Below are positions 1-64,000 of a stretch of DNA of 64,000 bases, one piece after another; within the stretch, counting starts at the first letter, position 1, and each line of letters begins with the position of its first letter. Position numbers and translations under genes: made by a program. Under the pieces are notes generated by a model. That model made no database searches. It was not told the origin of the DNA and saw nothing but the letters and a program-made list of their open reading frames with translations. Origin of the DNA: Owenia fusiformis (taxonomy: Eukaryota; Annelida; Polychaeta; Sabellida; Oweniidae). The DNA is taken from NCBI GenBank assembly GCA_903813345.2, contig CAIIXF020000008.1, positions 29,576,005-29,640,004 of the forward strand. The letters run 5' to 3'.

Positions 1-2370
1 ATCTTCAAAAAGTTTGTTAGTTATACATTTCTGACCTTATATAAAAATGTTTAGTAAATATATAATGGCAAGTCGCTTTACAGCAGTCTCAAATATTTAG
101 TAAAAACTAGATTGGAATACAACAATATTATTTGGCTAAAAAACACACACAAACAGATAATGGAATATTAGTAATTTACGATAAGTAAACTGTTGTGGTC
201 TGAAATGTCCTGAATAAACTGTCTGATATTCTGGGATTATTATGCAAAATAAAGTATCCACTTCTTGCCTGTAAACTCTATTTCTAGTTTATTCCACTCT
301 TCATGAATTAGAATTTCATCTTACACTACCACTGAGCTATTTAATTACTGTTTTATGAGTCTTTACATGAGATCCTTAGAATAATACTATATTATGTAAC
401 CTACAGTATGTACGAGTAGTCATTTTGATTCAGATGTTTCATGGAAAAACATCACAACGCTTGTACATGTCTTATGCCAAGTTTTACAAAATGGCTGACA
501 TATTTAAATGGACCAGTTACCTCATTCAAAATGTACATGTAGATTGGGCCAACAGGTCCCTATATATTTTTATATTTTTAAGCCATGGTCTATCTGGTAC
601 AACTCACTGAAATGTGTATCCTGGTCTACAGTGTATGTGTTCATCAGATGCATTCATATTAAACCTTAAACACATCTCTTGTCCACAATGGTTTAAAATA
701 TACAAATCACTTTATTCAATTTTTGAATGGCTTAATATTTAATCTAAGACACAGTGACACGGTCCCTTAAGACATATTCATATCCTAAAATTGAATAAAG
801 TCAGGGTCTTGGATATATATCCAATTTCATATGTTTCAGGGGTTTGGACGCACATCTAATAATTGTTAGTAGGGTAAATAATCAAATATAAAATATATAC
901 ACATATACACATGTAATTGATAACAAGACTTATACTACATGTAGTTCAGTTATCTCCCAGGATTGGAGCATGTGGGCGCTGTGCACCAACTTGGGATTTT
1001 GAACACAGGAGACACCCACTACATAAATTAAAAACATAAAATTGGCAACTTTAAGATGGCGCACCCACTTGAAAAAAAGCATAGAACACTGTAATGTAAT
1101 TAACCCATAAGAAAAGGTTCACAAAGTTCATGTTTTAAAATCACAATATGTTAATAGATTGATAGAGTGGAATTGACAAGAAATAAAGTGAAACTGACAT
1201 GTAGTCAATATGTTAAATTATACTGAAATGTAAGAAACTTTAGGAGTTCAGATTTTTGAGTAAAAATAAGATGATTCAGGCTAAACCTCCTTGATTTTTT
1301 TCTTGGGTTAAGAAATATTATGCAATTTGAGTATTTGGTTAAATAAATGTATAAATTATCATGTCGATACTTTTCTCAAAAGTCAGATAAAATTGTAAGT
1401 TTTGGTTGGAAAATGTAATCAAAAAATGAAAAAAACAATATCACAATTTGAAAATTCACTAACAGGGTGGGTCAAAAAGCCAACTTTTACATTTCATTCG
1501 ATTTGTTAATAACGATAACAACAACAACATAGTTCCCTCTGTTTTGGAGAGATGTTTTCACACAAATGTTTGAAATAAACCCCATGCATGTTTTAACCAT
1601 ATTTTTCCATGATGAAGCACCATCTTCCTCAACACAGAATAATATAATTCTGTGTATATATAGTAAAATTTTGGGTAACTTTGTTGGAGAATTTTTTTAA
1701 TGATATGATTTATTTCTTATTTATATCTGGCAAGTACTCCTTATTCAGGAACAAAGAGTTATCTTCATACATTTGAGTTAAATCCAAACCTCTGTGTCAA
1801 ACTGCCAATAAGTGCCTCAGAAAACAAAGAGAATTATTCATGTACATGTAATAAGCAATATTAACAAAATTTTCTAATGAAACAAAAAGTTGGATATTTT
1901 TTGGCTTACCCTGTAATGTGTTAAACATTTACATAGTGGTTCGATATATTATATATTATAAATACATGTAAATTAATGTATAATGAATGGCTAATGTATG
2001 CATATATTAAATGTATTTTGATATAATAACATGTACTCTATAGAGTCAAATTGTAAATTGTGAAAGTAAAATACTAAAAAAAAGAGACAAGTCACAAAAT
2101 GCGATTCGCATAAATGTAAATTAATAAGTTACATAGTGGCTACACATAACATATAAATGCATAAATATCATGCATATCGTTATAAAGACTAGATCTAAAA
2201 AGAAATATATTACATTTAAAATATATATCATTTAGTTATTGTTTCTTTTTATATTCAGCTATAATATAATCTATTTCTGTCACAAACTTCCTTGGAATTG
2301 TGGCAAACTTTTAATGTGGCAATTTTTCAGATCTGCAAAATTCACCAGAATAGGTGGTGGCAAATCAAGG
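1..2370. other. AT-rich non-coding stretch
   Basis: I see no convincing exon, RNA gene or complete mobile element here. Open frames are short, their peptides have low-complexity composition, and none is bounded by a consistent acceptor and donor pair. The stretch lies downstream of the minus-strand membrane-protein gene ending at 2712, so part of it could be that gene's 3' UTR. Confidence 0.5.
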
Positions 2371-2489
2371 ACAATATCTCACCATCTGCCACTTGTTACA
2401 GACAACGAACACCAAAGGTCAAATGGCGAACACCATCCATAAAAAGCTGGGAGACTGTAACAACATGTCAACACTAGTTGTGATAACAT
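2371..2489 (+). repeat. Copy of the ATGTCACCACC hairpin repeat family
   Basis: The order of modules matches the copies at 14532, 46272 and 49439: a CACCA-CTGCCACTTGTTACAGAC left end, short GAACACC-type words, an AAAAAGCTGGGAGACT core, and a decayed ATGTCA...TGATAACAT right end. This is an older, diverged copy, about 220 bp downstream of no known gene and upstream of the 2712 stop in genome order. Confidence 0.6.
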
Positions 2490-2711
2490 ATCAACTTCAG
2501 TATTATGCTAATAACAATGCTATTATTAAGACCACATTTTATATCCAATTCAATATTCTAATTTATGGCACAACACAAAAGGTTCCAAAGTCCCATTGGA
2601 ATTCTATAACTTTAATGCATGTAATGAAGTGAATTCAAATGTTTTGTACTTCATACATCCTGAAATTTCTGATTTGTTAAAACTTGGCATGATATTTTCT
2701 GCGACGGGTAA

Positions 2712-5700
2712 TTAAACCGTTTCACCAACTTCCTGTTCTTCGTTTGTGTTGGGAATTGGGGGTAATTTCCGAAATTTTCCTTGCACTGATTTCATGGGAA
2801 TCCCAAGGGTCTGTAATGACATCACAACTCCTTGAAGTTTTTTCGTTTTTACTTTCGACTCTTTTTCATTTTCTTTTTCATCGTCAGCCTTACTTGTGGT
2901 CAGTGTAAAGGCATTCAGAGTATTTATAACATTTTGAAGTTTCTTTGTTTTTGATTTTAATTTCACACACTTGGCGTTTCCTTGTTTTATTTTGGAAGGT
3001 GTTTTGGTTGGATTGGCACTAAATTCTGATGGAAAATTCTCCCTATTTTCCATGGATTTTGGGATAATTGCTAATGGTCGATTGGTGGATAAATTCTGCT
3101 GGATTGCACCATACATTGAATTTTGATTGGTTGAGAGTTCATGGATATTGTTTTTCATACCCGTATATGTCTTTGTTTCCATATTGATTTTCTTGGAAGA
3201 TTTTCTCGCATCTCCAGGTGAAATCTTTGACCTGAAATTAACACCAAAGTTTAATAAAATGAACAAAGCACCATCTTTGATTCATACTCAAAGCTCCATT
3301 TTACTCAAATAACTTCATTATTTGCAAATGAACTGAGTCACATAAGCATTCAAAACAACAATTAATGACCAAAGTTATTATGAATTTTCTTAATATGTAC
3401 AGTTGTGTTTAAGAACCTATTCTTACTTGTTTGTCTCATCAGTAGATTAATAGCCATCTTAGCTTAAACACCCATATACAATATACAATTGTTGACCTCT
3501 CCAGAGGTCAACCGGCAAAATTGTATACCGAGACTGTAAACCAAGAAGCTGCTGTTAACAGAGACCGAAGGTCGAGGTCAACAGTAGTTTCAAGGTTTAC
3601 AGTCGAGGTATATGATTTTGACGGTTGACCTAATGGAGAGGTCTACAATTGTTTTGTTAGTCCGAAGAAACTAATAATAGACATATAGATGACAATTATC
3701 AATTGGCATGGCTTCATTTCACAATCTTTTCTCCGAACCAAGCCAGCAATGCGTACTCATTAGTAAATTGTTGTTAATTTTAAGTTTCTATTTGTATTTT
3801 TGCTATACTTGTTGTCTAGTTAAGTCAAAATATCATTTTCATCAACGTTTACAGAATGTCCAACTACCATGTTTTTTCTGTAAACATTATGACGTCATGA
3901 AACTTGCTATTCAAAAGTAGCGGTTAACAGTACCTCGTAGTGGTCAACAGTACATATTGTTGACCACTAATCAACCAATCAGAATCGAGTATTTCTGTTG
4001 AGGCACTAACAATAAAACCTGTCTAATTCAAACACCAATGGAATGGAACTCATGGCTAAAAGTTCTCAGATTTGGATGTGTCCACATTCGCAACTTTTTT
4101 CAAAAGTTTTGATATCATAGTAAAACAGTAAAACAAAATAGGTACAAAATATTTCGAAGCAAATGTGTGACATATACACATATTTCGAAACAAATGCGTG
4201 ACATATACGGAATTTGCTTGAGAAGTCCGAACGGAATGTGTTCGCTTTTTTTCGACGTTCGTCTTTTTACAAAATGTTTCGAAATAATGAGTGACAGAAA
4301 TTGATGTGTGATTTCATTTTTTTCCAGCAAATGAGTGACAATCACGCCTAATGTGTGAGAGTTGACAGGGCAGAAACCACCAAACACTGAAAACCATCCA
4401 CAAAAAAAGTTGGAGACTATACAGTAGCAATATGTCATCACTTTTAATGGTGACATAAAAAGTACATACCTTTTATGTTGGAATTTCATCTTAGAACTCA
4501 CAAATCCAATCAACAGTACTACTAACAGCATTAGAATGAGGCCTCCTAATATAGCAGCTATCAGCCATGCCTTCCACCAATTTTCTGGAAAAAACACAAT
4601 ATGTGAGTAAAAATAACTTTCATTTCATCACATACATAAAAAACACATTATGTGAGTAGAAATAACTTTCATTTCATGACATACATAAAAAACACATTAT
4701 GTGAGTAGAAATAACTTTCATTTCATGACATACATAAAAAACACAATATGTGAGTAGAAATAACTTTCATTTCATCACATATTTTACTTAAATGATAAAA
4801 GTTGAGTGTTTACTCATTGGTTTGAAAAAGCATTGAGTGTTATCCCGTACCAAGACTATAGTCCTGTAACCAGCGCATTCTTTTGCCTGTATGATTACAA
4901 CTTGGGAGAATTATCTACGTCCCTTACACTTAAGATACCTACTTCAATAGATTCCTGGGTATTTTAGCATTCTTTTCGTGTAGTTGAATCCACAATTGTT
5001 TGGGTATATCGGCAGAATGGGAACATTTTTCTTTTTCATCGAGAGATATTCCGTCACTTTCCAAGATGGCGGTTGGATTTAAAAGGGGATTCCCTGTTTG
5101 ACTGACCCGGAAGTGGCCCAGATAACCAATAAATGGAAGAATTTGACGGTTGAAATAAGTTAAATATTACACGCAAATATTGCGATCAAAAACGAAAATT
5201 TCTTTGTTCTGCCGATAAACCCAGACAATCGTGGATTCAACTACACAAAAAGAATGCTAAAATACCAAGGAATCTAATGAAATAGGTATCTTAAGTGTAA
5301 GAAGCGTAGAAAATTCTCCCATGTTGTAATCGTACAGGCAAAAGAATAAGACGTTTGCAGGACTATAGTCTTGGAACGGGATAAATTGAGTGCAGTGAAG
5401 CAACATATTAAATTTGAATCTTATAATATTGTCTTTGATTATTGTATGTTCTTTAATTCAACGCATATTTACTCCTTAAAGGCTAAACTTGGGTCTGAAG
5501 AATTGTGGTTTAATTCAAGTTACAATTACTGTCACTGTCAGACTATTTTTTGTATAGTTATAGAATATTGTGGTTTCATTTAAAAACAATACATTTACTG
5601 TAGTGATGAACCTATTGGCTTCAGGCACATTTCATCATACTATTCAAAATCCAGCTTAATTGTTAATGATTGACTCAAAATGGTGTCGCATATTGGCAAG

Positions 5701-8700
5701 TATTCAGAAATGTAGGTCAAATCAGTGGCCTGGAAAGCAGAAGTCTATGCAGGGTTTGTTGATTGTTGATAGTGATCTTTTTTACATTCCAGGTGAGAGT
5801 TAACTTAACCTCTTGGCTACCCAGAGTGACGAGATTTATCGTCACCTCATAAATGACTTTGAAACCCAGAGTGACGAGATAATCCGTCACAAAATTTTTC
5901 ACTAAAATTGCTCTTATTTGAACAATTTTTATACAATTTACACAAAACTTGTTTTAAAATGTCTAGAAATGATCTCTGCCGTCTAATTTTACTAAGTTGA
6001 ACATCGTCTGTTGAATATGTATGTAGTAAAATGTCAAAAGCTGGCAAAAATGAAAAATTATCTGGTTTCAACCTATTTTAGAACCTGGGATTCAAGAGGT
6101 TAAATCAGAATAGTTTCAAACAGAAATAAATACTTTTAAAATGCCATCAATTTTCATGAGTGTTTTTTCCATTTACAAAAAACATAATATTTAATTAAGT
6201 GTCATTATTTTTTGTCCCTATATCTTGACACCAGCATCTTGTATAAACTACCCCTATTGGTCTGATCAATTATCAAGTGCAATTTTGAAAGTACATACTT
6301 GTACAAACATCTAGCATTGCCTCAAATAAACCTAGAATAGGGGAAAATGTGTGCGATAACAATCAATAATCAAGATTGATTTGCAAGTGAAACGCTTATT
6401 AAAACGTAATGCAGAAAGTCTGTATGAAAGAGTGCTACAGAATAAATTCTGCAGTCACAGGATTAAATACAGGCTGTCAAATCTACAGGCACCCTTTAGC
6501 CTTCTTATCAGTGTTATGTTAAGGAGGAGCTGTACATTTACATATACAGTGACAATTTAATAATTTGCATTAAAGAGAAAGAGTTCAGAATAAATACTGC
6601 AGTCTAGCTCAAACATTTGTGAACAGTTAACCCAGGCCAGGCAGATCATACTATATCAGTTTTATGTTATGGAAGAGATGTACACTACATATACATCTAG
6701 TGACGTCTTTGTATAAAAGAGATAGGGTGTTGTCTAATCAACAACAAAAAACAAACAAAAAGGATAATTTTGTTGTCTAATCAACAACACATTGATTGCA
6801 CCAATATGACCTCTGTCACAACAATATTCAGATCATACATGTATTCTAAAGAGCTATACAATTAATCACACAATGACACAGCATTATAATATCTGAAGAG
6901 GAGTTGCCAAGTCACTATAATAAACAGCGAGAAACACAATATACATGTAAAACATAGGAAAAGGATAATTTTGTTGTCTAATCAACATCACATCAATTGC
7001 ACCAAGATGACCTCTGTCACTACAATGCCAACCAGCACCAGCATGATGACCTTGGCAATAATACTGATGACAATGATGTCCGACATGATCTGTGTGACTG
7101 AGGGATTGAATGTCCTCTTATTACCAGCCCCGGCCCCCAGCCATCTCTCGTACTTCCTTGAGGTCGGCAATGAACTAATCGATAGAGGTCACAAGGTATG
7201 TCTCTAATTTGTCACAAGATTTTCCAATTCCAATGTTTACACTCTTGAGACTGATTAGTAAGTGATACAGCTTAACCTCTATGATGATAAAGTATTATCA
7301 TAGGCAGTCAATAGTTTCTGAAAGGCTAAGAAGATCAAAACAGGTTGCATAACAATTAAGGTGTCGTGGTTCTTAACAGGAAATGACAAAACAGGAAGTG
7401 ACAAAACAATACTGGATTTCAAACATTTTTGTAGCCTTAGATAACAGAGTTCTGAATTGACCTCCAGTCAGTTTAACTAGTTGCACATATTATTTACATG
7501 ACCAGGATCACAATGTACAGGTCAGAATGACCCGAAACATGAAGAAATAACTTTTTCAGCCCTCTGAAAATGTGACTGAAAAATAGCTTAAAGTAGGAGC
7601 TTAAGAAAGGTTACTGAACAGAATCTTTTGAATTTTTCAAAAAATGTGCCCAATAAATTGCTCTAAATTATACAATCTTTGAAATTTAAAAAAAATGTCT
7701 GAAACAAAAATGGCGGCCATAGAAAGGAAATAGATCACTTTTCAATTCAGTTTTTCATTTTTTTCTTTTACTACGAATCATATCAAATTTTCTGTTAGGC
7801 TGTTGACAACTGTGTAAAGACAATCTGATCTCCACGCAGCATAACTGAATTTACTTGAGACTTGTTTATCCAAAAATTACCAAAACGAATAACTAGCTAA
7901 AACAGTATAAAGATATTTGATATTATATATCTAAACTATTAGTATTTCTTTTAGGTTGGTGTTATCATACCTGTACGTTTTAAAGAGAAGGTACCAGCCC
8001 AGTTCAACCTAAATGGTTCAAATGTCATATTTGACACCTTAGATGACAAAGGAAATGAGGAAAAGATGCAGGCTCAGGTCAGAAAGATGATGGAACAAGA
8101 AAATGTGGATATGATGACCTTTATGATGAACCAAGCCAAAGTTGCATCAGAAATAACAGAGAGAATACTTGGAAACCAGGATATATATAAGGCTGTAGAA
8201 AACAATAAGTATGATATAGCGATAGTCGATGGAATGCCATTCACCAAAGGATTATATGTGATTCCATATCGACATGGAATACCATTTACGACTTTGACAA
8301 CAGGGTTTTTTCCACCTGACATTGGGGTACCTTATCTCCCATCATTTATGCCTTCAATGCTTTCAACAAACACTCCTGAAATGACATTCTTCCAAAGGGT
8401 GCAAGAGGTTGCCTTTGCCATTGGAGTGTCAACAATGAAATGGCCGAAAACAGATGAAACGTTTGTAAGGAATTTTGCTCCTGGTAAAGACATTATCGAC
8501 CTAAACAAACTGTGTAAGAAAGCAGAGATGTGGTTCGTTAATTCTGATGTCCTCCTTGACTACATCCATCCAACTACCCCAAACATGATCGAATGTGGTG
8601 GTCTTACGACAAAACCATCAAAACCATTACCGACTGATCTCAATGATTTTGTATCAAATTCCAAAAATGGTATAATTGTTGTTTCATTTGGTTCAATGGT

Positions 8701-11700
8701 TTCAGATTTTCCTCATAAAATCATAGTCAACCTTGTTGAAGCGTTCAAAAAAGTGGATCTTGATATTATATGGAGGTATTCAGGCAAGATTAAAGAAATT
8801 CCAAAAAATGTTAAAACAGTAGCATGGTTACCTCAAAATGATCTTCTAGGACACGCGAAAACCAGACTTTTTATAACACACTGCGGGAACAATGGTCAAA
8901 CAGAGGCATTGTACCATGGCGTCCCAATGATAGGTCTGCCTATATTTGGGGACCAACCATATAATGCCAAGAGAATGGCTTACAAAGGTTATGGGATTGC
9001 CATGGATATCAAAACATTTAAAGTAAATGAACTGGTCGAAAATATCAATATTATACTTAAAGATGAAAAATTTATCAATCAGATTAAAAAAGCATCAAAG
9101 ATTTTTCGATCTAGACCACGAAACCCGAGGCAAAGAGTAGTTGATACCCTTGAACATGTAGAAGAATTTGGAGGGGACTACCTTCGACCACATTCGTTGG
9201 ATATGCCACTGTATAAACTTTACCTCATTGATGTCATAGTAACCGTCTTTGTTGCATTAGTAGTCCTATTCTACATTTTCTTTAAAATATTGTTTTACGT
9301 TCTTGGATTTATCAATAAGTCAAAGAAGTTAAAATCGCAAAAAATAGAATGAGAGGGAATTCTAGATGTGTATTACATAGGGTGATAGTCATCACATGAC
9401 ACAACGAGTGAAACAAGTGTAAATATAAAAATTTATTGTTTTTCTGACATTACGGGGAAATTATTTCAGTTACTTGCGCTACATTAAAAATAAACAGTCA
9501 TTTGATCACTATCCCCCCGAGTCTGAACTTGTTTAAAGGCCCACTATACTTAATTTAGAAGAAAAAATAAATAAAATAATCATTGAAACATGTTACTCGA
9601 TCACATACTTACTCAAATATGACACAAAGTTTGATTTTCTTTAATATTGAACCAAAAACAAAATAGTTCACACAGAAAAAAGCATTTGAAGTTCAGAGAT
9701 CATTAGTGGTGCATGCTCATGCTAAACAAAGTGCATGTCTTAAATTACTCTTGATTTAAAAGATGGCGACACTTCTGTAAAAAATGAATGTATCATGTAA
9801 TAAAATCAACTGCGCCATCTTTCAATGACATTGATTAAAACTTGATGTACAGTATAAAGCTTGACAGATCGAAAATATTTTTTGATAATTTATTGTAAGC
9901 TTTTATGTGGTCCATTTGAGCTGCTGTTGGTGCCAAATGAAAGAAAAGGTTCTTATCAATACATTGAACATACTACATTTATGATATTCAAATATAAATC
10001 TTTAATTTGCCAAAAAACGTTGAAAATACGCAAAGTGGGTCTTTAATGCATCTGTATTCAACGACCGTTATTGTAATTCATGACATGTTCTGTCATTCAT
10101 GCCTAATTGGAAGAGATACGAAGAATAATATGTTCCGAACAAAAATGGCATCTATGGTTCCATACATTACACAAGAGGTGCAGGCACAAATCTTTTATAA
10201 AAATCAGGAATTGAAAGTCATTTAGAACTAACATCTAGACGAAGGTAATCTAATCTTGAACCACTCTAGTTTAGGGATCTTTGAGTGAGGTAGCTGCTGC
10301 ATTTTTATTAAATGCCTGACCCTAGATGGTATGATATACTATAAATAACATAAAAATGTTTATTCCATAGTTAGCATGATATTCAAAGGATAACATGTGA
10401 AAATAAAAACGGTATTTTTGAAATCAGTGGTAAAATATGATATTTTTGACAAATTTTCACTTAACCATAACATACGGTTTTTTAGCCATGACATACGACG
10501 TCGTATGCGATGGTTTATGGATTTTTGCTACTTCAGACTCAAAACGAGGCTAAGTGTCAATATCGCCGGATCGTTTGGAAATTCGAATTAAATAACTTAA
10601 TTTCCGACGATTCTGATGATGACTTTAACTATGGAATAAAAAGAACATCCTATGATTTACTCGTGATATGATTTTAATCCACTCATGGATATTGATATCT
10701 GCACTCTCTCGCTACGCTCGCTCGTGCAGATATCATATCCATTCGTGGATAAAAATCATATCACTCATAAATCATAGGATATCCTCTATATATGCATATG
10801 TATATGCAAATCCTTAACCATCATTAGTCATCTGACCTGTGTTTGCCAGAATAGGTTGTGAAATTGGTCCACTGGCAACTAGATAATAAAACATATGTAG
10901 TGAACACTATCATCCATGTAAATATTTTTTATTTGAGGTATGAGGTTAGAGATGTTTTAATGTTACAGTTTGAAAAGTTTACACCATACAGCAGTATAAG
11001 CTATTTTTCTTGCATTTCCACTATAATTGTGTGAAAAAATATATGTATATATGTACATGTGCAGAGGCTTGTTTTATTTTTTAATTTGATATTCTTTGCT
11101 ATTTTCCATTTCAATTACTGTAGATTGGGTTAATTTGGAGAATTAGCATTTTTGCATGGCGGCTATTTAATTTGGCAGACACTGGGGCTTGGACAATCCT
11201 TTTCAGATTTTGTAAAATCAGACTGGAAGTGATTTAAAATACACTGACCAAAGTTCCCTGGAAAAAGCCCGGGGATCCTTTTTAATTTTGGTGAAGATGT
11301 AAATTGGCGGTTTTTTCTATTTCACCAAATTCACCAAATTAAACCAAGCACCAAACTAACCAATCTACAGTAATAGAAAACACAATGAACTCCTCCATGC
11401 AGTTGGCTGATATATAAATGTGCACATTTAAAAAATATATATTTTAAAATAATTCATTACAAATATTACTTTTCATGACTCGGAAAACTAGGCTATTTAG
11501 AACTACAGTGTATATGTTTTGAAAAATATGAGTTTTGACCAAAAAATTCGAATCATCAAATGCAACACTGTAAAACATATTATTTTCTCTCTAGTTTTAA
11601 GAAAAATTCTTAACCAAAGTGATTGAAACTTTATATGGGGCCTTTAAGGTTAGGAAATCATCTTACCCTGATTTGATGCATCAAAGAAGCTGGTTTCTCC

Positions 11701-14700
11701 TTGTTGGCTGCTTAATGGATCAATGGTCATATTGGAAAGGTGATTAGTCTCGTTCAACATGGCACCTGTTAAAATATATAAACCAAATGTCAAATGAATC
11801 TTGCTCAATTTCACTCAACTCCATTGGTCACCAAAAGGGTAAAGGTATGACATGTCTACATGAGGGGAAAATGGGAAACTGGAATGGGGTACTGTACTTC
11901 TACTTAATTTGGTGCTACTTACATGAACAGTGTTTTGGCAGATTTGTTGTTTTGAACATTTGGCGGCTACTTAATTTGGCGGACGTGCAATATAATGCAG
12001 TGGCCTGTAGTGATGGTATTATATTATGTGGTACTTAAATTACCAGGAAATTTGGTGGCCAAATTAAGTAGACATACAGCTATTCTGACAATTACTTGTT
12101 GAAAGTATGTTATTTCCACCATCTATCAGACCTGCCAACCTCCCATTTTTTTACGGGAATCTCTCATAAAATTTTGTTTTTCCATAAAAAATAACAAAAT
12201 TCCCGTACCGTTTTCTCCCGTAAACACTCCCATACTGTTACTTTCACTTTTGCCGCCAGGAAAATGTATAAATCTTTTGTAATGTAAAAATTGAACAAAC
12301 AAACCCTCATAATACTTGTTCTGGGGCAACTTTCATGTAAATAAGCATTATAATCATCTGCCTTATTACTCAATAGTTTTTGTCATATTGTTTTATTTCC
12401 GATTGCATTTAACTAAACCTGATTCTCAATGTTACAGATTCACATATAAATCTGCGACATTATTCAAAACGGGATGGAAATGATAAGAACTACTTTTTAG
12501 AGTCTATAGTTTACATGATTTGGTCTGGTATGATCGGTGGTAGGATGCCCAATATTTTGATATTGTAAGAATCAAAATATTAAAGCATCGAAACTCAGGA
12601 AAATACTGTTTTTCAGAGATCTACCACTGAACTACTGTTTTTTCATAATCTACCGCAAAAACTCACATTTTTTCAAAGTTTACCACAAAAAACATTTTTT
12701 CAAAAATCTCCCGCAAAACTCCCATTTTTTCAAAAGTCTACCACAAAAAACTGCTGTTTTTCCAAAAAATCTCCCACAAAACTCCCGTTTTTTCAAAAAT
12801 CTCAAGTAAAAGCTACCATTTTTTCAAAAATCCATGGCAAAAACTACCATTTTTCATAAAATTTACCGCAAAAACTTCTGCTTTTTTTGGAATTTAAAAA
12901 AAAAAAATTCCGCAAAAACTCCTGTTTTATTTCAAATCTACCGTAAAAACTCCAGTTTTTTCAAAATCTGCCGCAAAAACTCCTGTTTTGTCTACATGAG
13001 GGGAAAATGGGAAACTGGAATGGTGTACTGTACTTCTACTTAATTTTGTGCTACTTACATGAACAGTGTTTTGGCAGATTTGTTGTTTTGAACATTTGGC
13101 GGCTACTTAATTTGGCGGACGTGCAATATAATGCAGTGGCCTGTAGTGATGGTATTATATTATGTGGTACTTAAATTACCAGGAAATTTGGTGGCCAAAT
13201 TAAGTAGACATACAGCTATTCTGACAATTACTTGTTGAAAGTATGTTATTTCCACCATCTAACAGACCTGCCAACCTCCCATTTTTTACGGGAATCTCTC
13301 ATAAAATTTTGTTTTTCCATAAAAAATAACAAAATTCCCGTACCGTTTTCTCCCATAAACACTCCCATACTGTATTTCTACTAAAGTCTCCCATAAACTT
13401 TTTTCGTAAAATCTCCCATATTTTTGCTTAAATCTACTGTATTTTTCAAAGGAATCTGACAAGTCTGTGACCTTTATCGAGTTGCACTTCTTTCTTTTAC
13501 TTTCACTTTTGCCGCCAGGAAAATGTATAAATCTTTTGTAATGTAAAAATTGAACAAACAAACCCTCATAATACTTGTTCTGGGGCAACTTTCATGTAAA
13601 TAAGCATTATAATCATCTGCCTTATTACTCAATAGTTTTTGTCATATTGTTTTATTTCCGATTGCATTTAACTAAACCTGATTCTCAATGTTACAGATTC
13701 ACATATAAATCTGCGACATTATTCAAATGGGATGGAAATGATAAGAACTACTTTTTAGAGTTTATAGTTTACATGATTTGGTTTGGTATGATCGGTGGTA
13801 GGATGCCCAATATTTTGATATTGTAAGAATCAAAATATTAAAGCATCGAAACTCAGAAAATACTGTTTTTCAGAGATCTACCACTGAACTACTGTTTTTT
13901 CATAATCTACCGCAAAAACTCACATTTTTTCAAAGTTTACCACAAAAAACATTTTTTCAAAAATCTCCCGCAAAACTCCCATTTTTTCAAAAGTCTACCA
14001 CAAAAAACTGCTGTTTTTCCAAAAAATCTCCCACAAAACTCCAGTTTTTTTAAAAATCTCAAGTAAAAGCTACCATTTTTTCAAAAATCCATGGCAAAAA
14101 CTACCATTTTCATAAAATTTACCGCAAAAACTTCTGCTTTTTTTGGAATTTAAAAAAAAATAATTCCGCAAAAACTCCTGTTTTATTTCAAATCTACCGT
14201 AAAAACTCCTGTTTTTTCAAAATCTGCCGCAAAAACTCCTGTTTTGTTTCAAAATCTTCCATAAAAACATTTAGCATTTTTTCAAAAATCTCCTGCAAAA
14301 ACTACCGCATTTTTAAAAAAACTCCTGCAAAAACAACCGCATTTTGGAAAAAAAACTCCCATAAAAGAACCGCAATTTTTTTTAAATGTCCCGCAAATTT
14401 TTCATTTTAGGTTGGCAAGTCTGATCTATGTTTTTGAAAAATGCTGAGATCATCATCCAATCATGGACAAAAAACATTAAATAAATACAACAAAATATAC
14501 AACAATTAGTTGAAACAAAACATAAATATGCAAAATGTCACCACCTGCTATATGTTACAAATGCAGACCGCCGAACACCAACTGCTGAACACAATCCACA
14601 AAAAAGTTGGAAACTATAACAATATTTCACCACTTCTAGTCAATCTGGTGGTGACATTATAAAATTATTCTTTTATTGAAACCTTCACACTAAATGTCCC

Positions 14701-14858
14701 ATAAAGAATGTCTGAGAAGTAATTCATTTAACCACTTACGTAAATTGTGATTGCAGTTTAGGATATGGTATGCAGGAATGTTTGGAGGGGGTGGCGGAGG
14801 TCCAAGATCAAAGCTCATTGGAGGCCCCCTAAGACAGCCCCCTGGCAAGCACCTCATC
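2712..14858 (-). CDS. Unrecognised single-pass membrane protein, at least 4 exons
   Basis: Coding exons on the minus strand are 14858-14740, 11765-11667, 4584-4470 and 3231-2712 (stop TAA at 2714-2712). All have consensus GT-AG borders and phases 1/1/2 that close exactly. The protein has a short N-terminal part rich in Gly, Pro and Cys (a run of six prolines). A Ser/Thr/Asn-rich linker with NET and NMT sequons follows. Next comes one transmembrane helix in the 4584-4470 exon, preceded by NWWKAW and followed by a basic SSKMKFQHKR stop-transfer. A 173-residue Lys/Ser-rich tail completes it. The tail holds two copies of a KTKKLQ-x-V motif, a PPIP proline motif and the C terminus GETV (E-x-V, a possible class III PDZ ligand). 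The 14858 exon opens with an ATG one base in but has no signal peptide, so upstream exons may be missing. I do not recognise the family. Confidence 0.75.
3483..3653. mobile_element. Foldback MITE, about 170 bp
   Basis: The two ends are near reverse complements. ACAATTGTTGACCTCTCC on the left pairs with GGAGAGGTCTACAATTGT on the right, and the pairing continues inward through a GTTTACAGTC-type arm. It lies inside the intron between the last two exons of the minus-strand membrane-protein gene. No coding capacity. Confidence 0.6.
4361..4458 (+). repeat. Right half of the ATGTCACCACC hairpin repeat
   Basis: It contains the family's CACAAAAAAAGTTGGAGACT core and a right-end hairpin, ATGTCATCACTTTTAATGGTGACAT. 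It ends about 12 bp from the splice donor of the transmembrane exon at 4470, so the element sits almost on the exon border. Confidence 0.6.
4588..4790. repeat. 49-bp tandem repeat, about 4 copies
   Basis: A unit of about 49 bp, containing TTATGTGAGTAGAAATAAC and TTTCATTTCATGACATACAT, repeats four times with very few differences. On the minus strand it abuts the acceptor of the transmembrane exon (4584). The unit's T-run supplies the polypyrimidine tract of that acceptor. Confidence 0.85.
4840..5384. mobile_element. MITE with ~190-bp TIRs and 8-bp TSD
   Basis: The ends are TTATCCCGTACCAAGAC and its inverted partner, and the inverted match runs about 190 bp on each side. Perfect 8-bp direct repeats ATTGAGTG (4832-4839 and 5385-5392) flank it. 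An 8-bp duplication suggests the hAT or P superfamily. There is no transposase. It lies in an intron of the membrane-protein gene. Confidence 0.85.
5809..6099. mobile_element. TTAA-flanked MITE (piggyBac/Kolobok-like)
   Basis: A 291-bp element starts CCTCTTGG and ends TCAAGAGG, with TTAA on both sides (5805-5808 and 6100-6103). TTAA duplication is typical of piggyBac and Kolobok elements. Inside, CCCAGAGTGACGAGAT occurs twice near the left end. No transposase is encoded. Confidence 0.7.
6763..7027 (+). repeat. Duplicated start region of the UGT gene
   Basis: The 67 bp around the UGT start codon (6960-7027) recurs with about 90% identity at 6763-6829, including the words GACCTCTGTCAC and TTGTTGTCTAATCAAC. 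In the upstream copy the ATG is in the context CCAATATGACC. A partial duplication of the promoter and first coding bases is the simplest reading. Confidence 0.7.
7007..9352 (+). CDS. UDP-glycosyltransferase, 2 exons, 528 aa
   Basis: Family GT1 (UGT) enzymes move a sugar from a UDP-sugar to small lipophilic acceptors in the ER lumen. Exons are 7007-7195 and 7955-9352, joined at phase 0. Residues 1-31 form a signal peptide. The catalytic His is H46 in the APSHLSYF motif and the partner Asp is D155 in AIVDGMPF. The UGT signature occupies about residues 350-400, with WLPQNDLLGH, FITHCGNNGQTEA, HGVPMIGLP and FGDQPYNAK. A C-terminal membrane helix (about 488-512) precedes a short lysine-rich tail, as in ER-retained animal UGTs. 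Length is normal for the family (about 530). The ATG at 7007 is chosen because it opens the signal peptide. An AATAAA signal lies at 9489-9494. The gene is nested in an intron of the opposite-strand membrane protein. The substrate cannot be told. Confidence 0.93.
9489..9494 (+). terminator. Poly(A) signal of the UGT gene
   Basis: AATAAA lies 136 bp after the UGT stop codon, a normal position for an animal polyadenylation signal. Confidence 0.5.
9537..10042. mobile_element. TTAA-flanked MITE, 506 bp
   Basis: The ends AGGCCCACT and AGTGGGTCT are inverted with one mismatch. TTAA lies directly outside each end (9533-9536 and 10043-10046), as for piggyBac or Kolobok elements. The inner open frames show no transposase. 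Confidence 0.6.
10359..10788. repeat. Two adjacent foldback sequences
   Basis: The first is bounded by TATTCCATAGTTA (about 10360) and TAACTATGGAATA (about 10630) and contains the self-complementary CATACGACGTCGTATG. The second, 10640-10788, is an imperfect hairpin with arms of about 60 bp meeting at CGCTACGCTCGCTC. Its outer ends are ATCCTATGATTTA and its complement. Neither carries a gene. Confidence 0.6.
10800..11660. other. Intron sequence without recognised features
   Basis: AT-rich intron of the minus-strand membrane-protein gene. I see no exon, TIR element or RNA gene in it. Confidence 0.4.
11855..14246. repeat. Recent 1.1/1.26-kb tandem duplication
   Basis: Copy 1 (11855-12990) and copy 2 (12991-14246) are nearly identical, both starting TCTACATGAGGGGAAAATGG and both ending CTCCTGTTTTG. 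Copy 2 has about 125 bp (near 13374-13498) that are absent from copy 1. Each copy contains its own array of short degenerate units like CCGCAAAAACTCCTGTTTT. That array continues past copy 2 to about 14400. The whole block lies in an intron of the membrane-protein gene. Confidence 0.9.
12590..14405. repeat. Degenerate ~27-bp minisatellite arrays
   Basis: Two arrays (about 12590-12990 and 13850-14405) are built of units such as TCTACCGCAAAAACTCC followed by TTTTTCAAAAA. Spacing is irregular and substitution frequent, so this is an old array. It was copied as part of the larger duplication. Confidence 0.75.
14532..14657 (+). repeat. Near-complete copy of the ATGTCACCACC hairpin repeat
   Basis: It starts AAAATGTCACCACCTGC, has TGTTACAAATGCAGACCGCC, the CACAAAAAAGTTGGAAACT core, and ends with TTTCACCACTTCTAGTCAA followed by TCTGGTGGTGACATT. 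At 126 bp it is the most typical short copy in the window. Confidence 0.7.
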
Positions 14859-14981
14859 CTGTAAAATAAGACATGTAATGAAGAATTGTAATGTCATCTA
14901 AATCAGATCATTGTGGATCAGCAGTTTACAGTTTGTCTCTAACTGTAGCGTACAGGTGTGGCTACTTTCCTTGTGAATATA

Positions 14982-15301
14982 GGAGCGCTGATGTGCCCCT
15001 TTGTCGATCAAGACTTGTTAATCTTTGCCGAGTGAATATTTTTCCAATATGGTGACTTTTCACCAGGGAAAATCTGCACGAGGTTCCATTTTGATTCGTT
15101 TTTTTGGGCATGCACATTAAATCCAGCAATTTGATTAGTTTAAATTATTTAGACGCATGCGCGATCAATAACTAAATATATTTTTAGATAGATGTCACTT
15201 ACGTTCATTATTTCACAGTAGTCCCTACCGCCATTTTTGAAAAACATTCACTCGGCGAACAATAACAAGTCTTGATCGGCGAAGAAGTACTTCAGCGCTC
15301 C
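14982..15301. mobile_element. MITE with ~70-bp TIRs
   Basis: GGAGCGCTGA at the left end is mirrored by TCAGCGCTCC at the right. The pairing continues through GATCAAGACTTGTT and CCGAGTGAATA on the left and their complements on the right. 320 bp, no coding capacity. No clear target duplication was seen. Confidence 0.7.
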
Positions 15302-15642
15302 AATGCTTGCACAGATGGATGCCACTGATGTAGGACACAGTAAAGACCAAAAGTAAGCCGTTGATAGCATTAATTCATTTTCAAAGGTCACGATTATTCA
15401 GCTGCCAAATGTCACGTGGGAAAGCTATATATATCAAAATACAAATAGCTTTCGCATGAAGTAAGCTGTTGGTGTTAAAAATTTGTCCAGAAACCTTTTT
15501 TGTGTCATGTCATTCATATTTTAATTGTGGGAAAATGCTCAGGTTGCCCCAAAATTGCTCTCTATTTTCAAAATTTATCGGGTGCACCCCCGCCCCACCC
15601 CCCTTATCGCATCCTACAAACCCCGCTATGTTTGTACTGAGG

Positions 15643-16473
15643 TACTATTTTTTTCAAGGCCTGTCTGCGTCGCTAACATGCTAAATATAAGAGTTAGCTG
15701 ACGTTTGGGAGTCTGACTTACCTTCTAAAGGTTAGAACCCGAATCTTAATGAAACTATATCACCTTTGTTGCGTCGATGATGATGCATAAACATAGCATT
15801 TGATAGAAATTAGCGTAAATGCTTTTCCGACTTTTTCATTTTTCATCAATGTTGACTTCCGGGAAGGCGTTGTAGTTATCACGAAATAACGCATTGACCC
15901 TTGAACTTTACTTTGTTGACGTGTCAACCAAGCATGTCTGGTGTGAAAATTAAAAGAATATTAAGCAATGTTCTACATCCGCCAAGCTAAGTGAAGTAGT
16001 CAATATTAAAAATTACCAATTTCAAGTGAAGTACGCAACGAACGAAACTGCGTGATCTACACTCCCACTATTGGTCTGAATGAAATGCTACGTAGAAATA
16101 TGAGCCGTCTGCTGTATTAGTCGATTAATAGAGAAAGACCTGTTGGTGATGCTTTATAATTTAGACCAAAACATTGAAGAACAAACGAACCTGTAAATCG
16201 TGAAAACAACGAACAAATATTCGGTTTTCACATATGTTCGGTAATTTTTCGTATTGAAACTTCCGGAACTTACAAGGAAATCATTCATTTTCTCGATCCA
16301 TGATTTACCTCTTGGATGTTGTGGCAAATGCTCCATGGTTGACGGAACAAAGGTGATATGGTTTCATTAAGATTCGGGTTCTAACCTTTAGAAGGTAAGT
16401 CAGACTCCCAAACGTCAGCTAACTCTTATATTTAGCATGTTAGCGACGCAGACAGGCCTTGAAAAAAATAGTA
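15643..16473. repeat. Inverted repeat, 133-bp arms, 565-bp spacer
   Basis: The left arm (15643-15775) is the reverse complement of the right arm (16341-16473), with only about two or three mismatches. The outer ends are TACTATTTTTTTCAAGGCC and its complement. The spacer is not itself palindromic. Each arm contains a good outward-reading splice-donor consensus (GAAG then GTAAGT). No target duplication is seen, so it could be a foldback element or an inverted segmental duplication. Confidence 0.85.
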
Positions 16474-18146
16474 GGTCATTTAAGTATGCAATTCGTTGTA
16501 TTTTCTCCAACTTTGTAGAAACATTGACTGACAAATGGTTTAAGCGTACGACCACAATCTAAAGTGGTCATAGAATTCTACAACCCCCCCCCCCCCATAG
16601 TGGACACTGGGCATTCATTCTCGCACATTTTTCGAGACATATTAGCGCCCCCTCTAGCCCAAAATCCTGGATCCGCGTGTTGGGACTATGGGATCGATAA
16701 TTCTGAACAGCGCGTTAGTGCGTAAGGAGTGTGTAAGGAGAGACATAGCGGTTGCTTTTTCTCACTAATGTCAATTGCCAACTTTCCAACTTGAACTTTC
16801 ATTCCAGGCAAAAATATTGTATTCAAAATTTTAATACCTAGGCGAATACTAGTCTAATAATAACAATGTCAAAGTTTACTTAAAATTATCTTTATCACAC
16901 GCAAATAGGTTTGAAACGAGTATGTGTTAATAAACAGGGGAAAACATACCTATTTTAAAACTTTTTTCGTTTTTTGTAAACATTTTGACCGAACAACTCT
17001 TCTTTGACGTCGACAGGATATGAAGGCGCAATTGTTAAAGATATAGTTCTAGAATATTTTTAACTCATTTGAAATGTTTGGACTTATATAACATACTTAT
17101 CAACAAGGAACAAAATAAGTGTAGAATGAATCTTCATGTATATAATACAGTGAATAAATCCTTGATACACAATCACAATAAAAAGTATAAAAGGTAGTCC
17201 CTCACTAAAGTGTGTATCACTCCGATCATCAGTTTCGCCATCTATCATTAATATGCATGACTACTGCTGAATTGGCGGACCGAATTGGCCTTCCGGACAA
17301 TAGATGGCGAATAAATGCTATTCCCAAGATAAATTTTGATGAATATACCGATGTTGAAACTTTAAATCTTTTATTGACTCTTTAGATGTCATGACCTGAC
17401 ATATTAGATATTAGACACTGCAAATAAATAGGCAATGTAAGCTTACTACACTGCACTTTTAAGTGTGAGTTTCATCGTAGGTCATGTTAGTCTCAGGTTT
17501 CATGAATTAATTCAATTTCAACTTGATTTATTTATTTCATAATGTAATTGTTTCATTATCAGAAAATTTTCACTATAACCATGCAAAATTCTTGACTTTT
17601 TCCCTGGAAAAACGCCTTGTCCAGTTTCTTACTCCCCGTCCGGGGGTACCATAGACTGAGTTTAGTTTTTTCAAAAACACGAGTTTTCAATTTATTTCGA
17701 TTATTTTTTGTATACTAACGCATGGAAACTAACTTTAAAAAGTGAGCAATGTCATTAGGGTTGTGATAATAATGTCCCTTAATACCTATTTATCTTTCTT
17801 ATAAATTTTTTTCTAGTAAACTAATATCAGAACTGACACATATTTAGTTTTATTGCCTTAAGGGAGTTTTAAAATCTTCTGCGCCGTTCCGATACTTACT
17901 AGGATCGCCTAAGCCGTAGCTGAAAAGACTCGAACAAGCACATGAGCAGCAGGCTCATAATCCTGATTAACATAAAAGTTTAGGTGGGGCTTTATAAAAA
18001 AATGCCACAAAAACATTAAGGTGAATGCCTAAATGTTGCCCCCACCAAAAAAGTGAGAAAGGTGATTCATAATTTCTTCCAACTACATAACCTGTTTGAT
18101 ACATAAAAAGATGAAAAAACGTGTATACTATAAAACATCATATTCT
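16474..18146. other. Intergenic stretch without a gene
   Basis: Contains a C-homopolymer near 16585-16596 and otherwise AT-rich single-copy-looking sequence. No exon with consistent splice sites was found. Confidence 0.4.
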
Positions 18147-18237
18147 TTTATTGCGTTAACTTCAAGAGATATTATCATGTGAAAAACAATCTCAACATGG
18201 CTGGTCAGTAGCTAAATATAATATATAAATATTTTAT

Positions 18238-18426
18238 CTAAGTTATATACAGATATATGTTTCTTGTAAGTTGATATTGCAAACCATTTCTTGATGCGTT
18301 GACCAAAAAAACTTTCCCAGAAGTTGTATACTGATGTTTATAAACAAACTTGTAAGTTAAACTAAAAGATGTGTCTCCGTTATAGAAACTGAACGTATCA
18401 AACGCTTCTAGGGAATTGCGAAACCC
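18238..18426 (-). CDS. Possible terminal exon with PKD-like segment
   Basis: A 62-residue phase-0 frame opens directly behind a TTTCAG acceptor (AG at 18428-18427) and ends in TAG at 18238. An AATAAA lies 85-90 bp further on (minus strand, about 18147-18152). The peptide contains FYNGDTS, then YKHQYTTSGKVFLVNAS. That resembles the G-D-x-S, H-x-Y-x-x-x-G-x-V and V-x-N spacing of a PKD/Ig-like beta-sandwich domain. Upstream exons were not found, so this could be the last exon of a gene further right or a decayed fragment. Confidence 0.35.
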   Translation of the reverse strand, partial: GFRNSLEAFDTFSFYNGDTSFSLTYKFVYKHQYTTSGKVFLVNASRNGLQYQLTRNIYLYIT

Positions 18427-18776
18427 CTGAAACAATTCTATCTCCTAAATATAAAAAGTTGACAACTATGAGATCTTTTACCCCTGATTAAATATAAGCA
18501 TTCATTTTAAGACAATAGCATCATATCTCATTGATAAGCTCTTACCAAGTGAAAAACCTTTGTATTGCAAAATCCTTGATAAATAAAAATATAGCACTAG
18601 TCCACTAAATAAGAACTATGACTAAGTTAAATCAAACTAATTTCTACTACTACACTAAAAAAAACTGCGTAGTTGAACGTTCAAACATCTCTTCATGTCT
18701 ATATCACTTTTTTATAGCAAAAACATTGACTTTTGCACGTTGGTGATGATGCCCCTTTTTTAATAGATCTCACATC

Positions 18777-19106
18777 CACTGGCGGATTAGGGGGGGGGGC
18801 CCAGGGGCCCGGGCCCCCCCCCCTTGGGTGGGCCCAGAAAAAAAAAATTGGGCCCAAAAAAATTTTTGGGCCAAACAAGGCCTTCAGGCCCCAAAAAGTG
18901 GGCCTTTTTGGTCATTACTGGGCCTTTTAAGGCCTTATTTGTTAATTTCAGGCCAAATTTTGAAGAAAGTGGGCCTCAAAATTTCAAAATTTGGGCCCAC
19001 TTTTGGATTTTAGGGGCCCAAAATTTTTTTCCGCGCAAGCGCGGACGTTTTTTCTCTGACCTGAAATTTGGGCCCCCCCCCTTGTTGGTTCCTGGATCCG
19101 CCCCTG
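18777..19106. mobile_element. GGGGCCC-rich MITE, hAT-like ends
   Basis: The left end CACTGGCGGATTAGG and the right end (read inverted) CAGGGGCGGATCCAGG frame a 330-bp body of long G/C runs and repeated GGGCC words. A 5-bp ACATC flanks both sides. Ends of the CAGNGGCGGAT type are common in animal hAT-like MITEs. The open frames across it are composition artefacts. Confidence 0.65.
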
Positions 19107-19566
19107 ACATCTTAGAAGCGTATCAGTTCAAAAAAATACTAGAAGACCTAACATATTTTACCATGCACTGGGCCTATTCATTTGGCAATGCAGTTGTAAA
19201 TTTTCTCTTGAAAAAATAAATCTTCCAAAGTTGTTGAGTTTTCTTGCAGAAATCGCCTACTCCCCCCCCTCTATCCATTTTGTACGACCACCCGGTGTGA
19301 TACCGGGGTTTAAAAACAGTCAAGAGTGATAGTTAAATTTCAAAGAATAAGGGAGAAGCAGTCCGATTTTGCTTACGCTACAAATTTAAGATACAACAAA
19401 CCATTTAGTTTTTATATAAGTTATTATTTATTTATGGTCGCCTGAACAAGTTGAATCATGAAATCTTTGCAAGAAGAACTTTCATATTATGCTAATTTTG
19501 AACTTTTGCTGGTTGAGTAGGCTCCGAGGAGTAGGCACACTCAGTAACATATAAACAAGGCATCAA

Positions 19567-19625
19567 TGTAAAATGTCACAACCTACCATTTGTTACAGAG
19601 GCAGATCGCCGAATGCTAAACGCCG
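19567..19625 (+). repeat. Left-end fragment of the ATGTCACCACC repeat
   Basis: AAAATGTCACAACCTACC, then TTTGTTACAGAGGCAGATCGCC, matches the left end of the family. The right end is missing, and the sequence runs on into a GC-richer segment with CCGTAGAATTTCTGCGG words. Confidence 0.6.
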
Positions 19626-20340
19626 TAGAATTTCTGCGGTCTTATACGAGAATAGTACTTTTGCAGTCACATTTCCCACGGCAGCCGCACGGCGAGTTTT
19701 GAATTTCTGTTGATAACGTTAGTACATGTTGTTTGTCATATTGTAGTGCTAGGATATTATATAATATCAAAAAAGTGTAAGTGAAATATAAGTTGCTATG
19801 GTATCAGTGACCTTACATCAAACACGAATTGTATTGTGTTTACACTTCAACAGCAAAGATATGACCGAAAACTGACATAAAAACTGTTCCCAAAGGTACA
19901 TTACCCATCAAATCCTAAAACAGATGCTAGTCAAAGGTAACCCCGAAGTGCGATCACCGTTTGAATGACCTTTCTGCGGTGTGGCAACGGCCTGTTGATT
20001 TCTACGGGAACCGCAGAAATGAACAAATATTATAACTCTGGTTTATAATTTCTACGGCTACGGCCTGTAAAAAATGGATACGCCGTACGGAGATCGCAAG
20101 GCGAGCGTGGTTTTCCTACGCTCGCCGCAGAAATTCACTGATTTAATTGATCTGCGGTACAACTTACAGATTAAAATCATGTTTCGATCCCGGGGTTTCG
20201 ATATAAGTATAAAATTACTTATTCTTATGCAAGGTTTGACCCATCGTGGTAAGCCAAACCCTCTCCATCTCTATCTGCGGTCCGGTGCAACAGATAGAGA
20301 TGCTATGAGTATCAGAATGGGTTTGACCTACTAAATACAC
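19626..20340. repeat. GC-richer segment with self-complementary words
   Basis: Contains the hairpin GCGAGCGT-N9-ACGCTCGC near 20100-20124. It also holds several inverted pairs of the word AATTTCTRCGG (for example near 19630, 20005, 20045 and 20130). It may be one or more decayed foldback elements. No coding sequence supported. Confidence 0.4.
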
Positions 20341-20518
20341 TTATGGATATGGTATGGATGAATTCACCCCCTCTTAAAACTTAGAAACTTTTGGCCTTGA
20401 TCCATCCCCTGGAATTATTTTGAATTCATAAACTGCCCCCTCCCCTCAAAATGTTTACTCCCGCAGATTACTCCAATGGAATGACCCAATGCCAAAATGT
20501 TCTCCATTGACATATCTA

Positions 20519-21720
20519 CAAGGTGTCCCGAAAGTATGCCCCCCCCCCCTAGGCAGACATATACCAATGTATCCATAGTATGTGTCATCATTTTAAAGCT
20601 TATCCAAAGTTACATTGATTTGCCAAGTATCATGGTTCAACTCACAGTTGGTAAAAAGTTACAGGCATTTCAAAACTTAGTGTTTAGTCAAAAAAATAGT
20701 TCATTTCAGTATCTTGGCAACAGCCCTGACCTGAATGTGACCGAAGGTTTTATGATGATTACAAAATGTCACATTCCTATTTGAAGCACGTTTAAGGTCA
20801 TATGGAAAGCATTGCTGCTGTTTAACATGGTCTAGGGAGACACACCAACTATTAAGGGTCTAACGGTGCACCGAAACCGCGGTGCTCCGCGGTTCTTGGG
20901 CCTCGGTCGGTACGTTCGGTTCGAAAACTCCGATGTACGGTTTTTTAACGGTTCGTTAATTCAGAAAAAGTGCCGTTCGCTAAAGTAGAGGAACATGAAT
21001 CTCGAAACGAGAGGTGAAGATTTCGGCATTCTAAACGCTCAAAAGTCGTACAAGGCCCACTGTTGGGGGTTATTTTGGATTTCCAATGAGAGATAGTGTT
21101 CCTCTCCCGGAAAGAACGATATGCCGGCTTTGCAAAATCTTTATGGTGTATGAGAAAGGTACGTGTGAAAAAATGTGAAAATCTGCTGTCTGCAGAAACA
21201 GAATAGATCAGAGTTACACATGCTCCCGGGCCGCTTATTTATTATGAAATCGCGCCATCTATTTATCATCGCATAAATAAAATAGATCACAAAGTTAATG
21301 ATTAATTTGTAATTAAAACTGACTTAGATCAGAGGTAAACATGTTCCCGGGCTGCTCATTTAAATAATGAAATCGCGCCATCTTTTGAGTTATTTGATTT
21401 TTTACATTAAAGTGCGATAAGAACCGAAAACCGAGCCGAAACCGAAACCGAGGAGATAAAACCCGTAAACCGAACCGAACCGAGGAATTATGAAACCGTG
21501 AGAGCCCTACCAACTATTACTCTGGTGTAAAACTGACTTTAATTTTGGCCAAACACTAAATTTTGAAATGCCTGTAACTTTCTCCCATTTATGAATTGAA
21601 CCATGATACTTGGCAAATCAATGTAACTTTGGATGAGCTTTTAAATGATATATGACACATACTATGGAGACATTGGTATATGTCTGCCTAGGGGAGCCCC
21701 CATACTTTCGGGACACCCTG
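20519..21720. mobile_element. Tc1/mariner-like non-autonomous element, ~190-bp TIRs
   Basis: The left end CAAGGTGTCCCGAAAGTATG and the right end (inverted) CAGGGTGTCCCGAAAGTATG are each flanked by TA (20517-20518 and 21721-21722). The inverted match continues inward about 190 bp on both sides. TA duplication and this terminus fit the IS630-Tc1-mariner superfamily. A hAT-like element has inserted inside it. Without that insert and its duplication it would be about 537 bp. Confidence 0.85.
20854..21510. mobile_element. hAT-like element nested in the mariner-like element
   Basis: Inverted ends (AAGGGTCTAACGGT, and GTAGGGCTCTCACGGT read inverted) lead into GGTTCGGTTCGG-type subterminal runs on both sides. 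Perfect 8-bp CAACTATT direct repeats lie at 20846-20853 and 21511-21518. The 8-bp duplication and the TAGGGCTCTCACGG terminus are typical of hAT. 657 bp, no transposase. Confidence 0.85.
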
Positions 21721-22654
21721 TATATGAAAAAATTATTTTCATTACTCTTGGAACACAATTTTAATGGCTAATTTATAACCAATGTACAAATATTTTTTGT
21801 AAAAATACTAGCACACATTATTGTACTCGTGGATGTGTATTTCGATTAAATCACATTAGACCAACATTATGAACATCAAGTTCCATGGTAATAGCATGCC
21901 ACTGTCGTGTAAATAAAGGCCAAGTATATATAAGACGATGGAAAGGAGACAAGTAAACTACTTACTTATAAACGCTGTTCTATCCGTAGAAACTTATAGC
22001 CTCACGAATAGAGAGCGCAAATAGGGTTATGGCGTATTACACGAAACCTATACGTACATGTATACTGAGTATAAGGATCTTATAAGTGGGTCAATTACGT
22101 ATAAAGAAAATTCTAAATGTGATGGATAACAACTACATAAGTATCATATCTTATATTCTATTCAATGCGAGAATTTCCTTAATAACACGCGAAACGCTTG
22201 ATATATCAGAGAGGTTCGTGAAAAGTGATTTACAATGCTGAACGTTTGAAAATATGCATTTTTCCCTCTAAGTAATTTGTCATGTTTATCCATGTTCTCT
22301 CTGGTAGTGGTTATTGGTACAGGTCGACTATTATATAATACGAGCCCTTTAACTCATATTTGTTAGTTTTATATCAGTGGTTCTATATCGATTTTTACAT
22401 TTCATGATTAAGCGTATTCAAATGGATATGTACATCTGTACTTTTAAACAGGTATACAAACCAATTTAAGCGTATACTTATATACACGTCAGGCTATATA
22501 TAACTATTTTTCACAATTTACAGTCTACTGTTAATAAAGTGGTGGGGGACATAGGACAAAAATGAAGGATCACGATCACACGACATACATGTACCGTGTA
22601 GCTTGACATTGGTTAAAATTACATCCACATTTCATTGTATGGGACAGTAACAAA
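21721..22654. other. Upstream region of the cGAS-like gene
   Basis: AT-rich, no repeat family recognised. It may hold a promoter and 5' UTR exon of the gene starting at 22947, but no core promoter motif is clear. Confidence 0.35.
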
Positions 22655-22860
22655 TGGTCACCAAACGTTAAAGAGCTTACAATTTCTGCTAACACATGTA
22701 CAATCTGATAATTAGATGAGCTGGACTATGAATTGAAAGATGTAAAGCAACAAACAACTTTATCGAATTTATCGACTTTATCGAATGTTGTGGACAATTC
22801 AGTCATGCTGGGAATCCCAAGTAAAAGATTTTATCGCCACGAGAAAAATATGCAGCTTGA
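22655..22860 (+). pseudogene. Decayed duplicate of the cGAS-like gene 5' end
   Basis: CACCAAACGTTAAAGAGC, then ACATGTACAATCTGATAA and AAAGATGTAAAGCAACAA, aligns with the first 110 coding bases of the gene at 22947. It has small indels and lost codons. It lies in the same orientation about 280 bp upstream, so it is a partial tandem duplicate that has degraded. Confidence 0.65.
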
Positions 22861-22946
22861 TGTACAAGTGATTTAAATGCACATCTTTAGATGTAAAACA
22901 TCTCTATGCTCTATAATATGGGATATTTACAAAATGACCACCAAAC

Positions 22947-24662
22947 ATGGAAGAACTAACACTTTCCGCACAGCACTTGTACAATCTGATAAAGCTAGAC
23001 TATGAGGCAACAGATGTACAGCAACAAAAATACTTCATCGAACATATTGTTGATATTATCGCCACTAAAGTGGGAGAATTATATCCCGTCTATCGAACTC
23101 ATCCTAAAATACCCCACGGGAGTTTCTATCAAAGAACGAAAATAGAACAAGCCCGTGAATTCGACTTTTTACATCCATTTGTGTTTTCGGAAAATAAAGG
23201 GATAAGAATACAAAACAAATCTACATTTCCCACAAGTTCGCCAGATGCGACAGAAGTCTACATCACTTCATATCTGAAAAATATACTGTCACAGCCAAAA
23301 GAGAACCATAATCTACTGCAATATGCAGATTATACTATAAATAAAAGGCTAAATCCAATTCCTGACATACTCGAGACACTTCACAAAGCTGTCTCCGATG
23401 CGTTAATAGAACTTGACAGTGATTCTGAATGCCATATTGTGTACAGAGGAGAGTGTGACCTCAAGCGAAGCAAGATAGAATTCCTTGAGGTGGGTGAAAC
23501 GGATCCACACATATTGTCATTGAATGAGGTAGCGTTAGACGCCAATGACTTTGGGCCATGTATAACTCTGGCCATTGGTGGACCCCTTTGTATCTCCCAC
23601 GTGGACATGACATTCTGCATAGAAGACCTAAAGATGAACAGCGAGAGAGAATGGCGTGAAAGATACTTTGTTTTGCTGAGATATGGATTTCTTCAGAACA
23701 ATTGGTTACGTACATATTATAAACCTGGATACAAAGAATTAGATGAGCACCATACTAAGATTTTGGTGCTGATGAAAAAGTGCTTTGTTGAATGTAAAAA
23801 GTATCAATATGATTCGACATATACTTCACATGTATTAAGAACCCTGGTGCTCAGTCATCACCAAGTATGTGAAGATGAAACATCTCTAGGAAGATGTTTC
23901 TACAAAGTAGCCATACATGTACTGAGAATGGCAATCCAGGATCCGGAGGACAACGAAAAACTGTACATAAGTTCTGAATGGTTGGGAAGTTTGAAAAATG
24001 TTACTTATCCTGTAGGTGTTTCGATAATTAACGAAGGAAGCAATTTGTTCCCAACTGACCTACTATTTACACTTTCACTATACATTCTAGTACAGTTTAT
24101 GAGATATCCGCACACTGTCGATTCACTTTGTACCACAAAACTTATATCTGTGTTCATACAGGTGATATGTAAATACAGTTCGGCTGCATTGAAAATTCAA
24201 GTTGGAGGTATTTTACAGACTGAAGTTGAATCATATGAGAGCGAGATTTTAATTGAACGTGTACATAATTTCCTTTTTGAACTGAGATATATGAGATATA
24301 AAGGTGGCGCAATCAACAGTATCTTATCCCATCCTCCACTACCGTATATACCATACTGCCCCGACCCTGAACAACCTATCCGTATTAGTCTCACGGGTAA
24401 AATAGAGAAAATATGTAAGGAAGAGGAGAGAGGTGAATGGGAAATGTGGAGACATACGATTGAACAGAATATTGGTCTAACGAGATTTATGGAACTTAGA
24501 AAGCACCAGAAAAATATCCGGAAATGGGAACAAATCAGACGTCAGGAAATCAGTCATCTGGCAAAGGAAAATAACGCGTCAAGAGGAAATAAAACACCAG
24601 GAGAATCTTATACAAGAGGAGATCAAACGTCAAGAATATCTCACACGCCGGGAGGATATTAG
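22947..24662 (+). CDS. cGAS-like receptor / Mab-21-type nucleotidyltransferase
   Basis: Members of this family sense foreign nucleic acid and make cyclic dinucleotides that activate STING; others (Mab-21) are non-immune. The 571-aa frame has the nucleotidyltransferase fold motifs: a Gly-Ser at residues 58-59 (IPHGSF), the paired acids E71-F-D73 (REFDFLHPF) and a third acid, probably D220 in CISHVDMTF. A helical C-lobe follows, with SHVLRTLVLSHHQVCED at about 303-319, which matches the Mab-21 helix (S-x-x-L-K-T-x-x-L). No cGAS-type H-x5-CC-x6-C zinc insert is seen. The last 30 residues leave a Lys/Arg/Glu/Gln-rich frame through a one-base shift near 24575, so the present stop at 24660-24662 is probably secondary. 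Intronless as far as visible. Enzyme activity is plausible because all three acids remain. Confidence 0.85.
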   Translation: MEELTLSAQHLYNLIKLDYEATDVQQQKYFIEHIVDIIATKVGELYPVYRTHPKIPHGSFYQRTKIEQAREFDFLHPFVFSENKGIRIQNKSTFPTSSPDATEVYITSYLKNILSQPKENHNLLQYADYTINKRLNPIPDILETLHKAVSDALIELDSDSECHIVYRGECDLKRSKIEFLEVGETDPHILSLNEVALDANDFGPCITLAIGGPLCISHVDMTFCIEDLKMNSEREWRERYFVLLRYGFLQNNWLRTYYKPGYKELDEHHTKILVLMKKCFVECKKYQYDSTYTSHVLRTLVLSHHQVCEDETSLGRCFYKVAIHVLRMAIQDPEDNEKLYISSEWLGSLKNVTYPVGVSIINEGSNLFPTDLLFTLSLYILVQFMRYPHTVDSLCTTKLISVFIQVICKYSSAALKIQVGGILQTEVESYESEILIERVHNFLFELRYMRYKGGAINSILSHPPLPYIPYCPDPEQPIRISLTGKIEKICKEEERGEWEMWRHTIEQNIGLTRFMELRKHQKNIRKWEQIRRQEISHLAKENNASRGNKTPGESYTRGDQTSRISHTPGGY

Positions 24663-25028
24663 AAGATGGGTACTTAGACATCGACAGGAGGAACTCAAAC
24701 GTCAAGAGGATCTAAAAATACGGGAGGAACTCAAACGTCGATCGGAGCTTAAACGTCAAGAGGAACTAAAAAATCAAAAGGAACTCAAACGTCAAGAGGA
24801 ACTCAAATGTCAAGAGGAACTCAAACGTCAATCGGATCTAAAAATACGGAAGTAACTCAAACGTCGATCGGAGCTAAAACGTCAAGAGGAACTCAAACGT
24901 CAAGGGGAACTCAAAAATCAAAAGGAACTCAAACGTCAAAAGGAACTCAAACGTCAAGAGAACTCAAACGTCAATTGGAGCTAAAACGTAAAGAGGAACT
25001 CAAACGTCAAGAGGAGCTCGCCCGTCAG
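24560..25028 (+). repeat. 18-bp coding minisatellite (E-L-K-R-Q-E)
   Basis: The unit GAACTCAAACGTCAAGAG encodes Glu-Leu-Lys-Arg-Gln-Glu and repeats roughly 18 times, with variants RSELKR, NQKELK and QSDLKI. In the coding frame it would form a long charged alpha-helix after the nucleotidyltransferase domain. A TAA at about 24853 (from GAA) and a one-base loss near 24968 break the frame. Confidence 0.8.
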
Positions 25029-25599
25029 ATGGAGATCAAACGTCAAGATGATATTAGGAATCATCGGGCATCTTATAGCAGTGTTGTTGAATGTGTTCCT
25101 AAATCTTCCCTTCAGATGCGTAAAGAAAATACCAGGACTAGTCAAGGGGAAGTTAAACGTCAGGAGAATATTGGAACAGGTAATCAAACAACAGGTAGAC
25201 ATATGGGAGGAAGAAAAGGAGCTCGTGCGTCAGGCCTTTGCGCTCAGTGGTCCAGAGATTATAAGTGATCATCAGGCATCGAACAACAGTGTTGCTCAAA
25301 GTATTCCTAAACCTCTTCCTAAGATGCAGAAAGAATCTATCGAAAATATATGTTAAGATAAACCAGTCATATGGACCGGGTAGACTCCCAACTTCTAAGA
25401 CGCAGCAGTCTAACACTAGAGATCCTACTGTGGCTACGTCGTCACCCATGTTTGAGTTCTCAGTTGCCACCTCAGACCAGATCAAGCGTCATATCAGCTT
25501 TTAAACCTAATCCGATGGGCGACGTACTATAGACGTGTAGCTGGTGTTTTTCCTTTCAATTATCCCTCTTATAGCAGCGTTGTTCAAAGTACCCCGATA

Positions 25600-28396
25600 C
25601 CCTTAGCAAAAGCGCATGGATTTTATCCATGCAAAGCACATGCAAAGTCCATGCAATCAGAAAAAATCCATGCGAGTCCATGCAATTCGCTTGGAAAGAG
25701 AAGGCTGAACAGAAAACCCATGCACTTATCAATGCAATGCCCATGCAAAGTCGAGGCGAATGAAACTTTAAAAATTCCCTAAAATATATTTCCATGCAAT
25801 CACCATGCAATTCACATGCAGCATGCAACTACCATGCAAAGTCCATGCAACTGTTTTATTATAGAAAACTAAAATCCATGCAAGTACCATGCAATTTTGC
25901 ATGTATGCGCATGGACTACTGAAATACATGCAAGAACCATGCAATTTGAACTGAATCCTAATTCCAAAACGAGGCTTGTGCAGCCTCTCTTTCAATCAAA
26001 GCTGGCTTAGCCATTTTGGTTTTGGTAAGTCTTCACAAAATCCTATAACATCGGCCCAGATGCAGTTTTACTTTATTTGATGTTGATGTCAACTTTACCA
26101 TTAGGTATTGGTTGTGCATTTGTTCCAGTTTCATCATCATTGTTCATTTAGTTATCCATTTTCTTAAGCTTCAAATTTCTTTTCAATATATCCATTGAAT
26201 CTTTCTACCTTTTATGCTTTAAATTGCCTGTTTGTTTTGATCTTTTCACCTAGAATTCATTCTAATCTGAATCATGATGGCATTATATCCTGGGCTGTAA
26301 TTCAATATTGGTCAGTTTATTTGTATAGGTTTTACATAGGACATATACATTCATTAACTCCTTGGAGACTGGAAACTTTTTGGAAAAATGAAGAAAATAA
26401 AAATGTTATTCGTAAAATAATCTAGAAGCAAGAGAAGGAAGCAAGGCCCAATAAATTATATAGACCCATATTTTATGGGGTTTTTTCTTGAAAAAATTGA
26501 ATATGCAAAAGAGTGTCATTGTGACATCATAATTCAAGATGGGCGATTTGAACTTTTTACAAGACAGAATTATTTTAGCATTTTTTGTTTAAAACTTCAA
26601 TTTAAAAATCTGAGCAGAACTACTTGTATAGATCTTTAATGCTGATCATTCTGTGATATTTGTACTATAGCATAACTCCTACAAATACTTTTTAAAGCGC
26701 TTAGACAGAAAATTCCAGGAAAATCCCCATGGCGATTTAACATAGGATTTTTGTTTTTAGTAATTTTTTGCAATTCATTATGCTTTGGACCCCCTGTATC
26801 TTCATTAATATTATTCTCTGATCACAGTGCTTCAAAATTCAGAATATATTTGCATTCTCTCCCCCTGCGATAAGCAGTTAGCATTTCGCCAATTAAGGAT
26901 TAGGTGAACTATGTGAACTAACTGTAAATTAAGTTTAAAATCTGACCAATCAGAATGTGCTCTTGGTGTAAATTGGATGTATACTAAAGTGTAAACTGAG
27001 TGTAAACTTAGGTGTAAATTAGCTCATTTGCATGTGAAATTGGTCACCTATTTACTGGGTGTAAAGTAAGTGTAAACTGAGTGTAAACTTAAGTGAAAAC
27101 TAAGTGCGAACTGGATGTAAAGTAGATGTAAACTTAAGTGTAAAGTGGGTGTATACTAAGGTGTAAACTGAGTGTAAATTAAAGTGTAAATTAGCTCATT
27201 TGCATATGAAATTGGTCACCTATTTACTGGGTGTAAAGTAAGTATAAACTGAGTGTAAATTGTAGGTGTGAAGCCTTTGTAAATTTTGCAAACATTTTAA
27301 AAGATTTTCCATTAATTTAAATTTCAATTCATTTTATTTTTATTTTTTTGAGAATCACATCCTCCTAACAATTCATTCTAGATACATTTTTGCAAGGCAG
27401 AGATGGTCTGAGTATCAGAATGGTGGGTCCCCTTGTTAGATTATTGATCCGCCAGTAACATGCAGGTTCTCGTTGGCTACACATGCACACCAAAATGGGT
27501 TTGTGTAAAAAAGCGGGAGACCACTGACCAGGTGTGATCAGGTACCAAACGTTCTTGGCAGGGTGACCAACTTTTAAAGTTGCACATTTTCCCCTTGTAT
27601 ACATTATTATTATATTATTATTCATAGGCGTAGCCAGGGGGGATGTGATGTGATGGGTGCAATGTTCCCTGCTAGGAACGTTAGGTACCCGATTACCTGG
27701 TCATTTGGTTTTTATAGGGCCTACATGTAGGCCTCCTATACTTCTACCAATGCGAACATCAGTTCTCTCCTGGCGAACTACATTCCTTGGGACTCGAGTC
27801 ACTTATATACGAATTGTATATTACGGGCAGAACAGCAGATGCATGGATGTAGCATGAACCATACAAGTCCATGCAAAATTGCATGGGGGATTGCATGGTT
27901 TTCGTTAAAACCCATGCAGATGCATTCAATTTTGCATGTGGATTAACGTGCTTTGCATGGATTTGAATGGATGCCGCATGGACTTTGCATGGATTTGAAT
28001 GGATTTTGCATGGACTTTGCATGGATTTGAATGGATGTTGCATGGATCATGCGAGTCCATGCAATATTGCATGTGGATTGCATGGTTTTCATATAAATCC
28101 ATGCAGATGCATGCAATTTTGCATGGACATTGCATGGAACTTATTAACAATATTTCTCGCAGCCTGCATGGACTTTGCATGTGGATTAACGTGCTTTGAA
28201 TGGATTTGAATGGATGTCGCATGGACTTTGCATGGATTAGAATGGATGTTGCATGGACTTTGCATGGATTTGAATGGATGTTGCATGTTTTTTTTAAATG
28301 AGTTAAAATTCTGCTGCATGTGTTTTGCATGGGTATTGCATGGAAAAATCGCATGGACTCTGCATGGACTTTGCATGCATGCGGTTTTGCTAAGGG
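25600..28396. mobile_element. 2.8-kb TIR element with subterminal CATGCA arrays
   Basis: It begins CCCTTAGCAAAA and ends TTTTGCTAAGGG, with TA on both outer sides (25598-25599 and 28397-28398). Subterminal arrays of the word CCATGCAAAGTCCATGCAA (left, about 25615-25945) and its complement (right, about 27840-28385) face each other. Between them is AT-rich DNA with a GTGTAAACTGAGTGTAAACT minisatellite (26985-27260). No transposase is visible. It sits in frame inside the tail of the cGAS-like gene. Confidence 0.8.
26985..27265. repeat. GTGTAAACT minisatellite
   Basis: Words of about 11 bp (AGTGTAAACTG, GGTGTAAACT) repeat many times. A longer block, CATTTGCATATGAAATTGG with its surroundings, occurs twice (about 27025 and 27197), so the array grew both by short slips and by a larger duplication of about 170 bp. 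Confidence 0.75.
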
Positions 28397-28810
28397 TACG
28401 TCCACCTCAGATTCAAAATAAAGATAAAGAAAAAAAACTCCTGAAAATAGATCTGCCATCTAAACCCCAAAATAAGAAACAGTCTGAAACTAGTGAACCA
28501 GAAGTTGTTGTCGAGAAGTGGTCTGTTGTTGAACCCAGTGTTCAGAACTCAGTAAAACAAGTTTCTTACAACAGTATTGTAAAACGTGCATCTGAACCTC
28601 AACTTCAGATACGGAATGAGACGATTCAAAACGACCAACTGGAGCCCAACGCTAAAACTTTATTACAACCTCCAGCTAAAGAATCCTTACTATAAAAGCC
28701 ATCTGGAGCAAATATTAACATAGCTACACCGGCGCCATCTATTGCATCCACTGTTACCGCAGTAAATCGGCCAACTTACAGTAGTGTCGTGAGAGGTACA
28801 CATATATAAA

Positions 28811-29614
28811 ATATACTTATTAAACATGTTCTTCAGGTTGGCTAATCAAATCACAAAATATATTTTTCTTCTTTCCACAACCTTTATTTTACTATAACCA
28901 GGACGTTTCGGATCCTGTCTGGATCCTTTTTCAACTGTATAAAAACTGAACTGAAGCGCTACAAAACAATTAAATAAAAACAATATTACGTCATATTAAT
29001 TCCCCAAAAAACGTCATGGTTATAGTATAATAAAGAAAATAATCCAGAACGAACATCTGATCCAAATTAGAAAACGAGATAGATAATTTTGCATCAATTC
29101 GAAGTTCAAAGACAAGTAAATAAATAATAATAAAGGAAACCAGTCATGAGACGTTCACACAATTTTCAAAAATGAAAGAACTACTGTAAAAGTACATGTA
29201 GCCTAACAAATCATTTTATCTTGTGTTTTGATATCAACTATTAAGTAGGTCAAAAGTATCAATTGTCTGTTAGAACGATTAGATACTGTATATTCTAAAT
29301 GGATATAGAGAAACTGAACAACAATCAATCATATCAAAAATGGGTTATTCTATTTAAACAAGATGGGCCTCCACTCACTTTTCTGGCAACCATTCTCCTG
29401 CATAAAATAAATAAATATACATTGTATGGAATGAAATGACCCGTTCTATGGCTCAAGATGGCTTGACATTAGTTCATCCAATTACATCTCTGTTTCTCAT
29501 TATTCTCACAACACAACGAAAGCTAATAAACGTTTTATATCACAGTACTTCTTAAAAAATAGTTCCAATTTTCCAATGTTATTCGTTGATGAAATTCTAT
29601 TTTCTCAAAAAGTC
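28811..29614. other. Intergenic region between two convergent genes
   Basis: Lies between the end of the cGAS-like gene tail and the stop of the APMAP-like gene. It would hold the 3' UTRs of both. No further gene seen. Confidence 0.4.
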
Positions 29615-32600
29615 CTATTTCTTTAGTAATTTTGTGAAGTAGGGCAATGCGTATGATCCAAGATATAAAAATGGCCCACTCTCCTCTACTTCGCTAACAG
29701 ATGGCACCACTTTACCAGATGGGTCATGTAAACTTTGTACAATTTTGCCTTGGCCATCTAACTCCAGTATAAGTCCATATTCGGGCAAAATCGCAGAGAA
29801 AAACCTTGTCATAAGTGACTTTAGTATAAACTGAAAAGTAAATAGACAACCTTACTTAGTTAAAAATAAATACGTGGTTTTTAAACGTGAGTTATCTTAC
29901 GCAAAGTGGCTTATTTCATATGGGTTAACATCACAAATGAAAATTGTACGACTAACTTTAGTAATATCATTCATCAAGTATAGATGGACAGTTATGAACT
30001 GTATTAAATATCGCATTTTTACTTTACATTAAACACAAGTGTCTAACTTAAATAAACGCCGATATGTGTACTTCACATATGAAAAAAGTTAAATCAAGTA
30101 GCATCAACGAATACAGTTTAACACGAGGGGAAAGAGTACCCGTGTATATACGACCTACCGCCGAGCAAGACACGCACATACCGCCGAGCAAATGTTTGAT
30201 AATGTCATCTCGTAGGAAAATGGACAATAAAGGTAATATAATGTCACTAACAATTCCTTTGGATGGTTAGAGTTGTTACTAAGATGTTCTAGCAGGCGCA
30301 ATTGGCCTAGAATTATTGTTCAAATATATTTTTATGTCCAAATTAAGAGATAAGGTAAACGTATAATGGTTTTCGATTTGTTTTTCTCATCCATACTCGC
30401 TTTAATTGATAATGAGCCATACATAAGACATACTTGGGTCGGTAAATGGATGTGCATATGCATAATATATTAAGTGTCAAAATATTAGGTCAAAATAGCA
30501 CTTTTGAACAGCAAAATCTTCATTTAAACTTTGTCCTAAAAGATCCGAGGTTATCGGACATCGGACCCGATGTGATCGACGAGTAATATTATAAAGATCC
30601 GAAAATATCTTGAGTAAAGGATCTCAGAATCAGAACATTACTTGAGTACAATCTGTTGAGATCCGATTATATCGTCGAGTTTATGACGTGCTGATGAAAA
30701 AATAATAAACATACAATCTGCATCATTCATGTGAATCATTTTGTTGTGAACAATAAATGAAACTGAAAAAAATATGGCTATCACCAGTTACCACTGCACA
30801 TCGAAACATTGTATTTCAGGTCCTCGGTACAAATGCTTCCACTGTAGTTATAAATCACACGAGATGGATGACTTTGTGGTCCACTTCAGTCAGCACCATC
30901 CATTACTGAGTATTAAAGTTAATGTGCCTGAGTTAAATGGCAAAAAATGGATTTACAATGTTTTTGACTATGGTATTGTATTATCAAAGAAAGATCACGG
31001 TAATTTTCGTTTCGAGGATATGAAGCTTGTGAAGCTTGGGATTCTTCAAGTTGTGTTCTTTGAGTAGAATGGCGCTTGCAATGCAGAATTAAATGTTTTT
31101 GGGTTGCACTCTTACCATAGACACATAGGAAATTATGGTGATTCAAGTGTAAGCATGAATTCAATGTTTTAAAGAACTTTGCCGGAAACAGACGTTGACG
31201 TATAGTGCTGCGAGAATTATATCATATTATATTATATCCCGGTGCCAGGAGTATATGATAAATAAAAAGGAATATTTGTGATATCGTCATGATATTATAT
31301 GCTCATTCGAAAGCTTACTCACTACCTCATCGGGTTCTACTCACGGTATAGTCGGAATAGCTCGGTGGTAGCTTCGGGTCCTATATAATCGTACTCGTGA
31401 CATAATCGGGTCTTTCATTTTCAACTTTCACCGGTGATTTCAATGATATGCAACGTATGGCAGTGAAATAAATATGATACATTTACACCTATTGTATCTT
31501 TGAATCGAATGAAGTAAAGACAGCCATGGTTGTTACTTATTCAAGATGTAAATCATCATTCAAATATTTAAAAGTTGAATTTAGCGATTGGATAGTAAAC
31601 ATTGCGCTAAGTACTCATTATTTTGCCAATATGAGTGCCTGGAACAATAACTTTATCAGTTACACACAATTCTGTGTTTTATCTGTTTCTCATATTGAGA
31701 AATTCAAGATATAAACAAAAGTTTATAACTCACCCCCTACATTTTCAGACATCTTCGGGTCTTTGCTCGGCGGTAGGTTGTATATACACGGGTACTCTTT
31801 CCCCTCGTGTTTAACAAAGTTCAGTAACTATATGGCCGTGATAGTATTGTAGCATAGGAGAAAGAAAATTTCAAGTCTAACCTTTGCAATCAGATTTCTG
31901 AACCACGGGTTTTCTGCTAAGAAATCAACAGGATTAAACATTCCTTGATGTCTAACTGCTGCCATGGCGACCCAGTAGCCTCCTTTTGAGCTGCGTCTAA
32001 TGTTGTCAGGGACACCTGGCAGATTATCAGCAAAAATCTCCAGTTTTCCACTTTCTATTCCACTTAGATGGTACCTACAGTTAGCAAAGAAAGGACGTCC
32101 CCTTTTTCAATAGATTAGATGCGAGTAGAAATGATCTTGATTTCCGTCATCAAATATTCAAAATTCAGTCAAAGTGATGTCATATTTGAAATCTAAATGT
32201 ACAAATACATCTAAAAATATGGTTTCCAAAATTGCTTATCAACTTTGAAAATTTAATCTTTTTTGAAAATGTGACTTCTAGTTCGGGTTGATTCCCCATA
32301 GACCCCATATTACAAAATCACAAAAAGTGAAATATCTTTTCTTGTATTGGACATATAGCATTTTCTTTTACTGGACATACTTTAATTTGTATAACTATTC
32401 GATACATAATGGCTATATGAAAATTGAACCACTAAAACAGATGCAATTTGAGTTAAAGGGAACTTTCTACTAGGCATTTTCACGAATAAGTGACACTTTT
32501 CGGTATTTTTTTGTAACAGCATCCTTATTTATTCAATTTAAGGTATAAAAGAAAACAATGCTTTCTAGAAGTTGGTACCATAATGGTCTGATATGCACAT

Positions 32601-35600
32601 CATGAAAAAATACAATATGTTGTTGCTTATTTTAAAAATCAACAAGTAATGACCCAAAATATGCTGTTTTTTGGTGTAACAAGCATTTCACTTAAATTGT
32701 GACCATGTTTACATGATCACAGAAGGGCTAATATCATAGATAGATCGACAATTCTAATACCAAGTGGTAGCTAAATCATTTATCTTTAATATGTTCTTTA
32801 AATTGTTTCAAACACTGTCATATAGCCCAAGTTGTAACCGTTTTTATATCATGACTACTCTGTAACACTTTTCCATTTTTTGGAGAGGTATTTTATGATT
32901 TTTAGCACAGAAAATCTGTAGCTGAGTATTTTCCTTCATATATCATGATTTTGAATAGCTAACATATTCATATATAACTTGTAAAAAGCTTTTCACTTGG
33001 AATTAATTAATTAACAAATAGCAAATAAAAGTTCTGAATCATTTTTTAGGAGTTACAAACCATGAGGTGTCCGTAATGGCAAAGTTTCTACATTTTACAC
33101 AGTACTTATATTTTAACTATTCTTATTTTTTAATGAAATGAACACAACTTATCAATCAAATAATAATTTAACAATGATTGACCTTTTACTTTCTGATCCA
33201 GAAGCAGATATGGTGTCTGAAATGTAGTGAGGTGTCCGTAATGCTACATGATTTATCAATTCAAATTGTGAAATTTGCTTACTTTATCACAAAAATCACT
33301 GTTGAATATTTCCCAAGTGTCTCTCTACATATATTTATTAAATTTAAACTGGTATTGCCACTGATAATATTTGAAATTTTTTTACCATAAGCTACGGGGG
33401 TCCATTTTACAAACATCAGTACTGATTAAAAATGAGGCAGAAATTTATTTAAATTGATTTTAAATTCCAAGTCTTTACTAGTCATATGGAGTCAAGACTA
33501 GATTTAGTTTTTTGAAAAAAATGGAAACAAATAAAAAGAATAAATAGTTTTTAAAAAACATTACCGACACCTCAAGCCTATTGATTTTACGTTTAAAGCA
33601 AAAATAACTTATTTTCAAAGCAGTAAATAACCTTTATAAGTAAAAAATGGAGAAAACAAAGTATGCAGAGGAGGAAAAAGATATTAGGTTAAAAATACAA
33701 ACCAGCAAAAGAAAATAAGAGGAAACATGTACCTGAAAGAAAATTTTTAAAATGTTGCACTTAAAAGGCAATATATCTAATAGCGATATAGAGAATCCAG
33801 TCCAAAGATTTCAACGCATTGTTAACACATTCTGAATTGACTCATGAAGTACCAAAAAAGCATTGCATCAAAAAACATGATATTTGAATTCATATAAACA
33901 CAATGTAGAGTGGAGATGATGAGTTTTAATCTTTTGTGACAACTAGACCAAAGAACAGCAAGTACCCAAAAACAAAGCAGCAAGAGTGCTTCAATTTCAT
34001 TTTGGATGAAAAGCATAATTCATTTTCAATTTTATATATTTATTTTAAATTGTTTGTGTCATTTGATATCCTACTCCTTAAAGTTTGTCGTGTAGTCAAT
34101 TTTTTACTTTGCCTTGTTCTTTCCTTAAGCGTGTTCATTGATTTGAATTGCCTGGTTTGGCGGGTATGTGTCTTGAAGCAAGACTAATTTGTTGGACAAA
34201 ACTAAAATAGTAATATGGTTCAAATAGAACGATATTACCATATAACATTCTTGTCAAAACATGCCAAATTGCAACACAAACAAGGGTATAGTAATCAGTG
34301 GTGAACAGAGATATCCATAATGTTTGAGATAAAATGACTATAATTAATTAAATAATTAAATTAAATAGGACATCCAAGTGATTTCACTTCTTAAATTGTT
34401 CAGCCCAGATACAGATTGTTTTCCTCTTGTTATCTTGCTCAATGTAAAGTATGCTGTTAAATCATACATTTCTTTGTAAAATTCAATGTATGTCTACATG
34501 TTTATTGTATACCTAGGCAAAGGGGCTAAATAAAGTTCATTCACCATACATATTCAATTATTTTGATAAACAATTGTTACGAAAAGGTTTTGTATATATA
34601 TATATCTTCAAACAAAACTTACTTTTGCGACCTAAAACTGAAAAGAATTTAAAACTAGCAAATTTGAGGTGTCCGTAATGCTATCTCTTTCATCATTTAA
34701 ACATAAATTGACAGATTTTGAAACAAACACAGATAATTCAGTGGATAGCAATTGAAAGACCATGGAATAATCCACAAAATTGGATACTTTTGTTGGGGCT
34801 GCAATGTGAATTTATCTAATGAAGTGACTTTATTTTGTAAAATCTAATTCATTAAGTGAGGAGGTAGATATGTTCAAAACAAATATTACTTTTTCTTCAT
34901 ATTTTGCAACCAGTTGTTGTACAAACTGTGTTATCAATGATATAAGACTTAAAAAAATATGTCAGAAACAAAAAAAATCCTGTTTTGAATCTTGGTTTGT
35001 GAGCATATTGAGAGTGAATTGTCCGTAATGCCAATTTCAGTACTTATAAAGGTGACAGTATTTTGTAAATTTGCAGATGCGGATACTTAGGAATTTTTAC
35101 ATCATCAAAAGCCTGACATATGAAAGTGTAAAAGTCTTCATAAACAATAAGGAAAACTTGAAAAACAAATTTTGACATTTTGAAATGGAAAAGTGTCACT
35201 GACCCGAGCGAGCCACCTGGTGGTGAAACTGGTAACTACCTACTCGCATTTGCGTTATTACAATAAACCATGTGTACAGTGAAGACACTAGTAGTACCAC
35301 TCGGCCTTGAGATATTTCATTTTCATTTCATTACTTTATGAAGCACCATTGCGTTTGTTATAGTATACTTACTTTAAAATACGACATTTTACTGTCTCCA
35401 CTATTAATAAATATTTTCCATCTTTAGTCAGGGTGACACCATTGGCAAAGTATAGGCCTCCTAGAAGTTGAGTCATGTGGCTCGTTACTGGATCAAATGC
35501 ATAGATTCTGAAGAAAAACAATTTTAGAGTATGAAAATATGATAATAATGCTACATACATGTAGACAGCCTACTTTTAGCATGTTGTAAAATAGATTGGT

Positions 35601-38600
35601 GAATCTATATTTCCAAACATTTCATAAAACGATGGTGGTGCTTTTCATTGATATAAGACAGAGTGGTGATGTTTGTTTCAGAGTGATGGACTATGTCACC
35701 GCTCAATGTTGTGTCATACACTGAAAATGTAATGTCTCAGTCACATTTGATCTACGGCAACAGTACACAGCCGAGGCTTCCCAAAATCGAGAGAAATAAA
35801 CAGCATTAAATATAGGAATGATTTAGATTTTCCATATCAATTTTGTCAAGGTACGGTCGCTGTAGAGCAAATGTGATTGAGGCTAAAGTCCTAACCAATT
35901 TCTTACCCTCCTTCTGGCTGTCCTTCAAGCATGATATACGGAAATTCTCGTCGGTAAAACTTTGAGCTGGATGAAGACAGATATATAGTGCCGTCGGAAT
36001 GTATATCAAGATCATTCATTAATCTTATAAAGTGGCTACTGATCGGTGTGGAAGTGCTGTTATATAGAACAGTAAAGTCCCCTGAAAAATACACTTAGAC
36101 CTGAATATCCAGCACCTCTTTGTACATGTACATTAAATACATCTCAATGTGAACAATTTATATTTTCTCTGACCAAATTTTTATTTGTTATCTTCAATTG
36201 ATTTAAATGTAAAGAAATCTTGAAGTGTAAACGTCTGGAGTAGAATAAGCAAGAAATAAAGAATGTGCATATTACAAGTACAGTAAAACATGCCTAAGTT
36301 GAACACATTTGGTACCTCTAAAGTGTTACACTTGGGAGGTGTTCCACTTTTAGAGGTTGATTTAACATTAAGTCAGTTGGTATTGGGACTCTGAAGTGTT
36401 CCCCCGACATAGGTGCTTCATTTCTAGATTTATTCCACTTAACAGCTTTTGCTGTATGACTAGAGATATTGTTTGGCATGCATAATTACTAGTCTAGCTA
36501 CAAGCCCTTGTGACACCCCCCCCCCCTCGCCACTACAACACGTGTTAGAAGGTGTTTAGTCAAGTAGACGGGAGTCACAGAGGCTTGTAACTAGACTACA
36601 TAATTACATGGATATTGCAAATTGTACTGACTTCTAAAGTAGCAACAAAATTCCAGGGATAGCAAATACCTGTAGCAACATTGACTTTGAATAGTCCAAA
36701 ATAAGCATCCGCCACTATGAGATAGCCATCTTTATCCATTTTCATACCAAGGGGTCTGCCACAATGAGGTTCATTTTCTGGACCCCCTACAAACATATTA
36801 ATAAAGAATAATTAAGTGACCTCTCTCGCGGAAAATCAATGTGTTGTCTATTGGATGAAACATTATTTTACTCCTGAGGGGATATTATTCATGCAGTAGA
36901 ATATTTACTCATGTGACAGAATATTTACTCATGTGACAGAATATTTACTTACATCTATGTGATTATAATAACTTCTTTGGGAAAGTTTTACTCTAGTCTT
37001 ACCACACGGAGGATTTCCTAGTCGCGCCAATGTTCTCTGTTTGCCTTTAAAAATCTCCACAACTCTGCCATCTGCAGTACCTGTGTAGATATACTCTGAA
37101 AGCATAAACATCATTCCTAGATGTAAAGTAAGCCTCTCCAAAATATGGCTAAATGAAGCAATTTGAAATTGAAGAATAATTTATAACTTAGATATATGTA
37201 CGTCATGTAGATAGAATAGACTGCGTTCCTGATACCTTTATTTACAAAGATTGATTCTGGTCCTAGAATTTCATTCTCAAATAGTCGCGTTGCATCTTGT
37301 AATCTTGTGTTTGGTGCAAGTGGACCTTCCAGCTTTGGTGGGGGTGACGGCAGACTAAAATACACAAAATATTTTCAAAACATGTACATTATAATGCTCC
37401 AGCTATATTGTATGATCTTGGTGTAGTTTTACTTTACATAGGTTTGACATTCATTCACCTGTATGATCTTGGTGTGAAATTACTTTACCTGTATAATTGA
37501 GGTCAATGTCGATAATTCATTTATTACTAAATACGATTATAATATCATCTATTGGATTTCTTATTTTTATTGTGTATAGACCAGAATAGGTGTATTCTGT
37601 TGCTCTCACACTATTGTGAATGTATATATTATAATAATATTGACATATTAATTATCTATTTCATATTTATGATTTTGGTGTGCTCTTACCTGTATGGTCT
37701 TGGTGTGATTGGGGATGGTAAAACGAGTGCTGCGATGACCAAACCCACACTCATCAATATTGTAGATGTAACAAGAAAGAGGCATAATCGTGGACAGAAA
37801 CTGGAATATAAGATAAATGCCAGGTCATGTTACTCTATAGAATGCATATTCTACAAGATGGCCATTTTACTAGATGTATATACATTGTACAGACCAGTAG
37901 CCCCCTGGCCAAAAATACTTTCAACGAAAAAGACCACCCACCGACCAGTTACTCTCCAAAGTTGGGTACACATGGTCGATGGTCGGCTGTCAGTCTTTTA
38001 CATGGAGAAAGATGCAAAATAAGAAGAGGAAAATTGAATTAAAAACTAGGAGTTCAATTTAAAGGCACTGAATTCATAGAATTAATTAATATTTTTAGCC
38101 ATTTTAAACACGATGACAAACGCACATGAGAAACTACATGTACCATTGTTGTGGTCTGTAGTGTCATATTTTAAGTAATGTCTCAGTTGTTAAAAGTCAT
38201 TTCATTCTTTGGATCATAATGAGAAAATAACATAAAATTATGTTCAGTGTAAAAATCAACCTCCGATCATAGGGCTTCAAAATCCAGAATATATTCTTTC
38301 TTTTTAGAAGAAGGAGGTACGGATTCTGGACACCTGCTTAGGAGGATGTGTAAAAATAAGAAAATGCTTAAAACATCTTTAAACACGCCTAACCATCGAC
38401 AACGTACAGTGACAAAATATACGGGTGTACACTTTAGCTGTCTGAAGCAAAAATTGTCATTTAGGTTCTAAAAGTTTTTATCTAAGGAATATGATGAAGT
38501 ATTTCATGTTTAATTTCATGTGCATGCTCTTGGCAAGACTTTTTAATTACGTTAACAGATTCTCACACAAAGCACAATTTTTTCTAGGTAATTCCACCCA

Positions 38601-41600
38601 TGTCCCTGAGAACATTTTCCAACAGGTCAATTATGTGGGTGGAATTGCCTAGAAATAATCCGAACACTACTCGAGAATCTATTAACGTAATTAGAAAGTT
38701 AAAAGTCTTGCCAAGAATATTCCTTAGACAAATCTTTTAAAACCCACATCACAATTTTTGCTTCAAACATGAAAACGTACAGCTAAATTATTTTCAGTGT
38801 ATGTGAATGATCTAGTGTCCGACATTAACAGTCTACAATGTGGAATACAAATGGAGGACGAGAACATTGGCATCCTTCTTTATGCTGATGACATAGCGCT
38901 TATTGCAAGCTCAGCTGATAACTTACAACAGATGTTAAACACTCTACATGAATGGTGCCGCAAATGGAGACTTCTAATTAACCCTCGAAAATCTAAAATA
39001 GTGCATTATCGCCCAAAATCACATCCTAGGTCAGACTTTGCTTTTAAATGTGGGGACTTTGATCTGGATTATACAGACACTTATAAATATCTGGGGATCT
39101 GGCTCCAAGAGCATGTGGACTCAACACACTCTGCCAGAGAAATTGCAAAATCGGCAAATAGAGCCCTGAGTGTAATTATCAGCAAATACAAGCAAACTGG
39201 GGGTATGGAGTTCGCAGTTTACAACAAGCTATATGACTCTTTAGTCCAGCCTATACTAAACTATGGTTCATCTTTATTTGGCCTCAACCAACATCAATGC
39301 CTGAACAATGTTCAAAATAAAGCTGGCAAGTTCTTTCTAGGTGTAAACAAACGCACTAGTAATGAGGCTGTTAGAGGAGATCTCGGATGGGACACTCCAC
39401 ATTTAAAACAAAAGGTGGAATGTGCTAGATTGTTCATTAAACTGAAGTCCATGAATCAGAATAGGCTGAATTTTAAAATACATGAATGGTCCATTAAACG
39501 AAAAAACAGTTGGGACTTTAAAGTTAATTCAATGTTAAATACATGTAATATAAATTTCACTGGTCATACCAAGGACATTTTAAAACAGTTTACTAACTCT
39601 CTTCGAAATTCTGATAAATTTATCCATAACATATGGGATGATAGAAATAATGAAATTAATGGCAATAAATTGAGGCAATATAGACTGTACAAATATGGTG
39701 TTTGCAAGGAAGGGTATTTGGCCCTACCAAAGCATCACCGTAGGTCACTCGCTAGATTCAGAACTGGTACTTTACCCTTAGCAATTGAAACAGGGCGCTA
39801 CACAGGTATACCATTACACGAAAGGAAATGCTTATTATGTGACATGAATTGTATTGAAGATGAAAAGCATTTCTTATTAGAATGTAGCCATTATGATGAT
39901 CTAAGATGTGATTTTTATGAAAATGTTAAACAGAAATTGCCTTATTTAGATGTAACATCAGCCAATTCTACACTTCTTTTTGTCTCCATTATGAATTGTA
40001 CTTCACTCCAAAGACCATTAGGAGCTTTAGTTTATAATATGTGCAATAAGAGATCTCTTAATATTGATAGGCTATAATCACTAAATGAGTATGCATGTCA
40101 CCTAAGTTTCCTTTATAAAATATTTATTTAAAATGTATCTAGTCAGAAACTCCTTGGTTTTATGATGCCTCTTTTTAGTGCTTCGAGCTATCAACCTTGG
40201 GGAAGATGGTCTCAATTCACTACTGCAGAGGTGTATATTATCTATGGGGTTCTTTTTTATTTATTCACTGCTCATGCAAATCACATTTAGTGCAATATAT
40301 GTATTTATTACTCAATATGCATCTCACATTTAGTGCAATATATGCATTTATTGTAATATTTGTCTTCAAACATATGCATTATGTATTTCACATTTAGTGC
40401 AATATTCATATTAATTGTAATATTTGACCATATGCAATATACTACTTACATTTAGTGCAATATATGTATTTATCATGCAATATGCATCTCACATTTAGTG
40501 CAATACATGTATTTATTGTAATATTTGTCTTCAACCGATGCATTGTGTATTTCACATTTAGTGCAATGTTTATATTTATTGTAATATTTGACCATAGTGC
40601 AACATGCTACTTACATTAAGTGCAATATATGAATTTATTGTTATAACAGTCTTCGACCATATGCATGATACAATTCACATTTAGTGCGATATTTGTATTT
40701 ATTGTAATTTTTGACCATATGCAACATGCTACTCTCATTTAGTGCAATATATGTATTTAATATAATGATTGACAATATCATTCCATGAACTACTTATTTA
40801 TTTATGCCAAACTGATTAATCAGACTGAATTTATATCATTGGTTATTAATCATGTATAAATTTTTACCAGGGACATTTTTTGTGTCTGTCTTTATGAGTG
40901 TTGACCCAAGCTGCCCATTGGGGGTAGTAATGGGTGACACTCAGATATAATGTATACTGTGTCTCATAAGTCGGCACCGGCTGGTGATGTTACAAAATGT
41001 TGTTTTTATTATGTATTTTATATGTATATTGTAATGTCAGTGACACAAAAATAAACTATTTTAAACTAAACTAAACTAAAAATGTACAACCGTATATTTT
41101 GTCACTGTACGTTGTCGATGATTAGGCGTATTAAGATGTTTTAAGCGTTTTCTTATTTTTATACTGAACATAATGTAATGTTAGGTGCATTTTCTCATAA
41201 TGATCCAAATGTAATGTTTGATTCCTCAGTTGTTCAACGTCAACCTAGTAAAAAACTACAATCAATATGACAAAATAGCTTTCCAATGGTGTGATTATTT
41301 CGTTAGTCACTTTTGATAACCGGGAGACATTAAGCTGGCATATAAAATCGAAACGCCAACCTGTACGCATAAAATTGCCCTATAATAATGCATGTATTTT
41401 TCTCACACAAATAATCGTTCGGTCACAGTGTTTACTTTTAGTCCGTTACTTAGACCATATGTCATTGATACATGTAGTTATATAGCTGGTTTTCTATGAT
41501 ACATATATATTTTAAACATGCTCGTTTCGTAAGATCTTTGGAACTATAGTATTTAATAATTTAATAATTATGACATACATATTTTCTTCAGAAATCATTA

Positions 41601-42196
41601 TACTGTGCATCGAAATCAAAATTGCCAGCATAGCATTCAATGGGAATGAGTATAATGATTCCCGTTGACATCAATGTGAAATCGTAAATCTCTCGAAACA
41701 GAAGCTGATCGAGTATCTGAATTAGACGAATTAGCGCTAGTTTTTCATGCGCGCTATATATGCCTATACAGGCATTACTGTATCTTGATTCGTGGACTTT
41801 GCCCTCGCTGTTACGTTGTGAAAAACATCAGCCAGCTTTAAGTCTCCATTGACTGAGAATGCACGTAATCAGTTTTACAATAACAAATAATCTATAATTT
41901 AATTTAATTAGAAATACGTAATTTTCATCAAATATAAGCCTGTTGATTAGGATAGCCAACGTTCCCTTGGCCTTTGCTTCTGATTGAAAGAGACGCTAGA
42001 TATTTGACTAAATCTACTGGAACATGCCATTGATATACTATTTGCATATGTGCATGTCAACAAATGTAGTTGTATTTATACATGTTCAAATTAATTACCT
42101 TGTTCCTTTCTTTTGTTTGGTCTCAATGTTTTCATTTTGAAATTCTTTCAAATTTGACGATTTATCCCCTTTTCTTTGTCTGACGTTGCCTGACAT
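29615..42196 (-). CDS. APMAP: APMAP-like six-bladed beta-propeller, 9 exons, 418 aa
   Basis: Adipocyte plasma membrane-associated protein/hemomucin relatives are type II membrane proteins with a strictosidine-synthase-like propeller and, in some, arylesterase activity. Exons: 42196-42099, 37800-37690, 37354-37236, 37095-37003, 36786-36670, 36081-35907, 35507-35373, 32074-31882, 29830-29615. Every junction is GT-AG and the phases close to 1257 nt, matching the family length (about 416 aa). The first exon gives a basic cytoplasmic N terminus (MSGNVRQRKG). The second gives the signal-anchor helix and a PSP linker. Family blocks visible are NPPCGGPENEPHCGRPLG, LIVADAYFGLFKVN, DIHSDGTIYLSSSSSKF, FANGVTLTKDGKYLLIVET, FADNLPGVPDNIRRSSKGG and a C-terminal YLGSYALPYF. 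Whether it is an esterase here cannot be told. Confidence 0.92.
30122..31809. mobile_element. TIR element with TTTAA duplication and zinc-finger ORF
   Basis: Inverted ends of about 47 bp, starting CACGAGGGGAAAGAGTACCC, differ at only one or two sites and are flanked by TTTAA (30117-30121, 31810-31814). A TTAA-type target suggests Kolobok or piggyBac. The near identity of the ends means recent movement. The interior has a 97-codon C2H2 frame but no transposase. It lies in the last intron of the APMAP-like gene. Confidence 0.85.
30774..31067 (+). CDS. Small C2H2 zinc-finger protein inside a TIR element
   Basis: The 97-codon frame has a classic C2H2 spacing: C21-x2-C24-x12-H37-x3-H41, preceded by a C8-x4-C13 pair. 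A hydrophobic/charged segment of about 50 residues without a known domain follows. The ATG context is AAATATGG and the frame ends in TAG. It could be a DNA-binding accessory protein of the element, the N-terminal remnant of a transposase, or a captured host fragment. Confidence 0.45.
   Translation: MAITSYHCTSKHCISGPRYKCFHCSYKSHEMDDFVVHFSQHHPLLSIKVNVPELNGKKWIYNVFDYGIVLSKKDHGNFRFEDMKLVKLGILQVVFFE
32075..35372. other. Long intron of the APMAP-like gene, repeat-rich
   Basis: No exon seen. The motif GAGGTGTCCGTAATG occurs at about 33064, 33229, 34666 and (partly) 35019, and inverted at about 33559. A 13-bp inverted pair, AGTGACACTTTTC (32489-32501) and GAAAAGTGTCACT (35188-35200), encloses all of them, so much of the intron may be one decayed mobile element. 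Confidence 0.5.
38434..38786. repeat. 350-bp imperfect palindrome
   Basis: TTTAGCTGTCTGAAGC at the left pairs with the TGCTTCAAACATGAAAACGT-side arm at the right. Successive inner words pair too: CTAAGGAATAT, CTTGGCAAGACTTTT, TTAACGTAATT and TAGGCAATTCCACCCA-type sequence. The centre is near 38610. It could fold into one long hairpin and looks like a MITE or foldback element. Confidence 0.75.
38797..41083 (+). mobile_element. 5'-truncated non-LTR retrotransposon (LINE)
   Basis: A 426-codon open frame starts inside the reverse transcriptase palm, with the catalytic YADD motif near residue 30. It continues through the thumb (YKYLGIWL) to a C-terminal cysteine-histidine knuckle (CLLCDMNC...HFLLEC). 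The frame is intact, so the insertion is fairly young, but the endonuclease and upstream RT motifs are absent. The 3' region has a roughly 100-bp tandem repeat (40270-40760) and ends in AAACT repeats. Opposite in orientation to the APMAP-like gene, whose first intron it occupies. Confidence 0.85.
40270..40760 (+). repeat. Tandem repeat in the LINE 3' region
   Basis: About seven units start with CACATTTAGTGCAATATATG and TATTTATTGTAATATTTG, alternating with words such as TTCAACCATATGCAT. Period is roughly 60-110 bp because two sub-units alternate. Confidence 0.75.
41322..41847. mobile_element. Probable MITE related to the one at 62187
   Basis: GGGAGACATTAAGCTGG at the left is mirrored by CCAGCTTTAAGTCTCC at the right. 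The inner sequence CGCCAACCTGTACGC resembles CGACAACCTGTACTT in the 129-bp element at 62187, and both end near GTTGTGAAAA. No coding capacity. Confidence 0.5.
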
Positions 42197-42736
42197 CACT
42201 TGATTTTTCCCGAAATATGTAATATGTGATATTTTTCATCTACTGAAATCGATAATCAAGTCTTTACACGATGCAAGTTAGTATAATGAACTTTGAAACA
42301 GATGTTGTTTTTAGTATCAGGTTTTATCCCGGAAGTGCCCAGGAACACCTTTAATTTCTACATCCACTCTAAGTAGTCCCGTGATCATATAGTGCAAAAT
42401 TAGCTTGATGATATTTTGATTGTAAATTTTGATTGTAACAAGATAAACCCCTATCTATGACTTGATTCATTTGATAGTTTTGATTACAGTTTTTGTTTTT
42501 ATTATGAAAACCATATCGAGCCAGTAAAACTACTTGATAACTACTTATGGAATTATTACGCGAACACTGTACGAAAAGACTGCCCCGGGAAATTTAAATG
42601 CGTAATGTACTTATTGTATTCCGTCCTCGGGTCACGCGACAAGGCTTGTTAATTGGTAGTCACTGGGATGAATGTCCGAGCATGGATGTAGTCAGGCATG
42701 AGGCAACTTTACAAATTGTGTATAACACTGATCAAC

Positions 42737-45573
42737 TCAGTATTAATAAGTTTCACGGGTTGTATCCAAAGCCCCGTTATAATTGAGAGGTCGCGAGCAA
42801 GTTCCCGCTGAAATCACGAGCAAAGTCCTTTTTATTTAATTCATCTGGAAATATGGACCAAAAAGGTAAGAATACGCATTACTGTTCTTTGATACTTTAG
42901 GTATACTTTCAGAACAGGTATATCTTCACAAACAATGACATGAAAGATAACTATTTTTACTGGCATGGAAGAAACGGGCGTCAATATGCACGTTTGCATA
43001 ATTTACTGTTAACATATTACTTTTATGGTTAAAATAGAGACACGAACTACGATATACATACCTCATTATGAATATTGGAACAACATTGTATGTATTGATA
43101 AGTTTGTTTTCAAAAACATCCACTGTGGGGGGTGAAATACATCATTGAAGGTGTGCCAGTGGCCCCGCTGAAATTATGAGGAAGCCCCGCTGAAAACACG
43201 AGGAGGTCCCGCTGAAAACAGGAGCAGATATCACGAGTACCCGCTTCGATCACGAGGAAAGCTCATTACTATAACATAAAATATTGAGGTTCTTCAAATA
43301 AACGTACTCGAAAGACCAAGTTAAGTACTTCTAATAATTACTGTATATATACTGTCTCATTCTAGGGCCAGGTTTCTAATGTTTCCATTCCAACTTCAAG
43401 CCACCAGAGATTTCGTCAAACATTTTATAGAGTTGCATCCATATCAAAATGTATAGGAGAAAGGTGGATATCATTTCAAGAATGAACTTAATTGAAGCCT
43501 GAGGTTCAGGGTAATGAGTCTTGTATTAAACAAAGACACCCCAAGTTGCAAGAAGATGAAATTTAGAGAGAAAGGAGAACCACAAAGTCTCCATGATAAT
43601 TCAGGTTCTACTTTTGTAATTTAACAATAACATTTAACAATAACATTCAAGTTTTTGTTTTTAAATATATATTTATTAAAATAATGATGATTTGTATTCC
43701 ATACCTGATAATTTTCAGGGACATATCAACCAGGAATATATTCCATATCCAGGCAAATATTTTTCGTATGTCCCGCTCAAATGTGGATCCGGGACATATA
43801 AATCGTATGTCCTGCATAAGCCATTTTCCTGGACATATTGTTACGCGGTAAACACGATACAAATATATGTCATATTCCACAATGAATATGGCATATTCAC
43901 TTGTGGAGTATGACAGATTCACCTGCGGTATATGGCATACTCACCTGCGGTGTAAGGCATATTCTGCAAGTGAGTATGACATATTCTGCGAGCATGGGGT
44001 ATTTACTGAAATCAATGCATCACATATTCAATACGGAATATGCCATATACACCCGTATCACAAATACCACGCAACCATGAATATATGCCATATTCTGCGT
44101 AACACATACGATGTTACGCGGAGTATGGCATGCATTTATGGTTGCGTGGTAGTTGTGATACGGGTATACAGTATATGCCATACTCACCTGCAGTTTATGG
44201 CATATTCCGCAGGTGAGTATGCGATATTCCGCCGTGAATATGCGATACACTGATTTCAGTGAATACCTGATAGTCACCTGCAGAATATGTCATACTCACT
44301 TGCCGAATATGTCATATACCGCAGGTGAAAATGACACAATGATTACCCGTTTGTTCAATCAATGCAATTGACAATTGCGTACTTCCGTATCGTGTTCTCA
44401 CTGCTTAGTGGGTATGCAATATACTGCAGCTGAATCTGTCATACACATAACATAAGTGAATATGCCATATTTATTGCAGAATATGACACATATTTGCATC
44501 ATGTTTTCCGCGTAACACGTGCGTTTAACATAACCTACGATTAATTGTTAATGATGAAATTATTTGATTATTATTATTTCGGACTCATAATCGGATGATG
44601 TACTCCTTTGTTACTTACATCTAGCAGTTGATCCATAAATTGCCTTTTCAAACGTGTGCGCCATTGGTGCTGAATCCTCTAAGGTAGTAATATACTGAAC
44701 TACAGTATAATGTAACTTCAGTGAAATATAAATATATATTGCATACAAAGAAGAACGAGTTGTTTGAAACTTGTCAAAAGTCGTGGAATGGATTTAAATC
44801 TTCTCTTGGTAAATTTCTCGATGGAGTCAGGTCGAAATACATTAAGTGAAATGGTTTTATTGGAATCATGCTCGTAGTCAGCTTTTGGTAAGGGGTGGGG
44901 TGGGGTGGGGTTGCTCGAACCGATAATAACAATGACAATGATATATATGTGCTCTGTAGAGTATCAATAATTAATATATTTATGACGTTGGCTACAGTCG
45001 TGGCAGATTTGCAAAGTCAAATCGGTCTTCACTCCATTTTAGAGAGCCACTTGCTCCTGATTTCAGCGGGACCTCCTCATGTTTTCAGCGGGGCCTCCTC
45101 ATGTTTTCAGCGGGATCTTTAGTTTATTGCTCATTGTAGAAGCGGGGCCTCAAGGGATATGCTAAATTTGAAATATATAATTTTTTGTGAAACTTTAGGA
45201 AGTGAAACTCACAATACCTTCATTTCATATTACTATGACCATTTCAACTGAAGGGCAATGACCTTCTTCAGCTATAAAATATAGAAATATATAGATAAAG
45301 ATTCAAGATGATACATTCTCTCTCCAATTATCAAATAACAAAACTCAGAACATCAGCTCGTGATCCTTTTTTGCAGAAGTTGCTTTTTAGTATCAATACC
45401 ATGTAATAATTGAGTAAAATTAAATGAAAACGCTTTTTACAACATACAATTTAAGTAAACAAAAGATAACCCTTCTTTTCTTTTAATTGCTCGCGATTTC
45501 AGCGGGTATTTGCTCGCGACTTCTAAATCATAGCGGGGCTTTAGATACTACCCGTGAAGTTTGCACCACTTAG
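42737..45573. mobile_element. 2.8-kb TIR element rich in GCTGAAAACACGAGGA words
   Basis: Inverted ends of about 95 bp include TTCACGGG, GTATC, AAAGCCCCG and GTCGCGAGCAA on both sides. Inside, the words CCCGCTGAAAACACGAGGA (43165-43260) recur inverted (45058-45150), forming subterminal inverted repeats. The middle holds a very large palindrome. No transposase frame and no clear target duplication were found. Confidence 0.7.
43855..44345. repeat. ~490-bp imperfect palindrome
   Basis: Centred near 44110, at GTAACACATACGATGTTAC. The inner arms are close reverse complements (CCACGCAACCATGAATATA against TATTTATGGTTGCGTGG type). Pairing continues outward through ACTGAAATCA with TGATTTCAGT, GCAAGTGAGTATGACATATTC with its complement, and CACCTGCGGTATATG with its complement. 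The arms are themselves made of repeated GCATATTC/GAATATGC words. Confidence 0.8.
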
Positions 45574-46271
45574 TTGTATCCGGCACATGATGTACATAGA
45601 AGTAGTAGAACTTCTGTCAGTCTCTAAGGGCACGGCCACTGTATTATCAAGGCATGGACAAACTACAATGTTACATGTTTTTAGAAGAGGCGTGACTAGC
45701 GGGGGCCCACTTGCCCATTTTATCAACGTACGCACGTCAGATTTCCCGCTTTTTACAGTGTACAAAAAATCAAAACATTGAAACCCGGGTGATGAGATGA
45801 GTAATTTCGCTGTATATATGTCACAAAGTAAATAAGATAACTTTAGGTTATCCGTAGCTTTTGAGTACTTTAAATCCAGGACTGAATCATGATCGAAGCC
45901 AGTGTGCCGAATGTAGGCTTTAAAATTCTTGTCAACAAAAATGTCTACACGAATTTAATTGTTTTAGCTCATTGTGGTCATTCTATGTGTTCCTGTGTAC
46001 ATCTGTGTTTCCAATTATCGCCAGACTTGACTTGAGTTCGGATTTTAACAATCTGTGAAACGATCTCTCTTTCAGCGCTTTTGCTTGTACCGATTGTTGA
46101 ATTCAACTATAATGCAAATCCACAGAAGCGAAATCAAACGTTTGAATTTTTCAAATCAAGATTTTTATTAAACATTAATCTTCATGAATCGATTACAATA
46201 TGTTTTCGTGAAATATTTACTTTTCATCACAATTGATCTTGGAAATTCTTCTTTCTTTAAAACTTGAGAGT
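45574..46271. other. Stretch without recognised features
   Basis: No exon or repeat family recognised between the TIR element and the next dispersed repeat. Confidence 0.35.
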
Positions 46272-46375
46272 AAAATGCCACCACCTGCCATTTGTTACGG
46301 ACGCCCAACGCCAACCGTCGGACACTGTCCACAAAAAGTGTGGAGACTACAAATGTATAACAATATGCCACAACT
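46272..46375 (+). repeat. Copy of the ATGTCACCACC hairpin repeat
   Basis: TAAAATGCCACCACCTGCC, TTTGTTACGGACGCCCAACG, CACAAAAAGTGTGGAGACT and ATATGCCACAACTTCTTC follow in the family's order. The right hairpin has decayed. Confidence 0.65.
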
Positions 46376-46514
46376 TCTTCTTTTAATTCACCTTGGCCAG
46401 CGAGATTATATTAAGTACATAGCACGCATTGTAACCTCTGCCATAAATATAATATATTACAATAAATAAGATACCTAAGATACCTCAAGAAACCTTAAGA
46501 TGTACATCATTACT

Positions 46515-47155
46515 AAAACTAAAATTTGACCTGACACTAGGAAAAATGATAACGGCAATAAACTACGAACCTACAGAACCCTCAAGAAAGATTTTAAATA
46601 TGAACATTATTTAAATATAATCGACAGACTTGATATGCGAAGAAACTTTACACGTTTGAGAATAAGTGCTCACAACCTCCACAATGAGCAAGGGAGATAT
46701 ACAAAACCAAAGAAAAGCCCAATTGAAGAAAGACTGTGTGTCCATTGCAATATTATTGATGATGAAGAACATTTTATGATGAAGTGTAAAAAAATATCAA
46801 AATGAAAGGTTATTACTTCAAACTGAATTATCTGATACGGCAAAATCACAAACAAATCAATTTATATACCTCTTAACTTGTATAAATCAAGATTGCATCA
46901 AGGTTGCAAAATATATTAGTGATGCCTTCGAATTTTATAAAGTAATACTTGATTTAGAAAGGCTAATTCCTGCTGCTCAAAAACATTTTGTAGTAACACA
47001 TATTTTACATTTTACAGTTAGGCATATATTATATGTAGTATATAGTAGTCTAGTGTTAAATCATATATATTCTTTTTATGTATTACACTTTCTTGTACCT
47101 GACCCTCAGGGGTGTGAATGTACTCAAATAAATATTCTCTTTGATTCTATTACAT
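46515..47155 (+). mobile_element. LINE C-terminal fragment
   Basis: A frame running from about 46560 encodes a Lys/Arg-rich segment. It ends in a knuckle with CVHCNII...EEHFMMKC, the same arrangement as at the end of the LINE at 38797. It is then broken by a frameshift near 46800. The 3' end is AT-rich with AAATAAATATTC. It is a separate, older insertion of a related element. Confidence 0.6.
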
Positions 47156-47159
47156 GATA

Positions 47160-48205
47160 ACATCCGGCAAATATTTTAGTATACTGCAAGATGACCTACA
47201 GTCATACATGTACATTGTAGGATATTGCATGATGACCTCCAGCATACAACTATATTGAAGGAGGTACAGTAGATGCAGTATAGGATATCCTATGATTTTG
47301 AGTGATTTCATTTTCATCCGACTTGATGTCAATATCCGGACGAGTGACACATCACTTTGACTACGAGGAGGAATAACCCCAGGGTTCAGAGATGACATAA
47401 TGTAAATCTGTATTGAGAAGACATCGTCGGTAATTGGTCAAATCGACAGACAAATTACGTCATTCAATGGCGGTTTCAAAACCCGCTTCGAATGCTAATG
47501 ATTTCTGACGTATTAACGAATATCATAGCTCAATATTTCACATCAACTAATATAGTAGAAAGATGTAACGAATATGCCGACATCAATTAAAGCACCACAA
47601 CGAAGTGTGTTATTCGGAAACTAGCTGGTGAAAATTCGAACAAACGAAGGTGGTAAGCAAGAGAAGTGTCTGTCAACTCTAAAGCTGTGTGGCTTTCCCT
47701 CCTCTATGATTGCCTGGAGTTTTCAAATCCGTGGAAAAAGTGATATCTGTGGAATATTCTCCGTATTCTATATATATCACTTTTCATCGCATTTACAAAA
47801 TATCATAAATATATTTACATGTCACAAGTTATCATACAGATTTGAACTCAACTCCCGGACTCAACTATGGGATGATGAAAGATTCTCAACAGGCATACAC
47901 ATACAAATATATTGCAGAATTTTGGATGACGACATGAAGATACACATACATGTATAGTGTATAGGACTTTGCATGATGACTTCAGGCATACATGTACGTA
48001 TATTGTAGGATTTTGCATGGTGACTTCAGGCATACAAGTATACATTTGCAGGACTTTCCATGATGGCCTCAGGCATACATGTATAATATTGCAGGACTTT
48101 GCATGATGGCCTCAGGCATACAAATATATTGCAGGACTTTGCATGATGGCCTCAGGCATACAAATATATTGCAGGACTTTGCATTATGACATGAAGATAC
48201 ACATA
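47160..48205. repeat. ~45-bp minisatellite (TTGCAGGACTTTGCATGATG)
   Basis: Units built on ATTGCAGGACTTTGCATGAT and GGCCTCAGGCATACA repeat about six times between 47910 and 48200. Two diverged units lie at 47165-47265. The last units are nearly identical, so growth is recent at that end. Confidence 0.8.
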
Positions 48206-48702
48206 CAGTAGAACCTGTATATCTGAACACATGGCTAATCCGAACACCTCCCAATCTGAACACTTTTTTCGGTTCCATTTTTTCCTCCCAATGACTTCCA
48301 TGTTAAAAAAACTTGGAATGTGAACACCTCTCAATTTGAACAGTGAACAGTCATATTTGACAAATTAACCTGTCTAATCTGAACACTTTTCATAAAATTT
48401 CACATGTTTCATACAAAATTGCTCAAATAGTGTTATGATATCAAAACCTTGGGAAAGAACTTGAATGGTCTTGATTATAATAGGGCTTACCAACATGACT
48501 AGATTCATTTGAATCGAATTTTCAAATTTCTGAAATGCCATGAAGCTATGTGGTCAAATGAACTATACATATGTACTGAGAATGTGAAATAAATTTATGC
48601 AAATACATTCTCGCGAATGCAAAAATCTCGAAATGTGAACATCTCCTAATCTGAACGCTTTAAGCTGGTCCCAATGGCGTTTGGATTAGACAGGTTTTAC
48701 TT
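48206..48702. mobile_element. pogo/Tigger-like MITE
   Basis: The left end CAGTAGAACCTGTATATC and the right end (inverted) AAGTAAAACCTGTCTAATCC are flanked by TA (48204-48205, 48703-48704). Internal words TCTGAACAC and GTGAACACCTC repeat near both ends. TA duplication and CAGTANAACCT termini are typical of pogo/Tigger elements. Related fragments are seen near 36285 and 53165. Confidence 0.75.
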
Positions 48703-49038
48703 TACATGTATATTGTATATTGACTTGACATAATGACCTCAGGCAAGTTGACCTCTCAGGCTGCTATACATAACATGTACAACTTAGTATATACAAACAG
48801 GCATGGCTTTTATAATATATGCACATCTTATACTCAAGTACTATTTCTATTCTATTATCAATATATTTGTAAATGTAATTTTAGGGGATGACTAAAACAG
48901 TATTTTTGGAATCTTTTCCAATCTTGGCACATTTTTCTCAAATTCCGACAAAATAGTCACTTGAAGGCTAGGTAGTATTCATATAGGCTATTTGCTGTCT
49001 CTCAGACTAGGATCTATGGCTCCAATAAAATTGACACT

Positions 49039-52000
49039 TCAGTATTTCTCAAACTGCAATGTAGAGCTTTTCTGTGAAGTGGGGAATTGGTCTCCTTCTC
49101 CCATGGCTACTTCATCAACCTCTGGACCAGAATCAGTTGGAGGACTCTGCAGTTCTGGAATTATAAATGCCACAATGTTATATTCTGGGTGTTTTGTAAT
49201 TGTGGTAGGGAGTAGTGTGTTTGTGTTATTTAGAGAGCCAAGTTAGCAATAAATGAGTTAAACATGAATGAGTTAAACGGGTATGAATTAAACAAGAGTG
49301 AGTTGAACAGCAATATGTTTTACATCAGTAAGGAATATATAGAACAGCAATGTGTTATAAAGGAATATGGTGAATAGCAATGAATGAGTTGAACAGGAAT
49401 GAACTGAACCACAATGAGTAAACAAGGCATTAACATGACAAAATGTCACCACCTAAAGGTCAATTTGAAGCAAGTTGAAAACAGACCTTTTTGACCTTTT
49501 TTGACCTTGAGAAGGTCATTAAAGGTGAAATGTCAAATCTAGAGTCAGATTTGAATTTCTGAGAACATGTAGATGATTTAAAAAAAAAAATTAGTCAATT
49601 TGAAGCAAGTTGAAAAAAGACCTTTTTGACCTTGAGAAGGTCATTGAAGGTAAAATGTCAAATCTAAAGTCATATTTGAATTTCTGAGAACATGTAGATG
49701 ATTTTGAAAAAAAAATTTAGTCAATTTGAAGCAAGATGAAAAAATACCTTTTTGACCTTTTTTGACATTGAGAAGGTCATTGAAGGTCAAATGTCAAATC
49801 TAAAGTCAGATTTGAATTTCTGAGAACATGTAGATGATTTTGAAAAAAAAATTTAGTCAATTTGAAGCAAGTTGAAAAAAGACCTTTTTGACCTTTTTTG
49901 ACTTTGAGAAGGTCATTGAAGGTCAAATGTCAAATCTTAAGTCAAATCTAAAGTCAGATTTGAATTTCTGAGAACACGTAGATGATTTTGAAAAAAAAAT
50001 TTAGTCAATTTGAAGCAAGTTGAAAACAGACCTTTTTGACCTTTTTTGACCTTGAGAAGGTCATTGAAGGTCAAATGTCAAATCTTAAGTCAAATCTTAA
50101 GTCAGATTTGAATTTCTGAGAACACGTAGATGATTTTGAAAAAAAAATTTAGTCAATTTGAAGCAAGTTGAAAACAGACCTTTTTGACCTTTTTTGACCT
50201 TGAGAAGGTCATTGAAGGTCAAATGTCAAATCTAAAGTCAGATTTGAAGGTCAAATGTCAAATCTAAAGTCAAATCTAAAGTCAGATTTGAATTTCTGAG
50301 AACATGTAGATGATTTTGAAAAAAATTTAGTCAATGTGAAGCAAGTTGAAAAAAGACCTTTTTGACCTTGAGAAGGTCATTGAAGGTCAAATGTCAAATC
50401 TAAAGTCAGATTTGAACTTCTGAGAACATGTAGATGATTTAGAAAAAAATTGAAGTCAGTCTAAACAGTATTTGTAAAGTCATAGGAAGTTGTAAGAAAT
50501 TGTTACAGACGCCGGACGCCAACCTCCAACCACCAACCACCAACCGCCGTCACAATAAAAACGGAGACCATAACAATATGTCACCACTTTTGGTGGTGAC
50601 ATAAATAGGAATGAATAAGTTGAACAGGAATTAGTTGAAGAGCAATAAATTGAACATGAATAAGTTGAACAGCAATGAGTTGAACATGACTGAGTTAAAC
50701 AGGGATGAGTTGAACAGGAATGAGTTAGAACAGGATTGAGATGAACACCAATTATTTTAACAGAAATGAGTTGAACAGGAACAGGAGAGAGATGTACTGC
50801 GATGAGTTGAGCAGGACTGAATTGTACAGCAAAATGTTGAACATGAATATGTTTAACAGAAATGAGTTGAAAAAGAATAACTTACATGGAAGGAAACGGA
50901 ACAGCAATGAGTTGAACAGGAATGAGTTCAACAGGGATATGTTGAGAAACAATGAATTAAACAGGGGGGGGGGGGGGGTGAGTTGAATAGGAGTGAGTGA
51001 AATTGGATCAAGTTGAGAAGGAATGAAATGAACATGGAGGAGTTAAACATATAAGAGTCAGGAGTGAATTGAATACGTTACTAGCAGTTGCACAGCAATC
51101 AGTTTAACGGGTCTGAAATGAACAGCATTGAGATGAAAAGCATTGAGATGAACAGCATTGAGATGAACAGGATTATGTTTGGAACTGATGGAGTTAAAAC
51201 AGATGGAAATTAAACATGAGTGAGATGAACAGAAACTAGTTGAACATCAATACTTGAACAGGAGTGAGTTGAAAGCAGTAAAATTGAATTGGTAAAACCA
51301 CTTACTCAAGCTTAAGATTATGGAAGAACACTGAAGTTGAGAGTCGATAAATATTTTTAACAAATGATTAATGTGTGCATTTTTAACTAAAGGATCTGCT
51401 TAACATGTTGGGTCAGGTTGTCTAGGATAAAAATGAGCATAGTGGGCCTCTAATCTACAGTATCTAAATCATATTAAGGAGAGAATCAGATATAGCGAGC
51501 AGGCTAAACACAACATTTTTCAATTTTAGAATATTCTTGGCTCATGTCATTCCTTGTCATGCCTATTTTCTAAAAATCACAAAAGTGCATACTTTATTCC
51601 AGGAAAACTAAAGATTTTTACAATAATGTATTATTTTTGTATAAGAATGGCTACTATTCTTATTATTTGGGAGAATTAAAAAAATGTTCAATCATTTTTG
51701 TACTTTGAATCATTAATAACTTCACCAATTTATAAAATATTATGAATCTTTTGGGAGATATTGTATTTGATATTGTAAGGAATAGATTGGTAGGTCAATT
51801 ATACATGTTGCTTGTAATTTTGTGATCTGATTCTGCCTTTAATTAAAGGAGTGTGTGTACCAGGTTTGATCAGGTGATAGTGAATCGAGGACTTCTGAGG
51901 AATCTGTAAGTTCAGTATCATTGGGGAGGGGGTCAGGGCATATCCCACCTGCCACTTGTAAACTCTCATATTGTGCCTGCGATTTCATATCCTGTCGCAC

Positions 52001-55000
52001 CCACCTGAAAAGTTGATATTTGAGTTGACTGCACATACATGTACACATGATCATTAAAAGGGTGAGATTTGAAAGATATCTTTTCTTATAGACGTACTTT
52101 ATTTTCTAAGAATGGTACATGAATACTTACAAAAGCTAACCATCATTTTTTTACATTATAATTCTTAGTTTTATTCAACAACCATGACATCATGGCTTAA
52201 CCTGATGACATCTCAAATTTTTTAAATGCTAAAAAATCTAATGGTTGTTTTAAAAATGAAACTAAAATGTTCAAATCATGTTTGCTTAATGATCTATACA
52301 ATAGAATTGTTTTACAAAAAAGTGTTGTATTTGATGATCAATAAATTTAAACTTTTGCAACTAAAATGGCGAGAGACTCAAATATTAAAATCCCCAAAAC
52401 ATTTTTTTTCAAATGCCAACTTTTAAAAAAAATTCCAAACTACTTTTTTAAGTCATAACTTTAAGTCATAAATTATATCAAATAGTTAAACAATATTTTC
52501 AAACTTTGGCTGCAGCCTCTCAAACTTATACTTACACAATTAATATAATAGGTATCAACATCATACCAGCTGCTGCAAAGAAGCTGAAGCCTGGGTAGAA
52601 CTTCAGTGTGGCTGGATAGAGGTTGTTGAATATGGTTGACCCTAGCAACGTACACAGACTCTCACCAATGCCAACTATTGCAAACATCTTACCTAAAATT
52701 CATTGAGAAGGAATGGTGTCAATGGAACTTAGTTTCATTAGGGGGTGGGGTATACTAAACTTTTGTTTAATCACAACAAATTGATTTCATTTTTCCATGA
52801 CTGTAAAAGTTTGAAATTTCATTACTAAGAAAGTTGAAAACAGAATTAAAATACTGCATTTAGTGCTGTACTTATGTCAGAGATGGTTGCTAAATATGGT
52901 TCCAGCACAGCCATAAATAACTGTAACTGCAATGTTTTAGGTACATATCCAATTTAGGTTTACAACTACCTGTGTATTGAAACACATCAACTCTATTGGA
53001 GATAGTATCTCACCTTGTTCATTAGGTTCAACTAGTTTTGACATCAATGCTCTCATACCAGCTACAGTGAAACTCTGGAACATTGCCAGCGGGGCAACTG
53101 AAAAAATATGAGTTACAATATCATTTTTGTTTCCCATGTGTTATAAATGCAAAATATACATAACACTTGTGTGATCTGAACACCACCCGAACCAGCAAAG
53201 AGTATTTGGATTGATGGGTGTTCACATTTCGAGGTAACAATGGCAGTATCATGTATATGACAAATTACAACAAGGGTCCTAAAAAGTGTTCACATTTGAA
53301 GGTGTTCAATTGGAGAGGTGTTCAGATATACAGGATTCAAAATTTGAATATTGATCAATGATGCAATTTGAAAAGTACATAGAATAAATTACATTTCTTT
53401 ATTTCAATACAATGTTTAACAGGTTGATTCCAATGGCATATATTGATTTGTGCATGCAAAAATTGGCGTTGGACAAAATTCTACATCAGAATACATTCTA
53501 CAGTATACATCAGGTGAATACATTATACATCAGGTGAATACATTATAAACTAGAAATACAATGTATATAATCAAAATTCATTATAAAATGTTCAGATACA
53601 TTTTCAATTGTTCTGACAATCTCCAAAGACAAGGAAAATGTATTCAAAGGAAGTAGAAGAGACAGAAAATGATTGTTGAAAAAAATTCAAAAGCATGCCA
53701 ATGTTACCCTTTCAATCCTTACTTCATTTTCTGAAAAAGGAATAAAGATATCTGACCAAATATAGAAGTTATTGGAGGTTCACTATGTAGAAATCAATGA
53801 GCAAATTTTTCATTCATTCAGTTATTCAGCACTACAGTAAAGACTCTCTAAGTGGAACACCTTTGGTACCTCTAAAATGTGTTCCACTTGGCAGGTTTTC
53901 ATTTAACATTAAAGGGGCAACAAGGCCTGTAGAGAAAATTCAAAATTTTTACTTTTTCTAAACCATCAGGGTAACATTTGGCTTAACATCTTCTTTGACA
54001 TACCTATTTTCTTAAAATGTATGGATAAACTATCAATTTCAGCATTAAGAAGTTTAAATTCAGTTCAAAGCTTCTATAAAGGGAGTCCCACTTATAGATT
54101 TTCAAGATACACCACGTTTCAAGAGGAATATCAGCTGAAATAATGTTCATTCAAGGGGTTTCTTTGGAGATAACAAAAATATATCTTGATGAAATATTGA
54201 AACTTATATATATTTTGACACTGGTCCATGATCATTGAATGGCCCCTCTGCACTAATTGTTGCACCTTTAAATCAGTTGGTATTGGAAGTCTGAAGTGGT
54301 TCTGAGGTCTTCAACTTCTAGAGATGTTCCAGACTTTACTGGTTTCACTGTATATCATTCTGACTCCTTAGAAAATATGCAATAGAATGATCAAAAGATA
54401 TTATGAATTTTCAAAATTTACTCTCAGCTCATCTCTGTATTCTACTTCCTTTAAATAATAGATTCTTACCTAGGAAGACCATCCATGTATATTTCGAAAA
54501 CCCAAAAAGCACCAGTCCTCCAATCTTTGACAGAGCACCAAATAATATGACAGATGTGTCATGTATGTCCGTACATTTCTTAGCGATCGGTAATATGGCA
54601 ATAAGCGCCAGCCCCTGAAGCCCGTTCATCAGAGCCTTGAAGTAGCCGTATAATTTGATACCACGCCAACTCAATGGTGGATGTTTTGTGTAGAGTAGGG
54701 CAATCTCTTCAAATCCTGTAATGGAATTACATGAAAACATTTCAGTTAATACCCCAGATATGCATTAACATTGTAAAGTCAATCATTAAAGGGATAATAC
54801 CTGTAATTTTCATCCTAAATAATTCTGAATATGTAAATTACACAATATTAATCTTCTCTGTAATGATTTCAAAATTCTGACCAGCAAAAATGTTGCATGT
54901 TAGGTTGTTTAGTAGGTCAGTGCACTGACACTTAAAATATATGATTAATATATAAATATTAAAGAATTGCATCACTTGAGTATGAACTCATAAAGGGAAA

Positions 55001-56181
55001 GAAGTGGACTGATGTGCTTTACCTATATTCTCATTAACAATATGACCAAGTGTGATGACCCTGAAAATCATGCTATTCTCCATCTACACATTTTTCAAGA
55101 GTGAGGACATTAAGCAGGCCCGTAGCCAGAATTTTCAAAGGGGGGGTACACTATTCCAAACAATTCTAGGGCCAAAAAAATGGCCAGAATGGTGAAAAAC
55201 TGCATGATTTTGGTAGAAATTTTGGCCAGGGGGGGGGGTTCATCCGAACCCTCCAAGCCCCCCTGGCTATGGGGTTGTTAAGATTCAAGAACTTTAGAGA
55301 CATCTACACTCAATTTTTATTCCCTTACCTATGCTCACAATCAATGTGAAAAATACTGCTAACAGTGTCAGAAGCAAATGTAATCTCCTTTGTCTCTCTC
55401 TGGGCTTGAATACACACATCACAGATGACTTTAGGTGAGAAAGGCTGAATAGAAAACTACAGTAGTTTTTTCCTTGTCTTTGGTCCTCCGTGGGTTTTAT
55501 ATCCTTGACGAATATTAATGTATAGATACAGGCTAGAACTTGGGATACAAGCAAGAAGGAGAACACAAATGTAAAGCTGGTGTTTTCTAGCATTATTCCA
55601 CTCACTAATACACCAAGAGTGGAACCCATGAATGTCATAGATTCTAAGATGCCGATGCGTATTGTCCTTGTTCTTGGGTCGGCGATGAAACCAACATAGC
55701 TGAAAACCGACATTATCGCAGTAACAAATCCTCCCATAATTCCATTTATCGTACTGCTGACTAAAACAAGAGGTAACGGTACAGTTTCCATATGCACAGA
55801 TAGTATGATGTAATTCAGTGACGATAGACATGCGCCAATGATAGGCAGTAATATTGGCAGTTTGCGACTGAATCTATCTGCCCATGAGCCTATAAATGAT
55901 GCAGAAATCAACGAAGGAATCGTAAGACATAGCGTCCCATAAAAAATCCAATGCGAAGCTTCAGTCTGTGTGTATTTCTCTTGTTCCTTGTATTCAGGAT
56001 TTGTTAGGTTTGTACATATGCCGATATCTTTGTATTTATCAAAGCATGTTTTCCGATAAAGAAATTGCTGGAAAACTGAAAATTGGGTGAATTGCGCCAG
56101 CATATATAGGAAAAGAACTGGTTCGACAGTTATGGAGCGAAAACAAGACGCTATCCTAGTCGTGCATTTTTGGCAGCCCAT
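49039..56181 (-). CDS. SLC46-type transporter (PCFT family), 501 aa, with an alternative end
   Basis: SLC46 proteins are 12-helix major-facilitator carriers; A1 carries folate with protons and A3 exports lysosomal metabolites. Main exons: 56181-55329, 54715-54470, 53097-53014, 52692-52536, 52004-51839. All phases close to 1506 nt. Exon 1 has a Cys-rich N terminus, a glycosylatable extracellular loop (ICTNLTNPEY) and motif A (GSWADRFSRK) between helices 2 and 3. Later exons give the C-terminal six helices (SFTVAGMRALMSKLVEPNEQG, GIGESLCTLLGSTIFN) and a Ser/Asp-rich tail. A donor inside the last exon (GCAG/GTGGGA) joins in phase to 49154-49039, which would give a different tail ending LQFEKY. 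The substrate is unknown. Head to head with the sulfatase-like gene. Confidence 0.9.
49241..51290. repeat. ~15-bp minisatellite AATGAGTTGAACAGG, interrupted
   Basis: Units such as GAATGAGTTGAACAG run from 49241 to 49436 and from 50604 to 51290. A satellite-bearing mobile element separates the two parts. Units are diverged and include a G-homopolymer at 50965-50976. On the minus strand the array lies between the two alternative last exons of the SLC46-type gene. Confidence 0.8.
49439..50603 (+). mobile_element. Hairpin-family element with internal satellite
   Basis: The left end is ATGTCACCACCT (49443). The right module has TTGTTACAGACGCCGGACGCC, ACCAACCACCAACCGCC and AACGGAGACC. It ends in the perfect hairpin ATGTCACCAC-TTTTG-GTGGTGACAT (50578-50602). 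Between them, about seven tandem units of 125-175 bp, each with AGTCAATTTGAAGCAAGTTG and TTTTTGACCTTGAGAAGG, replace the usual short spacer. Terminal modules, central tandem repeats and a 3' hairpin are the plan of Helitron-associated (HINE/pearl-type) elements. It is inserted in a 15-bp minisatellite. Confidence 0.75.
53835..54350. mobile_element. pogo-like MITE in an SLC46 intron
   Basis: CAGTAAAGACTCTCTAAGTG at the left and CAGTGAAACCAGTAAAGTC (right end, inverted) have TA on each side (53833-53834, 54351-54352). The internal word CAGTTGGTATTGG also occurs in the fragment near 36375, so both belong to one family. Confidence 0.65.
55115..55275. mobile_element. Short MITE with GGCCCGTAGCCAG end
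   Basis: GCCCGTAGCCAG followed by a G run at the left, and a C run with CTGGCTATGGGG at the right, are inverted partners about 160 bp apart. A lone related end, GGCGTAGCCAGGGGGG, occurs near 27628. Confidence 0.55.
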
Positions 56182-56609
56182 TTTGTAAATTGTATGTGTA
56201 CCAATGATGTATCAAACTGTAAAAAATAAAACTGAGCATTAGAAAGCTACACTCATGTTGGCTCTAACAGTAAGTCTGCACAGGAGGCTAGGCTAGATAA
56301 GGGTTCTTCAACAATACTGTACATTTGTATTTCTGACAGTGACATGACATTCCAATCCAAACACAGGGTTCCAAACTCAATTTTCGTGAAAAAGATTCCT
56401 CAGAATGTAAATTTAACATATCTAACACTATCAAGAAAATTATCATATACATTTATCAGATTCAAATAGTGGTACAAGTCTGTCTATGTAAGAAAATATC
56501 AACTTTTCTATCCTGATTTCAATGTTCTTACTTTTTCTTCTTTTTTCTTTTTTCATTATCGCCCACTAGTCATGTGACTGTCACGTGACCCATTGCTATA
56601 ATAAACAAC
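56182..56609. promoter_or_regulatory. Bidirectional promoter with paired CLEAR-type E-boxes
   Basis: This 428-bp gap separates the divergent SLC46-type and sulfatase-like start codons. It carries GTCATGTGAC (56569-56578) and GTCACGTGAC (56580-56589) one base apart, 20 bp before the sulfatase-like ATG. GTCACGTGAC is the palindromic CLEAR/TFEB-MITF site known from lysosomal gene promoters of animals. No TATA box is obvious near the SLC46 side. Its function here is inferred. Confidence 0.6.
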
Positions 56610-59600
56610 ATGGCTGCCAATATTTTTGTAATAACTATTTTCTTTGGTATTTTCTTCATTTACTCAGTTCATGGAATAGAAGGAGCAGAAAATAAACCCC
56701 CAAATATACTTCTTATAATCGCCGACAATCTAGGGCATGATGACATTGGCAGTTTTGGGAATGCAGATGCCAAAACACCAAATTTGGATCAGCTTTCAAA
56801 TGAGGGTATGAAATTCACCAGAATGTACAGTCAGCCAAGTTCAACAAGTAGCAGGGCTGCAATACTAACAGGTTTGTCCTTCATCACCATGTTATTTAGT
56901 GTTTTTAAGTGTCGCAAGGATCCTGCCATGATCGTGGTATTGTTATCGTGAAAGCCTGGTATAACCTAGTTCAACAAGTTAAACCTAGTCTGGGCCTTAT
57001 TTCTTATCTGACATATCTTGTGGCCCGCCCTAGGTTTAACTTCCGTGCCTATTCAGCCCTTGATGCAAAAAAATTTAATGGTGGCCTATGGTTCCGCATG
57101 AAATTCGATGCGCGTTTAATTAATAACTGATGGTGGGAATTTGCAACAAACGAAAGCATAGCACGGAAGTTAAACCCAACCACGGCAACACGAACATTCA
57201 GATTAAAAAATGAAAGCCGTGGTATTGGGTTTAACTTGTTGAACTAGGTATAACCGTGACAATGCTATATTATATTGCAAGGCCTGTCATGGATAATGTT
57301 CAAGCCTGATATTACCGTGACAATTGAATATTCACGTTCCGAATGAGATTAGAATTATAGTTCGTGAAAATGAATTATGAGTTAAAGTAGTAGACTAGTC
57401 TAGATTTACATATTTAAGGTAGATAAACGATTAAATTTTTCATTACAGTATTCTCATGCTACTAAATGTCACTTATATAACCATTGTCACGGTCATATTG
57501 TGCTTTAACATTACCACAGTCATGACAGGCCTTGCAACCATTGTCATGGTCATGTCAGGTTTTAACATTTCCACGGTCATGACAGGCCTTGCAACCATTG
57601 TCACGGCCATATCAGGCTTTAACACTACCGCGGTCATGTCAGGCCTTATAATATAGTATAGCATTGTCACGGTCATATCAGGCTTTAAGATTACCATGGT
57701 CATGACAGGCCTTGCAACTATTGTCACAGTCATATCAGGCTTTAACATTACCACGGTCATGACAGGCCTTGCAACCATTGTCACAGTCATATCAGACTTT
57801 AACATTACCACGGTCATGACAGGCCTTGCAATATAGTATAGCATTGTCACGGTCATATCAGGCTTTAACATTACCACGGTCATGACAGGCCTTGCAACCA
57901 CTGTCACAGTCATATCAGGCGTTAACATTACCACGGTCATTACAGGCCTTGCAACCATTGTCACGGTTATATCAGGCTTCAACACTACCGCGGTCATGTC
58001 AGGCCTTGCAATATAGTTTAGCATTGTCACAGTCATATCAGACTTTAACATTACCACGGTCATGACAGGCCATGCAATATAATATAGCATTGTCACGGTT
58101 ATACCAGGCTATCACAATAACACTACCACGGACACGGCAGGATCCTTGCGAAACTTAAAAACACTTAATAACATGGTGACGGTTGTGCCAGGCATAAGTC
58201 TTGTAACAGATAGCAAGAAAGGGTCTCAGATATTATGCCAATTACATGAACATGTATGTAATTTATTCACTGTCTTTATATTCCAGGCATATTACCCGCA
58301 AGGATGATGCTGTCACAAGGATGGTCTGGATTTTCTGACTTCATAAGTCCAGCACAAAATTCTGGAATACACCCCAGTGAGCATACAATTGCATCTTTAC
58401 TACATACCAAACAGTATCATAATGCCTTTATTGGGAAATGGCATCTAGGTTACGGGCCCCATGGAGGTTTCCTTCCTTTAGAAAATTCCTATCAAAGTTT
58501 TTATGGAATCCCTCTGACACATACGGATGCCTGTAGTGCTAATCCACAATCATATACAAATGATGGATATTTATTTGTGCTGTGGTTGGCTAATTGGGGA
58601 ATATCTTGGACTGTTTTAATTGTTTTCTTGACAACATTCCGATTCTTTGGATTAGTGTCTGGTAAAAAAATGGTGATTTTTATTGCTGTCATGGTGACTG
58701 TTCTTGGAGTCGTAAGACTTTGGTTCATGATAACAATTGCAAATCCAATGTCTTGTATACTCATGCGAAATGATCAGATCATTGAACAGCCATACAAAGA
58801 AGAAAATATGACTTTGCGCTTTACCCAAGAGGCTATCGAAGTGGTGAGAAAACATTCTACTTTGAAAGACCATCCGTTGTTCCTTACGGTTTCATACATA
58901 GCACCCACAATACCTTGTTTTACCTCAAAATTCTTCAAAGGGAAAACAAAAAGTTGTTACTCGGACTCTGTATCTGAATTGGACTGGAATATTGGACAAA
59001 TTCTAGACAGTATGAAAAAATATAAACTTGATGAGAATCTTTTGGTTGTATTCACAAGTGCAAATGGGCACATAACGCATCATGGATATCCATATAAACC
59101 AGTCAGTAAAAAGATAATGGGCTTCAAACAAAAGACATCAAAATTCAGAGGCGGAATGGGAACCGAATTAGAAGGTGGATTACGTGTACCTACAATTATA
59201 AAGTGGACTGGTAAAATCCCGGAAAATACTCAAATTGAAATCCAAACTACAACGATGGATATTTTTCCAACTATTGTGAAAATTGTCAACCCAAACAGAT
59301 TAAAAGCAATCAAAAGATCTAGAAAAATAGATGGGAAAAGTCTTCTCCCTTTATTTGAAGATCCTTCTATATCCGAACACCATAATCACATATTTCATTA
59401 TTGCGATTCTCAAGTTGTTGGAACAATTACATACGAACATTTGAAAATCTCAATGTTTACTGGGATCGATGGTTTAACTTGCACAGGTGAGCACAACAAT
59501 CCACCATTGATATATAATATCACGGCAGACCCCAGAGAGGAACATCCTCTCCCCCCAGAAACCTATGATGAGCTAGCATTTATAATAACGAGGGACATTT

Positions 59601-59752
59601 TTAACCATCAGGCTAGCATTGATAAAGATAGGTTCTCATTCTTAGATACCATTCCATGGCCTTGGTACTTTCCCTGTGCCAATTTTCCTTATTGCTCAAA
59701 AACTATTGATGGAGACGAAGAATTTAGTGATCTCAATTTGGAGCAATTGTGA
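56610..59752 (+). CDS. Steryl-sulfatase-like protein, probable pseudoenzyme, 575 aa
   Basis: Exons 56610-56871 and 58287-59752 (phase 1) match the length of steryl sulfatase/arylsulfatase D-F (about 583). A signal peptide ends near residue 22. The N-terminal alpha/beta fold block is NILLIIADNLGHDDIGSFGN. GKWHLG (K138, H140) is kept, and a membrane hairpin lies at about 182-206 and 215-241, as in STS. Key residues are lost. The formylglycine motif C-x-P-S-R reads S78-T-S-S-R. The second metal Asp after D39 is N40. The D-N/Q metal pair in FTSDNG is A346-N347. The HVHT histidine region is IAPTIP, and the active-site Lys in GGK is Met. The frame is intact and well conserved elsewhere, so a non-catalytic role is more likely than decay. 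An AATAAA lies at 60166. Confidence 0.88.
56965..57249. mobile_element. Harbinger-like MITE, 285 bp
   Basis: Inverted ends ACCTAGTTCAACAAGTTAAA are flanked by ATA on both sides (56962-56964, 57250-57252), a 3-bp duplication as in PIF/Harbinger. A second inverted pair, GGTTTAACTTCCGTGCC and its complement, lies inside. It inserted into the first unit of the sulfatase intron minisatellite. Confidence 0.7.
57473..58110. repeat. 57-bp minisatellite in the sulfatase intron
   Basis: Units of about 57 bp (TTGTCACGGTCATATCAGGC, then TTTAACATTACCACGGTCAT and GACAGGCCTTGCAACCA) repeat about eleven times. The period is a multiple of three, which keeps both strands open and creates long but meaningless frames, including a 207-codon one on the minus strand. 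Confidence 0.9.
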
Positions 59753-60621
59753 TAAGGAATACATATCATAAAAAATAGAGGTTATTTAACGGGAGGGGTA
59801 GAATGTGAATTTTATTCCAAAGGAAAATACCATATTGATCAAAGGCTATCAGCCCAAGTGTCAATATGATATTTTCCTTGTTCAAAATAATATTCCATCA
59901 CAACCATCAATAACCTATTTATTCCATAATATTTAACTATATATATTTTATTCGTCCATGTTTTACATAAAACATTGTATCGATTTACATTACATTGATG
60001 CAACGAAAAGGATTAGACAAGAGGCTATTGCCTATTCTAAGTCCTCCAGATAATATATTTTCTGTAACTTATTTATTTTAAAGTTTTGTGTGGGATTTGA
60101 TATGACATTCTTTGATTATCAGTGCTATTCCCTGCTTATTTCTCAGGAAAAGCATATTATTATATAATAAAATCATATATTAACATGGTATTATTTTTAA
60201 TACAATGACACTCATTTTATAACACAGTATTTACTTTCAAATGACAACATTTAATGTAACAAAGTAAGGTATAATGAACTAGTTAAAATCCAGGGAAGTA
60301 TCCATCTGCAAGAGAGAGGGCACAATTGCACTTAATGACTTGCTAGGAGATTGAAACACGTCAGTGGTTGTGAAAGTGTTATTTCAAGTTAAGTGAAATA
60401 AAGTTGAGGTAAAAAGGAAATCATTTTTTTAAAATATTGTCATATGGGGGAGGGAGGTCTTCATAAATCGTCGGTTCCTTAGAATATATTCCAATTGGGA
60501 GGTGTTCTACTTACAGCGATTCATTTAAATACATTTCATGGGTTACTGGAAATGGGCTTCAAAAAAAGCTTATAGTTTCACATTTGGAAGTGTTCGTTTT
60601 ACACTTTTTTTGCTGAGGCTT
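59753..60621. other. 3' flank of the sulfatase-like gene
   Basis: AT-rich. Holds the likely poly(A) signal (AATAAA at 60166-60171) and, near 60480-60600, a few words (GGAGGTGTTCTAC, GGAAGTGTTCG) that recall the pogo-like MITEs. Confidence 0.4.
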
Positions 60622-61015
60622 AAGGTACAGCTGGAAAATAACATTTTGGTAAAAAATTGCTATACCTGCACATGTTATTTTCTGGTACAAAATAAAGTAT
60701 GAAGGCATGTGTTAATTTCCTTGTTTTTTCAGGAAAGTATCATTGTCCTCTTTTAGAATATCTGTTAGAGGAACTCCAGGAAATTCTGATATTTCACACT
60801 TTCTATTTTTCCAAATTTTCTTTCAAAGTTTCCAGACAACACAGGAGCTACCATTGACCTGTTTCCAGGTTTACTAAAAGTAGACAGTGTAATGATACTT
60901 TCCTGAAAAAAGCAAGGAAATCCACACATGCCTTCATACTTAATTTTGTACCAGAAAATAACATGTGCAGGTATAGCAATTTTTTACCAAAATATTACTT
61001 TCCAGCTGAGCCTTG
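60622..61015. mobile_element. MITE with ~125-bp TIRs
   Basis: AAGGTACAGCTGGAAAATAA at the left is mirrored by the CCAGCTGAGCCTT end at the right. The pairing continues through TTGCTATACCTGCACATGTT, GAAGGCATGTG and AAGTATCATT. 394 bp with a short loop region, no coding capacity. Confidence 0.75.
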
Positions 61016-61170
61016 ATAGTCCAATTTAAATGCTTTATATTGATGATGTACTGTACTATGTGCCTTTATAAACTCAACTGTTGATTACTTTAAAGTGTTT
61101 AACGATAATATAACTTTTATCTAAAGTGTACATATTTAATTATGCTTACATTTAGAAAATGCTATTCTTG

Positions 61171-61846
61171 TTTTGTCACCATCACATAGGGCCGTGCCAT
61201 TCGACCGGAATCGGTCCGAACCGCGGACTTTTGTTAAAATACCGGAATTCGGAATTTTAATATCATGTTCCGAAGGGTTTCGGAACAATATCGGACCCTT
61301 ACCTTAGTACTTGCTTTGAATCGTTAATATCCGTGACCATTGTTCCTCCAGTGATGTTTTCCTTCAAACTACATCCAATTTGCATGTGTATTACTCGCAT
61401 AATCCCAATCCTCCTTGGGTTTCACAGTTTTTCAATTTCGTTGATTTCGTTTCAAAACTTTTTCAATTACGCATGCGCATTATGGTCAGAGCAGCCGGAA
61501 GTGAAAACAAGTAGAAAAAAGATCGAATTTTCTCTCTTTTTACAGATTTTAGAGTCTATTTCTTTCGTAAAAACATTCAAACTTGTTTGACAGGAAAGGT
61601 AAGTGTTAACCTGACAAACTTGGACGACGATATCGTCATGATCGCCGTCGAACTCACTCATACATAATTATTTTCATTTGTGAACCAAAAGGGGTTCCGA
61701 AAGTTCCGATTCCGTGAGACCAAGTTCCGGTTCCGATTCCGAACCGTCCGAACCGGTTCCGGCACAGCCCTACATCACATGTGTTTTTTATGGACGGCGT
61801 TCGGCGTCTGTAACAAATGGCAGGTAGTGACATTTTGCATGTTAAT
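61171..61846 (-). repeat. ATGTCACCACC repeat copy split by a hAT-like insertion
   Basis: Read on the minus strand, 61846-61781 gives AAAATGTCACTACCTGCC, TTTGTTACAGACGCCGAACG and the start of the core. After the insertion, 61187-61171 gives ATGTGATGGTGACAAAA. The right end resumes exactly where the left part stops once the insertion and one 8-bp duplication are removed. Confidence 0.7.
61188..61772. mobile_element. hAT-like element, 585 bp, 8-bp TSD
   Basis: The left end AGGGCCGTGCC and the right end (inverted) TAGGGCTGTGCCGGAACCGG are flanked by perfect CATCACAT copies (61180-61187, 61773-61780). Subterminal GAACCG/CGGTTC words resemble the element at 20854. No transposase. Confidence 0.85.
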
Positions 61847-62186
61847 GCCTTGTATGTAATCCGTCTGAATTTTTATATATTGTATCACATTATTGGCTTA
61901 TTTTTATGAATCTCTGAATGTACATGTATTTGATATTGAAGTTTATTGTTAATAATTTCGACTTAATGACTTTTATAGATGTCAGCATTGTCTGTCTTGT
62001 TGACATTTTATTTCGAAATGCTGACATATATGAACAGTGGCAATACATTTAAGGCATTGACATATCTGGTAACTACTGTGATGTAACATGATTAACGTCA
62101 GAGTGTTAAAAGAGGGATCTACATGTACATCATTAATGGATGTCATATGTCTTAATGAATAATTTGGAGGATCTTTATTGTCATTA

Positions 62187-62315
62187 GGGAGTTTAAGCTT
62201 GCATATTAAATCAAAACGACAACCTGTACTTGTGACCAATCGCCCATACAAATGCATCGCTTAAGTATTTTCCGTTCACGTTGAAGTTGTGAAAACAGTG
62301 CATGCTTAAACTCCC
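62187..62315. mobile_element. 129-bp MITE with TA duplication
   Basis: Perfect 12-bp inverted ends (GGGAGTTTAAGC) with TA on both outer sides. Related in sequence to the larger element at 41322. Confidence 0.7.
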
Positions 62316-62639
62316 TATTGCTCGTATATGTAACTTTATCTTTTGAACAGGACAATGGCATGTACAATGCCGAAAGGCAGTTTGCCGCATGATCATGTAT
62401 TAATTATGTAAAATAGGAAATTTTGCAATGAAATAAACATATTTTTAAAAAGATTATCCCAAGTCCATCTCGTATATTAGGGGGTTAAGTTACGCGTTTT
62501 TAATAAAAAAAACTTAAACTTGTACGTGAACGTGTAGAACTATATGGTCCTCTATGAATTAGTTCTTAGTATTTACTTGTCCGATTGAGTATATAGAGAT
62601 TATCCTATATGAGGTTCAGGATATTGGGATTATCCCGAT

Positions 62640-62900
62640 GCCAATATAATATATCTGCCCGAGGGCCATAGGTCCCGTATTTAAATCTTTGATTACTAAC
62701 GGGGCATACTGCTCCTTCCCTTCTTTAAAGCATCAAACAGATCGCGATTGTCTGCGTTTTTCTCCATTGACGTTTACAGTATGCGAACGTTACAAAGAAA
62801 GAACCAATATACGAGAACAGCGATTATGACGTAGCGGGCAGATATACTATATCTGCCCGCTCGGAGCGGGACGTAAAGCTATATCTGCCCGCCGATGAAA
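62640..62900. repeat. Repeated ATATCTGCCCG words
   Basis: ATATCTGCCCG occurs near 62649 and twice near 62853 and 62882. The block at 62839-62863 is the palindrome CGGGCAGATAT-ACT-ATATCTGCCCG. GGCCATAGGTCCCGT on the left roughly mirrors GAGCGGGACGTAAAGC on the right, so this may be a small inverted-repeat element. Confidence 0.45.
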
Positions 62901-63125
62901 ATATGTTTTTACAAACCGGCTTTATGTACCTGTAACACGTCCAAGTATGGGATAAAAATGAATACGGAAAAATATTGTTATTTTAGTCCCTGGGAAAGTG
63001 AATTTAGGGCGGAACAGTAATCCCCAGGGGTAGAAGTATTACACGCTCACGTACAGATTCTCTTAAAAACGTGTAACTTTATAAACATTTTATGTAAGTC
63101 TTAGGTTCATATCAACTTAAATTGT

Positions 63126-63670
63126 CTATGACAGTTCTATCTCACAAATAGTCCCAGGTACATTGTTGCTAAAGATCACACCAGCCAAAATAGTGTGAGC
63201 GCCATCTATGTATGCACATGTGTATGTGCCCACTGACAGACCAGCCTCCGTCCCTCCTGACACATACTCGCATTTCTCGTATAGGGTCCCCACTCCTTTA
63301 TTATTCAGCACAGTAACCACTTGAAGTTGATCGTGGCCGGTGGAGTAGGGTGCAACTCCGATGATACGAATCGAAACGTGAGAAAGGTTGTATGGTAGTG
63401 AGACGGTCAACTCCAATGGGAAAATCTTATGGGTTTCTTTGAATGATGGTATCGGTACGCATGTGGCGGTATCATTGTCTGTCACGGCTGTGAGATCGTT
63501 ACCAGAGCATTCGACACAGGGTGTGACAATTAGTGTACTAGGTTCGGTCCTGCCAAACACGCCTACTCGCATGCTCATATAGCCGTAAAACGTTTGAGGA
63601 GCAATTCTTATGGACTTTGCGAGGAAGGGAGTCATGAAATGTGTTACTTTTCCATCACTATCTGTGTTAC
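63126..63670 (-). CDS. Last exon of an F5/8C (discoidin) domain protein
   Basis: The exon opens behind an ATACAG acceptor (AG at 63672-63671) in phase 2 and ends in a stop at 63126, giving 180 residues. Its first 40 residues match the end of an F5/8 type C domain: NTDSDGKVTHFM, PFLAKSIRIAPQTF and MSMRVGVFG. A Cys-containing region of about 130 residues follows (DLTAVTDNDTATC at its start, then LELTVSLPYNLSHVSIRI), probably a second extracellular beta-sandwich module. The rest of the gene lies beyond 64000. Such proteins are usually secreted or surface lectin-like molecules. The exact family is not recognised. Confidence 0.75.
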
Positions 63671-64000
63671 CTGTATAAATTATAAAATGTAAAAATACAG
63701 TAATGCTACGATGATCGTTTCATTTTCACCTCCCGCTCGTTTTACCGTACTCTCACACTACCCTACCACGTGACCACGTTTAAAAGGGAAACAGGGTACA
63801 GCTAAGTTGCAAATGGAGGACGTGGGTTTAATTCCATATTTCTGAACGTAAAATACATTTTACATTTATTTCTAGTATTCTACCAGACATAGAATTGATT
63901 CATCAAGCAGTTTGTAGAATATTGTTGGCAAAAAACCACAATAGGCAATTAAAGATAGATAATAGTGGGCGCAGTGAAGCAAAACTCAATGCAATACACG

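Follow-up and report, generated by a model that had tools for sequence, protein, structure and literature searches.

A steryl-sulfatase-like gene of Owenia fusiformis with a replaced active site is probably a maintained pseudosulfatase

The gene described here raises the question of what becomes of a sulfatase-like protein, and of the constraint on its gene, once half of the named active-site residues, among them the cysteine that is converted to formylglycine, have been replaced. It lies in a 64,000-nt stretch of contig CAIIXF020000008.1 of the annelid Owenia fusiformis (hereafter the window, whose positions are used for this gene and its neighbours).

The gene and its replaced active site

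Two exons joined across a GT–AG intron (Table 1) give 576 codons including the stop, that is, 575 residues in one open frame, and neither these 575 codons nor the intron borders show what would mark a pseudogene, such as a stop, a frameshift or a damaged splice site. The encoded protein matches the Pfam models Sulfatase (E = 7.4e-40) and Sulfatase_C (E = 4.7e-14), and its best match in the PDB is steryl-sulfatase (STS; 8eg3, E = 4.6e-78; 1p49, E = 1.5e-77) over residues 12–464 and 489–554. At the level of sequence, these E-values exclude a chance likeness to sulfatases. The likeness to human STS (STS/ARSC; 1P49, 8EG3), whose family bears the SulfAtlas label S1_3 in an excerpt of PMC5066984, takes in the pairing of Sulfatase with Sulfatase_C, a putative hydrophobic hairpin, the GKWHLG signature and equivalents of the STS residues C242 and C446.

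Table 1 Coordinates of the features of the sulfatase-like gene, of the element in its intron and of the other cysteine-less sulfatase loci
Feature	Position	Strand	Remark
Exon 1	56610..56871	+	Start codon, signal-like segment, metal motif D39 N40 and degenerate S-T-S-S-R
Codon N40	56727..56729	+	For STS Asp36 (metal ligand)
Codons S78-T-S-S-R82	56841..56855	+	For C-x-P-S-R; S78 is the site of the formylglycine cysteine
Intron	56872..58286	+	GT–AG; mostly occupied by repeat element
Mobile-element-like insertion	56884..58179		57-nt minisatellite (57479–58077) flanked by 83-nt inverted repeats (90%)
Exon 2	58287..59752	+	Remaining sulfatase domain, hairpin, Sulfatase_C region and stop
Second sulfatase signature G137-K-W-H-L-G142	58433..58450	+	Kept (K138, H140)
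Putative hydrophobic hairpin, residues ~182–240	58568..58744	+	At the STS hairpin position; from hydropathy and alignment to STS
Codon T295	58907..58909	+	For STS His290
Codons A346-N347	59060..59065	+	A346 for STS Asp342 (metal ligand)
Codon M378	59156..59158	+	For STS Lys368
F1–F8, ARSB-like	L010–L017, continued L025–L030, L032, L033		Contigs C3, C4, C8 and C10
L020, IDS-like open frame	L020:130-1266 (C6:33.60 Mb)	+	379 residues

The PDB match, the Sulfatase_C region and the placement of the gene in the STS/ARSA clade all point to STS-type (S1_3) descent. That placement has a support of 96/99 in a tree of 23 sulfatases, in which the position of the gene within the clade is unsettled. The clade (96/99) is shared with arylsulfatase A (ARSA, S1_1), which the window protein resembles in the G-P-x-G-x-F-L-P run that follows GKWHLG. 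Compared by eye, its first intron comes after L-T-G, as in the ARSA-like locus S4 and unlike in loci S1–S3. ARSA, however, keeps its active-site residues, unlike the window protein, and it has no hairpin. Its row in the alignment has a gap at the hairpin region.

Hydropathy alone reveals a hydrophobic, signal-peptide-like segment at residues ~1–25 and, together with the alignment, two hydrophobic stretches at residues 182–240, where STS has its membrane hairpin. A structure prediction of exon 2 alone, made without an alignment, reached a pLDDT of 38.5, too poor to confirm the hairpin, the fold or the pocket.

As a reference for the active site we used the ten STS residues that are named in an excerpt of PMC7241464. 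In the alignment, five of the ten are replaced in the window protein (D36 by N40, C75 by S78, H290 by T295, D342 by A346 and K368 by M378), so that, unlike STS, it is without equivalents of the formylglycine cysteine, D36, H290, D342 and K368. Equivalents of D35, R79, K134 and H136 are kept as D39, R82, K138 and H140, and N347 stands for Q343, as it does in S1, S2, S3 and ARSA. At the four STS positions that we take to hold the metal (D35, D36, D342 and Q343), the window protein has D39, N40, A346 and N347 and thus departs from an active metal site, while the lysine and histidine of GKxxH are both present in GKWHLG (residues 137–142). The S78-T-S-S-R82 stretch also departs from C/SxPxR, the motif that contains the formylglycine precursor in excerpts of PMC8869759 and PMC7279497 and that marks active S1 sulfatases; here S80 replaces the proline. 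A six-frame scan of window positions 40–64 kb for CxPxR-like patterns, which is blind to a motif that spans two exons, returned the gene's own STSSR and seven others, none of them in a sulfatase-like context, and no alternative exon restoring CxPxR. With the cysteine and the proline gone and two metal ligands replaced, the protein is presumably inactive as a sulfatase, and judging from its residues it would not be expected to cleave sulfate esters.

The preliminary description of this gene had reported N40, the S78-T-S-S-R stretch (with S80 and R82) and A346, and the translation of the gene model has each of them in place, together with D39. The loss of the histidine of HVHT and the methionine in place of the active-site lysine, which it had also reported, correspond to T295 and M378 in the alignment to STS, and the alignment and gene model bear out an intact GKWHLG and 575-residue frame. 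Its proposal of a secretory or membrane protein fits the signal-like N terminus and the hairpin, as far as hydropathy goes; for the lysosomal part of that proposal, no evidence was found.

Two further features of the protein lie outside the named residues. The invariant glycine upstream of GKWHLG is Gln130. C298 and C311 have no cysteine opposite them in STS and are near the lost H290 position in the sequence.

Maintenance, decay and other readings

The replacements extend beyond the active site. In 57 columns, eight cysteine-bearing, presumed active sulfatases all share one residue; the window protein keeps 40 of these and has changed 17, and seven control sulfatases, each left out in turn, keep 56–57 of 57–65 invariant columns. 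The PDB chains have another letter in the cysteine column, which is for that reason not counted here. Losses spread in this way over invariant columns indicate that constraint was altered across the whole protein. Catalytic residues were not hit significantly harder than the other invariant ones: 4 of the 9 are kept, compared with 36 of the other 49 (P = 0.09), and a second residue set gave the same outcome (4 of 9 compared with 52 of 73; P = 0.11). Non-concentrated losses are what broad relaxation would also give, and they count against a maintained pseudoenzyme. The branch leading to the window gene is long, at 1.86 against a median of 0.64 in a tree of 10 sulfatases and at 1.36 against 0.42 in the tree of 23, where it drew no long-branch flag. 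The gene is single in the genome, and the next matches to it are pieces of other sulfatases, in exons that are 28–46% identical.

The long branch and the 17 changed columns would both be expected of a gene that is now decaying, having lost constraint lately and not yet gained a stop or a frameshift. The open frame was set against a simulation of neutral substitution with the base composition of the window (substitutions only, without indels; 2,000 frames), in which 300 replicates at each divergence served to count changed sites, over 58 codons drawn at random from the present gene. The window gene has changed at 18 of 58 compared codons. In the simulation, 0.10–0.20 substitutions per site gave means of 12–21 changed codons out of 58 and left 0–0.1% of the 2,000 frames free of stops; within the part of that range from 0.14 to 0.2, the means were 15 to 21 and not one of the 2,000 frames stayed open. 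At 0.04 substitutions per site, about 5 of the 58 codons had changed and 4% of the 2,000 frames were stop-free. Under this model, simple neutral decay is rejected, and the data are compatible with a gene that was long constrained and became neutral only recently. Recent decay consequently has difficulty with 18 of 58 changed sites in an open frame, at least for substitutions alone, and would have to assume that constraint was first altered for a long time and then lost less than about 0.04 substitutions per site ago, at which 4% of frames are still stop-free. We consider it unlikely.

More probably, the window gene belongs to the STS/ARSA clade as a pseudosulfatase that has been maintained. 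The preliminary description had arrived at a pseudosulfatase with a retained frame, and the open frame, the replaced residues, the CxPxR scan and the simulation support it. It had also named beforehand two findings that would speak against this reading, an alternative exon with CxPxR and neutral decay with stops in orthologues; the pattern scan of 40–64 kb returned no such exon, and the gene itself has no stops.

A maintained pseudosulfatase of this kind would enter the endoplasmic reticulum, and its hairpin would hold it in the membrane, as in STS. S78 would presumably escape modification by FGE, which recognises CxPxR according to an excerpt of PMC7279497; an FGE-family gene is present in the genome (E = 1.8e-79; contig C3 at 19.19 Mb), with four further partial matches on contig C1. 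The protein would then bind no catalytic calcium and cleave no sulfate esters. Tentatively, its sulfatase fold could serve as a non-catalytic surface that either binds a ligand or pairs with a protein of the secretory pathway, in the first place perhaps an active sulfatase.

The idea that the pocket was kept as a receptor for a steroid sulfate or sulfated lipid, without cleavage, draws on the hairpin at the place where STS has one and on the retention of K138, H140 and R82. Against it, only one of eight compared STS contact residues is identical, a comparison of little power that covers 8 of the 12 residues listed in an excerpt of PMC7241464 and in which even the cysteine-bearing S1, S2 and S3 score 1, 1 and 2 of 8. 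Moreover, the loss of metal ligands and of the Lys368 equivalent should make sulfate binding weak. The steroid-sulfate binder suggested in the preliminary description is accordingly not supported, even allowing for the low power of the test, and we regard such a receptor as improbable.

Least probable of all is a protein that is still an enzyme, whether it hydrolyses with the serine itself, as a member of the alkaline phosphatase superfamily, or is a sulfatase whose formylglycine is made from serine: serine does occupy the nucleophile position, D39, R82, K138, H140 and N347 are kept, and prokaryotic sulfatases can form formylglycine from serine (in an excerpt of PMC8869759), but the protein has lost two metal ligands as well as the counterparts of H290 and K368, the proline of C/SxPxR is S80, and the radical-SAM sulfatase maturase of the serine type (model TIGR03942) has no match in the genome, an absence that is not proven by a search that responds in 12 of 14 control genomes and rises above the cut-off in two.

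Cysteine-less sulfatases across the genome

The window gene is not the only sulfatase of this genome to be without the nucleophile cysteine. Read by eye, 10 of 34 readable sulfatase loci are without it and 24 have it, and the activity of these 24 is assumed from the cysteine. The census is incomplete, since four unreadable loci (L043–L046) were left out and some further matches were not included; in L011 and L022, where the pattern output had misplaced the nucleophile position, the reading by eye was used. The ten comprise the window gene, eight ARSB-like loci (F1–F8) and one IDS-like locus (L020). Like the window gene, the ARSB-like loci have lost both the cysteine and the second N-terminal aspartate, the latter in all eight, but they belong to a separate ARSB-like clade. 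Three of them lie within about 72 kb on contig C4, and F6 is at C8:30.25 Mb, 0.6 Mb from the window. In place of the signature they carry STAFR in five cases and otherwise PTAFR, ATGFR and SSHTR, and the asparagine of DNG is histidine, lysine or arginine in the six members in which that exon was found. The family is built of many short exons, with up to ten conserved coding segments per locus; the DNA examined covers F2, F5, F6, F7 and F8 in part, and all eight are represented by segments rather than spliced models. F1–F6 carry a cysteine-rich insert. In F6, three in-frame EGF-like repeats precede the sulfatase segment (Pfam EGF, E = 2.2e-16; L015:1413-1901, minus strand), and one EGF-like motif stands shortly upstream in F5 (L013:1-330, plus strand). 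To our knowledge, the combination of EGF-like repeats with ARSB has not been described for an animal ARSB.

Nine of the 28 pairs among F1–F8 have a finite dS, and in these ω is 0.09–0.20 (NG86), the other 19 being saturated; the four pairs with a dS under 1.3 give 0.14–0.20. Since every member is without the cysteine, the simplest reading is that this constraint acted after the cysteine was lost. The constraint on F1–F8 is stronger evidence for kept pseudosulfatases than the window gene offers. It does not bear directly on the window gene, and these eight loci nevertheless provide a precedent in the same genome for the retention of cysteine-less sulfatases. The best reading of F1–F8 and the window gene is that they are kept pseudosulfatases, which would bind a ligand or partner another protein in the secretory pathway without catalysis.

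The tenth locus, L020, is most similar among solved proteins to iduronate-2-sulfatase (E = 7.5e-28) and has KD for DD, GTRG for GDHG, and SSDVS at the site of CCPSR in L022. Its C-terminal part was not seen in the following bases that were read, and because the frame stops short of that part, L020 may be a pseudogene.

On a tree that took in eight of the ten cysteine-less loci (the window gene, F1, F3, F4, F6, F7, F8 and L020), the presence and absence of the cysteine needs three state changes, which are forced by the starred branches. Three losses are the simplest reading of these changes, because regain of the cysteine is unlikely. A single origin of all the losses, with the eight loci constrained together, was rejected (p-AU = 9.5e-54). 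This value calls for caution, since the grouping was defined once the sequences had been seen and long branches, that of L020 among them, are involved. In a wider scheme, sulfatases would have given up catalysis at least three separate times to become secretory, membrane or extracellular proteins of another use, with about three in ten readable loci forming a dedicated non-catalytic system that recognises sulfated ligands or controls active sulfatases; we regard it as speculative and, on balance, rather unlikely.

Among kinases and proteases, pseudoenzymes are well known. Within the sulfatase pathway, SUMF2 is non-catalytic, although its fold is different and it is a paralogue of the modifier rather than of a sulfatase. 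An excerpt of PMC13199485 describes this paralogue of FGE/SUMF1, which belongs to the same pathway, as a negative regulator. The word pseudosulfatase is absent from 5.39 million open-licence papers, and among the matches listed from the same literature no title or opening of an abstract concerned a naturally cysteine-less family of animal sulfatases; this is weak evidence of novelty because subscription journals are mostly outside that scope. The window gene is probably a pseudoenzyme of the STS/ARSA clade, and the separate, clearly constrained ARSB-like family adds interest to it. If such proteins are made, annotation pipelines would wrongly label them sulfatases, and they would offer a natural test of the sulfatase fold without its chemistry, for which the eight-member ARSB-like family is the easier subject because its constraint is already measurable.

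The intron element and neighbouring features

The inverted-repeat arm of the element in the intron of the window gene is highly repeated, with 1,062 candidates in the genome; all 40 of those scored, the window's own included, match at 94–100% over at least 81 bases. The arm also gave three weaker partial matches. A second element is possibly nested at 56964–57249, where perfect 22-nt inverted repeats stand 242 nt apart. Inside the minisatellite, whose 57-nt unit equals 19 codons, an open frame of 207 codons runs on the minus strand (57473–58096); it is most likely not a gene.

Shortly 5′ of the start codon of the sulfatase-like gene, a pyrimidine-rich tract (56528–56571) that ends in CACTAG resembles a 3′ splice site, so that this gene may have a 5′ UTR exon further upstream or be trans-spliced. 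The nearest open frame on the upstream side (55294–56211) belongs to an MFS-like transporter exon of the opposite strand, and its first ATG lies 428 bases from the sulfatase ATG in a head-to-head arrangement. Elsewhere in the window are a UDP-glucuronosyl/glucosyltransferase (7955–9352, plus strand; Pfam UDPGT, E = 1.4e-77) and a reverse transcriptase fragment, probably of a retroelement (38773–40077, plus strand; Pfam RVT_1, E = 2.2e-13).
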